Source: Halopiger goleimassiliensis (GTDB lineage: Archaea; Halobacteriota; Halobacteria; Halobacteriales; Natrialbaceae). From it: a stretch of DNA of 64,000 nt. Below are positions 1 to 64,000 of the stretch, in pieces. The stretch is from positions 2,183,360 through 2,247,359 of the forward strand of contig NZ_HG315690.1 in NCBI RefSeq assembly GCF_000455345.1, in the 5' to 3' direction. The notes under the pieces were generated by a model. The model did no database searches and was not told where the DNA came from. It saw only the letters and a list, made by a program, of their open reading frames with translations. Both the position numbers and the translations under genes were made by a program. Position 1 is the first letter of the stretch, and each line of letters begins with the position of its first letter.

Positions 1-48
1 GGTCGCCGTGAGTCCGCCATCCCTGCGGACGGGCCGCTGATCGATCGC

Positions 49-324
49 TCAGGACGAATCCGACAGCCGTTCCGACAGCCGATCGTACCGTTCCCGGACC
101 GCCTCCCGCCGCCGTTCGGTCTCCGCGGCCAGATATTCCGCGTCGACGTACGCCCCGTCCTCAAGGGTCACCCGCAGGACGCCACCGTCTTCGCGGGCCG
201 GTTCCGGAAGCGCCGCCGCCTCGACCTCGAGTTGCTCGGCGACCTCACCGTCTTCCTCGAGCAGGAGGACCGCCGTCTCGCCGTCGACGATCCGATCGAC
301 CGTCGCCGTGTAGGTCTCGGTCAT
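49..324 (-). CDS. DUF3006 domain protein
   Basis: Small acidic protein of 91 residues beginning TVDRIVDGETAVLLLEEDG, a layout typical of DUF3006: a short beta-rich domain of unknown activity. The last third is helical and charged (RRREAVRERYDRL). The ATG at 324 is preferred because upstream codons in the same frame look like antisense of the next gene. It lies 26 bp downstream of the MBL lipoprotein gene on the same strand and is probably its operon partner. Pairing of DUF3006 with ComEC-like hydrolases is common in bacteria and haloarchaea. The function is unknown; a role linked to the secreted hydrolase is inference. Confidence 0.8.
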   Translation of the reverse strand: MTETYTATVDRIVDGETAVLLLEEDGEVAEQLEVEAAALPEPAREDGGVLRVTLEDGAYVDAEYLAAETERRREAVRERYDRLSERLSDSS

Positions 325-350
325 CGCGGGGACGTAGGCGGTCCAGCTAC

Positions 351-1421
351 TTAGCCTGCCGCCGCGCCCGTCGCCACGGGGACGATCGACTGCGAGCCGA
401 CGACCGTGCTCGAGGGAGCGGCCGTCGGGACGTGCGGTGACGCGTCCGTATCGGGGTTCGCCTCGAGCAAGTCTTCGGGATCGCTCGAGTACGATTCGGC
501 GGTTTCGACCTCGATCGTCTCGCCGTCGGTGACCAGTACCACGTCGCCGTGGACGGCCGTCCAGTAGGTCTCGATCCCGCGGTCGGCGAAGCGCTCGAGG
601 ACCTCCTCGTGGGGGTGGCCGTACTGGCTGTCCAGGGCGCTCGAGATCACCGCGAGGTCCGGATCGACGGCCTCGAGGAACGGCTTGCTCGAGGACGTCG
701 AGGAGCCGTGGTGGCCGGCCTGCACGGCGTCGGCCGCAAGGTCCGCGCCGTGGTCGTCCACGAGACGGGATTCGACGTCGGTTTCGGCGTCGCCGGTCGT
801 CAGGTAGCGAACGTCGCCGTACTCGATCGCGAGCGCGACGCTGGCCTCGTTCAGGTCCGTTGCGGATTCCCCCTCGGTTGGATTGAGTACCGTCGCCGAG
901 ACGGCGTCGTCGGCGAGCAGGAGTTCGTCCCCCGCGCGCACCTCGAAGAGGTCGACGTCGTGGGCCTCGATCGCGTCGAGGTAGTTCTCGAAGGTCGCCG
1001 AGTCGTGAACTACGCCGGGGTCGTAGGCTACACCGACGCCCTCGCCGTCGGTCTCGAAGTGCTCGATGACGGCCGCGTGGCCGCCGATGTGGTCCGCGTG
1101 GGGGTGGGTCGCGACCAGGTGGTCGATCCGGTCGATTCCCCGCTCCTCGAGGGAATCGATGACCCCCGCACCGTCCGCTCGCCAGTCGCCGGTGTCGATC
1201 AGGATGGACTCGCCCGCGGGCGTCACGATCAGCGTCGAATCCGCCTGTCCGACGTCGAGGTGGTGGATCTCGAGGTCGCCATCGGGGGCTAGCCCGGTGG
1301 ATTCGTCCCCGCTCCCGTCGCCATCGCCGCCATCGATCGAATCGGTGAACCCGTTTCCCCCAACGCAACCCGCGAAAACGAGCATCGCGACGACCGCAAC
1401 GACGAGCGTCGTGCGTCGCAT
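351..1421 (-). CDS. ComEC-like MBL-fold hydrolase, exported lipoprotein
   Basis: 356 residues. The N-terminus has a hydrophobic signal ending in a lipobox (VFAGC near residue 18), so it is probably anchored outside the membrane. The metallo-beta-lactamase fold starts near residue 50 (EIHHLDVGQADSTLI), with the metal-binding motif THPHADHIGGH near 105-115, a later TGDAETD and a HHGS motif. This arrangement matches the stand-alone hydrolase domain of ComEC/Rec2, which degrades nucleic acid or phosphodiester substrates. The substrate is not known here. A Ser/Thr/Asp-rich linker follows the signal. The C-terminus beyond the fold is low complexity. The DUF3006 gene follows 26 bp downstream. Confidence 0.85.
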   Translation of the reverse strand: MRRTTLVVAVVAMLVFAGCVGGNGFTDSIDGGDGDGSGDESTGLAPDGDLEIHHLDVGQADSTLIVTPAGESILIDTGDWRADGAGVIDSLEERGIDRIDHLVATHPHADHIGGHAAVIEHFETDGEGVGVAYDPGVVHDSATFENYLDAIEAHDVDLFEVRAGDELLLADDAVSATVLNPTEGESATDLNEASVALAIEYGDVRYLTTGDAETDVESRLVDDHGADLAADAVQAGHHGSSTSSSKPFLEAVDPDLAVISSALDSQYGHPHEEVLERFADRGIETYWTAVHGDVVLVTDGETIEVETAESYSSDPEDLLEANPDTDASPHVPTAAPSSTVVGSQSIVPVATGAAAG

Positions 1422-1517
1422 AGAACCGACGTACGACGTCGCGCTGTATCAGGTTGTGGGCCACGACGGAAGGCAGTGTTCGGAGTGCAATCCTACACTA
1501 TCGAAAGGAGTGTAACT

Positions 1518-1607
1518 ACCACGAAAGCGCCACCCCCTTTCATTCCCACCCTTCGGTAGCTTGACCGGTCAGCCGATACGGGTGGGAATGAAAGGGGCTT
1601 TCGTGGT
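1518..1607. repeat. Long imperfect inverted repeat
   Basis: The left arm at 1518-1551 and the right arm at 1580-1607 are reverse complements over 28 bp (arm core CTTTCATTCCCACCC), interrupted by a 6-bp insertion in the left arm. The spacer is 28 bp. It lies in the 237-bp gap between the MBL lipoprotein gene and the hemK2-like gene, both minus strand. It could be a terminator-like structure or a remnant of a small mobile element. No transposase is nearby. Confidence 0.7.
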
Positions 1608-1658
1608 GTTTCGAACCACCGCAGAAAACTCACAGTAGCCTCTCCCGACGAAGACCAC

Positions 1659-2237
1659 CTATCGGAACAACTCGAGGACGGAAAGCGTCTCGAACGGGAA
1701 CGACTCGTCGGCGACGGCGACGGCACTGAAGCCGTGTTCGCCGGCCTCTTCGACCACGTCGTCGACGCCCGTGAGACTGCTGACCAGCAGGTAGACGGCA
1801 CCGTCGGGTGCCAGCACCCGGCCGACGGCCGCGAGGAACGGATCGATCACGGCCCGACCGTCCTCGCCGCCCGAGAGGGCCCGTTCCATCCAGTCGTCCC
1901 ACTCGTTCTCCGGATCGGTCGGGAGGTACGGCGGGTTGAAGACCACGGCGTCGAAGACGTCGTCCGCGAAGGGGGATACCAGATCGGCGCGGACGGTCTC
2001 GAGGCCCTCCTCGCGCGCCTGCCGGACGGCGTGGGGGTTCACGTCCGAGGCGATCACGCGGGCCGGCAGTTCCTCGGCCAGTCGTCCCGCGACGTAGCCC
2101 GACCCCGTCCCGACCTCGAGGAGGACGTCGTCCGATTCCGCCTCGAGGCGATCCACGACCGCCTCGGCAAGCAGGTACGAGTCCTCGGCCGGCTGGTAGA
2201 CGTCGGTTTCCACGTCGCGTCGGTCTTCGAGCGTCAT
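1659..2237 (-). CDS. HemK2/Mtq2-type protein N5-glutamine methyltransferase
   Basis: 192-residue class I SAM methyltransferase. The SAM-binding motif LLEVGTGSGYVAGRL sits near 40-54. The catalytic NPPY motif (FNPPYLPTDPENEW) is near residues 110-123 and is diagnostic of the HemK/PrmC group that methylates Gln in the GGQ of release factors. The short length without the bacterial N-terminal domain matches archaeal/eukaryotic Mtq2-like enzymes, so aRF1 is the likely substrate. Its ATG overlaps the stop of mscS by 4 bp (ATGA), and rsmA lies further upstream. This suggests an operon of translation-linked methyltransferases interrupted by a channel gene. Confidence 0.85.
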   Translation of the reverse strand: MTLEDRRDVETDVYQPAEDSYLLAEAVVDRLEAESDDVLLEVGTGSGYVAGRLAEELPARVIASDVNPHAVRQAREEGLETVRADLVSPFADDVFDAVVFNPPYLPTDPENEWDDWMERALSGGEDGRAVIDPFLAAVGRVLAPDGAVYLLVSSLTGVDDVVEEAGEHGFSAVAVADESFPFETLSVLELFR

Positions 2238-3448
2238 CGGTTATCGGTCGAGTGGCTGATCTCCTGTTCTCGGTGCGCTCCCGTCGGGGAGTCGTCGGTC
2301 GATGCCTCCTCGCTGTTCGGACGGGCATCGCTGCTACGCGTGGAGGCGTCCGGTTCGGGCGATCCGGCGACCCGAAGCCCGCCAGTCTCGGCGCGGCCGG
2401 CCAGTTCCCGCTGGGGGAACGGGATCTTGATCCCCTCGGCCTCGAAGGTCCGTTTGATCGCGTTGATCGCGGCCGTGCGTGCCTCCCAGCGGCGTCGGGC
2501 GGTCGGATCGTCGATCCAGAAGCGCACGCCCAGCACGACCGCCGAGTCGCCGAACTCCTTGGTGACGACCTGGGGCGAGGGGGCGGGCTCGGCGTGCTCG
2601 AGTTCCGAGACGGCCGATTCGGCCAGCGCCGAGGCGTGCTCGAGGTCGGTCTCGTAGTCGACGCCGACGTCGATTTCGACGCGCAGGCGGCCGCGCCGCG
2701 ACCGGTTCGTCACCGTGCTCGAGGCGACGACGTCGTTGGGGATCATGATGTACTCGCCGTCGAACGACCGGATGCGCGTGTTGACGATCGAGATGTCCGT
2801 GACGATCCCCTGCTTGTCCTCGACGACGATCCAGTCGCCGATCTCGAACGGGCGGGCGAACATCATGACGAAGCCGGCGAGGACGGTCCCCAGCGTCTGT
2901 CGGGCGGCCATACCGACGACGATCCCGAGGAAGCCGGCCCCGACGAGCAGGCCGCCCAGGTCGTCGATCCAGAAGCCGAGGACGACCACGAGCGCCATCG
3001 ACCAGACGATCACCTGCGCGATCCGGTGGGTGATCTCGCGCTGGTGGGCCGTCACGGCCGAGGCCGACCCGAGCACCTCGTCGATCACGCGTTTGATGAC
3101 CCGCGTGACGATGAGCGCCCCGATCACGAGAACGACCGAGGCGACGGCGTTCGGGAGAAACTGGCCGTTGAGTTCGTGATCCGCGAAGACGCTCCAGATC
3201 GTCCCCGTCTGGCTCCAGACGCCGAGGACGACCGCGAGGGTCCCGACGCAAGTCACCACGAGCAGCGTCGCCGCGGTGAGGTCGCCGTACACCGGCCGGG
3301 TGTGCTCGCTGATCCAGGCCTGCAGCCGTCGATACGTGAGCGAAGCGGCCACCAGCAGGCCGATGGCCAGGCCGGAGATCATGAGCCGCAGTTCCGTCGA
3401 CTCGACGACCCCCGCCAGCCAGTCGAGTCCAACCCCCGTCTCCGTCAT
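2234..3448 (-). CDS. mscS: MscS-family mechanosensitive channel
   Basis: 404 residues with about five predicted membrane helices (near 20-39, 56-77, 96-115, 142-160, 166-185). The pore-lining helix is Gly/Ala rich (GAGFLGIVVGMAARQTLG), followed by the MscS beta domain (FEIGDWIVV, then DGEYIMIPN) and a C-terminal alpha/beta domain ending FPQREL. It should release solutes on osmotic downshift at the cytoplasmic membrane. The start at 3448 (TETGVGLDW) is preferred over an in-frame codon 24 residues upstream, which adds non-family sequence. The last ~60 residues are a Ser/Asp-rich tail. It sits between rsmA and the hemK2-like gene on one strand. Confidence 0.88.
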   Translation of the reverse strand: MTETGVGLDWLAGVVESTELRLMISGLAIGLLVAASLTYRRLQAWISEHTRPVYGDLTAATLLVVTCVGTLAVVLGVWSQTGTIWSVFADHELNGQFLPNAVASVVLVIGALIVTRVIKRVIDEVLGSASAVTAHQREITHRIAQVIVWSMALVVVLGFWIDDLGGLLVGAGFLGIVVGMAARQTLGTVLAGFVMMFARPFEIGDWIVVEDKQGIVTDISIVNTRIRSFDGEYIMIPNDVVASSTVTNRSRRGRLRVEIDVGVDYETDLEHASALAESAVSELEHAEPAPSPQVVTKEFGDSAVVLGVRFWIDDPTARRRWEARTAAINAIKRTFEAEGIKIPFPQRELAGRAETGGLRVAGSPEPDASTRSSDARPNSEEASTDDSPTGAHREQEISHSTDNR

Positions 3449-3531
3449 GCGCGATCCTCTCGAGACGGATCGTCCGCGCAGCTTTGAGTATTCGTCGGTC
3501 GAGCCCCACCCGACGGTCAATCAGCAGGAGT

Positions 3532-4368
3532 TCAGCCGTCGGTCTCGGGACGGCCGACCCGCATCGCGAGTTGCGCGAGCGACGCGAACTCCGCCGGAGT
3601 CACCGAATCCGGCCGTTTCCCGAGCAAATCCTCCTCGGCCGCGTCGACGACCGCGTCTGGCTCCTCGAGCCCCGAGATGTGGGCCGTGTTCCGGATCGCG
3701 TTCCGGACGGTCTTCCGACGCTGGGTGAACAGCGCCTTCACGAACCGCAGGAAAAACGCCTCGTCGTCGACCGAATACGCCGGCTCCCGCGGGACGGCCC
3801 GGATCACCGCGCTTTCCACAGCGGGCGGCGGCGAGAACGCCTCCTTCGGCACCGTCTCGACGAGCGAGACGTCGGCGTAGTGCTGGCTCGAGACCGACAG
3901 CCGGCCGTACTCGGAGGTCCCGGGCTCGGCGACCATCCGCTCGGCGAACTCCCGCTGGAACATCAGCACGAGCGGGCGTTTCTCGGGAAACAGTCGGAAC
4001 GCGATCTCGCTCGAGACGCCGTAGGGGAGGTTCGAGACCGACGCCGTGAACGCGGGGAACCCCACCTCGAGCGCGTCGCCCTCGATCACGGACAGGCGAT
4101 CGGCCTCGATCTCCTCGCGGAACTCCTCGCGGAGGAACGCGGCCAGTTGCGGATCGCGCTCGACGACGGTCACCCGGTCGCCGACCGCGAGCAACCGATC
4201 GGTCAGCGCACCGGTCCCGCCGCCGATCTCGAGCAGGTGGCCGGTATCCGCGTCCTCTAGATAGGTCGGCAGTCGATCGAGGACGCGATCGTCGACGAGG
4301 AAGTGCTGGTCGCGATCGGGGTCGCCGCGGACGCCCGCTCGAGCGAGCAGCGCGTCTGGATCTCTCAT
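3532..4368 (-). CDS. rsmA: 16S rRNA (adenine-N6,N6)-dimethyltransferase RsmA/KsgA
   Basis: 278 residues, the usual size for KsgA/Dim1. The N-terminal RDQHFLVDD motif, SAM motif EIGGGTGALTDRLL and catalytic NLPYGVSSEIAF are all present, followed by the FSPPPAVESAVI signature and the C-terminal helical domain (KALFTQRRKTVRNAI). It dimethylates two adjacent adenines in helix 45 near the 3' end of 16S rRNA during late 30S assembly. The gene leads the minus-strand set rsmA-mscS-hemK2. In many haloarchaea rpl21e, rpoF and a DUF655 gene precede it; here a small exported protein does. Confidence 0.95.
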   Translation of the reverse strand: MRDPDALLARAGVRGDPDRDQHFLVDDRVLDRLPTYLEDADTGHLLEIGGGTGALTDRLLAVGDRVTVVERDPQLAAFLREEFREEIEADRLSVIEGDALEVGFPAFTASVSNLPYGVSSEIAFRLFPEKRPLVLMFQREFAERMVAEPGTSEYGRLSVSSQHYADVSLVETVPKEAFSPPPAVESAVIRAVPREPAYSVDDEAFFLRFVKALFTQRRKTVRNAIRNTAHISGLEEPDAVVDAAEEDLLGKRPDSVTPAEFASLAQLAMRVGRPETDG

Positions 4369-4414
4369 TGGCGGCGATTCGGGGCGGCCGCGTTAAAACG
4401 CACCGTCTCGGCGG

Positions 4415-4948
4415 TTACAGGGGAGCCTCCCCCTCGGGAGCGGGGAACGGGGTCCGCGTGACGGCCTCGTGGGCTGGCGGCTCCCCGGCACCGCCGTGGA
4501 TCTCGCGCACCTCGAGGTCGGTTCCGGCGACGCGGGCGTCGACGAGGTCGTCGAACTGGACGTCGTCGAACTGCTCCCGCGAGACGCTTCCGAAGGCGCT
4601 CGCTTTGCCGTCGCGTTCCTCGAGTGTGATCTCGTACGCGACCGTCTCGAACGCGTCCTCGAGTCGGTCCGCGACGGGGTCGTCGACGCGAACCGTCCGC
4701 GCCGAGCGGACGACCCCCTCGAGGTCGGTCACGACGACGCCGGCGAGGTCCCCGTCGTCCCTGTAGACGTTCGCCACGGCGGTGCGAACCGTCCGCCCGT
4801 CTTCGTCGGGGTGCCACTCGACGTCGATCCGTTTCGTCCGGAGGCGCGCGTCGGACAGCGACTCCGTCCCGCGACGCGCGACGAACCCGGCGGCGACGCT
4901 CGAGGCGACGATCGCCGAGCCCGCACCGAGAACCGTCCGACGGTTCAT
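4415..4948 (-). CDS. Small exported or membrane-anchored protein, function unknown
   Basis: 177 residues. The N-terminus has a paired-Arg start (NRRTVLGAGSAI) followed by a hydrophobic segment ending near residue 25, which looks like a Tat-type signal or single anchor without a lipobox Cys. The rest is acidic and beta-rich (RIDVEWHPDEDGRTV), with a Pro/Glu-rich C-terminus. I do not recognise a family. It is 46 bp upstream of rsmA on the same strand but probably unrelated to rRNA methylation. The AT-rich stretch just upstream (4970-4995) may be its promoter. Confidence 0.65.
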   Translation of the reverse strand: MNRRTVLGAGSAIVASSVAAGFVARRGTESLSDARLRTKRIDVEWHPDEDGRTVRTAVANVYRDDGDLAGVVVTDLEGVVRSARTVRVDDPVADRLEDAFETVAYEITLEERDGKASAFGSVSREQFDDVQFDDLVDARVAGTDLEVREIHGGAGEPPAHEAVTRTPFPAPEGEAPL

Positions 4949-5065
4949 CGTTCATATCACTCGTCTAACCCGAGCGAGTTAATATTTCCGATTCGAATGG
5001 TCTCGAGTTATCGGTAGCAGTGACGCACGGCTTGTCGCCGGTTCTACAGGCGGGGCAGGCCGAGT

Positions 5066-5087
5066 GCCTCGGGGTCAAGCCCGAGGC
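5066..5087. repeat. Perfect 8-bp stem-loop, possible IS200/IS605-type end relic
   Basis: GCCTCGGG and CCCGAGGC enclose a 6-base loop (GTCAAG), in the gap between pstB1 and the exported protein gene. There is no following T-run. The hairpin with GTCAAG loop and trailing GGTTCACC resembles, from memory, the right-end hairpin next to TnpB-type genes in haloarchaea, but no transposase is present. It could also simply end the pst transcript. Confidence 0.45.
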
Positions 5088-5166
5088 GGTTCACCAGTGA
5101 GAACCCGGCTATCGAGAGGGAGAACGAGTCTCGAGCCGGCGGACGGGCCGGCGTCGGCGGGTCGGG

Positions 5167-6027
5167 CTATCCGAACTTACCGGTGATGTAGTCCTCGACG
5201 CGGTCGTGTTCGGGGTTCTCGAAGATCTTGTCCGTGTCGTCGAACTCGACGAGCCGACCGCCCGTGAGGAAGACGGCGGTCTTGTCGGAGATGCGGGCGG
5301 CCTGCTGCATGTTGTGGGTGACGATCACGACCGTGTACTCCTCGGCCAGTTCCTCGACCAGATCCTCGATCTTCGAGGTTGCGACGGGATCCAGCGCGGA
5401 GGCTGGTTCGTCCATCAAGATGACCTCCGGATCCGGCGCGATCGCCCGGGCGATACAGAGGCGCTGTTGCTGGCCGCCCGAGAGGTCCAGCCCGCTGGTG
5501 TCCAGCTGGCCTTCGACCTCGTCGAGCAGTGCCGCACGCTCGAGGGCGGTGTGGACTTTCTCGTCGAGGTCGCCGTCGTCTTTCCCCTGGACGCGGAGAC
5601 CGTACGCGACGTTGTCGTAGATCGACTTCGGGAACGGGTTCGGCTTCTGGAAGACCATGCCGATCTTCCGCCGAAGGGCAACGGGGTCGACGTCCTCGTC
5701 GTAGACGTTCTTCCCGCGGAAGTAGAGGTCGCCCTTGACCCGGGCGACGTCGATCAGGTCGTTCATCCGGTTGATCGAGCGCAGGAACGTCGACTTCCCA
5801 CAGCCGGAGGGACCGATCAGCGCCGTTACCCCCTGTTCGGGGATCCCCATGGAGATGCTCCGGAGCGCCTGATCGTCGCCGTAGTAGACATCCAGGTCGC
5901 GGGCTTCGATCACCGGATCGGCGACCGAACTGACGGCCGCCGACTCGGCGTCCATCGACCGGTCGCGGGTGGGCTGTTCGTCGTCGGTGCGGTTCGTCGT
6001 GGTCGTTGGGGTCGGTTGCTGGGTCAT
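5167..6027 (-). CDS. pstB: Phosphate ABC transporter ATP-binding protein PstB (copy 1)
   Basis: 286 residues. The Walker [11 protein letters not shown]-loop, ABC signature LSGGQQQR, Walker [13 protein letters not shown] and switch His (VTHNM) are all present. It powers phosphate import through PstCA. The first ~40 residues are a Thr/Asp/Glu-rich extension; the conserved domain starts at [12 protein letters not shown]. The gene is last in pstS-pstC-pstA-pstB, only 3 bp from pstA. Beyond the N-terminal extension it differs from the second copy (9004-9867) at only about a dozen positions, so the pair is a recent duplication or is kept alike by gene conversion. Confidence 0.97.
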
Positions 6028-6030
6028 GGG

Positions 6031-6933
6031 TCAGTCGCGTTTGGTCTGGTAGCGGTTGCGGATAACGATCGCGATCGAGTTGATCGACAGCAAGATCACG
6101 AGCAGCGTCACGACGCCGGCCGCGACGACGCCGTACTGGAACTCCGTCTCGGGGAGGTCCGCCCACGTGTAGATCTGCATGGGCATCGCGCTGATCTTGC
6201 TGAACAGGCTATCGGGGACGCCGAAGACGGCCGTCGGCGCACCGATCATGATCAGCGGCGCGGTCTCGCCGATCGCTCGCCCGAGCGCGAGGATCGTCCC
6301 GGTGAGGATGCCGGGCATCGCCCGCGGGAGGACGACGTTGCGGATCGTCTGCCACTTCGTCGCGCCCATCCCGTAGCTGGCCTGGCGCTGGGAGTCAGGG
6401 ACGGAGCGGATCGCCTCCTGGGCCGAGATGATGACGATCGGCAGGATGAGCAAGGAGACGGTGAACCCGGCCACCAGCAGCGTCCCGAAGCCCAGATCCA
6501 GCAGGCTCACGAACAGCCCCAGCCCGAGCAGTCCGTAGACGACCGAGGGGACGCCCGCGAGGTTCGCGATGTTCAGCTGGATGAACCGGGTCAGCGGGCC
6601 GTCGCTCGCGTACTCCTCGAGGTAGATCGCCGCGCCGACGCCCAGCGGGAAGGTGATCAGCGCGATCAACAGCATCAGCGCGATCGAGCCGACGATCGCC
6701 GGGAAGAAGCCGGCGTCGTAGGGGTTGCTGAAACTGGGCATCCCGGTGAGGAAGTCCCAGGTCAGCCAGCCGACGGCGTCGACGGCGACGTTCGCCAGCA
6801 GCGCGGCGAGCGCCACGATGCCGACCAGTGCCGCCGCGAGCGTGAGCCAGCGGAAGGCGACGTCCTTGGCCCGACTCACTCGGCCGAACTCCGGTTCGGC
6901 CGGCTCCGTCAGCTCCGATTGTTCCGAGGCCAT
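6031..6933 (-). CDS. pstA: Phosphate ABC transporter permease PstA
   Basis: 300 residues with about six membrane helices. The permease coupling loop ([19 protein letters not shown], then [11 protein letters not shown]) is typical of PstA. It forms the transmembrane channel with PstC in the cytoplasmic membrane. The ATG at 6933 overlaps the pstC stop by one base, and the coding region ends 3 bp before pstB1. The N-terminal ~30 residues are acidic and cytoplasmic ([14 protein letters not shown]). A much longer reading is open upstream, but it runs through pstC in another frame and is not real. Confidence 0.96.
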
Positions 6934-7856
6934 CAGCGGTACACCTCCCGGTAGCGCGAGGAGACCCACTCGCTGAAGAGGTTCATCGCGAACGTGATGA
7001 CGAACAGCGTCAGTCCGACCGCGAAGAGGCTCTTGTACTCGGTCGACTGGCCGACGACGTCGCTGGCCCCGATCTGGACCATCGCCGCGGTCATCGTCTG
7101 GACCGACTCGAGGAACATCCCGCCGGGATCGGTCAGATCCATCATGCGCGGGGTCATCCCCGCGGCGATGGCGACGATCATCGTCTCGCCGATGGCCCGC
7201 GAGAGCGCGAGGATGTACGACGAGAGGATCCCCGACAGCGCCGCCGGCACCACCACGGAGGTGGAGACGGTGAACTTCGTCGCGCCGAGGCCGTAGGAGG
7301 CCTGCCGGAGCGAGTCGGGGACGGAACTCATCGCGTCCTCGCTGATCGAGGAGACCATCGGGATGATCATGATCCCGACCATGATCGAGGCCGACAGCGC
7401 GTTGAACGTGCCGATCGGGAAGATCCGGTCGAGCGCCGGCGTCACGTAGACCAGCGCGAAGTAGCCGTAGACGACCGTCGGGACGCCGGCCAGCACCTCG
7501 AGCGCGGGTTTGAGGACGGCTCGTCGGCGCTCGGAGGCGTACTCGGAGAGGTAGATGGCGGTCAGCAGGCCGATCGGCAGGGCGATGGCCGCCGAGCCGA
7601 AGGTGATGACGAGCGTGCCGGAGATCAGCGGCCAGACGCCGTAGACGTGGTTCGCGGGCGTCCACTCGGTGCCGGTGAAGAATTCCAGCGGCGAGACGGC
7701 CGCGAAGAAGTCGACGGCGTCGTACAGCAGCGTCGCGACGATGGCGAGCGTCGTGAGAATCGAGAGGAACGCACAGATCGCGAAAAACGTCTTGAACGCG
7801 ACGCCGCGGACGGTTCGAGCGCCGTCGTTCGTGAGGTCCGGTGCGCCGGTGCTCAT
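6933..7856 (-). CDS. pstC: Phosphate ABC transporter permease PstC
   Basis: 307 residues with six predicted helices. The coupling loop [19 protein letters not shown] and [12 protein letters not shown] mark it as the PstC partner of PstA. It sits between pstS (4-bp ATGA overlap) and pstA (1-bp overlap), so the four proteins are translationally coupled and made in a fixed ratio. Length and motifs are normal for the family. Confidence 0.96.
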
Positions 7857-8824
7857 GCGTCGGTCACCTCCGCGACGGCCTCCTCGAACCGCTCGAGGCT
7901 CTCCTCGCGCTGGGCGTCCGAGACCGGGACGTAGCCGACTTCGTTGACGAGGTCGGTCGAACTCCGCTCGAGGTAGAAGCGAACGAACTCCCGCACGTCC
8001 TCCCGACGGAGCGCCTCCCTGGCGACGTAGATGTACAGCGGCCGTGACAGCGGCGTGTACTCGCCTTCCCGTGCCGTCTCGAGGGAGGGTTCGACGCAGC
8101 CGTCGCCGTCGTCGATCGCGACGGCCTTGACCTGCTCGGGATTCTCGTCGTAGTAGGCGAAGCCGAAGTAGCCGATCGCGTACCGGTTGCCCTGGATGCC
8201 CTGCACGATCGTCCGGTCGCGCTCTGTGGCGTGGTAATCGGTCCGGTGGGAGTCCGATTCGTCGAGGATCGTATCGGCGAAGTAGTCGAAGGTACCGGAG
8301 GTCGTGTCGGCACCGAAGAACTCGATCTCCTCGTCCGGCCAGTCGTCGCGCACGTCGCTCCAGGTGTCAGCGCCCCCCTCACGCCAGAGTTCCCGGAGTT
8401 CTTCGACGGTGAGACAGTCGATCCAGGACGCCTCCGGGCTGACGACGACCGTCAGCGCGTCGGTTGCGACGGTGAACTCGATCGGGTCGATCCCGTTCTC
8501 GCCGCACTGTTCGCGCTCGACGTCGGCGATCTCCCGACTCGCGTTGTTGATATCGGTCATTCCCGGACAGAAGAAGTTCGAGAAGCCGCCGCCGGTCCCA
8601 GTCTGGCTGATCGAGACGGTGGCCCGATGCTCCTCCGAGAAGGCCGACGCGACCACCTCGGTGATGGGGAACACCGTCGAACTACCGGCGACGTTCACTT
8701 CTCGTGCCCGGTCCGCAGCGCCGATACAGCCGGAAACGCCGATCCCGGCTGAGACGGCGGCCGCGGCCAAAAAGTGCCGCCGTCCGACTCCGGACGACGG
8801 TTCTCCGCTGGCGTCTCTCGACAT
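7853..8824 (-). CDS. pstS: Phosphate-binding lipoprotein PstS
   Basis: 323 residues from the ATG at 8824; a GTG one codon upstream (8827) is an alternative. The N-terminus has a Tat motif (GRRHFLAAA) and a lipobox (VSGC), so it is folded in the cytoplasm, exported and lipid-anchored. The phosphate-binding loops are recognisable: [16 protein letters not shown] and [12 protein letters not shown]. It captures phosphate for PstCA. It is first of the four-gene set; a TATA-like box lies about 45-50 bp upstream. Confidence 0.94.
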
Positions 8825-8868
8825 CACTAGTGGATCGCCGACTGCCGGATAAGTACCATGCTATGATG

Positions 8869-8876
8869 AATATATA
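8869..8876 (-). promoter_or_regulatory. Putative TATA box of the pstSCAB operon
   Basis: On the minus strand the sequence reads TATATATT in an AT-rich island within GC-rich surroundings, about 45-50 bp upstream of the pstS ATG. That spacing implies a 5' leader of about 20 bases. Phosphate-responsive control is expected for pst genes, but no proven P-box can be named from this sequence. Confidence 0.5.
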
Positions 8877-9003
8877 GAGAAACGTTGGCATGGATACGAG
8901 CACGGGTTCGCCCGTCGACACGTCCCTGCCGCTCGTTCCACTCGTGGGCACTCGTCGGCTCGAGAGTAGCCGACGGATCGGAGTCGATCGAAGACGAAGC
9001 GGC

Positions 9004-9867
<864 letters not shown>

Positions 9868-10267
9868 TGGAGACACGTAGGCCACGCTCCGGCGACGGTT
9901 ACTTGTTCCGGGTCGCTCACAGGCTGTCCGGAGACGGTGTCCGAAGTCGATCGACGGATATCTGCCATCGGATGCCCGATCGAGCGTCCCGGACAAAGAT
10001 CCCACTATGACAGCTACGTCTTCCCACCGAGAGATACGTATCCCTACGTAGCACACCTGGACGAGAATCACCGTCGCTCGAGCCAGACCGGTTCCGCAAC
10101 CGTCGCCGAACGGAAGCGGGTACGTACCGGCAGACCAATCGATATGGCGGGACGACGCGGACGGCTGACAGTCCCGCGTTCGGCCCCATCGCCTGGCGAG
10201 CGTCGTCTGGGTCCGGGCGAGTCTATAGATGGGAGCGAATTTACGTTCGGCCTCCCAACCCCGGCGT
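9868..10267. other. Divergent intergenic region between pstB2 and the phoU-like gene
   Basis: About 400 bp without a convincing gene. It should contain the promoters of both flanking genes. A TATA-like TCTATAGATG at 10218-10227 precedes the phoU-like gene by about 45 bp. Two copies of the self-complementary hexamer TACGTA, at 10035-10040 and 10045-10050, are spaced exactly 10 bp apart, one helical turn, as expected for a protein-binding site. Confidence 0.5.
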
Positions 10268-11263
10268 ATGGAGACGCGCAAGGTCCAGGTGACGGGTGGG
10301 TCGACGTATACGGTCTCGCTCCCGAAGGAGTGGGCGACCGACAACGACGTGAGTTCGGGGTCGACCGTCGAACTCTACCCCGAGGACGACGCGTTGCTGT
10401 TGACGCCTCGAAGCGAGTCCGAACGCCAGGAAGGGACCCTCGACGTCTCGGACCTCGAGGGCGAGCGACTCACCCGCGCGGTGATGACGATGTACGTCAG
10501 CGGCTTCGACATCATCCGCCTCGAGGCCGCCCGGATCACGACGGACCAGCGACGGGCGATCCGCGACGCGACCCAGAGCCTCGTCGGCGTCGAAATCCTG
10601 GAGGAGACGAACGACAGCGTCGTCATTCAGGATCTGCTGGACTCCTCGGAGCTGTCGATCGTCAACGCCGTCTCCCGGATGCGGCTGATCGCTACCTCGA
10701 TGCTCGCCGACGCCGTCACCGCGCTGATCGAGAACGACGACGACATCGCCTACGACGTCATCGAACGCGACGACGACGTCGACCGCCTCTGGCTGGTCGT
10801 CTCGCGGATCTTCCGCGCGACGCTGCGCTCGCCCCGCGCCGCGGAGGAACTCGGCGTCCCGCGCGAGGACTGTTTCGACTATCACTCGAGCGCCCGCCAA
10901 CTCGAGCGGGTCGCCGACCACGCCGCCAAGATCAGTAACCTCGCACTGAAACTCGACGAGATTCCCGGCGACGTCGCCGACGCGCTCGCAGCGCTGCGCG
11001 AGGACGCCTCGGACGTGCTCGAGAAGGCCATGGACGCGCTGTACGCCGCGGACGCCGACGAGGCGAACCGACTGGGCCACGCCGCCCGGGAGGCCGTCCT
11101 CGAGATCGACGAGCACACGCGCCACATCGACGACATGCTGCGGGACCTCGAGCCAGTCCAGGCCCAGTCGCTCGGGCTGATCGTCGACTCGCTCTCTCGG
11201 AGCGCCGACTACGGCGGAAACATCGCCGAGACGGCGTTGCAGAAGGCAGCACCGCGTCCCTGA
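10268..11263 (+). CDS. phoU: PhoU-domain regulator with N-terminal AbrB/SpoVT DNA-binding domain
   Basis: 331 residues. The first ~45 residues form a swapped-hairpin AbrB/SpoVT domain ([21 protein letters not shown]). Two PhoU helical repeats follow (about 100-200 and 215-320), with the metal-site motif [14 protein letters not shown]. This archaeal fusion is thought to sense phosphate transporter state and act on DNA directly instead of through a PhoR/PhoB kinase pair. It is transcribed divergently from the pst genes, the classic place for their regulator. The ATG at 10268 is used; 13 upstream in-frame codons do not look like family sequence. Confidence 0.9.
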
Positions 11264-11346
11264 CCCTGGAGCTGGCAGCCAGCGGTCCGGACGAGGAGGG
11301 GACAGCGACCCGGTGCCGTGTTACCGGCGATCGTCCTCGAACCGAA

Positions 11347-12117
11347 TCAGGGTTTCTCGGCGATCAGTGCGATCGCGTTCATGTGCCGTTCGTGAGCGGT
11401 GAACGCGCGACGGAGGTCCCGAACCCGTCGCCGCGCGCCGGGGTGGGTCAGGACGTTCACCCCGAACCGAACCGCTCCGACCAACCCCTCGTCGTCGAGT
11501 ACGCGCCGTGGACGCAGGAGATGCATCGGTGCCGTCGCCTTCCACACGACGTCGAAACCGGCGTCCTCGAGCAACGAGATCCACTCGGAACTCGTCTGCG
11601 GCCGAGCGTTTACCTTCGTCGCCGCCGCGAGGTCCCGCCGAATCGTCGCTTTCGTTTCGTCGTCGAGATCGTTCGGTTCCAGGGCGAGTTCGTGGACCCC
11701 GTACCGGCCGCCCGACCGCAGCAGCCGATGGGCCTCCTCGACGATCGACGCCTTTCCGTCGTCGGGATGCATCGTCAACATCGCCTCCCCGTAGACGACG
11801 TCCGCAACGCCGTCGTCCAGTTCCGTGTTCGCCGCGTTTCCGACGACGATCTCCCGATTAGGACCGTCGAATCGACGCTCGAGATCGGCGGCAGCGTCCC
11901 GATCTAACTCGATCGCGGTGTACGACTGCGGGGTTCGCTCGAGCACTCGCTCCGCAGTGAACCCGACTCCGGGGGCGAACTCGACGACGTCGTCCGCCGG
12001 CCCGGCGTCGAGCGCGTCGAGTAGTTCGAGGGTGAGTTCCTTCCCACCGGGACGCAACACCCGTTTTCCCATCTCCGCGAGCAGCCAGTGGGCCGGCTGT
12101 TCGGTCACGTCGGTCAT
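11347..12117 (-). CDS. Class I SAM-dependent methyltransferase, likely iron-regulated
   Basis: 256 residues from the ATG at 12117. The SAM-binding motif VVEFAPGVGFTAERVL is near 45-60 and the acidic loop IELDRDA follows. The substrate is unknown. The start at 12117 fits the family-like opening (PAHWLLAEMGKRVLRPGG). In-frame GTG at 12237 and ATG at 12186 would add an Arg-rich extension; the GTG begins 4 bp after the iron-box palindrome, the same spacing as in the ferric transporter gene at 32130, so a leaderless longer form cannot be excluded. The operator suggests de-repression when iron is low. Confidence 0.8.
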   Translation of the reverse strand: MTDVTEQPAHWLLAEMGKRVLRPGGKELTLELLDALDAGPADDVVEFAPGVGFTAERVLERTPQSYTAIELDRDAAADLERRFDGPNREIVVGNAANTELDDGVADVVYGEAMLTMHPDDGKASIVEEAHRLLRSGGRYGVHELALEPNDLDDETKATIRRDLAAATKVNARPQTSSEWISLLEDAGFDVVWKATAPMHLLRPRRVLDDEGLVGAVRFGVNVLTHPGARRRVRDLRRAFTAHERHMNAIALIAEKP

Positions 12118-12241
12118 CCGGACCACACCCGTTTCGATCGCCGTTTTGTGGCTCGCTTCGGACCGGTAACGCCTCCGTTCGAGCATGTCAGGATCGATCC
12201 GCCGCTCGGCCGTCGAACGCGGTGAACGTAGCGACACATGC

Positions 12242-12257
12242 TTTAGGCCTACCTAAA
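12242..12257. promoter_or_regulatory. Iron-box palindrome (DtxR/IdeR-type operator)
   Basis: TTTAGG-CCTA-CCTAAA, a perfect 6-bp inverted repeat with a 4-bp spacer, upstream of the methyltransferase. The same half-sites recur at 30909-30924 and 32110-32125, the latter in front of an iron ABC transporter. The form matches operators of metal-dependent DtxR-family repressors known in haloarchaea (Idr/SirR type). Confidence 0.75.
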
Positions 12258-12371
12258 CCAAGCTCGAGTTCCGAACGGAAACGTATCCCAGTTGTGCCGA
12301 ATATGTTTGCTTACCGAAAAACGACCGAAGGGAGAACCCCGGCGGCATAGGCGTCCCGCGACTCGGTTCGC

Positions 12372-13271
12372 TCACTCCCGTCGAGGGACCTCGTGGCGAC
12401 CGAACCCGTACCGCAGGCGATTGGCGAGCCGTCGCGAGAACCGGCCGTCGTCGGCCCGTGAGCCGAACCGCTCGGCCAGTGCGGTGTAGATCAACGGCAG
12501 CGGTACCTCCTGCTCGAGGGCTTCCTGGACGGTCCAGGTGCCGGTCGAGCCGCCCTCGACTCGGTCCGCGACGGTGCCGAGGTCGGTGCCCTCCTCGCGG
12601 AACGCCTCCTCGCAGAGTTCGAGCAGCCAGGAACGGATGACCGCGCCGTTGTTCCAGACGGAGGCGACCGCCTCGAGGTCGAGGTCGTACCGCCCCTCGT
12701 GAAGCAGTTCGAACCCCTCGCCGTAGGCCTGCATCAGCGCGTACTCGACGCCGTTGTGGATCATCTTGACGTAGTGGCCCGAGCCCGACGGCCCCATGCG
12801 CTCGTGGCCGTCGGGTCCGGTCGCGACGGCGTCGAACACCGGCTCGAGTTCCGCGTAGGCCCACTCCGGGCCGCCGACCATCAGGGAGAAGCCCAGTTCC
12901 GCGCCGGCGGGGCCGCCGGAAGTGCCGCAGTCGAGGTAGGCCGCCGGACAGGACTCGGCGCGGCGCACGGAATCCTCGAAGTAGGAGTTGCCCCCGTCGA
13001 CGACGACGTCGTCGGCATCGAGGTGTGGCTCGAGTTCCTCCAGGGTGGCGTCGACCGCGTCGCCGGCGGGGACCATCAGCCAGATGCGCTTGTCCTCGCC
13101 GAGGCGGTCGGTCAGATCCTCGATCGAGTCCGCGGGTTCGGCCCCCGCGTCGGCCGCCGTCGCGACCGCCTCCGGCTCGAGGTCGAAGGCGACGACGTCG
13201 TGGCCCGCCTCGAGGGTGCGGTCGACGACGATCTGTCCCATGCGTCCCAGTCCGATTACGCCCAGTTGCAT
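12372..13271 (-). CDS. gnd: 6-phosphogluconate dehydrogenase (decarboxylating, short archaeal/bacterial type)
   Basis: 299 residues. The Rossmann motif GVIGLGRMG starts at residue 4. Substrate motifs DCGTSGGPAGAELG and GSGHYVKMIHNGVEYA (catalytic Lys and His-Asn) are intact. The all-helical C-terminal domain is the short form (about 300 residues) of the GndA group. It oxidises 6-phosphogluconate to ribulose 5-phosphate; haloarchaea have been shown to use such an enzyme in an oxidative pentose phosphate route. The start at 13271 is fixed by the Rossmann motif. A 407-bp gap lies upstream. Confidence 0.93.
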   Translation of the reverse strand: MQLGVIGLGRMGQIVVDRTLEAGHDVVAFDLEPEAVATAADAGAEPADSIEDLTDRLGEDKRIWLMVPAGDAVDATLEELEPHLDADDVVVDGGNSYFEDSVRRAESCPAAYLDCGTSGGPAGAELGFSLMVGGPEWAYAELEPVFDAVATGPDGHERMGPSGSGHYVKMIHNGVEYALMQAYGEGFELLHEGRYDLDLEAVASVWNNGAVIRSWLLELCEEAFREEGTDLGTVADRVEGGSTGTWTVQEALEQEVPLPLIYTALAERFGSRADDGRFSRRLANRLRYGFGRHEVPRRE

Positions 13272-13678
13272 AGCCGTCCCTCGGCGGGCCCGGGAGGTAG
13301 TGGTTGTGATTCCGCGCTGGCTCCGTTCTCCGATGGATCGCGATCGAGACAACCGCGTATTGATCGGGGCATTCGTTGGGACTTCCGGTGAAACGATGCG
13401 TTCTGCTATCGTGGACACGAGGAGCAGCCACGCCCTCCCCAGCCGATTCGCTCCCGTTGGTCGCTCATCCCTCGCACGGTTTCGGTCGAGCGGCCTCCCA
13501 TTCGGTCGGCCGCTCGACAGCGCGCGCCACCGCACGTGGTTGGCCAGATGCGGAACGGTAACTTCACAACCTGGAGTTATCGTAGAGATGCGACCACGAG
13601 ACGTTCGTATCGGGTGCAGAATCAGTAGCTATCGACGGGTCGGTGGGCACTCCTAGGTGGTGGTCGCCGTGATCGCGA
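13272..13678. other. 407-bp intergenic region without a recognisable gene
   Basis: This stretch holds the promoter region of gnd and the 3' flank of the 144-residue membrane-anchored protein. Open frames on both strands are low complexity and unlike their neighbours in codon use. No repeat, RNA gene or strong hairpin was seen. Confidence 0.5.
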
Positions 13679-14113
13679 TCAGTACAGCGGGTCCTCGAGT
13701 CGCGCCCAGCCGATCGCGTCGAGAACGACGATCCGATCGTTACACCTGACGAAGACGCCGTTGTACTCGTCGTCCTCGCCGTCGTAGTACGGTAGCGAGT
13801 CGCGGATCGCGTCGACGACCGACCAGGCACCGTCGCGATCGAGGGTCACGTGTTCCCACTCCTCACGGGCGTCGTTCCGGACGGCTCGCTTGATCGCCCG
13901 GCGAGCACCCGGAATCTCGGCGAGTCGGCTCGAGGAGGCGTCGACGACCGTCGCGTCGATTGGCACCTCGTCCCGGCCGACGATGCGTGCACCGAGGTCG
14001 GCCTTCGAGCGTCCGGTTCCCTCGCTCCCGCGGCGTGACCGAAGGACGTAGCCGGCGGCTGCAGCCGCCCCGACCACGAACAGCGACACCGCCAGGTCGT
14101 TCCGCCTGAGCAT
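13679..14113 (-). CDS. Membrane-anchored protein of unknown function
   Basis: 144 residues. A single N-terminal membrane helix (SLFVVGAAAAAGYVL, residues 9-23) is followed by Arg-rich residues, placing the soluble part in the cytoplasm or anchoring it as a signal anchor. The soluble region contains DATVVDASSSRLAEIPGA and ends DAIGWARLEDPLY. I do not recognise the family. The region 14114-14160 upstream is AT-rich and can hold a promoter. It appears to be a single-gene unit. Confidence 0.6.
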   Translation of the reverse strand: MLRRNDLAVSLFVVGAAAAAGYVLRSRRGSEGTGRSKADLGARIVGRDEVPIDATVVDASSSRLAEIPGARRAIKRAVRNDAREEWEHVTLDRDGAWSVVDAIRDSLPYYDGEDDEYNGVFVRCNDRIVVLDAIGWARLEDPLY

Positions 14114-14220
14114 AGTGGAGTACGTTACAGTAACCGACTAAGTATCTTTCGCAAGAACGTTCGATTCCGAACGAGTCACCGCCGCAAAACGCGAATTTGT
14201 GGGATCAGTGACGAGACCGT

Positions 14221-14685
14221 TCACAGGCTCGCCGCGAGCCCGGTCGTGATCGCCCCGCCGACGACGAGCAACGCGATACCGACGACGGCTGCAACCCGGT
14301 ACAGTCCGAGGACGTTCGCCGCCGGTTCCCGGAGTTTCTTGCCGTTGAGTCCCGACTCGAGTCGTTTCGCGCCGATCTCGACGAGCGCGGCGAGGAGCAG
14401 CCACAGCGCGACCATCGTGAGGACGAGGTGGCCGTTCGCCGATCCGAGTAGGCTGTCGACGGTGTAGCCCGTCTGCGCCAGGCGAGCGCCGGTGAGCAAC
14501 AAGACGAGAGCGCTGACGCGGGAAATGGTCGTCAGTTTCCCGGAGATCGCTTCGAGCGGTTTCGTCGTGTTGAACTCGCCGTCTCGAGCCAGCGGGAGAA
14601 CGACGAACGCAACGTAGAAGACGCTGCCAGCCCAGATTGCGGCGAATAGCAGGTGGGTCGTCCGGACGACGAATTCCTCGACCAT
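14221..14685 (-). CDS. CopD-like four-helix membrane protein
   Basis: 154 residues with four predicted helices. The opening RTTHLLFAAIWAGSVFYVAFVVLP with an early His in helix 1 resembles CopD-type proteins, which are proposed to take part in copper import or resistance. Only the membrane domain is present. A Lys/Arg patch (KRLESGLNGKKL) lies between helices 3 and 4. No copper genes are adjacent, so the substrate is uncertain. Confidence 0.65.
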   Translation of the reverse strand: MVEEFVVRTTHLLFAAIWAGSVFYVAFVVLPLARDGEFNTTKPLEAISGKLTTISRVSALVLLLTGARLAQTGYTVDSLLGSANGHLVLTMVALWLLLAALVEIGAKRLESGLNGKKLREPAANVLGLYRVAAVVGIALLVVGGAITTGLAASL

Positions 14686-14769
14686 ACCGAACGTCCGGAT
14701 GCCGATGATATCAGCGTTCCGACTCGGCCCGGCAATCGCAAGCCAGCCGGGTATTCGAGCGGGATCAGC

Positions 14770-15324
14770 TCACTCGAGCCAGTCGGGGAGCCAGGCGACC
14801 AGCCGCCGACGGAGGGAGGCATACCCGAGCGAGACCGCGAGTCCGACGAGCACGATAGCCCGGATCCAACCGTCGAAGACCAGCAGCGTCGGCACCGCGA
14901 GGACGACGGCGAGGGCTGCGTCTTCGGGCGCGCCGTCGTACCTGATCCACCGACGGGGACGGACCCACCGACCACGGACGTGGTCGTAGACGGCCCGCTC
15001 GCTGCGGTCGTTCCAGGGATCCATCTCCGGGCCGCCACCGATGGCGTCGCTCACGGCGTGGAGCCAGGCTGCGACGGCGAACGCGGCGACACCGACCGTG
15101 AGCTGTGAGGGGACGGCGACGCCGAGGGCAACCCCGGCCCCCGCAACCACGGCTCCAGCCACGGGAAAGTGGAAACTCCGACGGTGCTCGAGGACGAGGT
15201 CGAAATCGGGGGCGAGCCCGCCGAGGATCGCTCCGGCAACAAGCGGCGACGCCAGTTCCGGGACGGCGTACGCGACGGGGGCGACCACGGCGAGGCCCGC
15301 GAAGACGTGGGTGGTCGCCATCAT
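14770..15324 (-). CDS. YdjM/DUF457-type membrane-bound metal-dependent hydrolase
   Basis: 184 residues. The N-terminus THVFAGLAVVAPVAYAVPE leads into helix 1; LGGLAPDFDLVLEHRRSFHF carries the Asp and His residues typical of DUF457 proteins, and WLHAVSDAIGG adds another His/Asp pair. These are annotated as inner-membrane metal-dependent hydrolases, though their reaction is poorly known. Two adjacent Met codons (15324 and 15321) are both possible starts. It follows dut on the same strand by about 100 bp, with no functional link apparent. Confidence 0.72.
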   Translation of the reverse strand: MMATTHVFAGLAVVAPVAYAVPELASPLVAGAILGGLAPDFDLVLEHRRSFHFPVAGAVVAGAGVALGVAVPSQLTVGVAAFAVAAWLHAVSDAIGGGPEMDPWNDRSERAVYDHVRGRWVRPRRWIRYDGAPEDAALAVVLAVPTLLVFDGWIRAIVLVGLAVSLGYASLRRRLVAWLPDWLE

Positions 15325-15424
15325 CGGTTCGACTCACCGATCATGGTACGTCCTCGGGACAGGTGCCTAAAAGTTCGCCTGAAGCGGCTCCGGTCCCTAG
15401 CCGTCGCCGCACGTTCAGTGCTGC

Positions 15425-15907
15425 TCACTCGAGGTTCTCGCCCTGGTAGCTGCCCTCGTAAACGTCCTCGTGGTTGGCTTCGGCGAAGACGAGTTGCGCG
15501 ATGCGGGCCCCCCGTTCGATTTCGACGTCGTGGTGGACCTGCAGGAGTCCCTCGCCGCGGCCCTCGTAGCCGGCGTCCCAGACGGCCGTGTTGAGCATGC
15601 AGGAGTTGCGCATCAGCGACGAACGCGGATAGACGAAGCCGACGTGGCCCTCCGGGATGCGGATGCGCTCGCCGTACCGGGCGACGTAGGCCCCCTCGGG
15701 CAGGTAGTACGTATCGGGGTCTTTCTGCTCGAGTTCCTCCAGCGGTCGGGCGACTCGTTCGCCGATCGTCTTCCCGTCGCGACCGATCCGGCCGGGCTCG
15801 AGTTGCTCGAAGACGACGTCCAGCGTGAGGTCGACGCCGTTGGGCTGGACCTGCTCGTCGGTCGTCGGCGAGACGTGCTCGGCGACGAACGCACCGGAAC
15901 GGAACAT
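15425..15907 (-). CDS. dut: dUTPase / dCTP deaminase-family protein
   Basis: 160 residues of the trimeric dCTP deaminase/dUTPase fold. The motif YPRSSLMRNSCMLN (Ser and Arg of the active site), AVWDAGYEGRGEG and GARIAQLVF are present. In archaea this group hydrolyses dUTP to dUMP, keeping uracil out of DNA and feeding thymidylate synthesis; some members also deaminate dCTP. The start at 15907 gives the usual N-terminus (FRSGAFVAEHVSP). An upstream in-frame extension is non-conserved. It is divergent from aconitase across a 253-bp promoter region. Confidence 0.85.
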   Translation of the reverse strand: MFRSGAFVAEHVSPTTDEQVQPNGVDLTLDVVFEQLEPGRIGRDGKTIGERVARPLEELEQKDPDTYYLPEGAYVARYGERIRIPEGHVGFVYPRSSLMRNSCMLNTAVWDAGYEGRGEGLLQVHHDVEIERGARIAQLVFAEANHEDVYEGSYQGENLE

Positions 15908-16125
15908 ACCAACCTCTGGAGAGAGGATCGAAAAAAGGGTATCGCTTGGGGGTATTACTCGATCATCCGACACGTCTCGGAGACGGCATCGAACGGGATC
16001 CGACCAACTGGTCGACATCATCCCACGACACGGAGTGTACGATCGTTCAATTGTCCGGCAAGAGTTGCCCGTTCAATGCTACAGTGTCCGAAAGTGGAAC
16101 TACCAATCCACATGGGAACACGCTG

Positions 16126-16133
16126 GATTTATC
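16126..16133 (+). promoter_or_regulatory. Putative TATA box of aconitase
   Basis: GATTTATC lies 28-35 bp upstream of the aconitase ATG at 16161. This spacing places transcription start at or next to the start codon, the leaderless arrangement common in haloarchaea. Confidence 0.5.
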
Positions 16134-16160
16134 ACGCCGGGAAGCCGAGTTGCGCGTGCT

Positions 16161-18137
16161 ATGGGACAAACTCTCACCGAGAAGATTCTCGACGATCACC
16201 TCGTCGAGGGCGACCTCGAGACCGGCGAGGAAATCGGGATCGAGATCGACCAGGTACTGACCCAGGACACGACTGGGACGATGGTCTGGCTCCAGTTCGA
16301 GGCGATGGGACTGGACGAGGTCCAGACCGAGATCGCCGCCCAGTACTGTGACCACCAGACCTACCAGTTCGACTTCAAGAACACCGACGACCACCGCTTC
16401 CTCCGTTCTGCAGCCGGCAAATACGGCGCGTACTTCTCCCGTCCCGGCAACGGCATCTGTCACAACGTCCACCGCGAGAACTTCGCCGCCCCCGGCAAGA
16501 CGCTGCTCGGGTCGGACAGCCACACCCCGACTCCCGGCGGGCTCGGTCAGCTGGCCATCGGCGCGGGTGGTATCGACGTCACCGTCGCCATGGGCGGCGC
16601 ACCCTACTACATCGAGATGCCCGAAGTCGTCAACGTCCGCCTCGAGGGCGAACTCCCCGAGTGGGCCACGGCGAAGGACGTCATCCTCGAACTCCTGCGA
16701 CGCCTGAGCGTCAAGGGCGGCGTCGGCAAGATCCTCGAGTACACCGGTCCCGGCGTCGAGTCGCTGACCGCGCCCGAGCGGATGACCATCACCAACATGG
16801 GCACCGAACTCGGCGCGACCTCGTCGATCTTCCCGACGGACGAGCAGACCAAAGACTACCTCGAACGGCTCGACCGCGGCGACGAGTACGTCGAACTCCA
16901 GCCCGACGACGACGCCGAGTACGACGACGAGATCGTCGTCGACCTCTCGGAGCTGGAGCCGCTGATCGCCCAGCCCTCGATGCCCGACAACGTCGTCCCC
17001 GTCCGCGAGGTCGCGGGCCAGGACGTCGACCAGGTCATCGTCGGTTCCTGTACCAATGGCGGCTACGAGGACATCCTCCCCGCCGCCAAGATGCTCGAGG
17101 GACGCCAGGTCAACCCCACCACGGAAATGATCGTCGCGCCTGGTAGCAAGCAGGCCTCCGAGATGCTCGCCCGCGAGGGCTGGGTCGCGGAGATGATGGC
17201 CGCCGGCGTCAACTTCTCCGAGGCCACCTGCGGTGCCTGTATCGGCATCGGTCACGTGCCGTCCTCGGACTCGGTCTCGCTGCGGACCTTCAACCGCAAC
17301 TTCGAGGGCCGCTCCGGCATCGAAGACGACAACGTCTTCCTCTGCTCGCCGGAGGTCGCCGCCGCCGCGGCGATCAAGGGCGAAATCGTCGACCCGCGCG
17401 ACCTCGCCGACGAACTCGGCGACCTCGAGGCACCGGGCATCGAACTCCCCGACGAGTACGACGGCTCGAAGGCGGACCTCATCACGCCCGACGAAGCCCC
17501 CGACGACGAACTCGTCAAGGGGCCAAACATCGGCGACGTGCCGCTGAAGGATCAGCTCGACGCCGACATCGAGGGTGAAGCCCTCCTGAAGATGGAGGAT
17601 AACATCACGACCGACCACATCATCCCTGCGACCCAGGACATCCTGATGTACCGGTCGAACATCGAGAAACTCTCGGAGTTCACCCTCTCCCGCGTCGACG
17701 ACACGTTCGCCGAGCGCGCCAAGGAAGCCGACGGCGGCGTCCTCGTGGCCGGCGAGAACTACGGCCAGGGCTCCTCGCGCGAACACGCCGCGATGTGCCC
17801 GATGTACCTCGGCATCGAGGCCGTCCTCGCCCAGAGCTTCGCCCGGATCCACCGCGCGAACCTCTTCAACTTCGGCATCGTCCCCCTGACGATCGACGAG
17901 GAGACCTACGAGGACATCGATCAGGGCGACGAGATCGAGATCGTCGACGACGTCTACGAGGCCGTCACGAGCGGTCAGGAAGAGTTCACCATCCGCGTCA
18001 ACGGCGACGAAGAGTACACCGCCACGCTGGACGCCTCCGAACGCGAGCGCGACATCCTCGCGGCCGGCGGCAAACTCTCCTGGACCAAGGAACAGGCCGA
18101 AGAGAGCGGCTCCGGTGCCGCGCCCGCCGACGACTGA
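16161..18137 (+). CDS. acn: Aconitate hydratase
   Basis: 658 residues. The three cluster-binding cysteines are visible in GSCTNGG and CGACIG, and the N-terminal GSDSHTPTPGGLG and C-terminal GENYGQGSSREHAA substrate loops are intact. It interconverts citrate and isocitrate in the TCA cycle through a [4Fe-4S] cluster. The length and arrangement resemble the mitochondrial-type monomer. The central region contains an acidic linker (about 225-265), as expected for a halophile. The ATG at 16161 fits the leaderless promoter. It is a single-gene unit. Confidence 0.96.
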   Translation: MGQTLTEKILDDHLVEGDLETGEEIGIEIDQVLTQDTTGTMVWLQFEAMGLDEVQTEIAAQYCDHQTYQFDFKNTDDHRFLRSAAGKYGAYFSRPGNGICHNVHRENFAAPGKTLLGSDSHTPTPGGLGQLAIGAGGIDVTVAMGGAPYYIEMPEVVNVRLEGELPEWATAKDVILELLRRLSVKGGVGKILEYTGPGVESLTAPERMTITNMGTELGATSSIFPTDEQTKDYLERLDRGDEYVELQPDDDAEYDDEIVVDLSELEPLIAQPSMPDNVVPVREVAGQDVDQVIVGSCTNGGYEDILPAAKMLEGRQVNPTTEMIVAPGSKQASEMLAREGWVAEMMAAGVNFSEATCGACIGIGHVPSSDSVSLRTFNRNFEGRSGIEDDNVFLCSPEVAAAAAIKGEIVDPRDLADELGDLEAPGIELPDEYDGSKADLITPDEAPDDELVKGPNIGDVPLKDQLDADIEGEALLKMEDNITTDHIIPATQDILMYRSNIEKLSEFTLSRVDDTFAERAKEADGGVLVAGENYGQGSSREHAAMCPMYLGIEAVLAQSFARIHRANLFNFGIVPLTIDEETYEDIDQGDEIEIVDDVYEAVTSGQEEFTIRVNGDEEYTATLDASERERDILAAGGKLSWTKEQAEESGSGAAPADD

Positions 18138-18271
18138 TCGACGTCGTCACAGCCGACCCGGTCGACTACTGACGATTCGGTTTTCTTCGCGTTCCCGACC
18201 GATCAGCCGCTCGAGTAGCGTCACGATTCGGACCATCACCGTCATCCGGGAGGAGGCAAAAGCGCGAACGA

Positions 18272-19201
18272 ATGTCGACCGGTGACCGCGGCCACGAGAA
18301 CGAGGGGTTTCGACGCCTGTTCGAACCCGACGGGTTGACGTTCGGTCTCGGCTTCCCGTTGACGAGCACACGGCGCTCGCGGCCCGACGTAGAGCGGGAA
18401 CTCGAACTGGCTCGCCGCGCCGAGACCCTCGGTTTCGACGGGCTCTGGGCGCGTGACGTCCCCACCTACTGGCCGACGTTCGGGGACGCGGGCCAGACGT
18501 TCGACACCTGGCCGTGGCTCTCCCACGTCGCGGCTCACACCGACGCGATCGCGTTGGGAACCTCGAGCGTCGTCCTGACGCTCCGCCATCCGCTCCACGT
18601 TGCCAAAGCGGCCGCGACCGTCGATCGCCTCTCGGACGGCCGCCTCGTCATGGGCGTCGCCTCCGGTGACCGCGACCCCGAGTACCCCGCCTTCGACGTC
18701 GATCCGGCGGACCGCGGCCGACTGTTCCGCGAGGCGGTCCACGCGATCCGGACCGCCTGGCGCGAGGAGTTTCCCGAACTCGAGGGCGAGTGGGGTCGCC
18801 TCGAGGGAGATATCGACGTCGTCCCCAAACCGACCGCGGAGACGGTGCCGCTCTTGCCGACCGGTCACGCCCGCCAGCGCCGCGAGTGGATCGCCGACCA
18901 CGGCGACGGCTGGCTCTTCTATCACCTGCCCGAGCGGACCCTCGAGGACTATCTCACGAACTGGCGGGCCGACGCGGGCGGGAAGCCGTTTACCATCGCG
19001 GTCCGTGTGGAGTTCACGGACGATCCCGAAGCCGATCCCGAACCCCTGCATCTGGGCTTTCGGGCCGGCGTCGAGTGGTTCCGGGAGTACTTTCGGCGAC
19101 TCGACGAGTACGGCCTCGATCACGTCATCGTGGGGCTGGCAAACGACGACGAGGAGCGGGCGCTGGAGACGTTCGCCGAGGAGATCCTGACGGCCCCCTG
19201 A
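18272..19201 (+). CDS. LLM-class flavin-dependent oxidoreductase
   Basis: 309 residues with a luciferase-like TIM-barrel layout: LTFGLGFPLTS at the start, ETLGFDGLWARDVP, AAATVDRLSDGRLVMGVASGDRDPEY (the family signature) and DEYGLDHVIVGLAN near the end. Members use FMN or F420 to oxidise varied substrates, so the reaction cannot be stated. It stands alone, 134 bp after acn, converging on a DUF7344-type gene. Confidence 0.82.
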   Translation: MSTGDRGHENEGFRRLFEPDGLTFGLGFPLTSTRRSRPDVERELELARRAETLGFDGLWARDVPTYWPTFGDAGQTFDTWPWLSHVAAHTDAIALGTSSVVLTLRHPLHVAKAAATVDRLSDGRLVMGVASGDRDPEYPAFDVDPADRGRLFREAVHAIRTAWREEFPELEGEWGRLEGDIDVVPKPTAETVPLLPTGHARQRREWIADHGDGWLFYHLPERTLEDYLTNWRADAGGKPFTIAVRVEFTDDPEADPEPLHLGFRAGVEWFREYFRRLDEYGLDHVIVGLANDDEERALETFAEEILTAP

Positions 19202-19307
19202 TCAGGACTCGAGTACTCAGGAGGGAGCGTCTCGCTGGTGGGCAGATCGAGGCCGGGCAGTCAGGTGAAACGGTGGAACGATCGGCGGTGGCTATTCGAG
19301 AGGGACG

Positions 19308-19955
19308 TCAGCGATCACCGCCGAGACCGTCGTACTCGAGTTCGACGGCTGGCGAGTCGTCCTCGATTCCGAGTCGGTTCCGACGGGCGTAGTAGCGGTG
19401 TACGAGCGCGAAGGTGCCGAACGTGACGATGGCGAAGACGCCCCAGGCCTCGAGCGAGAGGGCTGCGAACGGTCCGGGACCCGTCACCGCGAGGACGAAC
19501 GAGAGGGCGATCAGCGCCGTCACGCCGAGGTAGTAGTCGCTCCAGGGGATCCCGCGTCCGTGCACGAGGTCCATGTAGATCTCGACGTCCTCGAGCGTCG
19601 CCGTCGGTTCGACCGTGCCGCGGTCCCGATCGAACTCCACGAGTCCCGTCTCGTCGAGCTTCGGTAGATGAGACTGGTGAAGGGCCGTGTAGACGCGTTT
19701 GCGATCGCTGCTCGAGACCTCGTGGAGTTCGAGGCCGTCCTCGTAGGCGGCGATCTGCTGTGACAGCGTGCCGATGTCGATCCGGTCTCCCTCGCGGATG
19801 AGTTCCTGTAATACGTATCGACGACGACGGTTCGACAGGACGGTAAACAGTTCGTCCTCACTCAACGCGTTCCGCGTTGTCCCGTCGCTCTCGCCGTCCG
19901 CATTCACCACCGACGTCTCGTTCCCCCCGGACGGTTGAACGTTCGTTCCCCCCAT
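19308..19955 (-). CDS. DUF7344-type winged-helix protein with C-terminal membrane helices
   Basis: 215 residues. The winged-helix domain covers about 30-115 (LSEDELFTVLSNRRRRYVLQ, then HQSHLPKLDETGLVEFDRD), the layout of the haloarchaeal DUF7344 HTH family. Two membrane helices follow (about 140-160 and 168-187) and a short acidic tail. This makes it a possible membrane-tethered transcription factor. A second, soluble member is at 43647-44051. It ends about 105 bp from the LLM gene, and the two genes converge. Confidence 0.75.
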   Translation of the reverse strand: MGGTNVQPSGGNETSVVNADGESDGTTRNALSEDELFTVLSNRRRRYVLQELIREGDRIDIGTLSQQIAAYEDGLELHEVSSSDRKRVYTALHQSHLPKLDETGLVEFDRDRGTVEPTATLEDVEIYMDLVHGRGIPWSDYYLGVTALIALSFVLAVTGPGPFAALSLEAWGVFAIVTFGTFALVHRYYARRNRLGIEDDSPAVELEYDGLGGDR

Positions 19956-20109
19956 TTCGACTAACGCGTACGACTACTTTCATTAAAAACGTTTGGTGTG
20001 GACAAATACGAGGCCGGCGTCGGCTTCACTCGACGACCAGTGCGAGGGGCGTGGACGACGTGGAACGCGAGTGGGATCTCGAGTCGCTTGCCGGGGCGAC
20101 GACCGAGAA

Positions 20110-21237
20110 TCAGAAGCGATCAAGCGAGAACGGGTCGACGTCGTACTCGGTCGTCCCCTCGAGTGCGAGGTCTGCGAGTACCTCACCGATCGCAGGTGCG
20201 AACGCGAACGCGGAGTCGGAACAGCCGGTGCCGACGACCACCTCGGGGCGGTCCGGGAGGGTATCGAGGACGAACCGGTCGTCGGCCGTCGTCGCGGAGA
20301 GGGAGGTCGACAGGCGCATTGTCGGCCCAGCAGCGGTCGGGACGTACTCCTCGACGATCGATCGAAGGAGCCGTTCGTCGGCCTGTGTCGGCTCGCGCTC
20401 GAAAGCGTCTGGGTCGACGGACTCCTCGCGGGTGCGACGACGGCCAACTGTACAACCCGGTACGTCGTGGACCGGCGTCCCGAAGTAGCGGCCCTCGTCG
20501 GTCCAGAGGGTCCAGACTGGGAACCGATCGGGACCGAACCGGTCGGGGTTCCCGGGCTGGAACCAGCCGAGGAGTTGCCGTTCGGGGACGACGACCCCCT
20601 CGAGTGGTTCGACCAACTGCGGGATCCAGGGACCCGCGGTAACGACGAGCGCCTCGCTTTCGTAGGCACCGTGGTCGGTTTCGACCCGGACGCCATCGCT
20701 CACGGAGCGCCAGTCGACGACGCGTTCGCGAGCGCGGATCGTCGCGCCCGCGCGGTGGGCTTGCGTTACCTGGGCGACGATCCCGACGTCGGGCACGAGA
20801 ACCCCGCCTTCGGGCTGGTAGATCCCGGCGTACGTTTCGGGGACCGCGAACGCCGGGAACCGCTCGGACAGGTCCGCGGACGAAAGGCGGTCGTACTCGA
20901 GGCCGGTGGCCTCGCAGATGCGTCGCGCGTCCTCGAGCGCGTCGCCGTCGGCCGGCCCGACGTCGATCGATCCGGTTCGGTACAGCAGTTGCCGGTCGAC
21001 GTCGGCCTCGAGGTCGCGCCATCGCTCCAGGCCACGCTCGAGCAACGTCGCGGACGCCCGGTCCGTGGCGTCCGGACGCCGAACGATCCGGCTGGTACCG
21101 TGTGCGGAGCCGTAGTCGTGGGGGACGTCGTAGCGCTCGAGACCCAGCACGTCGACGCCACGGGCGGCGAGTTCGGCGACCGCCGCACTGCCCATCCCGC
21201 CGATCCCGACGACGATGACGTCGTACCGGTCACGCAT
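20110..21237 (-). CDS. solA: SolA-like FAD-dependent N-methyl amino acid oxidase
   Basis: 375 residues. The FAD-binding motif VVGIGGMGSAAVAELAARG begins at residue 9, and DYGSAHGTSRIVRR matches the monomeric sarcosine oxidase / N-methyltryptophan oxidase group. TVGRRRTREESVDPD and TGCSDSAFAFAPAIGEVLADL near the end complete the substrate and FAD contacts. It likely demethylates a secondary amino acid with release of formaldehyde and peroxide. The family's flavin-linking Cys appears to lie in GCTVGR or TGCSDS. Single gene. Confidence 0.85.
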   Translation of the reverse strand: MRDRYDVIVVGIGGMGSAAVAELAARGVDVLGLERYDVPHDYGSAHGTSRIVRRPDATDRASATLLERGLERWRDLEADVDRQLLYRTGSIDVGPADGDALEDARRICEATGLEYDRLSSADLSERFPAFAVPETYAGIYQPEGGVLVPDVGIVAQVTQAHRAGATIRARERVVDWRSVSDGVRVETDHGAYESEALVVTAGPWIPQLVEPLEGVVVPERQLLGWFQPGNPDRFGPDRFPVWTLWTDEGRYFGTPVHDVPGCTVGRRRTREESVDPDAFEREPTQADERLLRSIVEEYVPTAAGPTMRLSTSLSATTADDRFVLDTLPDRPEVVVGTGCSDSAFAFAPAIGEVLADLALEGTTEYDVDPFSLDRF

Positions 21238-21289
21238 AGACGGCGCTACGATCCCGCCGTCGAAAAGGTTGGGTCTCGCGGCTCGCGGG

Positions 21290-21694
21290 CTACTCCTCCT
21301 CCCCGCGTGCCCGCTCGCGGAGGTGTCGGTGATAGCGGCGTTCGGTGACGTGACCGGTGCCGTCGGCGAGGTCGTCGCGAACCGCCGCCTCGAAGCCGGT
21401 CAGATCCGCGAGAAAGCCGTCCTCGAACTCCTCGACGAGTTCGTACGACCACTGATCCTCGATGGCACCCGCGGGGAGGTGATCGTCACGCAGTTCGTTC
21501 GCCCAGCGCTCGTGTCCGGCCTCCCGGAGGGCGCTCTCGGCGTCGGCCATCCGGTTCATCGCCCGCCCGAGGTGGTGGTGGAAGGCGAGCAACGAGCCGT
21601 AGGCCCGATTGACGTACTCGATACCGAGTTGGCACTCGTGCAGTGCCGCCCGTTCGGCCTCGCTCAACTCGAGGTCGTCGGAATCGGTCGGCAT
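21290..21694 (-). CDS. Small helical haloarchaeal protein, function unknown
   Basis: 134 residues, almost entirely helical and rich in Glu, His and Arg (SLLAFHHHLGRAMNRMADAESAL; HLRERARGEEE at the end). The start at 21694 (PTDSDDLELSEAERAAL) is typical of a halophile N-terminus; the longer in-frame upstream stretch is Arg-rich and unlikely. The clustered His residues in a helix might bind metal, which is a guess. It is 52 bp upstream of solA on the same strand. Confidence 0.65.
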   Translation of the reverse strand: MPTDSDDLELSEAERAALHECQLGIEYVNRAYGSLLAFHHHLGRAMNRMADAESALREAGHERWANELRDDHLPAGAIEDQWSYELVEEFEDGFLADLTGFEAAVRDDLADGTGHVTERRYHRHLRERARGEEE

Positions 21695-21765
21695 ACCGCT
21701 CCACCCAACGAACGAACGGAAAGGCGTTGGGGGCCACTGCCGGACGACCGCTTCCACAGCGCGGA

Positions 21766-22194
21766 TCAGGATTCGGTGACGACCCACCGATCGGAGTAGG
21801 CGGTGCCGCAGGTACACTGGGCGTAGGCGTGGATCACGTCGCCGTCGGCGTAGATCCCGCCGACGTCCTCGTTTTGCTCCTCGGCGAAGGCGAAGACGAA
21901 CTGGACCGCGTGGTCCTCGTCGGTCGATGCCTCCGGACACTGTCCGCCGGTGAGGTCGTCCTCGATGACGCCCTCGAGGCCCATGGCGTTCTTGGCGAAC
22001 GCCATCGCGTCGGTCCCGGTAGCCGCCTGGAAGGCGTTGCGACCGCGTTCGCCGTCGACGACGATCAACACGCCGTTCTCGACGGCGTCGCCGAACTCCG
22101 CGAGTCGGTCGTCCGAGACGTACGAGTCGGCGAGAAACAGCGCCACGTCCTCCGGTCGCTCGCCCGCCAGAAACTCCTCGCGTGGATCGCTCAT
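21766..22194 (-). CDS. DUF5807-type haloarchaeal protein
   Basis: 142 residues starting SDPREEFLAGERPEDVALFLADSY. It has an alpha/beta pattern (GVLIVVDGERGRNAFQAATG) and a C-terminal pair of cysteines in QCTCGTAYSDRW that looks like a metal or redox site. I recall this opening from the haloarchaeal DUF5807 family; no biochemical function is known to me. It is 71 bp upstream of the small helical protein on the same strand. Confidence 0.65.
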   Translation of the reverse strand: MSDPREEFLAGERPEDVALFLADSYVSDDRLAEFGDAVENGVLIVVDGERGRNAFQAATGTDAMAFAKNAMGLEGVIEDDLTGGQCPEASTDEDHAVQFVFAFAEEQNEDVGGIYADGDVIHAYAQCTCGTAYSDRWVVTES

Positions 22195-22510
22195 GTCACT
22201 GGTTCGCGGTCGAAACGGAAAAAGCGCGTCGTTCGAGACCGACGCGAACGATCCGGGACACCGCTTCCCCATCGCTCACATACCGATCCGGAACAGCGGG
22301 GCCGTGGACGGCCCTTCGGCACAAGTAGGTAATATTTACACTCACAGGTGTTGATTTATCCGATTTCGGTTCGGTCGGTTCCCTGTCGTTTAATAGCCGG
22401 TAGTTCCAGCACTTGACTAGCCGTGACTGGGGCCGGCTACGAGACGCCGACGGCGGAGCGCCGTCGGTCGGGGCGGGACCCCACTCACGTAACCCCCACA
22501 GTGATCGGCA
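22195..22510. other. Divergent promoter region with tandem hairpins before the PadR gene
   Basis: 316 bp between the DUF5807-type gene and the PadR gene. An AT-rich block (22325-22345, GTAATATTTACA) and GTTTAATAG (about 22388) are promoter-like. At 22447-22467 a perfect 9-bp stem (CCGACGGCG / CGCCGTCGG) closes a 3-base loop, and just upstream TAGCCG / CGGCTA form a second, 6-bp stem. Both lie in what would be the 5' leader of the PadR mRNA. Confidence 0.6.
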
Positions 22511-23002
22511 ATGCGTGATAACGCGACTAACACCGAGTCCGTGCTGGACGAACTCTCGAAGGCGGCATCGGGCGACGCGTCGGACTCCCACGAACCGGGC
22601 GGAACTGATCGAACGACCGACGACGTCGAACGGGAACTCGAGTCACTCCTGGAGCACGTCGCCGAAACGCTCCCCGTCGAGGACGTAACGCTCGACGAAC
22701 GACTCGTCAAGGAGAACCTCGACGAACTCCTCCTCGTGCTGATCGCCATGCACGAGGGGACCCACGGCGACGAACTCCTGACGACGATCGAACGGGCCTT
22801 CGAAACCCGACTGAGCCCCGGGACGGTCTATCCACGTCTCCACGACCTCGAGGAAGCGGACGTGCTCTCGATGCACGCGAAGGTACGAACCAAGGAGTAC
22901 TCGATCGACGACCCCGAATACGTCCAGGACCGTCTCGAGGAGACGATGATCCAGCATCTCGCGTTCGGGATGTTGCTCTACGCGCTACACCATCGGCTCT
23001 GA
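22511..23002 (+). CDS. PadR-family transcriptional regulator
   Basis: 163 residues. An acidic N-terminal extension of about 55 residues precedes a PadR winged helix (NLDELLLVLIAMHEGTHGDEL, then PGTVYPRLHDLEEADVLSMH). The family's long C-terminal dimerisation helix is short here (QHLAFGMLLYALHHRL). PadR proteins usually repress a nearby gene and respond to small ligands. No obvious target is adjacent except its own hairpin-rich leader. Confidence 0.82.
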   Translation: MRDNATNTESVLDELSKAASGDASDSHEPGGTDRTTDDVERELESLLEHVAETLPVEDVTLDERLVKENLDELLLVLIAMHEGTHGDELLTTIERAFETRLSPGTVYPRLHDLEEADVLSMHAKVRTKEYSIDDPEYVQDRLEETMIQHLAFGMLLYALHHRL

Positions 23003-23115
23003 CCGTCGCCGTCCGGGTCGAACGCCACACCTTCCCCGCCCAGTCACGCCGTTCCCGCTCGCTTCTCGCCGCATCGCTCCCTACTCGAGCAGCGCCTGCC
23101 GGTGCTGAGGGGCCG

Positions 23116-23562
23116 TCAGCGATCCTCGTCGTTCTCGAGCGACCGTGCGATGTCCTGCAGGCCCTCGTTCGGCGGTTCGGTGGCGTCGTAGTAGACCGTC
23201 GACCCCGGTTCGCGGAGCCCGTAGAGGAAGTCGGGTTCGACGACGTCGACGAGGACGGAGCCGCCGACGCGCACGTCGCTTTCCGCGACCCAGGACGAGA
23301 GACGATCGGTCGCTCCGCTGGGATCGCGCGCCGCGTCGGGCGTCTCGTAGACGCCCCGGATCCAGCGGCCTTCGCCGGTCATCGCGCGTTCGACGCGCGC
23401 GAACAACTTGTCGCCGTCCACGACGACGCGGATCACGTCCTCGAGCGGAACGGCGTCGTGGTCGTCCGGCGGCACCTCGAGTCTGACGCCGGTCGTCGTC
23501 TCCGCACAGGTCGCGCGGATCGTCCGGACCGACGGATGATCGCTGGAGATTCGGTCTGCCAT
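23116..23562 (-). CDS. Haloarchaeal conserved protein (DUF7112-like), next to rps6e
   Basis: 148 residues starting ADRISSDHPSVRTIRATCAE. It is beta-rich with alternating hydrophobics (VIRVVVDGDKLFARVERA) and an RGVYETPDAARDP stretch. I recall the opening from a haloarchaeal DUF annotated next to rps6e, but cannot name a function. The in-frame upstream extension (Ser/Arg-rich) is not credible. It lies 16 bp downstream of rps6e on the same strand, so it is probably co-transcribed and may relate to translation. Confidence 0.65.
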   Translation of the reverse strand: MADRISSDHPSVRTIRATCAETTTGVRLEVPPDDHDAVPLEDVIRVVVDGDKLFARVERAMTGEGRWIRGVYETPDAARDPSGATDRLSSWVAESDVRVGGSVLVDVVEPDFLYGLREPGSTVYYDATEPPNEGLQDIARSLENDEDR

Positions 23563-23578
23563 CGAACGGAGAAGGGTG

Positions 23579-23977
23579 TTACTCGTCGCCGTCGTCCTCG
23601 CCGAGCAGTTCCTCGACGTCGGCGTCGCCCCGATCGACGATCGAGGCGTTGATCTGTGCGACGGCGTCGGAGATCTCGCTGCCACGGACCGTGATGCGGC
23701 GGCGCTCGCCGTCACGCGAGGGCTTGTAGCCGACCTGTCGACCCTCCATCAGGACCTCTTTCAGGTTCGGTCCCTGGACGTCCGGGTTCAGCGGTCGGCC
23801 GGCGTCGTCCGAGCCGCCCGTGATCTCGAGCGTGTAGCCGTCCAGCCCCACCGCGGAGCCGTCGACTTCCTCGCCGATCGACTTGCCGATGAACCGGTTC
23901 GCGTCCTGTTCCTCCGCCTCGAGCTGGTGGGTCGACCCGGACTCCGGGTCGCCGACGACGACAGTGAAACTTGCCAT
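23579..23977 (-). CDS. rps6e: 30S ribosomal protein S6e
   Basis: 132 residues, the usual archaeal S6e length. The start [19 protein letters not shown] and the [14 protein letters not shown] motif match the family, and [16 protein letters not shown] corresponds to the conserved GGSDK-GFPM region of S6e. The end is acidic ([12 protein letters not shown]). It is a primary 30S subunit protein shared with eukaryotes. The ATG at 23977 is preferred over a position 9 codons upstream. Confidence 0.95.
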
Positions 23978-24021
23978 GCCCGACGGAAGACGGTGCCCGG
24001 TCAAAAGAACATCGTTTCAGC

Positions 24022-24100
24022 ACGACCTTTTTTCCGTTCGGGTCGGCCTTCGGCCGACCGCTCACGCAAAAAATCTCGACCAAAAAAGGCCGCTCACGGT
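24022..24100. repeat. Structured intergenic element upstream of rps6e
   Basis: Two opposed homopolymer blocks (CGACCTTTTTTCC at 24023-24035 and CGACCAAAAAAGG at 24077-24089) flank a perfect 8-bp stem with a 3-base loop (GGTCGGCC-TTC-GGCCGACC, 24041-24059). CGCTCACG is repeated directly at about 24059 and 24091. The rest of the 331-bp gap is GC-rich with further short palindromes and no gene. The poly-A/T blocks stand out against the GC-rich genome. Confidence 0.6.
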
Positions 24101-24308
24101 TCCACCGTTCGCGGTGCCGAGACGGAACGGCACCTCGCTTCGCTCGGCGAGTAGCGGGTGGCGGGCCTGCCCTCCCCCGGGTCGCCTGCGCGGCGGATTC
24201 CACCGCGCACGCTCCCGGCCGTCGACCGACGGTCAGCCCACCGGACGGTTCGTCACTGCTGGAACCCGGCGACGAACAGTCAAGTGGGTTGCCCGCGTAC
24301 CGGCACCC

Positions 24309-24590
24309 GTGTTCATCGATCCCGAGCGGCTCGAGACGCGACTGTGCGAGGAGTTCGGCGGCTCGAGCGACGAGGCGCGCGTCGTGGTCCGCCAGGCCGT
24401 CGACCTCGCGGATTCGGGGCACTACGAAGCGACCGCCGGGACGCCGCTGACGACCGACCTCGTGCTCTCCGAACTCGGGGACGCGCCCGACGGCACGCCC
24501 GCGGACCGCTGGAACTGGTGGATCGGCTCGCTCGAGATCGCGTACGGCGAGTACGAACGGTTCGGCATCCGACAGTACCGCGCGGAGTGA
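24309..24590 (+). CDS. Small conserved haloarchaeal protein, function unknown
   Basis: 93 residues from a GTG at 24309 (FIDPERLETRLCEEFGG). The helical N-terminus continues with VVRQAVDLADSGHYEA, and the C-terminus is Trp/Tyr-rich (DRWNWWIGSLEIAYGEYERFG). The upstream frame is open but antisense-like, and the composition changes at this GTG. I do not recognise a named family. It converges on the HtpX-like gene. Confidence 0.65.
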   Translation: MFIDPERLETRLCEEFGGSSDEARVVVRQAVDLADSGHYEATAGTPLTTDLVLSELGDAPDGTPADRWNWWIGSLEIAYGEYERFGIRQYRAE

Positions 24591-24638
24591 TCGGCGTATC
24601 GCGGCCCTCGGTCGGCCACGCGTCAGTTCGTCCCTCGC

Positions 24639-25700
24639 TCAGGCCGACGCGACCGTCCGCTCGCGTTGCATGGCCCGCAACCGCTCGATGCGCTCGGCGG
24701 TGTCGGGGTGGGTTTCCGGGAAGAGATCCTTGCTCAACAGCCCGTCGTCGCCCTCGTCGGTGAACTGGGCGAAATCCAGCGGGGCGACGTACAGCGCCTC
24801 GACGCCGCCGTCCAACTCGCGGAGGTCGCGATCCGGCGTCCGGGTGAGTTCCTCGTCGATCGTTGCCAACGCACTCGCGAGCGCGGCCGGATCGCCCGTC
24901 AGCCGGGCCGCCCCCCGATCGGCGGCGTGTTCGCGGTATCGACAGAGCAGCCGGTAGAGGAGGAAACTCCCGATCCAGAACAGCGCCGAAACGGCGATCG
25001 TCACGAGCGTCGTGGTGACGACGACGACGATCACGGCCGCCAGTGCACGCGCGTCGTCGTCGTGGGACGTCCCGAGGTACTCGAGCGAGCGAAAGACCGT
25101 CCGAAGGATGGTGTACGCGCCCGTCGCGACGAGGTACGTCAGCGTCGGCAACAGGTACGCGATCGTCATGACCGTCACGTCGCGGTTCTTGAGGTGGGCG
25201 ATCTCGTGGGCCAGCACCGCCTCGAGTTCGGCCTCGTCGAGGCGCTCGAGCAGGCCATCGGTGACGACGATCGTCGCGGACCCCTGGGAGCGACCGGTCG
25301 CGAACGCGTTCGGCGCGTCGGTCTCGATCACGGCGACGTCGGGCCGCGGCAGATCCGCCTGTTGGGCGAGTCGGGCGACGGTCGCCTGCAGCGCCGGTCG
25401 CTCCTCGCGCTCGAGCGTCCGCGCGCCGACGCTCGAGAGCGCGAGCCGATCGCCGACGGCGAACTGGGCGACGAGCCCGATCCCGACCGCCGCCGCGAGC
25501 AGTCGGCGATCGATCGCGAACGAGACGTCGAGTTCGACGCCGGTCAGCGCGGCGGTCACGGCGGGAACGATCGTCGACAGCGCCCACTCGAGCGCCACGG
25601 CGAATGCGAACGGGAAGACGACGACCAGGAACAGTCCACCCGCCATCCGGGCCTGGAGCCCCCGGTCGATCTCCCAGTCGGCCGATCCTGTCGACGACAT
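24639..25700 (-). CDS. HtpX-like M48 membrane metalloprotease
   Basis: 353 residues. Two N-terminal membrane helices (about 20-45 and 65-85) are followed by the zinc motif LAHEIAHLKNRD, two more helices (about 185-210 and 215-245) and the third zinc ligand in YREHAADRGAARL. This is the HtpX/M48B architecture of membrane protein quality control. The start SSTGSADWEIDRGLQARM is acidic and cytoplasmic. No partner gene is adjacent; the TetR gene is divergent across 142 bp. Confidence 0.87.
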   Translation of the reverse strand: MSSTGSADWEIDRGLQARMAGGLFLVVVFPFAFAVALEWALSTIVPAVTAALTGVELDVSFAIDRRLLAAAVGIGLVAQFAVGDRLALSSVGARTLEREERPALQATVARLAQQADLPRPDVAVIETDAPNAFATGRSQGSATIVVTDGLLERLDEAELEAVLAHEIAHLKNRDVTVMTIAYLLPTLTYLVATGAYTILRTVFRSLEYLGTSHDDDARALAAVIVVVVTTTLVTIAVSALFWIGSFLLYRLLCRYREHAADRGAARLTGDPAALASALATIDEELTRTPDRDLRELDGGVEALYVAPLDFAQFTDEGDDGLLSKDLFPETHPDTAERIERLRAMQRERTVASA

Positions 25701-25822
25701 CGCTACGGTGTGGAAGCGGTATCGGAGAGCCGACCGATAACTCTTCTCAATCGCCGACGGAGTCGGCAGCCGACTCGCACTGAAAGTGACAAGTGGTGAT
25801 AACGAAACGCCTTTTACCCGCT

Positions 25823-25840
25823 CCTGACCAAGTGGTCAGG
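25823..25840. promoter_or_regulatory. Perfect 18-bp palindromic operator before the TetR gene
   Basis: CCTGACCA-AG-TGGTCAGG ends 2 bp before the GTG start of the TetR gene. A TATA-like CTTTTACC lies just upstream. The position fits an operator by which TetR represses its own leaderless transcript. Confidence 0.75.
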
Positions 25841-25842
25841 TA

Positions 25843-26478
25843 GTGACCGACCCAGACGTCCGCGAATCGATCATGAACGCGACCTACGAAGCCCTCTGTG
25901 AGCACGGCTACACCGAGCTCACGGCCCAGGACATCGCCGACCGGACCGACCGGAGCAAGTCGGCGCTGTTCTACCACTACGACTCGAAAGAGGAGTTGAC
26001 GGTCGACTTCCTCGAGTACCTGCTCACGTGGCTCGACGATCGGGTCGAGGAGACGGCGTCCCTGCCGCCGGCCGAGCGGCTGCTCCGGGTCGTCGACTGG
26101 TTCCTCTACGGCGAGGATACGGACCAACACGAGTCGTTTCACACCGCTATGCTGGAGCTTCGAGCACAGGCACCCTACAACGAACAGTACCGCGAGAAGC
26201 TCCGCAAGAGCGACGAACGACTCCGCACGACGTTCGAACGCATCCTCGAGGACGGCATCGACGAGGACCAGTTCGTCGCTCACGACACCGAACGGATGGC
26301 GGCGCTGTTGATCGCGGCGCTCGACGGCGCTCGCACCCGCCAGCTGACCTTCGACAACGACCGGTATCCCGAGGACGTCCGCGCCGGCATCGTCGGAGCT
26401 ATCTTCGAGCAACTGCTCACCGACGAGGTCGCGACCGATCGACGTCTGGAGACGGCAGGTGAGACGGATGACGACTGA
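25843..26478 (+). CDS. TetR/AcrR-family transcriptional regulator
   Basis: 211 residues from a GTG at 25843. The N-terminal HTH is complete (IMNATYEALCEHGYTELTAQ, then SKSALFYHYDSKEEL). The C-terminal ligand domain (about 60-200) is of the haloarchaeal group usually paired with RND or ABC exporters, though none is adjacent here. A perfect palindrome abuts the start, implying autoregulation. The next gene on the strand starts 56 bp later. Confidence 0.92.
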   Translation: MTDPDVRESIMNATYEALCEHGYTELTAQDIADRTDRSKSALFYHYDSKEELTVDFLEYLLTWLDDRVEETASLPPAERLLRVVDWFLYGEDTDQHESFHTAMLELRAQAPYNEQYREKLRKSDERLRTTFERILEDGIDEDQFVAHDTERMAALLIAALDGARTRQLTFDNDRYPEDVRAGIVGAIFEQLLTDEVATDRRLETAGETDDD

Positions 26479-26534
26479 ACGTCCACGGAACGCGTCCGAT
26501 CGACGCTACTCGCCCATTACCTACCCTATCCGAC

Positions 26535-27413
26535 ATGAGTGAACGAACCACTACCTACGATCAGCCAGGAGCCACCGACCGACAGTTCCCGGGACTCTCC
26601 CCGACCGTTCGAGGCATCGTCACGGATTCGATCCGCTCCCGGGATCGGTCCTTCGCGGTGGCGTGTTGTACTGTCGCCGGCGAAATCGCCGCCGCATCGG
26701 CGGACGAAAATCGACGCCAGTCGATCGACAGCACCCTCGCGGACCTCGGCGACGCCGTCGCCTGTTTCGAGGCGTACGTCTCGATTCGCCGCGCGCTGCT
26801 GACCGGCGACCGGTTCGACCGCCCGGTCGACCGTGACGCCGCCATTCTAGGCAGCGACTACCTCCACGCCGCCGCCTACGCCGGGGTCGCGGCTGCCGTG
26901 GAGTCGGTCGAGCGGACCCTCGAACTGTACAGCGTCCTGGCAGAGGCCTCGACCACGCTCGCGACCGAGTTCCTGGCGGCGGCGAGCGACGAAGCGACGC
27001 CGGGGTCCGACGATCGATATCCACCGGAAGCGATCCTGGCGGGCACGGCAGCGACGGTCGGGGCGACCGCCGCCGGCGCGACCGACGAGGTCCGCGCCGC
27101 GTGTGATCGGTACGCTCGATCGCTTCGCGGAGCCATCGCCGCAGCAACGCCGTCCGCCGAGGAACCGCTCGAGACGGCGACGCTGATCCTCACGGGCGAA
27201 CACACCCGCGATACGATCGCGGGGGAGGTCGACTGGGCCGACGACCACTCCGACGCGGTCGCCAGCCACCTCGAGCGCGCCAGGGACGCGATCGCGACCC
27301 TCGAAGGCGAACTCGAGGGCCACGTCGACGCGGGAACCGACCGAACGCCGCTGGCCCGACTCGAGAGGGCAACACGGATTCCGTTCCAGCACGTAGAGTC
27401 GGGCAATGAGTGA
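26535..27413 (+). CDS. Degenerate polyprenyl-synthase-like helical protein (DUF7114-like)
   Basis: 292 residues, nearly all helical and Ala-rich. DRDAAILGSDYLHAAAYAGVA resembles the helix in isoprenoid synthases that reads D-A-LAGDYLLA, and PEAILAGTAATVGATAAGA resembles the region around the KTG motif. The two Asp-rich metal sites (DDxxD) are not seen, so it is probably not an active prenyltransferase. I associate such proteins with haloarchaeal DUF7114, from memory. It is followed by an overlapping small membrane protein gene (8 bp). Confidence 0.55.
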   Translation: MSERTTTYDQPGATDRQFPGLSPTVRGIVTDSIRSRDRSFAVACCTVAGEIAAASADENRRQSIDSTLADLGDAVACFEAYVSIRRALLTGDRFDRPVDRDAAILGSDYLHAAAYAGVAAAVESVERTLELYSVLAEASTTLATEFLAAASDEATPGSDDRYPPEAILAGTAATVGATAAGATDEVRAACDRYARSLRGAIAAATPSAEEPLETATLILTGEHTRDTIAGEVDWADDHSDAVASHLERARDAIATLEGELEGHVDAGTDRTPLARLERATRIPFQHVESGNE

Positions 27414-27744
27414 ACGCAGTCGACCGATCTGGCCATCGTACGTGCTTACGATCCTTCTCGCCGGCCTGGGGCACTGGTATCTCGGCCGGTGGAAACGCGG
27501 CGGCGCGTGGCTCGGCCTGTTCGTCGTCGCGCTCGCGTTCCTGAGCGCCCGGACGCTGCAGGACGTGGTCGAGGCCGGCGAACCGTTCGTCGTGACGGCC
27601 CTGCAGTTCGACGCCGTCAACTACGTCGACGTGGCCGTGCCGCTGGCCGTGCTGGTCGTCTGTCTGCTCGACGTCTACCTCATCGGCCTGACCGAGCGAA
27701 CCGACTCGTCACCGGCGGCCGGTCTCCAGTCGAACGGCTCCTGA
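27406..27744 (+). CDS. Small TM2-like membrane protein
   Basis: 112 residues with three predicted helices. The opening PIWPSYVLTILLAGLGHWYLGRWKRGGAW has the Gly-x-x-x-x-Tyr-Leu-Gly pattern of TM2-type domains. The C-terminus is short and polar (DSSPAAGLQSNGS). The function is unknown. The start overlaps the end of the previous gene by 8 bp, so the two are probably co-translated. Confidence 0.7.
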   Translation: MSERSRPIWPSYVLTILLAGLGHWYLGRWKRGGAWLGLFVVALAFLSARTLQDVVEAGEPFVVTALQFDAVNYVDVAVPLAVLVVCLLDVYLIGLTERTDSSPAAGLQSNGS

Positions 27745-27831
27745 GTCGGTACGTCGACCGAAATCCCGGCGTGGGCCGCGAAGCGCCCGCCGCCGCGATC
27801 CATTTTTGTGTCTGCTCGTACAAGTTCGACT

Positions 27832-28236
27832 ATGGGTCGTCTCGGCACACTCGCCCTCAAAAGCCTCGGCCTGCTCGTCCTCGCGTTCGTCGCGTTTAGC
27901 GTGATCGCCACCATCGTCGGCATCGTTCTGGGAATCGTAACCGCCGTCGTCTCGCTCGTCGTGTCGGTCGCCGTCCTCGGACTGTTGATCCTCGGCGGCA
28001 TCAAACTCGCGTCGATGCTCGGCGACGACGATCCCACTCCCGAGACGTTCGGCACTCCCACGGGAACCGAACGTAGCCGCGATCCGAAGTCACAGCTTCG
28101 CGATCAGTACGTCTCAGGGGAACTGAGCGAAGCCGAGTTCGAGCGCGAACTGGATCGACTGATGGACTCGAGCGACCGGCCCGGGAGCCGTTCCGGGTCC
28201 ACTCGCTCCTCGGACCTCGAGCGGGATCGTCGGTAA
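27832..28236 (+). CDS. SHOCT-domain membrane protein
   Basis: 134 residues. One or two hydrophobic helices cover about 8-65 (FVAFSVIATIVGIVLGIVTA). The C-terminal SHOCT motif is clear: QLRDQYVSGELSEAEFEREL. SHOCT domains are short helical hairpins thought to mediate oligomerisation. The ATG at 27832 is used; a GTG 8 codons upstream is possible. It ends with a Ser/Arg-rich tail. Confidence 0.78.
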   Translation: MGRLGTLALKSLGLLVLAFVAFSVIATIVGIVLGIVTAVVSLVVSVAVLGLLILGGIKLASMLGDDDPTPETFGTPTGTERSRDPKSQLRDQYVSGELSEAEFERELDRLMDSSDRPGSRSGSTRSSDLERDRR

Positions 28237-28334
28237 CGGCTCTCGACCGACGACGCTCGACCGATCGTCTCGGTGGGAGAGCCCAGCGAGCCGAACCGAC
28301 GAACGCAAGCCGCTCGAGTCGATACTCTCCCCGC

Positions 28335-29599
28335 ATGGAGGTCGCGTTTCTCGGCGGCGTACGCGAGATCGGGCGGAGTGCGCTGCTGATCGACGATCGG
28401 TTGCTCGTCGATTTCGGGATGGATTCGGGCAACCCGCCGTCGTTCCCCATCGAAGACGTCGACCCGGAGGCGGTGGTCGTCAGCCACGGCCACCTCGACC
28501 ACGTCGGCACCGTCCCCGCGTTGCTCTCCGGGGACGCGCGGCCGACGGTCCACTGGACGCCCCCGACGTACGACCTCGCGATGACCCTCGCGCGCGACAC
28601 GCTCGACCTCCACGGCGGGAGCTACGACTGTCCGTTCACCGAGGCCGAACTCGCCCGCCTGACGCAGGTCTCCGAAACCCACGGCTACCGCGAGCCGTTC
28701 GAGGCGGCGGCTACGAGATCACCTTCTACGACGCCGGACACGTCCCCGGGAGCGCACACGTCCTCGTCGACGACGGCGAGACGCGCCTGCTCTACACCGG
28801 CGACTTCCACACCGAGGACCAGCGCCTCGTCTCCGGCACCGACGCACGGCCCGACGCCGACGTCGTCGTCTGTGAGAGCACGTACGCCGACACGAGCCGT
28901 CCGCCTCGCGAGGAGATCGAGGCCGCCTTCGTCGAGAGCCTCCGGACGACTATCTGGGAGGGCGGCACCGTCGTCGTCCCCGCCTTCGCCATCGGCCGCA
29001 CCCAGGAGGTGCTCTGTCTCTGCGAGCGACACGACCTCGAGTGTTACGTCGACGGGATGGGCAAACGCGTGACGGAACTCCTGTTGCGCGAGCGGAATCG
29101 GCCGTTCCTGCGAGACCCCGACGAGTTGCGGCGAGCGAAGGGCAATGCCCGCTTCGTCGACGGTCGAGACGGCCACCGCCGACGGATTGCCGAGCAAAAT
29201 ACGGTCATCGTGACCACCAGCGGGATGCTCCACGGCGGCCCGGCGATGACCTACGTGCCCGCGATCCGGTCCCACCCGGCGAACAAGATCGCGCTAACGG
29301 GCTACCAGGTCGAGGGCACGCCCGGTCGGGACCTGCTCGAGACGGGAAGCGCCGAAATCGACGGCCGCGTGATGCCCGTCAGCGCGCAGGTCGAACAGTA
29401 CGACTTCTCGGCCCACGCCGATCGGGAGGGGTTGTGCGACTTTCTCGACGCGTACCGGGACAGCGAGGTGCTGATCGTCCACGGCGATCGCTGTGAGGCC
29501 TTCGCCGGGGAGTTGCGCGCCGACGGCTTCGACGCGAGCGTGCCCGAACTTGGCGAGCGCCGCCGACTCGGGGAAGAGCCGGACGACGGGGCCGCCTGA
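28335..29599 (+). pseudogene. Beta-CASP MBL nuclease (YSH1/exonuclease-like), frameshifted
   Basis: Two pieces of one protein lie in different frames. The first (from 28335) has EVAFLGGVREIGRSALL and the metal motif VSHGHLDHVG. The family continues in the -1 frame from about 28703 (GGYEITFYDAGHVPGSAHV, TGDFHTED, ESTYAD), and the second piece holds the beta-CASP motifs TTSGMLHGGPA, FSAHADREG and VHGD through 29599. The break is at a GGCGGCGGC tract (28703-28711); one base more would restore the frame. It may be a true mutation, a sequencing error or programmed slippage. The intact enzyme would be an RNA 3'-end processing or exonuclease-type hydrolase. Confidence 0.85.
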
Positions 29600-29650
29600 T
29601 CGCCGCCGGCAACCGACGAATACTCGTGTCGGGGCGGGCAACGGCCGGGC

Positions 29651-30850
29651 ATGAGCGGACTCGACGTCGAGCCGGCCGACGACGGCGACGGCACGGCGAC
29701 CGACGACAACACGATCGAGGTAACCCCGACCGACTCCGTCGGCGACGAGCGCGAAACGATCGACGTCGAGCCCTCCGACGAACCGCTCGAGGGGCCCGAC
29801 TACGTGCTCTACGGCGGCAAAGGCGGCGTCGGCAAGACGACGATGGCCGCGGCGACGGCGCTGGACAGCGCCCGCGGTGGTACCCGGACGCTGGTCGTCT
29901 CGACCGATCCGGCACACTCCCTGTCCGACACCTTCGAGCGACCGATCCCCTCGGAACCCGAGCGCATTCGGGAGGACGTCCCGCTGTACGCCGTCGAGAT
30001 CGATCCCGAGGCGGCGATCGAACGCGGCCAGGCGACGCTCGTGGGCGAACCCGGCGGCGAGGAACCGGGCGACGGCGTCGGACTCGGCGAAGGCTCGGCC
30101 GACCTCGGCGGACTCGGCGAGGGCGACGCCGCTGGCGGTCTCGGCGAGATGCTCGGCGGCGGCAACCCGATGGACGCGCTGTTCGGCGGCGGCGCGATGC
30201 CGGGCGCGGACGAGGCCGCCGCCATGCAACTCCTGCTCGAGTACCTGGACGACCCGCGATTCGAGCGCGTGGTCGTCGACACCGCACCGACGGGCCATAC
30301 CCTCCGTCTGTTGCAGCTTCCGGAGGTCATGGACTCGATGGTCGGGCGCATCCTCCAGTTCCGTCAGCGGATCAGCGGGATGTTCGAGAGCGTGAAAGGG
30401 ATGTTCGGCGGCGACGACGCCCCCGAAGACCCCGAGGCCGGTCTCGAGGACCTGGAGGAACTGCGCGACCGGATCGAGCGCCTCCGCGCGGCGCTGCAGG
30501 ACCCCGCGCGGACGGACTTTCGGATCGTGATGGTGCCCGAGGAGATGAGCGTCCTCGAGTCCCGACGGCTGCGGGAGCAACTCCAGGAATTCGACATCCC
30601 GGTCGGAACGGTCGTCGTCAACCGCGTGATGGAGCCGCTGTCGGACGTCACCGACGACGTGGAGGGCGAGTTCCTCCAGCCGAACCTCGACGACTGCGCG
30701 TTTTGTCAACGACGGTGGGACGTCCAGCAGTCGGCGCTGACGGAGGCCCAGGAACTCTTCCGCGGCACCGACGTTCGCCGCGTCCCACTGTTTGCCGAGG
30801 AGGTCCGCGGCGAGGGAATGCTCGAGGTCGTCGCCGCCTGTCTGCGCTGA
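29651..30850 (+). CDS. ArsA/Get3-family ATPase
   Basis: 399 residues. The P-loop YGGKGGVGKTTMAAATA starts near residue 54; STDPAHSLSD (switch I), VDTAPTGHTLRLLQLP (switch II) and the A-loop region follow. CAFC near residue 350 matches the zinc-binding CxxC of Get3 (tail-anchored protein targeting), not the arsenite site. A Gly/Glu-rich insert (about 135-180) is unusual but occurs in haloarchaeal homologues. The first ~45 residues are acidic and disordered. No ars genes adjoin it, so a membrane-protein targeting role is likelier than arsenic export. Confidence 0.87.
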   Translation: MSGLDVEPADDGDGTATDDNTIEVTPTDSVGDERETIDVEPSDEPLEGPDYVLYGGKGGVGKTTMAAATALDSARGGTRTLVVSTDPAHSLSDTFERPIPSEPERIREDVPLYAVEIDPEAAIERGQATLVGEPGGEEPGDGVGLGEGSADLGGLGEGDAAGGLGEMLGGGNPMDALFGGGAMPGADEAAAMQLLLEYLDDPRFERVVVDTAPTGHTLRLLQLPEVMDSMVGRILQFRQRISGMFESVKGMFGGDDAPEDPEAGLEDLEELRDRIERLRAALQDPARTDFRIVMVPEEMSVLESRRLREQLQEFDIPVGTVVVNRVMEPLSDVTDDVEGEFLQPNLDDCAFCQRRWDVQQSALTEAQELFRGTDVRRVPLFAEEVRGEGMLEVVAACLR

Positions 30851-30908
30851 CGCGTCGACCGGCCGACGGCGTCGGCACTCGAGCGTTCGTCGACGATGTA
30901 GAAACTGT

Positions 30909-30924
30909 TTTAGGCCGCCCTAAA
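30909..30924. promoter_or_regulatory. Iron-box palindrome before the FilR1-type regulator
   Basis: TTTAGG-CCGC-CCTAAA ends 12 bp upstream of the regulator's ATG at 30937. Same half-sites and spacing as at 12242-12257 and 32110-32125. At this position a bound repressor would block a leaderless promoter. Confidence 0.78.
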
Positions 30925-30936
30925 CTAATCCGAGTA

Positions 30937-31827
30937 ATGACGCTCGTGGAACCAGAGGACGGACTCGAGACCGACGAGAACGTCTCCAGGGGAGCGATCG
31001 AGTCGGTCGCGTTTCTCGCCCGCTCGGAACATCGAGTCCGCGTGCTGTCCCTCTTGGACGGCGGCGCGCGCACTCGAGACGAGATCAGCGACGCCGTCGG
31101 GGCGACCCGGGTCACGTTGAGTCGAATCCTCGGCGATCTCGAGGATCGGGGGCTGATCGCCCGCCGGCCGTCGGAGAACGCGTACGAGTTGACGCGGTAC
31201 GGCGAACTCGTGCATCGTGATTTCTCCCGATTACTCGGGACGGTCTCGATCGGGCAGGAGTGTCCCGACGTGGTGGAGCGGTTACCGGCGGATTGGCTGG
31301 GATTCGATCTCCGATATCTCGCCGACGCCGAACTGGTCTCCGACGACGGTGCCGACCTGATGTCCGCCGCCCGGGTCGTCGCCAACGCCATCCAGCACTC
31401 GTCGTCACGCAACGCGCTGCTCGGAACGTTCCTTTCCGTGCCGCTGTACACCTTCGAAGAGGCCCTCCGGGAGGGAAAGGCACCCGATGGTGCCGTCGTG
31501 TTCGATCCGGACGTCGCCGAGACGATACTTACCGATCCGGATCTCCGGGAGCGGTGGCGAACGATCGAGTCGATCGCCGACTCCCCGGTGTACTACCGGA
31601 CCGACGAGCGCGTCCCCTGTGCGGTCAGCGTCCTTGACGACGAGGAGGTGTTCCTGACGGTCGAAGGAGAGCGAAACGGTGACTTCGACGTCATCAGGTG
31701 TACACATCCCGAAGTCGTCGACTGGGTAGACGGCGTCGTCGAGGCGCATCTGGAAACGGCGACGCCGCTCCGACAGTACGTCGACGAACAGCGTGATCGA
31801 ACCGTGGCTGAACGCGACCCGACGTGA
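30937..31827 (+). CDS. HTH regulator with FilR1-type middle domain
   Basis: 296 residues. The winged helix covers about 20-85 (ARSEHRVRVLSLLDGGARTR, DEISDAVGATRVTLSRILGDL). The remainder matches the archaeal FilR1 middle-domain architecture (LPADWLGFDLRYLADAELV; SVPLYTFEEAL). A paralogue sits at 56688-57482. Given the iron box in front and the ferric transporter just downstream, it may act as a secondary regulator of iron genes; this is inference. The ATG at 30937 follows the palindrome. A much longer upstream frame is the shadow of arsA. Confidence 0.8.
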   Translation: MTLVEPEDGLETDENVSRGAIESVAFLARSEHRVRVLSLLDGGARTRDEISDAVGATRVTLSRILGDLEDRGLIARRPSENAYELTRYGELVHRDFSRLLGTVSIGQECPDVVERLPADWLGFDLRYLADAELVSDDGADLMSAARVVANAIQHSSSRNALLGTFLSVPLYTFEEALREGKAPDGAVVFDPDVAETILTDPDLRERWRTIESIADSPVYYRTDERVPCAVSVLDDEEVFLTVEGERNGDFDVIRCTHPEVVDWVDGVVEAHLETATPLRQYVDEQRDRTVAERDPT

Positions 31828-32129
31828 CCGAACCGGTCGAATCCTACCCAGTGGAACGCTCCCGATTCGTTTTCGATCCCTGCCGAATCGTGGGGATGAT
31901 CGATCCGTCCGAGCCAGCGTGTCGCGGTAGCCGCGTGGTTCCCGCGAGGCGACTCGCCGAGTCCTATTCCGCTCTTGTGCCGTCCCTCCGGGTTCGGCGT
32001 CCGTTTTGTCTCGTCACCCTCTCCCGAAGGTACCGAGCGTGATATCCGTAACACGGTCTGAACATCTAACAGGGCGTGTTACGAAGAAAGGGAGGAATTA
32101 CTACATTGTTTTAGGCGAGCCTAATTCGT
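31828..32129. promoter_or_regulatory. Upstream region of the ferric transporter with an 8-bp inverted repeat
   Basis: 302 bp with no gene. GTAACACG (32048-32055) and CGTGTTAC (32075-32082) form a perfect inverted repeat with a 19-bp spacer, upstream of an AT-rich, TATA-like stretch (GAATTACTACATTG, 32095-32108). The location suits an additional regulator site or an mRNA hairpin. Confidence 0.6.
32110..32125. promoter_or_regulatory. Iron-box palindrome before the ferric-siderophore transporter
   Basis: TTTAGG-CGAG-CCTAAT has 5 of 6 bp matched in the right arm. It ends 4 bp before the ATG at 32130. It matches the two other copies in this window and the general form of DtxR/IdeR operators. It should repress the transporter when iron is sufficient. 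Confidence 0.82.
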
Positions 32130-33320
32130 ATGCCACAGAGACGACGTGTGCTCGCAACTACAGCGGGTGTACTCGCAACCAGTCTCGCAGGATGCACGAA
32201 CAGCGGATCCGAACCGTCGGACGACGGTTCGACCTCGGCCGACGACGACTCGTCGAGTTCCGACGGTTCCGAATCGAGCGACCCCACGCCCTACACGGTT
32301 GAGATCGCACCCCACGGCGAATTTACGTTCGACGAAGTCCCCGAAGAGTATGCAGTCATTCCGAGCGTTTTCCTGGACATCGGGATGGCGCTCGGGAAAC
32401 AGCCCGTCGCGGCGACTACCCTCGAGCGGGCCCCGACGAAACTGTACGACATCCTCGATCTCGAGTTCGACGAGGACGAGATCATGGCGCTCGCGAACGA
32501 GGCCGAGTCGGGATACGACAAGGAGAGCTTCTACGCTCCCGGCCAGGACGTCAACCTCATCGATCGGCGCGACCTGGGACGGTTCGCCGACTGGGACGAC
32601 TCGGACATCCAGGAGATCGAAGACGCGACCGGCCCGTTCGTGGGGTCGGGAATCCGGTTCGGACCGACCCACCCGTTCGGACCCGACCAGGACACCTACT
32701 ACGAACTCTACGACGTCTTCGAGAAGATCGCGACGGTCTTCCAGGAGCAGGAGCGCTATCAGCAGTGGGAGTCGCTCCACGACGAGTTCATGGAGACCAT
32801 CGAGTCCGAACTGCCGCCCGAGGACGAGCGTCCCTCGGTCATCCCGCTGTGGCGCGGCGTCGATCCGACGACCGGAGAGTTCTACATCTCGGACATCCAC
32901 CAGTACCACAACCAGACCAAGCCGCTCGAGCGACTCGGGCTCACGAACGCGTACGACGAGGAGCTCCCCGGCGGCGGCTTCATCGGCTACGAGGAACTGC
33001 TCGAGTACGATCCCGACTACATCTCCATTGGCGGCTCGCTGGTCTCGAGCACCCACGAAGAGTTCGTCAACAACGTCGTCGAACCGTTCGAGAACGATTC
33101 GAACGGGCAGCAGCTCACCGCCGTCCAGGAGCGGAACCTCCTCCGTATCGGCGATCAGTATCAGGGCCCGATCGTCGACCTCTTCGCCACGGAGGCAGTC
33201 GCCAAGATGATCTGGCCCGACCGCTTCGGCGAGTGGCCTGGTCCGGTCGACGAGGTCCCCGAAGACGAGCAGCTCTTCGACCGGCAGCGGGTCCGCGACA
33301 TCATCACCGGCGACTTCTGA
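32130..33320 (+). CDS. Ferric-siderophore ABC transporter, binding lipoprotein
   Basis: 396 residues. The N-terminus has a Tat-like Arg run (PQRRRVLATTAG) and a lipobox (SLAGC), then an Asp/Ser-rich linker to about residue 50. The type III binding-protein fold follows, with a first lobe around VEIAPHGEFTFDEVPEEYAV and a C-terminal lobe ending FDRQRVRDIITGDF. It binds an iron-chelate outside the cell and delivers it to the permease. The iron box 4 bp upstream and the permease 7 bp downstream support the role. The exact siderophore is unknown. Confidence 0.87.
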   Translation: MPQRRRVLATTAGVLATSLAGCTNSGSEPSDDGSTSADDDSSSSDGSESSDPTPYTVEIAPHGEFTFDEVPEEYAVIPSVFLDIGMALGKQPVAATTLERAPTKLYDILDLEFDEDEIMALANEAESGYDKESFYAPGQDVNLIDRRDLGRFADWDDSDIQEIEDATGPFVGSGIRFGPTHPFGPDQDTYYELYDVFEKIATVFQEQERYQQWESLHDEFMETIESELPPEDERPSVIPLWRGVDPTTGEFYISDIHQYHNQTKPLERLGLTNAYDEELPGGGFIGYEELLEYDPDYISIGGSLVSSTHEEFVNNVVEPFENDSNGQQLTAVQERNLLRIGDQYQGPIVDLFATEAVAKMIWPDRFGEWPGPVDEVPEDEQLFDRQRVRDIITGDF

Positions 33321-33326
33321 CGATCG

Positions 33327-34439
33327 ATGGCAAAGGTATTCGATCGGACCGAGGAGCGGCGCGCCGCCGAGAGCCGCTGGTACACCGACCCGAACCTCGC
33401 CCTCGTCGTCGTCGGCAGTCTCGCCATCCTGCTCGTCTCGGCGATTCTGCAGGTGAGTTTCGGCGCGTATCCGCTGACCGTCGGGGAGGCGTGGCGGCTG
33501 GTCTTCGACGCGGACGTGCTGTTCAGCCCCGAGGTCTGGAACTGGTGGTTCCTGGGTGCCGACATTCCGGACTGGTTCACCCAGGAACAGGTCATCGTGT
33601 GGAACATTCGGCTGCCGCGGATCTTCGTCGGCGCGATCGTCGGCGCGAACCTCGCCGTCTCGGGGGCGCTCTTCCAGGTCATTACGCGCAACGAGCTCGC
33701 GAGCCCGTACATCCTCGGCGTGAGCGACGGCGCTGGACTGGTCGTGCTCCTCACGCTGACGATGTTCACCGGGCTCACTTCGTTCCTCCCGCTCTTCGCG
33801 GCGGTGGGCGGCGCGATCGCGTTCCTGATCGTCTACGCCATCGCGTGGAAGAACGGGACGAGTCCCATCCGACTCGTCCTCGCCGGCGTCGTCGTCGGGA
33901 CCGTTTTCGGCTCCGTCCAGCGGGGACTGTTCTTCTTCATCGACGATCTCGGCGTCGCGATGTCAGCACAGGCGTGGCTGTCGGGGTCGCTCCTCAACAC
34001 GGGGTGGGAAGAGTTACGGATCGCGCTCCCGTTTACGGTGCTCGCGCTGATCCTCATGTTCTTCCTCACCGAGGAGTTGGACGTCCTGCTCCTGGGCGGG
34101 GATACGGCGGATTCGCTCGGGATGCCGGTGGAGAAAGTGCGATTCGCGATCGCCGGAATCGGCGTTCTCTCGACGGCCGCCGCGATCGCCGTCGCGGGGC
34201 TGATCGGATTCGTCGGGCTGATCGTGCCGCACATGGCCCGCAACGTCGTCGGGAGCGATTCGAAGGTGTTGCTGATCGCCTGTCTCTTCATGGGGCCTGC
34301 ACTCCTGGTCAGCGCGGACGTCGGCGCGCGGCTCGCGTTCAACCCCGTCCAGCTGCCGGTCGGCGTCATCACCGGCATCGTCGGCGGGCCGTACTTCCTC
34401 TACCTGATGCGGCGCAAGGAGAACCTGGGTGAGGTCTGA
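33327..34439 (+). CDS. FecCD-family iron ABC transporter permease
   Basis: 370 residues with about ten predicted helices. The family motifs RLPRIFVGAIVGANLAVSG, SPYILGVSDGAGL and GLIGFVGLIVPHMARN are all present. An extended N-terminal loop (about 55-85, Trp-rich: EVWNWWFLGADIPDWF) is a small oddity. It passes the ferric-chelate across the membrane. The stop overlaps the ATP-binding gene by one base (TGATG), so both are coupled. Confidence 0.93.
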   Translation: MAKVFDRTEERRAAESRWYTDPNLALVVVGSLAILLVSAILQVSFGAYPLTVGEAWRLVFDADVLFSPEVWNWWFLGADIPDWFTQEQVIVWNIRLPRIFVGAIVGANLAVSGALFQVITRNELASPYILGVSDGAGLVVLLTLTMFTGLTSFLPLFAAVGGAIAFLIVYAIAWKNGTSPIRLVLAGVVVGTVFGSVQRGLFFFIDDLGVAMSAQAWLSGSLLNTGWEELRIALPFTVLALILMFFLTEELDVLLLGGDTADSLGMPVEKVRFAIAGIGVLSTAAAIAVAGLIGFVGLIVPHMARNVVGSDSKVLLIACLFMGPALLVSADVGARLAFNPVQLPVGVITGIVGGPYFLYLMRRKENLGEV

Positions 34440-35434
34440 TGACAGGAAGAGAATCAGCGCAGCCCGGACGGACCGAACGCGAAGCGGCCGACGACCGCCG
34501 CGAGCGCGATCCCGCCGTCGATCGTGACGGCGACCGCGGTTCGACCGACGGCGCGGTGCTGACCGATCCGTCGGGTGCCGCGTTCAGCGGGGCCGACCTC
34601 GTCCTCGGCTATCCAGGGATGGACGACCCCGTCATCGACGGGGAATCGATCGCGGTCCCCCCGGACGAAGTGACGGCACTGATCGGTCCCAACGGGAGCG
34701 GCAAGAGCACGCTGCTGAAGGGGCTCGCGGACAAGATCGAGCCCGACCGGGGGATGGTCGTCGTCGACGGGCAGGAACTCGAGGAGTTCGGATCGAAGGA
34801 ACTCGCTCGGAAACTCGGCCTGCTCTCCCAGGAACACGTCTCGCCCGAGGGGATCACGGTCGAGGACCTCGTCGAGCGCGGTCGGTACCCACACATCGGG
34901 TTCTTCGAATCGCCCGGCGAGGAGGATCGGGCGGCCGTCGACGAGGCGATCGAACTGGCCGGAATCGAGCACCTCCGCGAGCGCGAAGTCGGGAGTCTCA
35001 GCGGCGGCCAGAAACAACTGGTCTGGATCGCGATGGCGCTCGCCCAGGACACCGACATCCTGCTGCTGGACGAGCCGACCACGTTCCTCGACCCGCACCA
35101 CCAGCTCGAGGTAATGGGAATCGTGGAGACGCTGCGCGATCGGAGCGAGATAACCGTCGTGCTCGTGCTCCACGACATCGGGCAGGCGGCACGGTACGCC
35201 GATAACGTGGTCGCGCTCAAGAACGGGTCTGTGCACGCGTACGGCCCGCCCGAGGAGGTCATCACCGAGGAACTACTCGCCGAGGTCTTCGAGATCGAGG
35301 CGGCGGTACTGGACACGGAGTACGGGATCCAGATCGCCCCGCTGGAGCCGCTCGAGGAGCCACGGGACGATCGGTCGGATTCGCGAGGAGCCTACGCGAA
35401 CCGGACGACGGGTTCGGACGGCTCGTCGCCGTGA
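34439..35434 (+). CDS. FecE-type iron ABC transporter ATP-binding protein
   Basis: 331 residues. An acidic N-terminal extension (~55 residues) precedes the ATPase: Walker A GPNGSGKST, signature LSGGQKQ, Walker B ILLLDEPTTFLD and switch His in LVLHDIGQ. It energises uptake of the siderophore-iron complex. A Ser/Arg-rich tail follows the domain. Third of the fec-type operon. Confidence 0.94.
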   Translation: MTGRESAQPGRTEREAADDRRERDPAVDRDGDRGSTDGAVLTDPSGAAFSGADLVLGYPGMDDPVIDGESIAVPPDEVTALIGPNGSGKSTLLKGLADKIEPDRGMVVVDGQELEEFGSKELARKLGLLSQEHVSPEGITVEDLVERGRYPHIGFFESPGEEDRAAVDEAIELAGIEHLREREVGSLSGGQKQLVWIAMALAQDTDILLLDEPTTFLDPHHQLEVMGIVETLRDRSEITVVLVLHDIGQAARYADNVVALKNGSVHAYGPPEEVITEELLAEVFEIEAAVLDTEYGIQIAPLEPLEEPRDDRSDSRGAYANRTTGSDGSSP

Positions 35435-35449
35435 GGGATCGTTCCTGCT

Positions 35450-35602
35450 ATGCGCGACGAACGACACCCGTCTCGAGGCGTCGGCCGGTATCGCCGCGGT
35501 AGCGACCGCCTGGGCGGCGATCGTCGATTCGCCGCCGACCCCGCGGCGAGCGATCGCTTCGCGAGAACTGACGACCTCGACGGGAGGGAGAGCCGACGAT
35601 GA
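35450..35602 (+). CDS. Candidate 50-residue ORF coupled to the MATE gene
   Basis: From ATG 35450 the frame runs 50 codons and ends in TGA at 35602; the MATE ATG (35599) overlaps it as ATGA. The product would be Arg/Asp-rich (RDERHPSRGVGRYRRGSDRL) without hydrophobic segments. Third-position GC is roughly 70%, somewhat low for this genome. It could be a leader ORF that couples MATE translation to the transporter operon, or chance. Confidence 0.3.
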   Translation: MRDERHPSRGVGRYRRGSDRLGGDRRFAADPAASDRFARTDDLDGRESRR

Positions 35603-37080
35603 CGGAGGCAGACGGGGGTCTTCGCGGGCGCGCTCGAGCCGTCCTGTTTCGGTTTCCGGCGGCCCTGGGCCGACTCGGCCTCGTCGATCGCGAGCGCGGA
35701 ACGGACGCGTTCGACCTGGCGCTGCCGGTGATGGTCACCGGGACCGTTCGGACGGTCCTGCGGACCGCCGACTTCTTCATGGTCGGGCTGGCGCTGTCGT
35801 CCGCGGCGGTCGCCGGCCTCGAGTTCGCCTTCCAGTACTACTTCGTCGGCTTCGGTCTGGCGCTGGCGCTCTCGAGCGGGACGATCAGCGTCGTCTCACG
35901 GGCGAAAGGGGCAGGGCGACACGACCGCGCCGATTTGGCGATCAAACAGTCCCTGTGGCTGGCGGTGATACTCTCGGCACCGCTCGTCGTCGTCGCACAG
36001 TTCCGCTCGGAGTTCCTCGTGGGCGTTCTCACGAACGACCCCGTCGCCATCGAGCAGGGGGCGACGTATCTCCGGATCGTCACCTACGCGTTGCTCGCCC
36101 GGTTCTGGTCGATGATCGCCGCTCGAGCGCTCCAGGGCAGCGGCGACACCCGAACGCCGATGTACGTCAACTTGCTGACGATCCCGACCAACATCGGGCT
36201 GAACGCGGCCCTGATCTTCGGACTGGGACCGTTCCCCGAGTTGGGTATCGCCGGCGCTGCCTGGGGGACGACCGTTGCGGAGACCCTCTCGGCGGTCATT
36301 TTCGCGGGCCTGCTGCTCTCCGGCAGGTACGACGTTCGCCTGCGACTCGGCGGGAAACAGTGGGACGCGACGATCGCCGGAGACATCGTCCGCGTCGGGA
36401 CGCCGCTTGCCGGAAGTCGCCTCGTCGGCACGTTCGGACGGTTTCCCTTCCTGTTCGTGCTCGGCGTGCTGGGAACGCCCGTCGTCGCGGCGTTCGCCAT
36501 CGGTCGGCGCGTCATCATGCTCGCGATGATGCCGGCGTGGGGGTACTCGACCGCCGCGAGCACCCTCGTCGGGCAGGCGCTGGGCGCTGGCGACGAGACG
36601 GACGCGACCGCGTACGGCTGGGACACGACCCGCATCGCGCTCGTCACCCAGTTGCTGATCGCCGCGGTGATGGTGGCGATCGCCCGTCCCATCGCGACGA
36701 TCTTCAACCCCGAGGCGGCCGCGATCACCGCGTCGTTCGTCCGCGTGTTCGCGCTCGCCGTCGGCGGCTTCAGCGTCGCGCGAACGTTGCGCGGTGCGCT
36801 CCGGGGGGCCGGCGATACGGCCTGGCCCTTCTACGGGAAAGTCCTCGGGCTGGCGGCCCGGCTGTCGCTCGTCGCGCTCGCGCTCCCGGCCGGTACGGCG
36901 GTCGGCATCGGCGGCGTCTCGATCGCACCGGGGCTGGGACTCGGTATCGGTGCGGTGTACGCCGCGATCGTCGTCGACTACTACGTACAGGCGGCCGTCA
37001 ACGCCGTCCGGTTCCGGAGCGGGAAGTGGCGACTCGTCGCCCGCCGCCCGAGCGCCGGCGGCGTCTCCGGCGACGACTAA
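35599..37080 (+). CDS. MATE-family efflux transporter
   Basis: 493 residues with about twelve helices in two homologous halves. TDAFDLALPVMVTGTVRT starts the first bundle; RALQGSGDTRTPMYVN and its repeat RGALRGAGDTAWPFYGK in the second half are the family signature. MATE proteins export organic cations or metabolites by Na+ or H+ antiport. Placed 164 bp after the iron transporter genes and possibly coupled to them, it may export a siderophore or toxic chelator; this is inference from position. Confidence 0.9.
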   Translation: MTEADGGLRGRARAVLFRFPAALGRLGLVDRERGTDAFDLALPVMVTGTVRTVLRTADFFMVGLALSSAAVAGLEFAFQYYFVGFGLALALSSGTISVVSRAKGAGRHDRADLAIKQSLWLAVILSAPLVVVAQFRSEFLVGVLTNDPVAIEQGATYLRIVTYALLARFWSMIAARALQGSGDTRTPMYVNLLTIPTNIGLNAALIFGLGPFPELGIAGAAWGTTVAETLSAVIFAGLLLSGRYDVRLRLGGKQWDATIAGDIVRVGTPLAGSRLVGTFGRFPFLFVLGVLGTPVVAAFAIGRRVIMLAMMPAWGYSTAASTLVGQALGAGDETDATAYGWDTTRIALVTQLLIAAVMVAIARPIATIFNPEAAAITASFVRVFALAVGGFSVARTLRGALRGAGDTAWPFYGKVLGLAARLSLVALALPAGTAVGIGGVSIAPGLGLGIGAVYAAIVVDYYVQAAVNAVRFRSGKWRLVARRPSAGGVSGDD

Positions 37081-37197
37081 CCCCGCCGCGGGCGGTGAGC
37101 ACGCTCCGGGGACGAACCCCGACGACCGTTCTCACGAACTGGGAACGCGCGACGCTGTTGATACCGGCCCGTGTGATTTCTCCACACGGATCTGGGG

Positions 37198-37428
37198 ATG
37201 TCCGATCACGACGCGTCGACCCGAGACGAGGACCGTGCGGTGCTCGAGACGCTCGCCGAAACGGGACCGCTGACGGTGCCCCAGCTCGCAGCCCGGCTAC
37301 GGAGCCATCCCGTGACGGTCGAACGACGGTGTCTCGAACTCCAGCGGCGAGGATATCTGCGCCAGGGTACCGGCGGCAAACTCACGCTCACCGAACCCGG
37401 CGAGATCGATCGAGCCGTCGGCGAGTGA
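37198..37428 (+). CDS. Small winged-helix HTH protein
   Basis: 76 residues, essentially one MarR/ArsR-like winged helix: RAVLETLAETGPLTVPQLAAR, then SHPVTVERRCLELQRRGYLR and a short wing (GGKLTLTEPGEIDRA). DNA-binding is likely; the target is unknown. It follows the MATE gene by 117 bp and converges with the SDR gene. Confidence 0.75.
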   Translation: MSDHDASTRDEDRAVLETLAETGPLTVPQLAARLRSHPVTVERRCLELQRRGYLRQGTGGKLTLTEPGEIDRAVGE

Positions 37429-37444
37429 CCGGAACCGACGGCGC

Positions 37445-38434
37445 TCAGACGAGCTTTCGGAGGAAGGCGTAGCCGGCGTCGCGGAGTTTGTCCGGAAGAA
37501 AGCGAGCGTAGACGCCGAACTGGGCCAGCGGCCCGACCGGATACCGCGCCGGCGGCTCGGGCGTCGTCGCCGCCTCGAGGATGGCCGCCGCGACGTCTTC
37601 GGGGTCGGAGGCGAAGGGACCGCCCGAGCCGCCGCCGACCAGTTGCATCTCGTCGTACAGTTCGTACAGCGTCTCGTAGGCCGGCGTCTGCTCGGCCTCG
37701 GGAAGTTCGTCGTCCACGCGGTCGGCGAAGTTCGTGTCGACCGGCCCCGGTTCGACGACGACGACGTCGATACCGAACTCCTCGGTTTCGGCGCGCAGGG
37801 AGTCGCTCATCGCCTCGAGGGCGTGTTTCGAGCCGGCGTACGCGCCGGAGCCGGGTACCGAGATGCGCCCGATGACGCTCGAGAGGTTGACGATCCGCCC
37901 CTCGCCCTGGGCGCGCATGTGTGGCAAGGCGGCGCGGACGAGCCGGTGAGGCCCGTAGACGTTGACGTCGAACTGCCGGTGGAGGTCGGCCGTCGAGACG
38001 TCCTCGAGCGGTCCCATCTGGGCGTAGCCGGCGTTGTTGACCAGACAGTCGATCGCACCGCCTTCCTCGACGGTCTCCTCGACTGCCCGCGAGACCTGAT
38101 CGGGGTCGGTGACGTCGAGCGCGAGCGTGTGACAGCCCGCTTCGGCGAGGTCCTCGACGTCGTCGGGGTTGCGCGCCGTCGCGACGACGAACCAGTCGGC
38201 CTCGAGGAACGCTTCGGCGGTCGCCCGCCCGATACCCGACGAGCAGCCGGTGATCAGGACGGTCTTCTTGCGGGTGTAGCGGTCTTCGCTCGACGATCGG
38301 GTCGTCTCACGGTCGCCGTCCGGTCCGGGATCGGTCTCCGGCCCCGGCTCCGAGTTTGTCCCGGGGTCGTCCTCCACGACGGTGCGGTCGGCCCCGTCGT
38401 CGGCGGTCTCCTCGACGTCCTCAGCGGTAGCCAT
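37445..38434 (-). CDS. Short-chain dehydrogenase/reductase
   Basis: 329 residues. An acidic linker of about 55 residues precedes a classical SDR: cofactor motif TGCSSGIG, NNAG, catalytic Ser in LSSVIGRIS and YAGSK (Tyr and Lys). Arg in TARNPDD after strand 2 favours NADP(H). The substrate is unknown. The acidic N-terminal extension is unusual for the family and might be disordered. Upstream, endonuclease V is on the same strand. Confidence 0.87.
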   Translation of the reverse strand: MATAEDVEETADDGADRTVVEDDPGTNSEPGPETDPGPDGDRETTRSSSEDRYTRKKTVLITGCSSGIGRATAEAFLEADWFVVATARNPDDVEDLAEAGCHTLALDVTDPDQVSRAVEETVEEGGAIDCLVNNAGYAQMGPLEDVSTADLHRQFDVNVYGPHRLVRAALPHMRAQGEGRIVNLSSVIGRISVPGSGAYAGSKHALEAMSDSLRAETEEFGIDVVVVEPGPVDTNFADRVDDELPEAEQTPAYETLYELYDEMQLVGGGSGGPFASDPEDVAAAILEAATTPEPPARYPVGPLAQFGVYARFLPDKLRDAGYAFLRKLV

Positions 38435-38515
38435 GTGTGACCGCTACGGGCGAGGGTCCCTAAGTTTCGATGGTTTGTCTCGGCGATTGGAACGTCTCGA
38501 ACGCCAACGTGTCGG

Positions 38516-39349
38516 TCACTCCACGACCTCGGCTTTCGCCGCCGTCGCGTAGCTGTCGGCCAGTCGCACCGGCTCCGGGAGTTTGTACCCCGACGCGAGC
38601 GCGAGGACGACGTCCGCGGCCGTTTCGGGACCGACGCGGTGACCGGGGCTGACGTACAGCGGGTTGATGTAGCGGTTCGGCGAGTCGTACTGGCGGGTCT
38701 GGACGGCGTAGCCGAGCAGCGTTCCGTCGGGAGCCTCCACGTTCGAGTCGGCCTCGATCGGTATCCGCGACCCCGCCGGGAGCTCCGACGTGCGCTCGGT
38801 CGGCTGGCCACACAGCAGGCTCTTGGCCACGCCCACGCTCGGCACGTCGAGCACGACACCCATGTGCGTCGCGATGCCGGCCTCCCGGAAGTGAATGCGG
38901 CCGCTGCCGTCGAACAGCAACAGGTCGGGATCGACCGACAGCGCCTCGAGCGCCGCCAGAATCGGCTTCCCCTCACGGAAGGAGAGCAGTCCGGGGATGT
39001 AGGGGATCTCGAGCGGGGTCACCGCGTGTGCACGTTCGATTACCTCGCCGCCGCGCGTGGCGACGACGGCAGAGAGCGCCCGATCCTGGTCGCCCTCGTC
39101 GTTGGTGAGAAACGACTGGTCGACGCCGACGACGATCGGTTCGTCGCTCGAGTCAGAGGGTGCCGCCGTCGAGTCCGAGAGCGTCGTCTGTGCGGGGTCG
39201 TCGCCGTCGTCCCCTCGGACGATAGCCTCGAGATCGAAGGGGTAATCGTCTTCGAAGACCGCGGCGTCGGCGATCTCGCGCTGGAGGGTTTCCATCTCCT
39301 CCCGGGAGCGGTCGGCATCCGGCTCGAGGTCGGGGCGTGGCTCGGTCAT
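38516..39349 (-). CDS. nfi: Endonuclease V
   Basis: 277 residues. The catalytic Asp in IVVGVDQSF, the wedge/loop PYIPGLLSFREG (normally PYIPGFLAFRE), and DGSGRIHFREAGIATHMGV with the metal site are present. It nicks DNA (or RNA) one nucleotide 3' of inosine, in repair of deaminated adenine. An acidic insert (about 45-70) splits the start from the catalytic core. The gene ends 81 bp from the SDR start and 44 bp after the rhomboid gene stop; all three are minus strand. Confidence 0.9.
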   Translation of the reverse strand: MTEPRPDLEPDADRSREEMETLQREIADAAVFEDDYPFDLEAIVRGDDGDDPAQTTLSDSTAAPSDSSDEPIVVGVDQSFLTNDEGDQDRALSAVVATRGGEVIERAHAVTPLEIPYIPGLLSFREGKPILAALEALSVDPDLLLFDGSGRIHFREAGIATHMGVVLDVPSVGVAKSLLCGQPTERTSELPAGSRIPIEADSNVEAPDGTLLGYAVQTRQYDSPNRYINPLYVSPGHRVGPETAADVVLALASGYKLPEPVRLADSYATAAKAEVVE

Positions 39350-39393
39350 ACGTCGAAGCTACGCGGGGAGAGGGATCAGTCGTGTGATCGTGA

Positions 39394-40377
39394 TCAGAAC
39401 CGTCGGCGTCCGCCCGGCCCACCCGGACCGCCCGGGCCGCCGGGTCCACCGGGGCCGCCACCGCCCAGCTGGAGTTGGCTGGGCGCGCGGACGTTCTGGG
39501 TGCGCTTGACGTACTCGCCGTACGCGAGGCCGACGAGCAACCCGACCAGGTGGGCGGCGTGGGCGATCTGGAACGCGCCGGCCCCGCCGCCGCCGATGAA
39601 GGCCAGGCTGATAAGCGCGAAGCCGCCGGTCAGCACCCACAGCGGCATCGGGATCATGAAGAAGAGGTAGACCCGCAGGTTCGGGTTCAGGATCGTCATC
39701 ACGCCGAGGATCGCCAGCCCAGCGCCGCTGGCTCCCAGAACACCCGGTGTGGCCAGCGTCACACCGCCTTCGAGCAGGCGCACACCGATCTGTCCCAGGC
39801 CGGCGAGCGCACCGCTGACGAGGAACAGGCCAAGGAACTCCTTCGAGCCGACGTACCGCTCCACGAGCGGCCCGAAGAAGAAGATCACGACGCTGTTGAA
39901 GAAGATGTGCATGAGGTCGCCGTGGGCAAAGATAGACGTCACCCAGGTCCAGACGTACTCGGGGTTGTACGGCGTCAGGACGAAGATAGATTCGTACAGC
40001 AACTGCGAATCGAGCGTCATGCGAAGACTGCCGACGGGTTCCAGCAGGAAGCTTGTGAGTTGCTGGAGGAAAAACGTCACCCACATCAGCGCCAACAGCG
40101 TGTAGGTCACGTTCCCGCGGAAGTACGCCAGCGGGCCGCCCGGCCCGGTGTCGACGGGAAGCTTCTCGAGCAGGCTCGAGCTGGCCGATTTCGAGGTCTG
40201 CGTGTTGACACTGTCGTCGAAGCCACTGTCGAAGACGCCGCTGGGATCGTTCCAGTTCTGGAGGCCGGAACAGTCGTGGTTTTCGGGAAGCCGATGTTCG
40301 GCACAGTAGGTGCCGCCACAGTGCCGACAGTTGTACGGCATGTTTTCGTCTTTCCCACACACGTCGCAGGTGGCCAT
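39394..40377 (-). CDS. Rhomboid intramembrane protease with N-terminal zinc finger and Gly-Pro tail
   Basis: 327 residues. An AN1-like zinc finger is at 1-37 (CDVCGKDEN, CRHCGGTYCAEHRLPENHDC). Six predicted helices follow; the catalytic Ser is in LGASGAG and the His in AHAAHLVG, both typical of rhomboids. HGDLMHIFFN matches the N-terminal oxyanion segment. The C-terminus is a (GGP)n run ending GGRRRF. It cleaves membrane proteins within the bilayer. The zinc finger probably faces the cytoplasm and may recruit substrates. The repeated tail is striking. Confidence 0.9.
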   Translation of the reverse strand: MATCDVCGKDENMPYNCRHCGGTYCAEHRLPENHDCSGLQNWNDPSGVFDSGFDDSVNTQTSKSASSSLLEKLPVDTGPGGPLAYFRGNVTYTLLALMWVTFFLQQLTSFLLEPVGSLRMTLDSQLLYESIFVLTPYNPEYVWTWVTSIFAHGDLMHIFFNSVVIFFFGPLVERYVGSKEFLGLFLVSGALAGLGQIGVRLLEGGVTLATPGVLGASGAGLAILGVMTILNPNLRVYLFFMIPMPLWVLTGGFALISLAFIGGGGAGAFQIAHAAHLVGLLVGLAYGEYVKRTQNVRAPSQLQLGGGGPGGPGGPGGPGGPGGRRRF

Positions 40378-40557
40378 TGCCCGGAGGTAAGAGTGGAACC
40401 GCTAAGGGGTTTGGGGTTCGTTGCTCGTATCGAACGGCGGTCCGCGGCCGGGAACGGGAGTCCGTGACCACCTCGAGTCGGTGCGCTCGGTCCCCGACGG
40501 GGTGTGAGCGTTCGACGGAGCTGTACATTTTTGCTCCCGCGACCCCCACATCCGGAC

Positions 40558-40998
40558 GTGCAAGCATACGAGCGCAAGCAACTGCTCGAGCGCGTCGAGC
40601 GGGAGGGGGCGACCGTCGGCGCGGACATCCCGGACACCATCGAGGTCCAGGGCGAGGAGATCGACCTCCAGCAGTTCGTCTTCGAGATCAAGCGCCGCGA
40701 GACGGTCCCGCCCGGCGAGCGCGACCGCGTCGAGCAGGCCAAACGGAACCTCCGTCGCGAACGCCTCGAGCGCCTCGAGCTGATCGAGGAGGGCGACATC
40801 ACGCGCGAGGAGGGCGAGGAACTGGCCCAGAGCATCATCGGCATCGATCGGGCGCTGAACGCCCTCGAGAGCCTGGGGCCGACCGACTTGGAGCGCGAAC
40901 AGCAGGCCCAGCAGGCCCAGGATCGCAAGCGCTGGATGTCGTTCCTCAAGAAGGCGCTAGGCCAGGACGACGACGGCGCAGCACGGAGGGGTCGGTAG
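40558..40998 (+). CDS. DUF5788-type haloarchaeal protein
   Basis: 146 residues from a GTG at 40558 (QAYERKQLLERVEREGATVG). Strongly helical and charged, with likely coiled-coil between 60 and 130 (RDRVEQAKRNLRRERLERLELI). I recall it as DUF5788, function unknown. The stop is immediately followed by the polX start, so it is likely translated with it; a link to DNA repair is possible. Confidence 0.72.
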   Translation: MQAYERKQLLERVEREGATVGADIPDTIEVQGEEIDLQQFVFEIKRRETVPPGERDRVEQAKRNLRRERLERLELIEEGDITREEGEELAQSIIGIDRALNALESLGPTDLEREQQAQQAQDRKRWMSFLKKALGQDDDGAARRGR

Positions 40999-42750
40999 AT
41001 GGCGACCAACGCCGAACTCGCCGGCCGGTTCGAGGAGTTCGCCGACCTGCTCGAGGCCGACGGGGTCGACTACAAACCACGGGCCTACCGCCGTGCGGCC
41101 GAGAACATCCGCGCCCATCCGGTTCCGATCGCCGACCGCGTCGAGGCCGGCGACGAGGACGTTCTCGAGGAGATCGACGGCGTCGGGGACGCCATCGCCT
41201 CGAAGATCGTCGAGTACGTCGAGACCGGCACGATCGAGGAACTCGAGGAGCTACGGGCCGAGTTGCCGATCGACGTCGCCGACATCACCCGCATCGAGGG
41301 CGTCGGTCCGAAGACGGCGGGCAAACTCTACCGCGAACTCGGGATCGAGACGCTCGACGACCTCGAGGCGGCCGCCGAGAACGGCGAGATCCAGGAGGTC
41401 AAGGGGTTCGGCTCGAAGACCGAACAGAACATCCGCGAGAACCTCGAGTTCGCCCGCCAGGTCGGCCAGCGACACCTCCTGGGCGAGGCCCGACCGCTCG
41501 CGGACGACGTGCTCGCGTACCTCGAGTCGCTCGAGGCCGTCGAACGGTGCGAGGTCGCGGGGTCGATCCGGCGCTGGCGCGAGACGATCGGCGACGTGGA
41601 CGTGCTCGTCGGGACCGACGCCGGCGAGGAGGTGATCGAGGCGTTCGTGAACTGGGACTCCGTCGACAGGGAGATCGAGTCCGGCCCCGAGAAGGCGAGC
41701 GTCCGGGTCGGCGAGATTCGCGTCGACCTGCGCGTGGTCGTCCCCGAGGAGTTCGGCTCCGCGCTGCAGTATTTCACGGGGTGCAAGGACCACAACGTCC
41801 GTCTTCGAAACTACGCGATCGACCGGGGGATGAAGCTGAACGAGTACGGCGCGTTCGACGTCAGCGACCTCGACGACGAGGCGTCGGGCCAGCGCGTCGG
41901 CGACCGCGTCGCCGGCGCAACCGAGGCAGGGATGTACGAGGCCCTCGGCCTGCCCTGGATTCCACCCGAGTTGCGCGAGGACCGCGGCGAACTCGAGGCC
42001 GCCGAGCGCGGCGCGTTGCCCGACCTCGTGGAGCGCGAGGAGATCCGCGGCGACCTCCACACCCACACCGAGTGGTCCGACGGCAACACCTCGATCGAGG
42101 CGATGGTCGAGGCCGCGGAGGCCCGAGGCTACGACTACTACGCCGTCGCCGACCACGCCGAGGGGCCAGGCATCGTCGGCGACGTCGGCCTCTCGGACAC
42201 CGAGATCCTCGAGCAGGTCGAGGCGATCCGCGAGGTCGACGCCGCGAGCGAGGTCGACGTCTTCGCGGGGATCGAGGCCAACGTCGACGCCGACGGCGAG
42301 ATCGGCCTCTCCGCGGAGGTGATCGACGCGCTAGACCTGATCGTCGCCTCGCCCCACAGCGGCCTGAGCCAAGACGCCGAGACGGCGACCGAACGGCTCG
42401 TTCGGGCCGTCGAGAACCCCGCCGTCGACGTGCTGGGCCACCCGAGCGGCCGGCTACTCAACGAGCGCTCGGGGCTGGACTTCGACGCCACCGCGCTCGG
42501 CGAGGCGGCCGCCGAACACGACACGGCGCTCGAGATCAACGCCAATCCCCGACGGCTGGACCTGTGGGGCAGCGCCGTCCAGGCCGCGGTCGAGGAGGGC
42601 GCTCCCATCGCCGTCAATACGGACGCCCACCAGCCGGCAACGCTCGAGTACGTCCGCTGGGGCGTCCACACCGCCCGACGAGGGTGGGCCGAGGCCGACG
42701 ACGTGATCAACACCTGGGACGTCGACGACCTCCGGGCGTTCCTGCACTAA
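40999..42750 (+). CDS. polX: Family X DNA polymerase with PHP domain
   Basis: 583 residues. N-terminal HhH repeats (EEIDGVGDAIASKI, RIEGVGPKTAGKLY, EVKGFGSKTEQNI) precede the pol beta-type palm with GSIRRWRETIGDVDVLV (catalytic Asp pair) and VDLRVVV (third Asp). The C-terminal PHP domain (from about 350) has DLHTHTEWSDG and VNTDAHQP, typical of the 3'-5' exonuclease/phosphatase activity of bacterial-type PolX. It fills gaps in base excision repair. The length is normal. It directly follows the DUF5788 gene. Confidence 0.93.
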   Translation: MATNAELAGRFEEFADLLEADGVDYKPRAYRRAAENIRAHPVPIADRVEAGDEDVLEEIDGVGDAIASKIVEYVETGTIEELEELRAELPIDVADITRIEGVGPKTAGKLYRELGIETLDDLEAAAENGEIQEVKGFGSKTEQNIRENLEFARQVGQRHLLGEARPLADDVLAYLESLEAVERCEVAGSIRRWRETIGDVDVLVGTDAGEEVIEAFVNWDSVDREIESGPEKASVRVGEIRVDLRVVVPEEFGSALQYFTGCKDHNVRLRNYAIDRGMKLNEYGAFDVSDLDDEASGQRVGDRVAGATEAGMYEALGLPWIPPELREDRGELEAAERGALPDLVEREEIRGDLHTHTEWSDGNTSIEAMVEAAEARGYDYYAVADHAEGPGIVGDVGLSDTEILEQVEAIREVDAASEVDVFAGIEANVDADGEIGLSAEVIDALDLIVASPHSGLSQDAETATERLVRAVENPAVDVLGHPSGRLLNERSGLDFDATALGEAAAEHDTALEINANPRRLDLWGSAVQAAVEEGAPIAVNTDAHQPATLEYVRWGVHTARRGWAEADDVINTWDVDDLRAFLH

Positions 42751-42793
42751 CCGGGACCCGGAATCGCTCGACACGCGACGCGTTCGACCCACT

Positions 42794-43300
42794 ATGCGAC
42801 TCCTCCTCGACGTCATGTGCGGCGGTCTCGTCTCCTACCTCCGGATGTGCGACCACGACACCGTCTACGCCGGCGACCGCGGGGTCGAGGCCGACGATCG
42901 GCTGCTCGAGGTCGCTCGCGAGGAGTCCCGGACGCTCGTGACCCGGGACGTCCACCTCTCGAACCGTGCCGACGCAGCGATTTTACTCGAGTCCCGCGAC
43001 GTCGAGGCGCAGTTGGCCGAACTCGCCGCGGCAGGGGTCGATCTCACGCTGACGACCGACCCCAGCTACTGCGGGCGGTGTAACGGGCCGCTCGAGACGG
43101 TCGAGGAATCGGCCTCGACGCCCGACTACGCGCCCGATCCCGCGACGACGGCCGTCTGGCGTTGTCGCGCCTGTGGCCAGCACTTCTGGCGCGGGAGCCA
43201 CTGGGACCGGGTCCGGAAGACGCTCGAGCGAGTGACTCGAGTCGTCGAAGACGAACGCGGGAGCGACGGCGGCGGTCGCGAACGGGGGCGACGAGAGTGA
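42794..43300 (+). CDS. Mut7-C RNase domain protein
   Basis: 168 residues. The N-terminal PIN-like fold (RLLLDVMCGGLVSYLRMCDHDT, ESRTLVTRDVHLSNR) with conserved acidic residues is followed by a zinc ribbon (CGRCNGPLE and CRACGQHFWRGSHWDRV). This is the complete Mut7-C architecture, expected to be an RNase. The end is Arg/Gly-rich. It follows polX by 43 bp and may share its transcript. Confidence 0.88.
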   Translation: MRLLLDVMCGGLVSYLRMCDHDTVYAGDRGVEADDRLLEVAREESRTLVTRDVHLSNRADAAILLESRDVEAQLAELAAAGVDLTLTTDPSYCGRCNGPLETVEESASTPDYAPDPATTAVWRCRACGQHFWRGSHWDRVRKTLERVTRVVEDERGSDGGGRERGRRE

Positions 43301-43348
43301 AGAAGAGGCCGACGATCGATAGGGGGCTATCGGCCGGACCGCGGACGT

Positions 43349-43555
43349 TCAGCGGTTCAGGACGAACGAGACGTGTAGCGTCGTGCGATACTGCTCGATC
43401 GATCCGCCGTCGACCTCCGCGGTCTGTGACATGACTTCGATCCCGCTGATGTTCTCGAGCGTCTCCTCGGCGTCCTCGAGCGCGTTCTCCGCGGCGTCCT
43501 CCCAGGACTCGCTCGAGTTGCCGGTCAGTTCGATGACCTTGACTGTTTCGGGCAT
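43349..43555 (-). CDS. Dodecin (flavin storage protein)
   Basis: 68 residues, the normal dodecin size. The first strand PETVKVIELTGNSSESWEDAAENAL and the later VSQTAEV-type strand (VMSQTAEVDGGSI) match. The family's Trp that sandwiches the flavin is in SESWED. Twelve copies form a hollow shell that binds riboflavin or FMN, best characterised in Halobacterium. It is a single gene converging with the Mut7-C gene. Confidence 0.93.
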   Translation of the reverse strand: MPETVKVIELTGNSSESWEDAAENALEDAEETLENISGIEVMSQTAEVDGGSIEQYRTTLHVSFVLNR

Positions 43556-43646
43556 GACCACTGGGGAATGCACCGCTGGCGTGGATAGGGGTTCGGCGTG
43601 AGAATGCCACCCACGACGACGAACGCGAACACTGGCGGTCGATTCG

Positions 43647-44051
43647 TCAGTCCGAAACGCCGTCGAACTGCAGTTTCGTGGGGGTGTCACCCGTCACGTC
43701 GGTGACGAGAATGCCGCCCTCGCTGGCCCGGGCGCGCTCGACGAACGGCCGGATTTCGTCGAAGCCGTCGGCGACCGCGATGGTTCGCCGGTCGACGTCG
43801 TACTCGATGATGCCGTATTCCTCGAGGCGCGGCAGGTGGTCGTGATGCAGGGAGATGGCGAGGCGTCGGCGCGCGTCCTCGTCCTCGGCGTCGGTGGAGT
43901 CCTCGCTCTCGACGACGGCGAGACGATGCGCGACGTTCTCGACGGACCGTCGGTCCGTCTCCAGCAGCAGGTACAGGAGCCGTCGGCGTCGACGATGCGA
44001 CAACAGGTCGTAGACGCGATCCACCGTCTCTGACCGCATCTCTTCGTTCAT
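43647..44051 (-). CDS. DUF7344-type winged-helix protein
   Basis: 134 residues starting NEEMRSETVDRVYDLLSHRRRR. The winged-helix domain carries HHDHLPRLEEYGIIEYDVDRRTI, the same pattern as the membrane-linked relative at 19308-19955. Here no membrane helix follows. A DNA-binding role is likely but no target is known. The upstream in-frame extension (about 30 codons) would run through the AT-rich promoter and is rejected. Confidence 0.78.
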   Translation of the reverse strand: MNEEMRSETVDRVYDLLSHRRRRRLLYLLLETDRRSVENVAHRLAVVESEDSTDAEDEDARRRLAISLHHDHLPRLEEYGIIEYDVDRRTIAVADGFDEIRPFVERARASEGGILVTDVTGDTPTKLQFDGVSD

Positions 44052-44144
44052 GCTACGGTCACCGTCTACCACTATTACTGATAGAAACCTTCCTCCAAAG
44101 TTATTTGGGTCCGGTCGCTGACCGCGGGGGGACGGCACCGCCAC

Positions 44145-44828
44145 CTATTCTCCGGCACGAACGCGCTCGAGGACGGCCAGCGTCCCGTCGGCGTGGGCGT
44201 CCTCGAGCACCTCGTCGGCCGCCCGCTTCGCGTGGTCGTCCGCGTTGGCGACGGCGAAGCTCCGGCCCGTCCGCTCGAACGTCGAGACGTCGTTGATCGA
44301 GTCGCCGACCGCGACGCAGTCGGCCGGGTCGAAGCCGACGTGGGCGGCGACCGTCTCGAGCCCGTCGCCCTTGTTCGGCTCGGGGTCTTTGACGTGGTAG
44401 GCGTAACCCGTGTCGACGACCTCGAGGCCGTGTTCCGCGGCGATTTCGCGGAGCGGTTCGAGCGGTTGCTCGAGGTTGACGGCCACCTCGGTCTCGCGCC
44501 AGCGGTTGACCGTCTCCTCGCGACCCCAGCCCAGATCGTAGCCAGCCGCACGGTACGCCTCGACGACGGCCTCTGCGGCCTCGCGATCCGCCCGATAGAA
44601 GACGTCCTCGCCCGTGTAGACGACGCCGCCGTTCTCGGCGACGACGAGCTCCGGGATTCCGGCGAAGTGACAGAGCGCAACGGGGTAGGGGAACGCCTTC
44701 CCGGTGGCGATCACGACGGGAGCCTCCCACTCGCGCAGCGGGTCGAAGACCCGCGGATCGATGCCCCATCCCTCGAGGCGGGTCAGCGTCCCGTCGACGT
44801 CGAGCACAAGCGGCGGATCGGCTGTCAT
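44145..44828 (-). CDS. pgp: Phosphoglycolate phosphatase, archaeal HAD type
   Basis: 227 residues. The HAD nucleophile motif is VLDVDGTLTR, motif II is VIATGK, and motif III/IV GDSINDVSTFE closes the active site; VAENGG and NKGDGLETV match the Cof-type cap. Archaeal Pgp removes phosphate from 2-phosphoglycolate. Other sugar phosphates cannot be excluded. It is transcribed in the same direction as the glycerol membrane-protein gene 75 bp upstream, but no operon is certain. Confidence 0.88.
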   Translation of the reverse strand: MTADPPLVLDVDGTLTRLEGWGIDPRVFDPLREWEAPVVIATGKAFPYPVALCHFAGIPELVVAENGGVVYTGEDVFYRADREAAEAVVEAYRAAGYDLGWGREETVNRWRETEVAVNLEQPLEPLREIAAEHGLEVVDTGYAYHVKDPEPNKGDGLETVAAHVGFDPADCVAVGDSINDVSTFERTGRSFAVANADDHAKRAADEVLEDAHADGTLAVLERVRAGE

Positions 44829-44903
44829 ACCGGCACCTGCGGCGCTGTCGCCAAAAGTCGTCCGATCACGATCTCGAGACGTCGAAAACGGTCCGTCGGG
44901 CCC

Positions 44904-46019
44904 CTAGAAAGTCGGGACCCAGGACGCGTCGGGGAAGACTCCCGCGAAATACATGATTGCGACGAGGAACGTCCCGAAGACGATCGCGGCCGCCGGGGGG
45001 TCTACGTGCGTGTCGCCGTGGGCGTAGAAGACGCGCTGGAACAGTTCACCGAACAGCGCGCAGATCACGCCGAAGACGAGCGCGACGAGCAACGCGGGGC
45101 CTTCGCCGAGACCGGCGACGACGGCGTCGCCGTCGGCCATCACGGCGAGCGCGGCCGTCCCTGCTGGGAGCGTGATGTGGTGCGTAACGGGCACCTTCTC
45201 GATGCCGAGGTTGAGGAACAGCAGCGACGCCGCGCTGATCCCGAATCCGAGGAACGCCCTCCCAGTCACGATCGAGACCCAGCCGCCGAGAATCCCGACG
45301 AACGCGCCGAGCGTGGCGACGTGGGCCCACTTGTACTGGTGGCCGAGCCACGGTTCGACTTTGAGGCGAGCGGACGCCGACGAGTCGGCAGTCTCCTCCT
45401 GCTCCGGAACGATGGCGTCCCCGCCTTTCGGCGTCTCCGAATCGGTCACGCGCTCCCCGCCGTCCGTCGCTGGTCGACGCTCCTCGCGCTCGAACGGCGA
45501 CATGTCCAGGATGCCGCTGCCCCGAACCTTGCCGATGATGCTGTAGCCGAGGATCAGGCGATGGAAGATCGCGGACAGGACGACGCCCATCGCGATCGGA
45601 TCGTACGGCAGGGCGAGGGTATCGAAGGCGACCTGCATCCACCAGCCGAGCAGGCCGAAGCCAGCGCCGACGAAGAGCACGTCGGGTTTCGTCCCGAGCG
45701 CCTGCGCGATGTTCTTCGCCTGGTGGTAATCGTACTCGAAGCCGTCCATGTATCCTTTCTTCGCGGCGTAGGCGGTCGCGGCCACGCCGCCGCCGAAGCT
45801 GACCGCCGGGGAGAACGCCGGGCCGAACGCGATCGCGTTCGTGATCTGGGCGTAGTCCGGGCCGCCGACGAGTATCGCGGCTTCACCGGCGATCACCATG
45901 AATCCGGTAAAGACGAACGCCGGCAACGGGCCGAACGCCGCGCCGAACGCGCCGCCCCCCAGCGAGGCGACGATCTCCGGGAGGCTCGTAAGGGCGTCGA
46001 TCAGAGCGTTGACCGTCAT
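44904..46019 (-). CDS. Multi-pass membrane protein of the glycerol cluster (GlpX-like in haloarchaea)
   Basis: 371 residues with about eight hydrophobic helices and a central acidic loop (about 175-220, DGGERVTDSETPKGGDAIV). The N-terminus is Gly/Ala-rich (SLGGGAFGAAFGPLPAFVFTG). Haloarchaeal glpK genes are often followed by such a protein, proposed as a glycerol facilitator and labelled GlpX in Haloferax; it is unrelated to bacterial GlpX phosphatase. Its ATG overlaps the glpK stop by 4 bp, supporting a joint role in glycerol entry. Confidence 0.78.
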   Translation of the reverse strand: MTVNALIDALTSLPEIVASLGGGAFGAAFGPLPAFVFTGFMVIAGEAAILVGGPDYAQITNAIAFGPAFSPAVSFGGGVAATAYAAKKGYMDGFEYDYHQAKNIAQALGTKPDVLFVGAGFGLLGWWMQVAFDTLALPYDPIAMGVVLSAIFHRLILGYSIIGKVRGSGILDMSPFEREERRPATDGGERVTDSETPKGGDAIVPEQEETADSSASARLKVEPWLGHQYKWAHVATLGAFVGILGGWVSIVTGRAFLGFGISAASLLFLNLGIEKVPVTHHITLPAGTAALAVMADGDAVVAGLGEGPALLVALVFGVICALFGELFQRVFYAHGDTHVDPPAAAIVFGTFLVAIMYFAGVFPDASWVPTF

Positions 46020-47560
46020 TCACCACCACCGTCCCTGGCCCAGTCACGCGACCGCTCGATGGCATCGATCCAGCGGTCGTAGCGTGCGTCGGCCGTCTCG
46101 CGGTCCATCGCGGGATCGAACTGGCGGTCGACCTGCCAGTTGTCACGCAGTTCCTCGAGGTCGTCCCAGTAGCCGACGGCCAGTCCGGCGGCGTAAGCCG
46201 ACCCGAGCGCCGTCGTCTCGTCGACGACGGGGCGAACGATCTCCGAGCCGATGATATCGGACTGGAGCTGACAGAGGAAGTTGTTCTTGACCGCGCCGCC
46301 GTCGACCTTCAGCGTGGTCATCTCGATGCCCGAATCGGCCTCCATCGCCTCGGCGACGTCGCGGGTCTGGTAGGCGATCGACTCGAGCGTCGCCCGGACG
46401 ATGTGTTCCTTCCGGGTACCGCGGGTCATGCCGACGATGGTGCCGCGGGCGCGCTGGTCCCAGTGGGGCGCGCCCAGTCCCGTGAAGGCGGGGACGACGT
46501 AGACGCCGTCCGTCGAGTCGACGCTGCGGGCCAGTTCCGCCGTTTCCGAGGGATCGTCGATCAGGTCGACGTCCTCGAGCCACTCGATAGCCGCGCCGGT
46601 GACGAAGATCGAGCCCTCGAGGGCGTACTGGACCGGCTCGCCGGAACGCTGGAAGCCGATCGTCGTCAGCAGGCCGTGATCGCTCTCGACGGCCTCGTCA
46701 CCGGTGTTCATCAGGAAAAAGGAGCCGGTGCCGTAGGTGTTCTTCGCGTCGCCCGCGTCGAAGCAGGTCTGGCCGAACAGCGCGGCCTGCTGGTCGCCCA
46801 GCGCGCCCGCGACGGGGATCTCGGCCTCGAGGAAGCCGTCGGGATCGGTCGTCCCGTAGGTGGCCTCGTCGCTGGACGGGCGCACTTCGGGGAGCATCTC
46901 GCGCGGGATCGAGAACTCCGCGAGGAGGTCGTCATCCCACTCGAGGTCGTGGATGTTGTACAGCATCGTCCGCGAGGCGTTCGTGACCTCGGTGACGTGG
47001 TTGCCCGTGAGGTTGTAGATCAGCCACGTGTCGATCGTACCAAAGAGGATCTCACCCTGCTCGGCGCGATCGCGGACGTCCTCCGGCCGCGCGCGTTCCA
47101 TCTTGATCGGGTCGGCCTCCTCGAGCAACCACTCGGCTTTCGTCGCCGAGAAGTAGGCGTCGGCCTCGAGCCCCGTCTTCTCGCGGATCTCCTCGACCTT
47201 GCCTTCGTCCTCGAGTTGCTCGACCCGTTCGGTCGTCCGCCGATCCTGCCAGACGATGGCGTTGTGGACCGGGTTCCCGGAGTCGGCGTCCCAGAGCAGC
47301 GTCGTCTCGCGCTGGTTGGTGACGCCGATCGCCTCGAGCTGGTCGGGGGCGATCCCCGCGCGCCCGAGGGCGTCCGTGATGACCTGTTTGGTGTTCTCCC
47401 AGATCTCGATCGGGTCGTGTTCGACCCAGCCTGGTTCCGGGTAGATCTGTTCGTGTTTCTCGTAAGCGTTCGCGACGACTTGGCCTTCGTGATCGAACAC
47501 GAGGAATCGCGTGCCAGTCGTCCCCTGGTCAACTGCGCCGACGTACGTATCCACTGTCAC
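46016..47560 (-). CDS. glpK: Glycerol kinase
   Basis: 514 residues from the GTG at 47560 (in-frame GTGs at 47554 and 47569 are alternatives; no ATG fits). The ATP site GAVDQGTTGTR, glycerol-binding ITNQRETT-like GVTNQRETTLLWD and the GTGSFFLMNTG motif are intact. It phosphorylates glycerol to sn-glycerol 3-phosphate, the entry step for glpABC. Haloarchaea live with algae that release glycerol, so this is a major carbon route. The gene is divergent from glpA and overlaps the membrane protein gene. Confidence 0.96.
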   Translation of the reverse strand: MTVDTYVGAVDQGTTGTRFLVFDHEGQVVANAYEKHEQIYPEPGWVEHDPIEIWENTKQVITDALGRAGIAPDQLEAIGVTNQRETTLLWDADSGNPVHNAIVWQDRRTTERVEQLEDEGKVEEIREKTGLEADAYFSATKAEWLLEEADPIKMERARPEDVRDRAEQGEILFGTIDTWLIYNLTGNHVTEVTNASRTMLYNIHDLEWDDDLLAEFSIPREMLPEVRPSSDEATYGTTDPDGFLEAEIPVAGALGDQQAALFGQTCFDAGDAKNTYGTGSFFLMNTGDEAVESDHGLLTTIGFQRSGEPVQYALEGSIFVTGAAIEWLEDVDLIDDPSETAELARSVDSTDGVYVVPAFTGLGAPHWDQRARGTIVGMTRGTRKEHIVRATLESIAYQTRDVAEAMEADSGIEMTTLKVDGGAVKNNFLCQLQSDIIGSEIVRPVVDETTALGSAYAAGLAVGYWDDLEELRDNWQVDRQFDPAMDRETADARYDRWIDAIERSRDWARDGGGE

Positions 47561-47892
47561 TGGTGTCACCCCGCCGTGCGACGCCGTTCGTTTATCGACG
47601 ATCGCATGGCACTGATAAACAATCACGACTATCATTATAAATGTTTCCTCGTTACGACGGGCGTATCGAACGTACCGAAGAGGGCAGGTCGGACGGCAGT
47701 CGCGGCCGAAGTGGCTTCTCCGTCCAGTACGTGGCGATCGTTCCGTATCAACGTACCGAAACGATCGACGACCGAACTGGAAGGGGCCTCGTCCAACGGG
47801 ACGTCCGGTGGCCCACTCGCATCGATCCTTACCGACGTTGACGGGAACGCCGATAAAATAAAGGCCGACGCCACCGAGGTTCGAGTAACGGA
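47561..47892. promoter_or_regulatory. Divergent glpK-glpA promoter region
   Basis: 332 bp without a gene. TTATAATGA-type AT-rich sequence (on the minus strand, about 47632-47645) would be the glpK TATA box; GATAAAATAAAGG at 47850-47862 is a TATA-like box 30-40 bp before the glpA ATG. Co-location of both promoters fits joint induction by glycerol. Confidence 0.55.
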
Positions 47893-49623
47893 ATGGCACG
47901 TGACACCGACGTACTCGTTCTCGGCGGCGGATCGACAGGCTGTGGCATCGCCCGAGATCTGGCGATGCGCGGCCTCGAGGTCACCCTCGTCGAGCGCGGG
48001 AATCTGACCCACGGGACGACCGGGCGGATGCACGGCCTGCTCCACAGCGGGGGTCGCTACGCGGTCTCCGACAGGGCGAGCGCCCGAGAGTGCATCGAGG
48101 AAAACCGGGTTCTCCGGGAGATCGCCGGCCACTGCGTCGAGGAGACCGGCGGGCTGTTCGTCCAGCGACCCGAGGACTCCGACGAGTACTTCCAGGAGAA
48201 ACTCGAGGGGTGTCGCGCCTGTGACATCCCGGCGCGAGTGCTCTCGGCCCGCGAGGCCCGCGAGATCGAACCCTACCTCGCCGAGGACATCACGCGCGCG
48301 ATCGAAGTCCCCGACGGAGCGGTCGACCCGTTTCGACTGTGTGTCGCGAACGCCATCGACGCCGAGAGGCACGGCGCACGGATCGAGACCCACGCCGAAG
48401 TGGTCGACCTCCTGCGGGAGGGCGACGACGTCTACGGCGTGAAGGTGCGCCACGAGTCGGGGCCGGGCAAGCGCACGCACGCGACCCCGGGGACGACCGA
48501 GGAGATCACCGCCGAGTACGTCGTCAACGCGACGGGCGCGTGGGCCGGGCAGATCGGCGCGATGGCCGACTTAGCGATCGAGGTCCGGCCCTCGAAGGGC
48601 GTGATGACGATCATGAACGTCCGGCAGGTCGACACCGTGATCAACCGCTGTCGACCGAAAGGCGACGCCGACATCGTCGTCCCTCACGAGACGACTGCGA
48701 TTCTCGGTACAACGGACGAGGAGGTCGACGACCCGGACGACTACCCCGAAGAGCAGTGGGAGGTCGATCAGATGATCGACACCCTTTCAGAACTGGTGCC
48801 GATCCTCTCGGAGGCCCGGACGATCCGGTCGTTCTGGGGCGTCCGTCCGCTCTACGAGCCCCCGGGGACCGGCACCGACGATCCGACGGACATCACCCGC
48901 GACTTCTTCCTGCTCGATCACGCCGAGCGCGACGGCGTCGCCGGCATCTCGAGCATCGTGGGCGGCAAGTTCACCACCTACCGGGCGATGGCCGAGGAGA
49001 TCTCCGATCACGTCTGCGAGCGGTTGGGCGTCGACGCCCGGTGTGCGACCGCCGACGAACCCTTACCCGGCAGCGAGGACCTCGCGGTGCTCGAGGAAGG
49101 GATGGACGACTTCGGCCTCCGCTCGCCCGTCGCCCGCCGGAGCAAGCAACGGTTGGGCAGTCGCGCGAAGGAAGTGCTCGAGACCGACGAACCGAATCCG
49201 GTGCTCTGCCAGTGCGAGGGCGTCACCCGCGCGGAGGTGCAGGACGCGATCGAGGGGTCGGGCTCGGATCTGAACGCCGTCCGCATCCGCACCCGGGCCT
49301 CGATGGGTAACTGTCAGGGCGGCTTCTGCTGTCAGAACCTGGCCAACGAACTCCACCCCGAGTACGACGAGGAGACGGTCCGCGAGGCGCTTTCCGAACT
49401 CTTCCAGGAACGGTGGAAGGGTCAGCGCCACGCGCTCTGGGGCGAACAGCTCTCGCAGGCCATGCTCAACTACGCGCTGCACGCGACGACGATGAACCGG
49501 GACCGCGATCCGGCGAGCGACGCGCGGGACCTCGAGTACGACGCCTTCGACGGCGGGCGACGGGCGGAGCCACGCGCCGACGGGAGCGGCCAGCCGATGG
49601 CCGACGACCGAGGTGACCGCTGA
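47893..49623 (+). CDS. glpA: Anaerobic glycerol-3-phosphate dehydrogenase subunit A
   Basis: 576 residues. The FAD motif [21 protein letters not shown] begins near residue 7. [21 protein letters not shown] and the [12 protein letters not shown] motif match GlpA. The C-terminal BFD-type domain has four Cys in CQCEGVTR and GNCQGGFC for a [2Fe-2S] cluster. It oxidises glycerol 3-phosphate to DHAP and passes electrons to GlpB/C. A disordered acidic tail follows. It leads the glpABC operon. Confidence 0.95.
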
Positions 49624-49624
49624 G

Positions 49625-51022
49625 ATGGCCATCGAGGACGACGTCCTCGTCATCGGCGGCGGCCTGGCGGGGGCGATGGCGGCGCTGTCGGCCGCAGACG
49701 CGAACGAAGACGCGCGCGTCCGGCTGGTAACCTACAAACAGAGCACGCTGCGTCACGCCAGCGGGCTGATCGACGTGCTGGGCTACGCGCCGGACGGCGT
49801 CTCCGCGAGCAACGCGAGCGGCGGTTCGTCGGACTCGTCCGACGTAAATGGACCGCTGACCGATCCCTTCGACGTGCTCGACGATATGCCCGAGGGCCAC
49901 CCCTACGAACGCGTCGGGAGCGAGGCGGTCCGCGAGGGACTGGCGCTCTTCGACGAGGTCGTCGGCGACGCCTACGCGGGCGCACACACGGAGACGAACG
50001 CCTTGGTCCCCACTCACGGCGGCACGGTCAAGCCGACCGCGCGCTACCCCGTCTCGACGGCTGCGGGACTGGCTAGCGACGACCGCGACGCCCTGCTGGT
50101 CGGCTTCGAGACGCTGCCGGACTTCGACGCCCCGCTGGCCGCCGCGCACCTCGAGGCCGCGGGCGTGCCGTTCTCGGCGCGGGGCGTCACGATTCCCTTC
50201 CCCGGAATCGTGCGCGACGACGCGAAGGTGACCCGGTACGCCCACCTGCTCGACCGGGACGAACCCGTGACGACGGGTGCCGGCGAGACCGGCGCGCGCG
50301 AGGCGCTCGCGACGACGGTGGCCGACCACCTCGCCGGCGAGTCCCGCGTCGGCCTCCCCGCCGTGCTGGGCGACGAGCACGCCGCGGCGGTGCGGGCCGA
50401 CCTCGCTGACGCCCTCGGCGTCGACGTCTTCGAGGTCCCGATGGGGCCGCCGAGTCTCCCAGGTATACGACTCGAGGATCGGCTGTTCGAGGCGCTCGAG
50501 GACGCCGACGTCCGGGTGACCTCGGGCGTGCCGGTGATCGATTACGAGACCGCCGACGCGTCGAGGAGCGCCACCGGCACGGGTGCGACGGCTACCGACG
50601 GCGGGACGGCCGGCGACGACCGGATCGATCACGTCGTCGTCGACCGCAACGGCACCGAGATCCCCCACCGGGCCGAGCAGTACGTCCTCGCGACCGGCGG
50701 ACTGGTCGGCAAGGGCGTTCGCTCGGAACGCGACCGAGTGTTCGAACCGATCTTCGACTGCTACGTCCCCCACGCCGCGGACCGCTACGACTGGTTCGTC
50801 GACGACGTCTTCGGCGAACAGCCCTACGCGCGGTTCGGCCTCGCGCCGGACCGCGAGCTACGGCCGCTCGACGCCGACGACGAGCCCGAGTTCTCGAACC
50901 TCCGGGCGGCGGGGGCCGTCCTGGGCGGTTACGACTTCGCGGCCGAGAAGTCCGGCGCTGGCGTCTCGATCGCGACGGGCTACGTCGCGGGGCGACGGGC
51001 GGCCGAGGAGGTGGGGCGATGA
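49625..51022 (+). CDS. glpB: Anaerobic glycerol-3-phosphate dehydrogenase subunit B
   Basis: 465 residues from the ATG at 49625 (1 bp after the glpA stop; an in-frame GTG at 49613 would overlap it). The FAD motif VLVIGGGLAGAMAALSAAD and the later FSARGVTIPFPGI and GGLVGKGVRSERDRVFEPIF match GlpB. It is the second flavoprotein subunit of the complex. An Ala/Gly/Thr-rich insert (about 300-325) is low complexity. Its stop overlaps a 32-codon micro-ORF by 4 bp. Confidence 0.92.
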   Translation: MAIEDDVLVIGGGLAGAMAALSAADANEDARVRLVTYKQSTLRHASGLIDVLGYAPDGVSASNASGGSSDSSDVNGPLTDPFDVLDDMPEGHPYERVGSEAVREGLALFDEVVGDAYAGAHTETNALVPTHGGTVKPTARYPVSTAAGLASDDRDALLVGFETLPDFDAPLAAAHLEAAGVPFSARGVTIPFPGIVRDDAKVTRYAHLLDRDEPVTTGAGETGAREALATTVADHLAGESRVGLPAVLGDEHAAAVRADLADALGVDVFEVPMGPPSLPGIRLEDRLFEALEDADVRVTSGVPVIDYETADASRSATGTGATATDGGTAGDDRIDHVVVDRNGTEIPHRAEQYVLATGGLVGKGVRSERDRVFEPIFDCYVPHAADRYDWFVDDVFGEQPYARFGLAPDRELRPLDADDEPEFSNLRAAGAVLGGYDFAAEKSGAGVSIATGYVAGRRAAEEVGR

Positions 51023-51117
51023 GCGAACCAACCGACGCGCGAACCGAGCGTAGACCGGCCCGCTCGAGTGAGGGGGCCGACGCCGAGCGACAGATGCGGA
51101 CACAGGTGATCTCATGA
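51019..51117 (+). CDS. 32-codon micro-ORF bridging glpB and glpC
   Basis: ATG at 51019 overlaps the glpB stop (ATGA), and its own stop at 51117 overlaps the glpC ATG (51114) in the same way. The peptide would be polar (SEPTDARTERRPARSSEGAD) and ends RQMRTQVIS. Without it ribosomes leaving glpB would face a 91-bp gap to glpC. A translational-coupling role is inferred; the peptide itself may have no function. Confidence 0.45.
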   Translation: MSEPTDARTERRPARSSEGADAERQMRTQVIS

Positions 51118-52448
51118 GCGACGCAGAACGACCGATCGACGATCACGTACCGGGCGCGGAAGACGAGGAGTTCGAACCGGTCCAGGTGTTCCCCGAGGCC
51201 GAGGAGATGGATCTCCGGCCGGGCGCGGACAACTGTTACAAGTGCTCGACCTGCGACACGAACTGTCCCGTCGCCGAGGTCGACGACGAGTTCCCCGGCC
51301 CGAAGTTCCAGGGGCCGGAACAGTGGCGGCTCAAGCGCCAGGAGGACCACGACATCGACGACTCCGTGATGAAGTGTTCGAACTGCATGCGCTGTGACGC
51401 GGCCTGTCCCTCGGAGGTGCCGCTGTCGCAGATGCACAACACCGCCCGTGCGGAGTACGTCGAAGAGAACATGAGCAAGCTTTCCCGGGAGTACTGGCGC
51501 AACCGGATGCTCGCGAACTACCGCCGGTTGGCACCGCTCGGCGCGGCCTTTCCCCGGACGGCGAACTTCGTGACCGGGCTGTCGATCACGAAGTGGCTCG
51601 GCGAGAAACTGCTCGGGATCACGAGCGAGCGCGAACTGCCGGAGTTCGCCACCGAAACCTTCCGCGAGTGGTGGGCGAAACGAGGCGGCGCACAGGTCAC
51701 AAATCCGGACAAGCGCGTCGCCTACTTCCACGGCTGTTACGCCAACTACAACACCCCCGAGGTGGCGAAGGCGCTAGTGCGGGTCTACGAACACTTCGGT
51801 TACGAGATCCTGCTTCCCGACCAGGACTGTTCCGGCACGCCGATGTTCGCCAACGGCATGCTCGAGGACGCCCGCCGGGCCGCCGAGACCAACGTCGAGG
51901 AACTCGCCGCGGCCATCCGGGACGGCGCGGACGTCGTCGCCTCCTGCAGTTCGTGTTCGATGTCGCTGCGCCAGGAGTACCCCGAACTGTTCGACTTCGA
52001 GGACACCGAGTCGGTCGCCGAGAACACCTGGGACGCCCTCGAGTACCTCCGGGTCCACGAGGACCTCGAGCGCGAACTGGAGGGTACCGAAGTCGAGGGG
52101 TTCGACGACTTCGCCTATCACGCACCGTGTCATTCACGTAATCAGGGCCTCGATAGACAGACGATCGAACTGATGGACGCGATCGACGGCATCGAGGCCC
52201 ACGACGTGGGGGACTCCTGTTCGGGCATCTCGGGCACCTACGGCTGGAAGGCCGAGAACTACGAGACGTCGATGGCCATCGGGGAAGAGATGTTCGAACA
52301 CATGGAGGACGCCCCCGCCGAAACCGGGCTGACGGAGTGTCCCACCTGCTCGATGCAGATGGGCCACGGCACCGGCTACGAGATCAAACACACCCTCGAG
52401 GTGCTCGAGGCGGCCCTCGTCGGGCCGGAGGCCGGCGGCAGCGAATGA
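51114..52448 (+). CDS. glpC: Anaerobic glycerol-3-phosphate dehydrogenase subunit C
   Basis: 444 residues. Two [4Fe-4S] motifs (CYKCSTCDTNCP near 41-52 and CSNCMRCDAACP near 88-99) are followed by two CCG-type domains (HGCYANYNTPE, SCSSCSMSLRQEYP, APCHSRNQG, CPTCSMQMGHG). It transfers electrons from GlpAB to the membrane quinone pool. An N-terminal acidic extension is present. Its stop overlaps the Cdc6-like gene by 4 bp (ATGA), so that gene is in the operon. Confidence 0.94.
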   Translation: MSDAERPIDDHVPGAEDEEFEPVQVFPEAEEMDLRPGADNCYKCSTCDTNCPVAEVDDEFPGPKFQGPEQWRLKRQEDHDIDDSVMKCSNCMRCDAACPSEVPLSQMHNTARAEYVEENMSKLSREYWRNRMLANYRRLAPLGAAFPRTANFVTGLSITKWLGEKLLGITSERELPEFATETFREWWAKRGGAQVTNPDKRVAYFHGCYANYNTPEVAKALVRVYEHFGYEILLPDQDCSGTPMFANGMLEDARRAAETNVEELAAAIRDGADVVASCSSCSMSLRQEYPELFDFEDTESVAENTWDALEYLRVHEDLERELEGTEVEGFDDFAYHAPCHSRNQGLDRQTIELMDAIDGIEAHDVGDSCSGISGTYGWKAENYETSMAIGEEMFEHMEDAPAETGLTECPTCSMQMGHGTGYEIKHTLEVLEAALVGPEAGGSE

Positions 52449-53605
52449 ACCTGCAGGAGCGCATCGACCGACGACGATCCGCCCACGGGAACGGAACGAT
52501 CGTCGTCGACAGAACCCATCTCGCGCCGGTCGTCCACCGGCCGGAGCCGGTCGGTCGTGGCTCGGTGATCGAACAGTTGCTGGACGCCCTCGAGCCGGTG
52601 TTCGGCGGCGACCTCCCGGACCCCGTCGCGGTCGTCGGCCCACAGGGAGCGGGGAAATCCGCTGTCGTAACGGCGACGTTCGACGCCCTGAACGATCGAC
52701 TCGGGACACCGGATCGGTCGATCGAGACGACGACTCGAGCGGGTCCTGCCGAACCGGTGACGTGGTTCGTCACCGTCGACGCGCGCGGCATCGACAGCGA
52801 GTTCGCGTTCTACCGGGCGCTCCTCTCGGGGATCACGTCCGAGCCGGTTCCGAGCGGCGGGATCGGAACCGAGGAGGTACGCGACCGGCTCCGAAGCCGT
52901 CTCGATCGATCCGACCGACGCGCCGTCGTCGCCGTCGATCACCACGACGAACCCGGCAGTCTCGGCTTCGATCGCGTCCGTGACCTCCTCGAGCCGATGG
53001 CAGACAGCCTCTCGCTGGTCGCCGTCGGCCAGGAGCCCCCCGACGGGTGGCACGAGGCGCGGATCACCGTGCCGGCCTACCGCCAGCACGAACTCGTCGA
53101 CGTCCTTACCGCCAGAGCCTCGACCGGCCTCGCACCGGGCGTGCTGGAACACGAGGCGATCCGCGACCTCGCGGACTGGGCCGACGGCGACGCCCACGAC
53201 GCGTTCGCGGCGCTCTTTACCGCGGCCGTGTTCGCCGGCGACGACGGCGGGCCGATCACCGACGCCCACCTCGAGCGCGCGAAGGCGGACGTCCCTGCGG
53301 ATAGTGTCCACGTCGGACGCGCGCTGGCCGTCCCACGCACCCGACAGCGGGTGTTGCTGGAACTGGTGCGGACGGAGGACACGCGGGCGGCGATCCGAGA
53401 CCTGGCCGAGGTCATCGCCGACCGGACGGACCTGACGGCCGGTACGGTCGAGCGATTCCTGTACGAACTCGCCGACCGGGGCGTCTTAGAGCGAACGCCG
53501 TTGCCAGGGGAGGGAAGCGGCCGCAGTCCGAGTTCCGTCGAGCCACGGTTCCCACTGACGGTCTTCCGGACGCTGACGACTGCGGAGGGAGCGGACTCGA
53601 CGTGA
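52445..53605 (+). CDS. Cdc6-like AAA ATPase with winged helix
   Basis: 386 residues from the ATG at 52445. Walker A GPQGAGKSA near 68-76; the Walker B-like strand reads VVAVDHHDE; the lid has DGDAHDAFAAL where Orc1/Cdc6 has GDARxAL. A winged helix occupies about 290-355. Differences from true Orc1/Cdc6 initiators (changed sensor residues, placement in a metabolic operon, no visible origin repeats nearby) suggest a paralogue recruited for another task. It overlaps glpC by 4 bp and is 65 bp upstream of a CHAT protease gene. Confidence 0.75.
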   Translation: MNLQERIDRRRSAHGNGTIVVDRTHLAPVVHRPEPVGRGSVIEQLLDALEPVFGGDLPDPVAVVGPQGAGKSAVVTATFDALNDRLGTPDRSIETTTRAGPAEPVTWFVTVDARGIDSEFAFYRALLSGITSEPVPSGGIGTEEVRDRLRSRLDRSDRRAVVAVDHHDEPGSLGFDRVRDLLEPMADSLSLVAVGQEPPDGWHEARITVPAYRQHELVDVLTARASTGLAPGVLEHEAIRDLADWADGDAHDAFAALFTAAVFAGDDGGPITDAHLERAKADVPADSVHVGRALAVPRTRQRVLLELVRTEDTRAAIRDLAEVIADRTDLTAGTVERFLYELADRGVLERTPLPGEGSGRSPSSVEPRFPLTVFRTLTTAEGADST

Positions 53606-53670
53606 CGTATGCCCAGTAGAAACTTTTAGTGATACGGCCAGAAACTAGGTCGATATTCGATCACGGAGAT

Positions 53671-55746
53671 ATGACGATCACGTTCGAGGAAACGGCGGCA
53701 CCGCCCGGGATCACGATACACGATTCGATCGAGCAGCGGCGACTCCACCTCGAGACGAGCGATCCCGTGGCGCTCGAGTCCGTCGACACCGAGGCCTTCG
53801 AGTTCCCGCTCGATCGGGCCTGCCGGTTCGAGGCCGAGGAGGTCACCCTCGATCAGACCCCGTCCGTGACGATCCACGGCGCGACCGGCGAGAGCGAACG
53901 GAGCCTCACCGCGGGCGAGACCGCCCGACTCACCGACGGCGTCCAGTACATCGGGCTGAGCGGGGCGATCAAACTCTACTGTCGGGTCGAGGGTCCCGGA
54001 ACGATCGAACTCGGGATGACGTCGGTCCGGATCGCGGTCGACCGGCCGCGGACGATCACGCTCGGCGCGCGGTCCCTCCACGACAGGCCAGCCGCGACGG
54101 TCGTGACCGACTCGAGCGTCGACTCGATGATGGAGGCCGTCTCCGTCCTCTCCTCGGCGCTGAAGACCACGTCGCCGGAACGGACGTGGCCGACCCTCAG
54201 GGGCCACCCGCCGCTGGTCGAACTGGGCGATCGCCTGTCGATCCCGGACGAACTCGAGCGACCCACCGGCGAGGTCGAACTCGTCGTCCCCGCGGAGTAC
54301 GGGGCCGTGTTCACGGCTGCGCCGCTCGCGTTCTTCCTCGAGGCGCGCGTCCGTTCCGGCGAGTGCCCGCGGCTCCGGACGCCACGGTTCGAGTACTCCC
54401 TGGGACGGAAGCGGCCGCTCGCCGACGACGTCGGACGCCTGCTGAAGCGGTCGTTCTTCCTCGACTGTCTCGCCCGCACTGAGGGGGTCTACCAGTACGA
54501 CCTCCACGAGCGGTCCGTCCTCGAGGACGACCTGCCGTTCGACCTGGCCGAGACGTACGAGCGGTCGCTACCTGAACGGCTGGAGCGATACCTCGAGGTG
54601 CCGTACGATCGGCTCGAACCACATATGCCGCGGTGGCCGCTGACCGCCCACGTCCCGGCGGACCCCGAGGGGGTCGAACTCCTCCCGTTCATCGCCAACG
54701 AACTCGGGATCGTCCGGGAAGCGAACGGCCGGACGCCCGACTCGGTCCCCGGTCCGGAGCCGGCGAACGCGCAACTGGTCAGATCGGCCGCCCAGTACCG
54801 ATCTTCGCCGTCGAGTGGCGAGGAGTCCACGTTCGTCACGCCCACCGGTGCCGACGAGTCGGTCGAGCAAGCCTGGTTCGGCGACGGGATCCCCACCGGG
54901 GCGTCGAAGGCCACGATCGAGGCCTACCGGAATCAACTCGACCGCGATCCGCGCAGCGAGTCGATCGAGATCCTGCTCGTGTGTAACGACGCTCGGATGA
55001 TCGAAGAACACGACCTCCTCGACGAGGCCTACGGCAACCGGGAGGAACTCCCCTTCGAGATCCACTCCGAGTTCGGCGTCGATACCGATCGGATGGCCAC
55101 GTTGCTCGCCGACGGCGGCTACGACTTCCTCCACTACATCGGTCACGCGACCGAGGACGGACTCGAGTGTCCCGACGGCGACCTCGACATCCGGTCGCTC
55201 GAGTCGGTCGATCTCGGGGTGTTCTTCCTCAACGCTTGCCGGTCGTACGAACAGGGACTTGCGTTGACTCGCCGCGGCGCTTACGGCGGCGTGAGTACCT
55301 ACAGCGACGTGATCAACGACGACGCGGTCGAAGCCGGGGAGACGCTGGCGCGCCTGCTCAACCGCGGCTTTCCGCTGAGAGGAGCGCTCGAGATCGCCCG
55401 TGAGTACAGCACGCTCGGCGATCAGTATCTCATCGTCGGTGACGGGTCGGCCGACATCGCCCAGTCGGATGGTGGTGCGCCGGCGATCATCGAACTCACG
55501 TCCGAAACCGAAACAAAGTACGAATTCAGCAGTCGATCGTACTCGACGAAGGAGTACAAACTGGGGACGGCGACGGCGACGACGTTCGAATCGGTTCTCG
55601 ATCGCCACCTCACGCCGGGGCGAGTACCACCGTCTCGAGTGAGTCGTCACTCACTGCTCGATTACTTGACGTGGACGGAGTACCCGATCCGCTTCGAGGA
55701 GCAACTGTACTGGAACGATGGAATCGGAATCGACGTACTCGACTAA
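53671..55746 (+). CDS. CHAT-domain caspase-like protease
   Basis: 691 residues. The N-terminal ~150 residues are beta-rich, the middle (150-440) is mixed with low-complexity Ser/Glu stretches, and the C-terminal CHAT domain holds the dyad: His492 in FLHYIGHATEDG and Cys523 in FFLNACRSYEQG. Both are in the right secondary-structure context for CHAT/caspase-HetF proteases. No membrane segment or signal is seen, so it is cytoplasmic. A TATA-like CTTTTAGTG lies about 45 bp upstream. CHAT proteases elsewhere act in signalling, cell death or phage defence; the substrate here is unknown. Confidence 0.82.
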   Translation: MTITFEETAAPPGITIHDSIEQRRLHLETSDPVALESVDTEAFEFPLDRACRFEAEEVTLDQTPSVTIHGATGESERSLTAGETARLTDGVQYIGLSGAIKLYCRVEGPGTIELGMTSVRIAVDRPRTITLGARSLHDRPAATVVTDSSVDSMMEAVSVLSSALKTTSPERTWPTLRGHPPLVELGDRLSIPDELERPTGEVELVVPAEYGAVFTAAPLAFFLEARVRSGECPRLRTPRFEYSLGRKRPLADDVGRLLKRSFFLDCLARTEGVYQYDLHERSVLEDDLPFDLAETYERSLPERLERYLEVPYDRLEPHMPRWPLTAHVPADPEGVELLPFIANELGIVREANGRTPDSVPGPEPANAQLVRSAAQYRSSPSSGEESTFVTPTGADESVEQAWFGDGIPTGASKATIEAYRNQLDRDPRSESIEILLVCNDARMIEEHDLLDEAYGNREELPFEIHSEFGVDTDRMATLLADGGYDFLHYIGHATEDGLECPDGDLDIRSLESVDLGVFFLNACRSYEQGLALTRRGAYGGVSTYSDVINDDAVEAGETLARLLNRGFPLRGALEIAREYSTLGDQYLIVGDGSADIAQSDGGAPAIIELTSETETKYEFSSRSYSTKEYKLGTATATTFESVLDRHLTPGRVPPSRVSRHSLLDYLTWTEYPIRFEEQLYWNDGIGIDVLD

Positions 55747-55802
55747 CGGTCGGTCTTCGCTTCGGTACTCCACCTGAGGAATAGCGCCTTTCGATCGATC
55801 GG

Positions 55803-55937
55803 TTAGGGGCCGACTTCGCTCGTCGTCCCAGCGATCACCGTCCCCGACTGACTGAGAAGGACGAACAGCGTGAACAGCACACCGATCATTCGTGGGTTCT
55901 GTGCCAGGTAATCTTTCATCGTGTCTGTGGCGGACAT
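55803..55937 (-). CDS. 44-residue membrane peptide (DUF7503-like)
   Basis: ATG 55937, TAA ending at 55803. The start SATDTMKDYLAQNPRMIGV is followed by one hydrophobic helix (about 17-35) and ends TSEVGP. I recall haloarchaeal DUF7503 proteins as very similar in length and in the NPRMIGVLF segment. A TATA-like ATTTTATTT on the minus strand (about 55960-55970) is 25-30 bp upstream, giving a leaderless mRNA. It converges with the CHAT gene (56 bp apart). Orientation and size suggest a small regulator or partner; unproven. Confidence 0.65.
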   Translation of the reverse strand: MSATDTMKDYLAQNPRMIGVLFTLFVLLSQSGTVIAGTTSEVGP

Positions 55938-56330
55938 TACGGCCTAACGGTTGTCACCATTGGAAATAAAATTATCTTATAATTCCATACCCATTTGACA
56001 CAATAAATACAGCTGGTGGACCTCGTGTCGCTCGATCACAAGGTTGTAAATCACCCCTGATCGGGCTCGAGACTGGATATTCACTCGTACCCCAGCCTGG
56101 TAGCGCGTCGTATCGATCGCGGTCAGTTCGTCGACACGCTATCGGCGGCGCGAGGAAACGGTCGGATCGATGCCCACGGTCGCCGCAAACCGCAGTCCTC
56201 GTAAGCAGACGGGTCGCGCTCGCAGTAACCTGCCACTCGAGTGGATGCGCTCCGAAGGCTTGCTATCGATACGGAAGTTCCGGCGAGAATCGGTCGCGTT
56301 CGATCGCCCGACGACTCGGTCGGTGGGGAA
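55938..56330. other. 393-bp intergenic region, AT-rich at one end
   Basis: The left 90 bp are AT-rich (GAAATAAAATTATCTTATAA at 55964-55983) and contain the small peptide's promoter. The rest is GC-rich and has no credible ORF, tRNA or known RNA. It lies downstream of the aIF1A gene. Confidence 0.5.
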
Positions 56331-56615
56331 TTACTCGATGTGACCTTCGCGGCGCAGCTGGTCGGCGTCCTGGCTGGTGTATCGCCACTCGATGGTGGCC
56401 TTCTCGTCCTGCCAGTCCCACGGCTCGGCGACGACGATGTCGTCCTGTTCGATCCAGGTTCGGTACTTCATCCGACCGGGGATGCGGCCGAGCCGCTCCT
56501 TTCCGTCGGCACACTGGAGTTGCACGTGGTTGCCACCGAGGTGTTCGGTGACTACGGCGAATACTTCGTCGCTGTTGGGCATACGGAGGTTCCGTCGCCC
56601 CGAGTTTTCTGTCAC
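56331..56615 (-). CDS. eif1A: Translation initiation factor aIF1A
   Basis: 94 residues, the standard haloarchaeal length. The start [20 protein letters not shown] and the OB-fold strands [49 protein letters not shown] are characteristic. It binds the 30S A site and promotes mRNA scanning or start codon selection with aIF1. The AT-rich region just upstream (56630-56645) fits a promoter. It is 72 bp downstream of the regulator gene on the same strand. Confidence 0.97.
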
Positions 56616-56687
56616 AGTAGCCCTACGAGGGGAAGCGGTTTAAATGATTGGAGGTTCGTGGTAGCACGGACCGTGGTCGGTCGACCC

Positions 56688-57482
56688 TCACGCCGACTCG
56701 AGGTCGTCCGCCTCGAGGACGGCGGCTTCCGACCAGTACCGCTCGACCGTCTCCTCGGCCCACGACCGCACTTCGGGGTCGTCGGTATCGACCGATGCAC
56801 GCAGAATGCCCTGATCGTCCCGAAGTAACAGGTAGACGACGTCGTCGACGACCATCACGGCGAGGGGAACCCGATCGACGACCGCGACGGTCGCGTTGTC
56901 GCTCCCGAGGACGGATCCGAGTCGACGACGGAGATCCGCTGCCTCCGTCAGTGCGTCGATCGCCGACCGTGAAAAACACCCCTCGAACGCCTGTTCACCG
57001 CTGGTCGTCCGTTTCTCGATCACACGCAGGGTCTGTTCGTTAAAGGCGTGTGACGCCGTCCGGACCTCGTCGGCCCCCTCGAGCAACTCGAGCAACCGTG
57101 TGAGGGGTGCGTTCGGTCGGGTTCGACTCGGCGTGGTGATCGTCGCATCCGAGAGTCGCCGCAGATCGAAGCCGAGGTGGTCCGTCGGCAGGTACGAGAC
57201 GATGTCGCGAAGCCGGTGTTCGGTCTCCAGTATCTCCTGAAGGTCCGCAAAGCCCTCGGCGACGAGCCTGCCGGTCGCGGTCGTCGTATACTCGCTGTCC
57301 TCCCGGACGATCCAGGATCGGTCGGCGAAGTCCCCGAGAATCCGCCCCAGCGTCGCCTGCGACGCGCCGGTCTCGTCGGCCAACTCTCGGCGCGTGTACC
57401 GCCCGTCCGCGAGCAGTTCGAGCACCCTGACCCGATTGGGCGAGAGCGCGAGAAACTCGATCTCCTCGAGCGCCGATTCCAT
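56688..57482 (-). CDS. HTH regulator with FilR1-type middle domain (paralogue)
   Basis: 264 residues. The winged helix (ALSPNRVRVLELLADGRYTR, ELADETGASQATLGRILGDF) and the LPTDHLGFDLRRLSDATI segment match the regulator at 30937-31827, so the two are paralogues. It is divergent from a DMT-family exporter gene across 239 bp, which is a likely target. No iron box is found before it. The ATG at 57482 fits the family start; upstream in-frame codons look like noise. Confidence 0.82.
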   Translation of the reverse strand: MESALEEIEFLALSPNRVRVLELLADGRYTRRELADETGASQATLGRILGDFADRSWIVREDSEYTTTATGRLVAEGFADLQEILETEHRLRDIVSYLPTDHLGFDLRRLSDATITTPSRTRPNAPLTRLLELLEGADEVRTASHAFNEQTLRVIEKRTTSGEQAFEGCFSRSAIDALTEAADLRRRLGSVLGSDNATVAVVDRVPLAVMVVDDVVYLLLRDDQGILRASVDTDDPEVRSWAEETVERYWSEAAVLEADDLESA

Positions 57483-57721
57483 ACGCCCCGCAACGCACCC
57501 CCGTCGGATAAGGGTTCGCACTGTGAAATACTTGCACGGCATGAAAGCCACGTACGTTCCGGACCCGATAGCGTCCCGTGTCCGCCGATTCTTCCCGTGA
57601 AACGTTTTCTGAACGAAACTATACGTCCGCAACGCCTACGCCCATGTACGATGATTCCGGATACCGTCACTCTAATCGGTCGCCGTTCTCCGTCTCCGGT
57701 GACCGTTCGTGAGGTGATCGC

Positions 57722-58705
57722 GTGATCGATCGCCGCAGCGCCTTCCTCTTCGCTCTCTCGAGCCTCTGTTTCGGTGGGACGTTCGTCGCCGCCAAGGCGG
57801 GGCTGGCGTACTTCCCGCCGCTGTTGTTCGTCGCGTTGCGGTTCGACGTCGCGGCGCTCGTCCTGGGATCCTACGTGCTACTGTCGTCTTCGCGATCGGC
57901 GTTGCTCCCCTCGAGTCGCGACGACGTACTGGGGATCGTCGCGACCGGCGTGCTCGTCATAGGGCTGTCGAACGCCCTGTTGTTCGTCGGCCAGCAGTAC
58001 GCGACCAGCGCGGTCGGGGCGATCGTGTTCAGTCTCAACCCGATCCTGACGCCCGTCTTCGCGGCGGCGTTGCTCTCGTCGGACCGGCTGTCGGCCCGCG
58101 GCGCTGTCGGGATGGTACTGGGGCTGGTCGGCGTCGCGCTCGTCGTCAGCCCGGATCCGGCCGCACTCGTCGGCGGTGACGCCCTCGGCCGTGCGATCCT
58201 CTTCGCCGGGGCCGTCAGCGCCGCCCTCGGGGCCGTCCTCATCCGTCGCGCCGACGCCTCCCTCTCGAGTACGGTTCGAATCGCGTGGGGGCTCCCCCTC
58301 GCCGCGGGACTCTCGCACGTCCTCTCGTTCGGAGCCGGCGAGTCGGCAGCGTCGATCTCCTGGACCACGGGCGCGATCCTCGCGCTGGCCTACGTGAGTC
58401 TCGTCGCGGGCGTCGTCGCGTACATCGCGTACTTCGCCTTGCTCGACTCGGCGGGTCCGATCCGGGCGAACCTGGTGTTCTACGCCGTCCCCGCCGTTTC
58501 GACGGTCGGGGGCGCGGCCCTGCTCGGCGAGTCGATCACCGCGACCGCGATCGCCGGCTTCGTGACGATCTTCCTCGGCTTCGCGGTAATCGGCAGCGAG
58601 TCGATCGACCTCCGGTCGTCCCTGGCGTCGCTCTCCGCCGCGGACGGCCGCTCGAGCGAGGAGCCGACCCCGACCGACGAGCCGCGTGGCTACCGGTCGG
58701 ATTGA
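57722..58705 (+). CDS. EamA/DMT-family transporter
   Basis: 327 residues from a GTG at 57722. Ten predicted helices in two EamA repeats (LCFGGTFVAAKAGLAYF; LFVGQQYATSAVGAIVFSLNPI and its second-half counterpart AYIAYFALLDSAGPIRANLV). Such proteins export amino acids, sugars or nucleotide derivatives. The substrate is unknown. An acidic cytoplasmic tail (~35 residues) ends the protein. The divergent FilR1-type regulator may control it. Confidence 0.87.
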   Translation: MIDRRSAFLFALSSLCFGGTFVAAKAGLAYFPPLLFVALRFDVAALVLGSYVLLSSSRSALLPSSRDDVLGIVATGVLVIGLSNALLFVGQQYATSAVGAIVFSLNPILTPVFAAALLSSDRLSARGAVGMVLGLVGVALVVSPDPAALVGGDALGRAILFAGAVSAALGAVLIRRADASLSSTVRIAWGLPLAAGLSHVLSFGAGESAASISWTTGAILALAYVSLVAGVVAYIAYFALLDSAGPIRANLVFYAVPAVSTVGGAALLGESITATAIAGFVTIFLGFAVIGSESIDLRSSLASLSAADGRSSEEPTPTDEPRGYRSD

Positions 58706-58754
58706 ATCTCGCGCGGCTCGTCTAGGGGACGATACGCGAGACGACCATACCCGC

Positions 58755-59147
58755 TCACTCGTTCCCGACGACCGCGACCGCTTCGATCTCCACCACCAGC
58801 TCCGGATCGATCAGTCGGTCGACCTCGACCATGGTAGCCGCCGGGCGCACGTCGCCGAAGACCTCGCCGTGAGCCCGGCCGATTGCCTCCCAGTCCTCGA
58901 CGTCCGTCACGTAGAGCCGGGTCCGAACCACGTCCTCGAGACTCGCCCCGACCTCCGCGAGCGCGTCCGCGACGATCTCGAGCGCCCGTTCCGTCTGGGC
59001 GTACGGATCGCCCGGGGCGACGACCGCGCCGTTCTCGTCGGTCGCCGTCGTCCCCGCGACGTGGACCTGCGAGCCGGTACGGACGGCCCGCGAGTAGCCG
59101 ACCGTCGATTCCCACTCGGTGCCGCTCGAAACGGTAGTCCGTTCCAT
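58755..59147 (-). CDS. RidA/YjgF-family enamine deaminase
   Basis: 130 residues, typical RidA size. TGSQVHVAGTTATDENGAVV, QTERALEIVADALAEVGAS and the catalytic Arg segment VVRTRLYVTDVEDW are present, with VEVDRLIDPELVVEIEAVAV at the end. RidA hydrolyses reactive enamine/imine intermediates to 2-keto acids. It is followed by DMT and preceded by the Rieske gene but in opposite or same orientation without clear coupling. Confidence 0.9.
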   Translation of the reverse strand: MERTTVSSGTEWESTVGYSRAVRTGSQVHVAGTTATDENGAVVAPGDPYAQTERALEIVADALAEVGASLEDVVRTRLYVTDVEDWEAIGRAHGEVFGDVRPAATMVEVDRLIDPELVVEIEAVAVVGNE

Positions 59148-59192
59148 GCGCGACCGTCACGCGACTGTCACTAAAACGGGTCGGTGCCTGCC

Positions 59193-59612
59193 TCAGAACG
59201 AGATGTGCGAGGTCGACGCGGGACCGTCGTCGTCCTCGTCGCCGGTGATCTGTCCGTCGTGGAGGTACTCGACGTCGTCGTCGGTCAGGTAGACGACGCC
59301 GTCGTCGACGGCGACCGCCACCGAAGGGAGCGTGGTATCGGCCGCTTCGCCGTTGTCGCAGTAGCCCGAGCAGCTATCGAACATCGACCCGTGTCGCGGA
59401 CAGATGATCTGTCCGTTGCGCATCGCCGCGCCGCGGCCCACGTCGAGTCGCTGCGCTTCGTGCGTACACCGGTTGATCCAGCCCTCCACGCCGTCCTCGC
59501 AGGGGACGAGGATCGCTTCGTCCGGTTCGCCGTACTCGTCGCGGATCGTGAACAGCCACGAGCCCTCCTCGTGGACCGTCTCGACGGTCGTGAGTCGCCG
59601 CTTCGTGCCCAT
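59193..59612 (-). CDS. Rieske [2Fe-2S] protein
   Basis: 139 residues. The cluster ligands are in CTHEAQRL and CPRHGSMFD (Cys-x-His and Cys-x-x-His), with a further Cys pair nearby (SCSGYC). It has no membrane or signal segment, so it is a soluble ferredoxin-like or regulatory Rieske protein. Partner oxygenase genes are not adjacent. The C-terminus is acidic (GDEDDDGP). It lies 45 bp upstream of ridA on the same strand. Confidence 0.87.
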   Translation of the reverse strand: MGTKRRLTTVETVHEEGSWLFTIRDEYGEPDEAILVPCEDGVEGWINRCTHEAQRLDVGRGAAMRNGQIICPRHGSMFDSCSGYCDNGEAADTTLPSVAVAVDDGVVYLTDDDVEYLHDGQITGDEDDDGPASTSHISF

Positions 59613-59718
59613 TCGTCACCGCGACTAGGGGTTCGAGGGTGAAAACCGTTCGTGATTCCGCCACCACGAGGCCCCAACGAAACGTCAGCGTTACGGCGGC
59701 CCGCCGGCGACTACCGGT

Positions 59719-60702
59719 ATGGACGTGCCGTGTGTCCGGGTCGCGCGCGAAGAGGGGGAAGCGACGCGTCGACGACTGGCCGACGCGGACCTGATCGCCG
59801 ACGGCTACGAGATCACCGTCGCCGACGGACGGCTGTACATCCCCGTCGTCGATCCGGACGCCGTGCCCGACGACCTCGAGGTCGTCACCCGCGACGTCCC
59901 CACGCGGGAGACTCAGACGACGCCCGCGGACCTGCTCGGATTCGAACCCTCCTACGAGCGCCTCGGGCGTGCCGCCCTGCTGGACGAGGACGACCCCGAG
60001 CGCGCGCGGACCATCGCCGACGCCATCGTCGAGTCGGACCTGCCGCTCGAGACGGTGCTGAACAAGGCCTCGAAGATCAAAGGCGAGACCCGGGTCCGTG
60101 ACTGGGAGCTGCTGGCCGGCGAGGACACCGAGGTGGTCCACCGCGAGTACGGCTGCGAGTTCGCGCTCGACCTCGCCGCGGTCTACTTCTCGCCGCGGCT
60201 GGCGACCGAGCGCCACCGCGTCGCAGAACAGGTGACCGCGGACGAACAGGCGGTCGACATGTTCGCCGGCGTCGGTCCGTTCGTCGTCCCCTTCGCGAAA
60301 CGCGGTGCCGAGACCGTCGGCGTCGACATCAACGAGACGGCCGTCGCATACCTGCGAGAGAACGCACGCAGAAACGACGTCGCCGACCGCGTCACCGCGA
60401 TTCACGGCGACGTCCGCGAGGTCGCCGACGAGTACGTGGGCTGGGCCGACCGCCTCGTGATGAACCTCCCCCACAGCGCCGACGAGTTCCTCGAGACGGC
60501 CGTCTCGCTGGCCGGCGACGACTGTACGATCCACTACTACGACATCCAGCACGAGGACGACCCGTTCGGCCCCGGGGAGCGAGCGATCCGCGAGGCCGCC
60601 GAACCCCAGTACGACGTGGCCGTCGAGACGGAGCGCGTCGTTCGCTCCTACGCCCCGCACGAACTCAACGTCTGTCTGGACGTCCGACTCGAGCGACCGT
60701 GA
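59719..60702 (+). CDS. trm5: tRNA (guanine37-N1)-methyltransferase Trm5
   Basis: 327 residues. The SAM motif VDMFAGVGPFVVPFAKRG, the acidic loop VGVDINETAVAYL and the NLPHSADEFL catalytic motif match archaeal Trm5. The N-terminal region (about 1-110) includes the D1-type domain. It makes m1G37 next to the anticodon, preventing frameshifts. It is followed by a hairpin and then the tRNA-Thr gene, but a functional link is only suggestive. Confidence 0.92.
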   Translation: MDVPCVRVAREEGEATRRRLADADLIADGYEITVADGRLYIPVVDPDAVPDDLEVVTRDVPTRETQTTPADLLGFEPSYERLGRAALLDEDDPERARTIADAIVESDLPLETVLNKASKIKGETRVRDWELLAGEDTEVVHREYGCEFALDLAAVYFSPRLATERHRVAEQVTADEQAVDMFAGVGPFVVPFAKRGAETVGVDINETAVAYLRENARRNDVADRVTAIHGDVREVADEYVGWADRLVMNLPHSADEFLETAVSLAGDDCTIHYYDIQHEDDPFGPGERAIREAAEPQYDVAVETERVVRSYAPHELNVCLDVRLERP

Positions 60703-60722
60703 TAGGCTCGAGACGAACGACA

Positions 60723-60746
60723 GTGTCCCACGGAACTCCGTGACAC
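60723..60746 (+). terminator. Hairpin after trm5
   Basis: CACGG-AACT-CCGTG with partly overlapping GTGTC/GACAC flanks forms a strong stem 20 bp after the trm5 stop. No T-run follows, which is common for archaeal 3' ends, so terminator identity is tentative. Confidence 0.4.
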
Positions 60747-60863
60747 GACCGCAACGATTCGCAACCCTTATGGCCGGTATCCGCCCTACGATTAGGTGCA
60801 CAGCACTGCCCCGGTGTTGAGACGACGGACGTCGTCGATGCACGGGACGAACAGCGTGAGCGT

Positions 60864-60938
60864 GCCGGTGTAGCTCAGACTGGCTAGAGCGAATCCTTCG
60901 TAAGGATTAGGTCGAGGGTTCAAATCCCTCCACCGGCT
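60864..60938 (+). tRNA. tRNA-Thr (anticodon CGT)
   Basis: The acceptor arms GCCGGTG and CACCGGC pair perfectly. The D arm begins AGCTCAG, the anticodon stem AATCC/GGATT holds the loop TTCGTAA with CGT at positions 34-36, and the T arm is GAGGG-TTCAAAT-CCCTC. Discriminator T at 60938; no CCA is encoded and no intron is present. It decodes ACG. Confidence 0.97.
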
Positions 60939-61384
60939 TCCTTTCTGCGACGAACAGTTCGTGAGGAGCGAACCAAGCCGAGGGATTGGTATCAAGGAGG
61001 AATTTGCTCCGATCGTGGTTTACGATCGCTCCACCGGCTCTTTCCTTCAGAACGTTCCAAACGGACAGACAGCGGACTGTATATGTTCCCACGGTCCAAA
61101 AACACCTAATCGAATATCTCTGATGTATTCGCGTCTCCGTTCTGCCTGTTCTCCACCGATCTCTTTATCATAATGACGGTTAAGTACGCGACCGGTCATA
61201 TTCACTCGTTCACTTCTCACGTCCTTCGGGTGGCCTGCGTTCCGAGCACCGACACGTATCCACACTCGACGACGAAGCCGAGGAAGTCGTTCGTGAGCTA
61301 ACTGTTCGTCTCAAACGAACTCGTGTAGGTGAAACCTTCGACGTGTGGGTCCCTTCGGTATCGAATCGCGCAAACGAGGAGACG
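60939..61384. other. 446-bp tRNA downstream region with a partial tRNA repeat
   Basis: No confident gene. The 11-mer CTCCACCGGCT ending the tRNA (60928-60938) recurs at 61029-61039, followed in both cases by a pyrimidine-rich stretch. This region is less GC-rich than its surroundings. A frame at 61244-61380 reads protein-like (EEVVRELTVRLKRTRVGETF) but has no start and low third-position GC. It could be a small integration scar. Confidence 0.45.
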
Positions 61385-62239
61385 CTACGATTCGATCTCG
61401 AGCCGCCACGCTCCGCTGGCGTCGACGTCGATCCAGCAGACGCCGTCGTACTCGATTCGCGTTTCACCCTCGTACTCGCCGATCTCGTTGAACACGAGTT
61501 CTCCGTCGAGGAACGTAGCGGAGTCGTCTTCGGCGAACGCGTTGACGATGAAGTTGTTCTCGCCCTCGTGCTCACCGGAGACGGTCACGCCGCCCTCGAG
61601 TTCGATCGGACCGACGACAGCAGGGCCGTCACCGCTCGCCGTGACGTCCGGCGTGCGGATCTCCGCCGGCGGAGCCTCTGGCTGGCCGACGTGGAGTTCC
61701 CAGTCGGCCGGTGCCGTAACGTCGAACAGGTACTCGCCGCTCTGAGTTGGGAGAGCCACGGCACCCGAGACGGGCTCGAGGGCGTTGACCAGCAGTTCGT
61801 CCGTCGGTCCGCCGACGAGCTCGAGCTGGTAGTTTTCGAAGCTCCCGCCGTCATCGTAGTCGAACGCGACGACCGTCAGCCCGCTGTCGAGATCGAACTC
61901 GTCGGTGACGCTGTCACCGGAGCCGTCGAAGGCCGCCGTTCCGGAATCGAACAACGGTTCGTCACCGTCGAGAGTGTCGGTGATCGAGAGGAGTTCGTCG
62001 GCGTCGGACCGTTCCGATTCGCCGTCGTCGGTCTCCGGTTCGTCGTCGGTCTCCGCATTCGTCTCCGGCTCAGGTTCGTCGCTTTCGGATTCGTCGGTGC
62101 TATCACCGTTCCCGCTCCCAGTTCCGTTTCCGTCCCCATTCCCGGTGCCGTTGCCGTTACCGTCTTCACCGCCGGCACAGCCCGCGAGGACACTCGTGAG
62201 TGCAACGCCGCTACCGAGCAGTAGCGTTCGACGATTCAT
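61385..62239 (-). CDS. Exported lipoprotein, function unknown
   Basis: 284 residues. The N-terminus has NRRTLLLGSGVAL (Tat-like) and a lipobox (VLAGC). A long Gly/Asn then Asp/Glu/Ser linker reaches about residue 85. The folded part appears as beta-sandwich repeats (GLTVVAFDYDDGGSFENYQL, GEYLFDVTAPADWELHVG) with no known catalytic motif. It probably binds a ligand or other surface protein. The ATG at 62239 is used; the 21 upstream in-frame codons lack signal properties. Single gene. Confidence 0.72.
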   Translation of the reverse strand: MNRRTLLLGSGVALTSVLAGCAGGEDGNGNGTGNGDGNGTGSGNGDSTDESESDEPEPETNAETDDEPETDDGESERSDADELLSITDTLDGDEPLFDSGTAAFDGSGDSVTDEFDLDSGLTVVAFDYDDGGSFENYQLELVGGPTDELLVNALEPVSGAVALPTQSGEYLFDVTAPADWELHVGQPEAPPAEIRTPDVTASGDGPAVVGPIELEGGVTVSGEHEGENNFIVNAFAEDDSATFLDGELVFNEIGEYEGETRIEYDGVCWIDVDASGAWRLEIES

Positions 62240-62500
62240 ACCAGAAGATTGTCCGTTTTTGTGATAAGACTGCCGGTACGAGTGATCAGTGACGGCTCCC
62301 AACAGCCCGACTCTGGGTGAACTGCGAGTTACTGGGGTGGCTCGAGCGATCCGAGTTCGGAGTCGATTACACGGCCGGCCGAGCGGAGGCCAGCACAGGC
62401 GGACAGTTCAGGTGCGATCCGCGGAAGTCAACGGCAAAGCGCGACGCGTGTGGCAGTCAGTAGGTCGCCTCACCGTCCAAAGTACCGGTTACTCGCACGA

Positions 62501-62959
62501 CTATTCGCTTTTGACGATCGCGAACCAGAAGTCCTCGACGTCCTGGACGAACTGGATGAAATCCTCGGTCTCGACGGGTTTCTGGATGTAAGCGTCGGCT
62601 TCGAACCCGTTCGATTTCACGATGTCCTCGCCGGCGTCGGAACTGGTCAGCACGATCACGGGAATGTCGCTCAGTGCGTCAGTGTGTTTCAGTTCTGCGA
62701 GAACGTCGTCGCTGCTCGTACCGGGGAGCTGCGGCTCGAGCAGGACGAGATCCACCGCCGGAGCGGACTCGTATGGACTGCGCTGGTGGACGAAATCCAG
62801 GGCTGCCTCGCCGTCGGAGACGGTGTGGACCGCGTTCGCGAGTTTCGCGTCCTGAAACGTCTCCTCGAAGAGTCGCGTGTCGCCGGGATTCGGTTCGACG
62901 AGGAGAACGTCGATCACCTCGCCGACGTCGTCGTCACCCCCGTTTTCCATGGAAGCCAT
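62501..62959 (-). CDS. Stand-alone response regulator receiver domain with Glu at the phosphosite
   Basis: 152 residues, only a REC domain. The first acidic pocket reads LLVEPNPGDTRL, where haloarchaeal relatives have LLVEDNPGD: one Asp is replaced by Pro. The phospho-acceptor position in VDLVLLEPQLPG is Glu75 instead of Asp. The conserved Thr/Ser (IVLTSSDAGED) and Lys (IQKPV) remain. It may be locked in an active-like state or be non-phosphorylatable. No kinase gene is adjacent. Confidence 0.85.
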   Translation of the reverse strand: MASMENGGDDDVGEVIDVLLVEPNPGDTRLFEETFQDAKLANAVHTVSDGEAALDFVHQRSPYESAPAVDLVLLEPQLPGTSSDDVLAELKHTDALSDIPVIVLTSSDAGEDIVKSNGFEADAYIQKPVETEDFIQFVQDVEDFWFAIVKSE

Positions 62960-63803
62960 AGTTGTGCCTGAAGCCGCAAGGCTAAAAGCCCAACTTTCAC
63001 GATCCTGATATTGTCGTATACGGAGATAGCAATTCCTCGATTGATCGCAAGTAGAAGTGGCGGTGAGACGTAGTGCGGCATCGACGTAACGAATACGCTA
63101 GCTGATTCGTTTTGGGTGCCGTGAGTGACAAACTTCGAGGATTACAACGTACGGCGGACCCGACTGCCGGCCGCCGGTTGGCGATGATACGTCGCTCCAC
63201 TACCGAAATAATTTTCAGAGTACGAGCAAAATAAAAGCCCGACGGAAGCGGGATGACGGGGTTGGATTCACTACAGCACTCCGGTCGTTCGTCCTTTCGG
63301 GATGCCGTTCCTGCTCGGCGGCAGTGAGTCCCGACACCCCGAATGACATTCCCGATCGAAACAATTAATAGTAATAGTCAGTAATAATCGAGTGCCCATC
63401 CAGACGAGTTCGTCTGGAGGCATCCCCCACCCGCTTGTCATCCCATCCCCGCCCCAGCGAACGTCTGTGGCTGGGACCGACAGATGGCGAGGCTCCCCCC
63501 ACCCCTCGTCATCGGATCGCAGTGCCAATGTGATCGAGCCACGAACGGAACGCGGACTCATCGATCGTCGATCGTTCCGCGCCGCCGGTTCTGATACCGT
63601 ACCGCCAGCAAGCGACCGGACGCGATGTCCGGCGGCAGCGGAGTTCGATCGGAACGATCGCTATCGTCACTGTCATACCGGTATCGCTGTCCGTTCGGAC
63701 CGCCTAAATCCCCTCTTCCGCCGCTTGAACTGCGTGAACAGTAATTGTTGTTGACGGACGTGGGTGAACTATTTGGTGACCGGTGGTGGGGTGACCAACA
63801 CGC
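62960..63803. other. 844-bp gene-poor region with a perfect palindrome
   Basis: No credible CDS. AT-rich tracts at 63207-63237 and 63360-63390 are promoter-like. At 63401-63418 CCAGACGA-GT-TCGTCTGG is a perfect 18-bp palindrome of operator size. Two similar C-rich blocks (CCCCCACCCGCTTGTCATC near 63424, CCCCCCACCCCTCGTCATC near 63495) repeat in the same direction. It marks a change towards lower GC at the window edge. Confidence 0.55.
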
Positions 63804-64000
63804 GTGACGGTCGCTACGCTCGTCGAACGCTGTCTCTCCGTGCTGGGTTATCCAGCGGTGACACGCCATCTCCTCAACCGGTTCGGCGACCGGACGACGC
63901 TCGAGGTCGCGTCCTCGGCCCGACTCGCGAGAGGGTGTCTGTTGCGCGGCCGGGTCGACCTCGCGCCGCGAACGCGAGTGAGCCGCGGCTGTGTACTCAA
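63804..64000 (+). CDS. Partial CDS, acyltransferase-like left-handed beta-helix start
   Basis: From a GTG at 63804 the frame stays open for 65 codons to the window end (opening TVATLVERCLSVLGYPAVTR). Beyond residue 33 a hexapeptide-like pattern appears (VASSARLARGCLLRGRVDLA, then TRVSRGCVL), typical of LbH acyltransferases that modify sugars or antibiotics. A second in-frame GTG at 63858 is possible. Third-position GC is high, as in real genes here. The 3' part is missing, so the identity is tentative. Confidence 0.5.
   Translation, partial: MTVATLVERCLSVLGYPAVTRHLLNRFGDRTTLEVASSARLARGCLLRGRVDLAPRTRVSRGCVL

Follow-up and report, generated by a model that had tools for sequence, protein, structure and literature searches.

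A predicted CHAT-like protease and the DUF7503 microprotein form a conserved gene pair in haloarchaea

Introduction

The CHAT proteases whose partners are known act mostly in defence or CRISPR settings. Among enzymes with the caspase fold, gingipains R and K cleave after Arg or Lys, separase is specific for Arg, and in several clan CD enzymes the residues of the S1 pocket lie in the region that follows the first strand of the catalytic domain. Of the CHAT systems with a described partner, the nearest is Craspase, whose protease Csx29 cuts a dedicated cognate protein, Csx30 (PMC10028731). In Haloferax volcanii a strong caspase-like activity cuts after Asp (LEVD, VEID), and no gene has been assigned to it (PMC3615174).

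Here we analyse a stretch of 64,000 nucleotides from Halopiger goleimassiliensis (the window), in which a predicted CHAT-like protease is encoded beside the glycerol (glp) locus and faces the gene of a small membrane peptide. A first-pass annotation had read these genes as a glycerol operon extended by a Cdc6-like ATPase and a CHAT protease, and had compared the trio of ATPase, protease and peptide to signal-and-kill or defence systems. We find that the protease and the peptide, a member of the Pfam family DUF7503, are a conserved two-gene module that is separate from the glpC-ATPase unit. No paper describing the pair was found in a literature search, and as far as that search shows the module looks undescribed.

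Layout of the locus

The features of the locus are as follows, in window coordinates.

about 46016-47551, minus strand: glpK, divergent, upstream of glpA
47893-49623, plus strand: glpA, anaerobic glycerol-3-phosphate dehydrogenase subunit A (TIGR03377, 748 bits)
49613-51022, plus strand: glpB (NF003722, 719 bits)
51114-52448, plus strand: glpC (NF008369, 590 bits)
52445-53605, plus strand: AAA+ ATPase ORF of the Orc1/Cdc6 fold with a C-terminal winged helix (AAA_16 4e-14, Cdc6_lid 1.7e-5, HTH_IclR 5.5e-4)
53606-53670, plus strand: ATPase-CHAT intergenic region; a T-run at 53624-53627 resembles a promoter element and lies 47 nt upstream of the CHAT ATG
53671-55746, plus strand: predicted CHAT-like caspase-fold cysteine protease, 691 aa (AlphaFold2 model, structural matches)
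55144-55146, plus strand: codon of the predicted catalytic His492
55237-55239, plus strand: codon of the predicted catalytic Cys523
55803-55937, minus strand: DUF7503 microprotein, 44 aa, one membrane helix (PF24335, E 4e-20), convergent to the protease gene
55890-55892, minus strand: codon of DUF7503 Arg16 in the HPR/NPR motif, always basic, best candidate cleavage site
55938-56010, minus strand: AT-rich stretch ahead of the DUF7503 gene, probably its own promoter

The ATPase frame starts at 52445, so that it shares an ATGA overlap with the end of glpC at 52448; 65 bp lie between its end at 53605 and the start of the protease frame at 53671 on the same strand, and the minus-strand DUF7503 frame lies 56 bp past the protease stop. 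The first-pass annotation had read these junctions correctly, as well as the intact His492/Cys523 dyad (residues counted from the ATG at 53671) and the 44-residue membrane peptide. The arrangement is far beyond chance, because it recurs, conserved over its full length, across Natrialbaceae and DUF7503 is under purifying selection (pN/pS 0.31). At the other end of the glp genes, a 371-aa ORF (44904-46019, minus strand) adjoins glpK and is found next to glpK again in most of the glp loci that were inspected; it matches no Pfam family at E 0.01 and is a conserved neighbour of glp.

The protease and its closest structural relatives

The 691-residue protein has no Pfam match at E <= 1 and no NCBIfam match, a profile search with PF12770 (CHAT) finds nothing anywhere in the window genome, and no PADLOC model matches either the protease or the DUF7503 peptide. 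A sequence search of solved structures returned only a marginal match, to SAVED-CHAT (E 0.5), and a structure comparison was therefore needed. The AlphaFold2 model, computed with the three sequence rows from plasmid records left out, has a pLDDT of 87.7. It comprises a beta-rich N-terminal domain (about residues 1-148), a conserved RGHPP region, and a pseudo-caspase plus catalytic domain (about 321-598). Residues 321-598 align in Foldseek and VIA-align with gingipains R and K, SAVED-CHAT, separase and Craspase, with Z between 12 and 20. The predicted catalytic residues are invariant in the family members that cover the respective columns (His492 in 165 of 165, Cys523 in 164 of 164). Motif conservation and predicted structure thus indicate a caspase fold with an intact dyad, and proteolytic activity is predicted. 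The label of CHAT protease given in the first-pass annotation stands on these grounds, whereas Pfam and NCBIfam profiles lend it nothing; a family of caspase-fold proteases that is nearly universal in haloarchaea, and whose members usually have a microprotein partner of their own, escapes the Pfam CHAT model.

The best Foldseek match is SAVED-CHAT (PDB 8tl0, 3e-7; VIA-align Z 19.0 over 170 residues), which shares the caspase-fold CHAT catalytic domain and the His/Cys dyad; in place of a recognised SAVED domain the window protease has its beta-rich N-terminal region and a microprotein partner. The gingipains (PDB 1cvr, 4ief, 4rbm) align over about 245 residues with Z 19-20, but they are secreted bacterial enzymes, whereas no secretion signal is seen in the window protease and its setting is presumably cytosolic. 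Separase (PDB 5fby, 5fc2; Z 17) shows the same arrangement of pseudo-protease and protease domains at about 15% sequence identity; a cohesin- or securin-like partner is not known for the window protease. Craspase shares the caspase/CHAT fold (Z about 14), but its partner is a 565-aa protein and not a convergent 44-aa membrane peptide. No CRISPR genes occur among the scanned neighbours of the protease loci, and neither Cas7-11, Csx30 nor a sigma factor is found among the annotated or profiled neighbour genes, which are part of the neighbouring ORFs. The folds nearest to the window protease cut after Arg or Lys, whereas the activity in H. volcanii cuts after Asp. Asp440 (Asp or Glu in 176 of 180 sequences) and Glu446 (Glu or Asp in 178 of 180) both follow the first strand of the catalytic domain; placed by topology and not by a superposed model, they could be S1-pocket residues, which fits specificity for a basic P1 residue.

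The protease and DUF7503 are a conserved pair

The peptide scores 71.6 bits against PF24335 (gathering cut-off 27). Members of the family share the motif Y-L-x-x-[HN]-P-R-M-I-G, a hydrophobic stretch that ends in S-Q-A-G-T-V-A-A-G, and a short variable tail. In 112 of 138 distinct sequences the tail ends in GP, an ending that is absent in some members (L093-L097). The residue after the proline is Arg in 128 and Lys in 10 of the 138 sequences; this is the sole position that is always basic, and it borders the membrane helix on what is presumably the cytosolic side. The AT content upstream of 136 DUF7503 genes is highest, at 0.85, some 35 nt ahead of the gene start, and the gene probably has its own promoter in this region. 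Tandem duplicated DUF7503 genes were seen at L150:2670-2979, some 700-800 bp past the protease, and at G134:C1:486534-486796.

A search of Natrialbaceae with the protease gave matches in all 125 genomes. Of the best 30 loci, 29 have glpC and the ATPase immediately upstream of the protease, and 27 have DUF7503 in convergent orientation. At 80 organism-named loci that were found with the protease alone, DUF7503 is convergent within 330 bp in 72 and at 679 bp in one more, and some of the unpaired loci end at a contig edge. Conversely, a search with DUF7503 alone added 23 loci, most of them in other families, and all 23 have the protease in convergent orientation, with gaps of -10 to 105 bp between the open frames; in the first locus set about 96 of 100 DUF7503 matches were paired with the protease. 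This amounts to about 150 paired loci from many families, with Haloferax, Haloarcula, Halobellus, Halorussus and Haladaptatus among the genera, and the pairing is kept at glp and non-glp loci alike. Plasmids of Haladaptatus and Halorussus also carry the pair; there the peptide is absent from the gene table, which is incomplete. In two cases DUF7503 has been separated from the protease, by 4.5 kb (L156) and by about 32 kb (G040), and it is intact in both; it therefore acts through its product, and not solely in cis.

The pairing has exceptions. Halorubellus-type genomes (L096/G012, G013, L189) keep the protease, and no DUF7503 is found in them genome-wide by Pfam. The window genome encodes a second, divergent CHAT-like gene (L154; G000:C1 near 373607-375553), for which a profile search finds no DUF7503. 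Convergent to this second gene, and ending a few bases beyond it, is a 38-aa ORF (L154:1364-1483, MGDSKNRLWLAV...STYGGP) that has a DUF7503-like GGP tail, without a clear membrane helix.

Distribution and phylogeny

The protease family is present in 271 of 292 Halobacteria genomes. DUF7503 is present in 44 of the 53 listed genomes of the order, a count taken by kinship to the window genome; none was detected in the listed genomes outside the order, and a further 231 unlisted genomes had no match. The first-pass annotation had pointed to defence systems, a reading that is now unlikely, also because no PADLOC model matches the protease: a family so nearly universal, for which no viral contig in IMG/VR was found to encode the protease, speaks for a core role, and phage defence is not favoured. 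A core and widely kept pair would extend the known roles of CHAT proteases beyond defence and CRISPR settings, and it offers concrete genes that can be tested in Haloferax for the caspase-like activity. HVO_2248, a hypermotility gene, was considered as a Haloferax member of the family and dropped, its described neighbours being unlike those of the Haloferax CHAT loci.

In a tree of 117 protease copies, a single fully supported clade holds all glp-linked copies and also some that are not near glp; the window protease carries the label "other" in this tree for the sole reason that its locus had been truncated within glpC. All copies adjacent to DUF7504 are placed in the other clade. The attachment to carbon metabolism noted in the first-pass annotation is thus real as synteny within one protease clade, whereas a functional link is hypothetical. 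DUF7504 (PF24336; the Pfam numbers of DUF7503 and DUF7504 are consecutive) lies directly upstream of the protease on the same strand at 28 loci, sometimes fused to HalOD1, and Haloferax contributes several of these (L223, L227, L228, L230-L232). The presence of DUF7504 upstream of the protease at many non-glp loci suggests that different input genes drive the pair at different sites.

The ATPase belongs to the glp locus

The ATPase has the domain order of the archaeal Orc1/Cdc6 initiators (AAA+, lid, winged helix), and its model matches archaeal Orc1 with a VIA-align Z of 22.8 over 331 residues. It differs from the initiators in its linkage to glp and in scoring far below the NCBIfam cut-off (72 bits against 181 for TIGR02928); in PADLOC only its winged-helix region gives a match, a single marginal one. 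The Walker A Lys is kept in the window and is replaced by Thr in several orthologues (L075, L078, L079, L080), hinting at a loss of ATP hydrolysis in these relatives. Walker B reads D165-H166, and the residue after the Asp is an invariant His and not an acidic one.

The ATPase was detected in 300 of 391 haloarchaeal genomes. Outside Natrialbaceae, all 14 inspected ATPase loci are glp loci, with the gene after glpC or in the glpK neighbourhood, and none of them contains the protease. Within the family, genomes in which the ATPase was not detected keep the protease and DUF7503, either at glp (L081, L083, L085, L088, L089) or away from it (L082, L084, L086, L087). At most loci the glpC stop and the ATPase start overlap, by 1 or 4 bases, which makes for a tight junction; the spacing between the ATPase and CHAT is loose, from 61 to 213 nt. 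All 26 sampled glp-locus intergenic sequences have a T-run at 44.6 +/- 3.0 nt upstream of the CHAT ATG; its frequency at 38-55 nt is 0.92, against 0.03 expected from shuffles, and measured from the ATPase stop its position has a standard deviation of 35. The CHAT-like gene thus has an upstream element that looks as its own promoter would, and because the T-run keeps its distance to the ATG while the gap varies, the view that the protease extends the glycerol operon is doubtful.

The first-pass grouping of three genes therefore divides. The protease and DUF7503 recur together, but the ATPase does not accompany the protease in the 14 loci inspected outside the family: it is a glp gene in families whose glp locus is free of CHAT, it is missing from genomes that keep the pair, and a promoter-like element stands between it and the protease. 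Its conserved winged helix and its unvarying linkage to glp point most readily to a probable regulator of the glp genes outside the protease module, a DNA-binding protein that would derive from Orc1/Cdc6 and belong to the glycerol locus.

Proposed mechanism and alternatives

For the locus as a whole we tentatively favour, at a little short of even chances, a two-unit account in which the protease cuts DUF7503 at the membrane. DUF7503 would be a membrane microprotein with its N-terminus inside, expressed from a promoter separate from that of the protease. Once switched on, the cytosolic protease would cut it at the membrane edge, after the always-basic residue (between HPR and M-I-G), and cleavage may free or unmask the membrane helix or an N-terminal peptide and so change the state of the membrane, with a stress switch or regulated death as the outcome. 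The switch would probably come from exchangeable upstream genes, such as DUF7504 and its HalOD1 fusions at many other loci; at the glp locus no switch gene is clearly assigned. We favour cleavage because the closest folds cut after Arg or Lys or cut cognate proteins (gingipain R/K, separase, SAVED-CHAT, Craspase), and because the DUF7503 residue is always Arg or Lys while positions 440 and 446 of the protease are almost always acidic. Several points count against it. A basic residue beside a membrane helix could equally set topology, according to the positive-inside rule. Covariation between Arg or Lys in DUF7503 and the pocket columns of the protease showed nothing clear, and no DUF7503 is recognisable for the protease genes of G012, G013, L189 and L154. 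The wider proposal of a near-universal haloarchaeal caspase-like membrane switch, in which the protease cuts its cognate microprotein at an always-basic residue and inputs that vary with the chromosomal site, such as DUF7504/HalOD1 or the glycerol locus, lead to stress responses or regulated death, we regard as possible but doubtful.

The same pairing evidence would be expected if DUF7503 were not cut but served as a membrane anchor, inhibitor or activator subunit that tethers the protease and, until a signal arrives, keeps it inactive or else licenses it. The protease might dock on the conserved Y-L-x-x-H-P-R, which presumably faces the cytosol, and separate promoters would allow constant production of the peptide; however, the anatomy of the pair gives binding no edge over cutting, Csx29 does cut its partner (PMC10028731), and we consider this reading rather unlikely. 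By eye, the hydrophobic core followed by small residues (SQAGTVAAG) resembles a Sec signal peptide, and with the short variable tail and its frequent GP end this could make DUF7503 a precursor whose released C-terminal peptide signals between cells or senses the outside, with the protease acting in the response. This is improbable, given that conservation is strongest on the presumed cytosolic side (PR..G) and not in the tail, whose GP end is missing in L093-L097.

The original trio, in which the Cdc6-like ATPase senses the glycerol state, switches on the CHAT protease and couples carbon metabolism to cell death, could draw on the gene order glpC-ATPase-CHAT-DUF7503, kept over much of Natrialbaceae, and on the resemblance of the ATPase fold to apoptosome and NLR switches (CED-4, Apaf-1 and NRC proteins in the Foldseek list). 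Yet there are glp loci that have the ATPase but not CHAT and others that have CHAT but not the ATPase, the protease has its own promoter-like element, and several ATPase orthologues have lost the Walker A Lys, with His after the Walker B Asp, which makes such a coupling quite improbable. Least of all do we expect the glp linkage to be an inherited neighbourhood only, with the pair a housekeeping proteolysis module that has no killing role. This would agree with presence in nearly all genomes and with the single clade of glp-linked copies, since the linkage could have arisen once and been inherited thereafter; but it is compatible with cleavage of DUF7503 and differs from the account we favour mainly in the outcome. 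Often, though not in the window, the next gene after the glp-linked pair encodes what by eye is an AglB-like oligosaccharyl transferase of about 950-1000 aa (L157, L187-L192).
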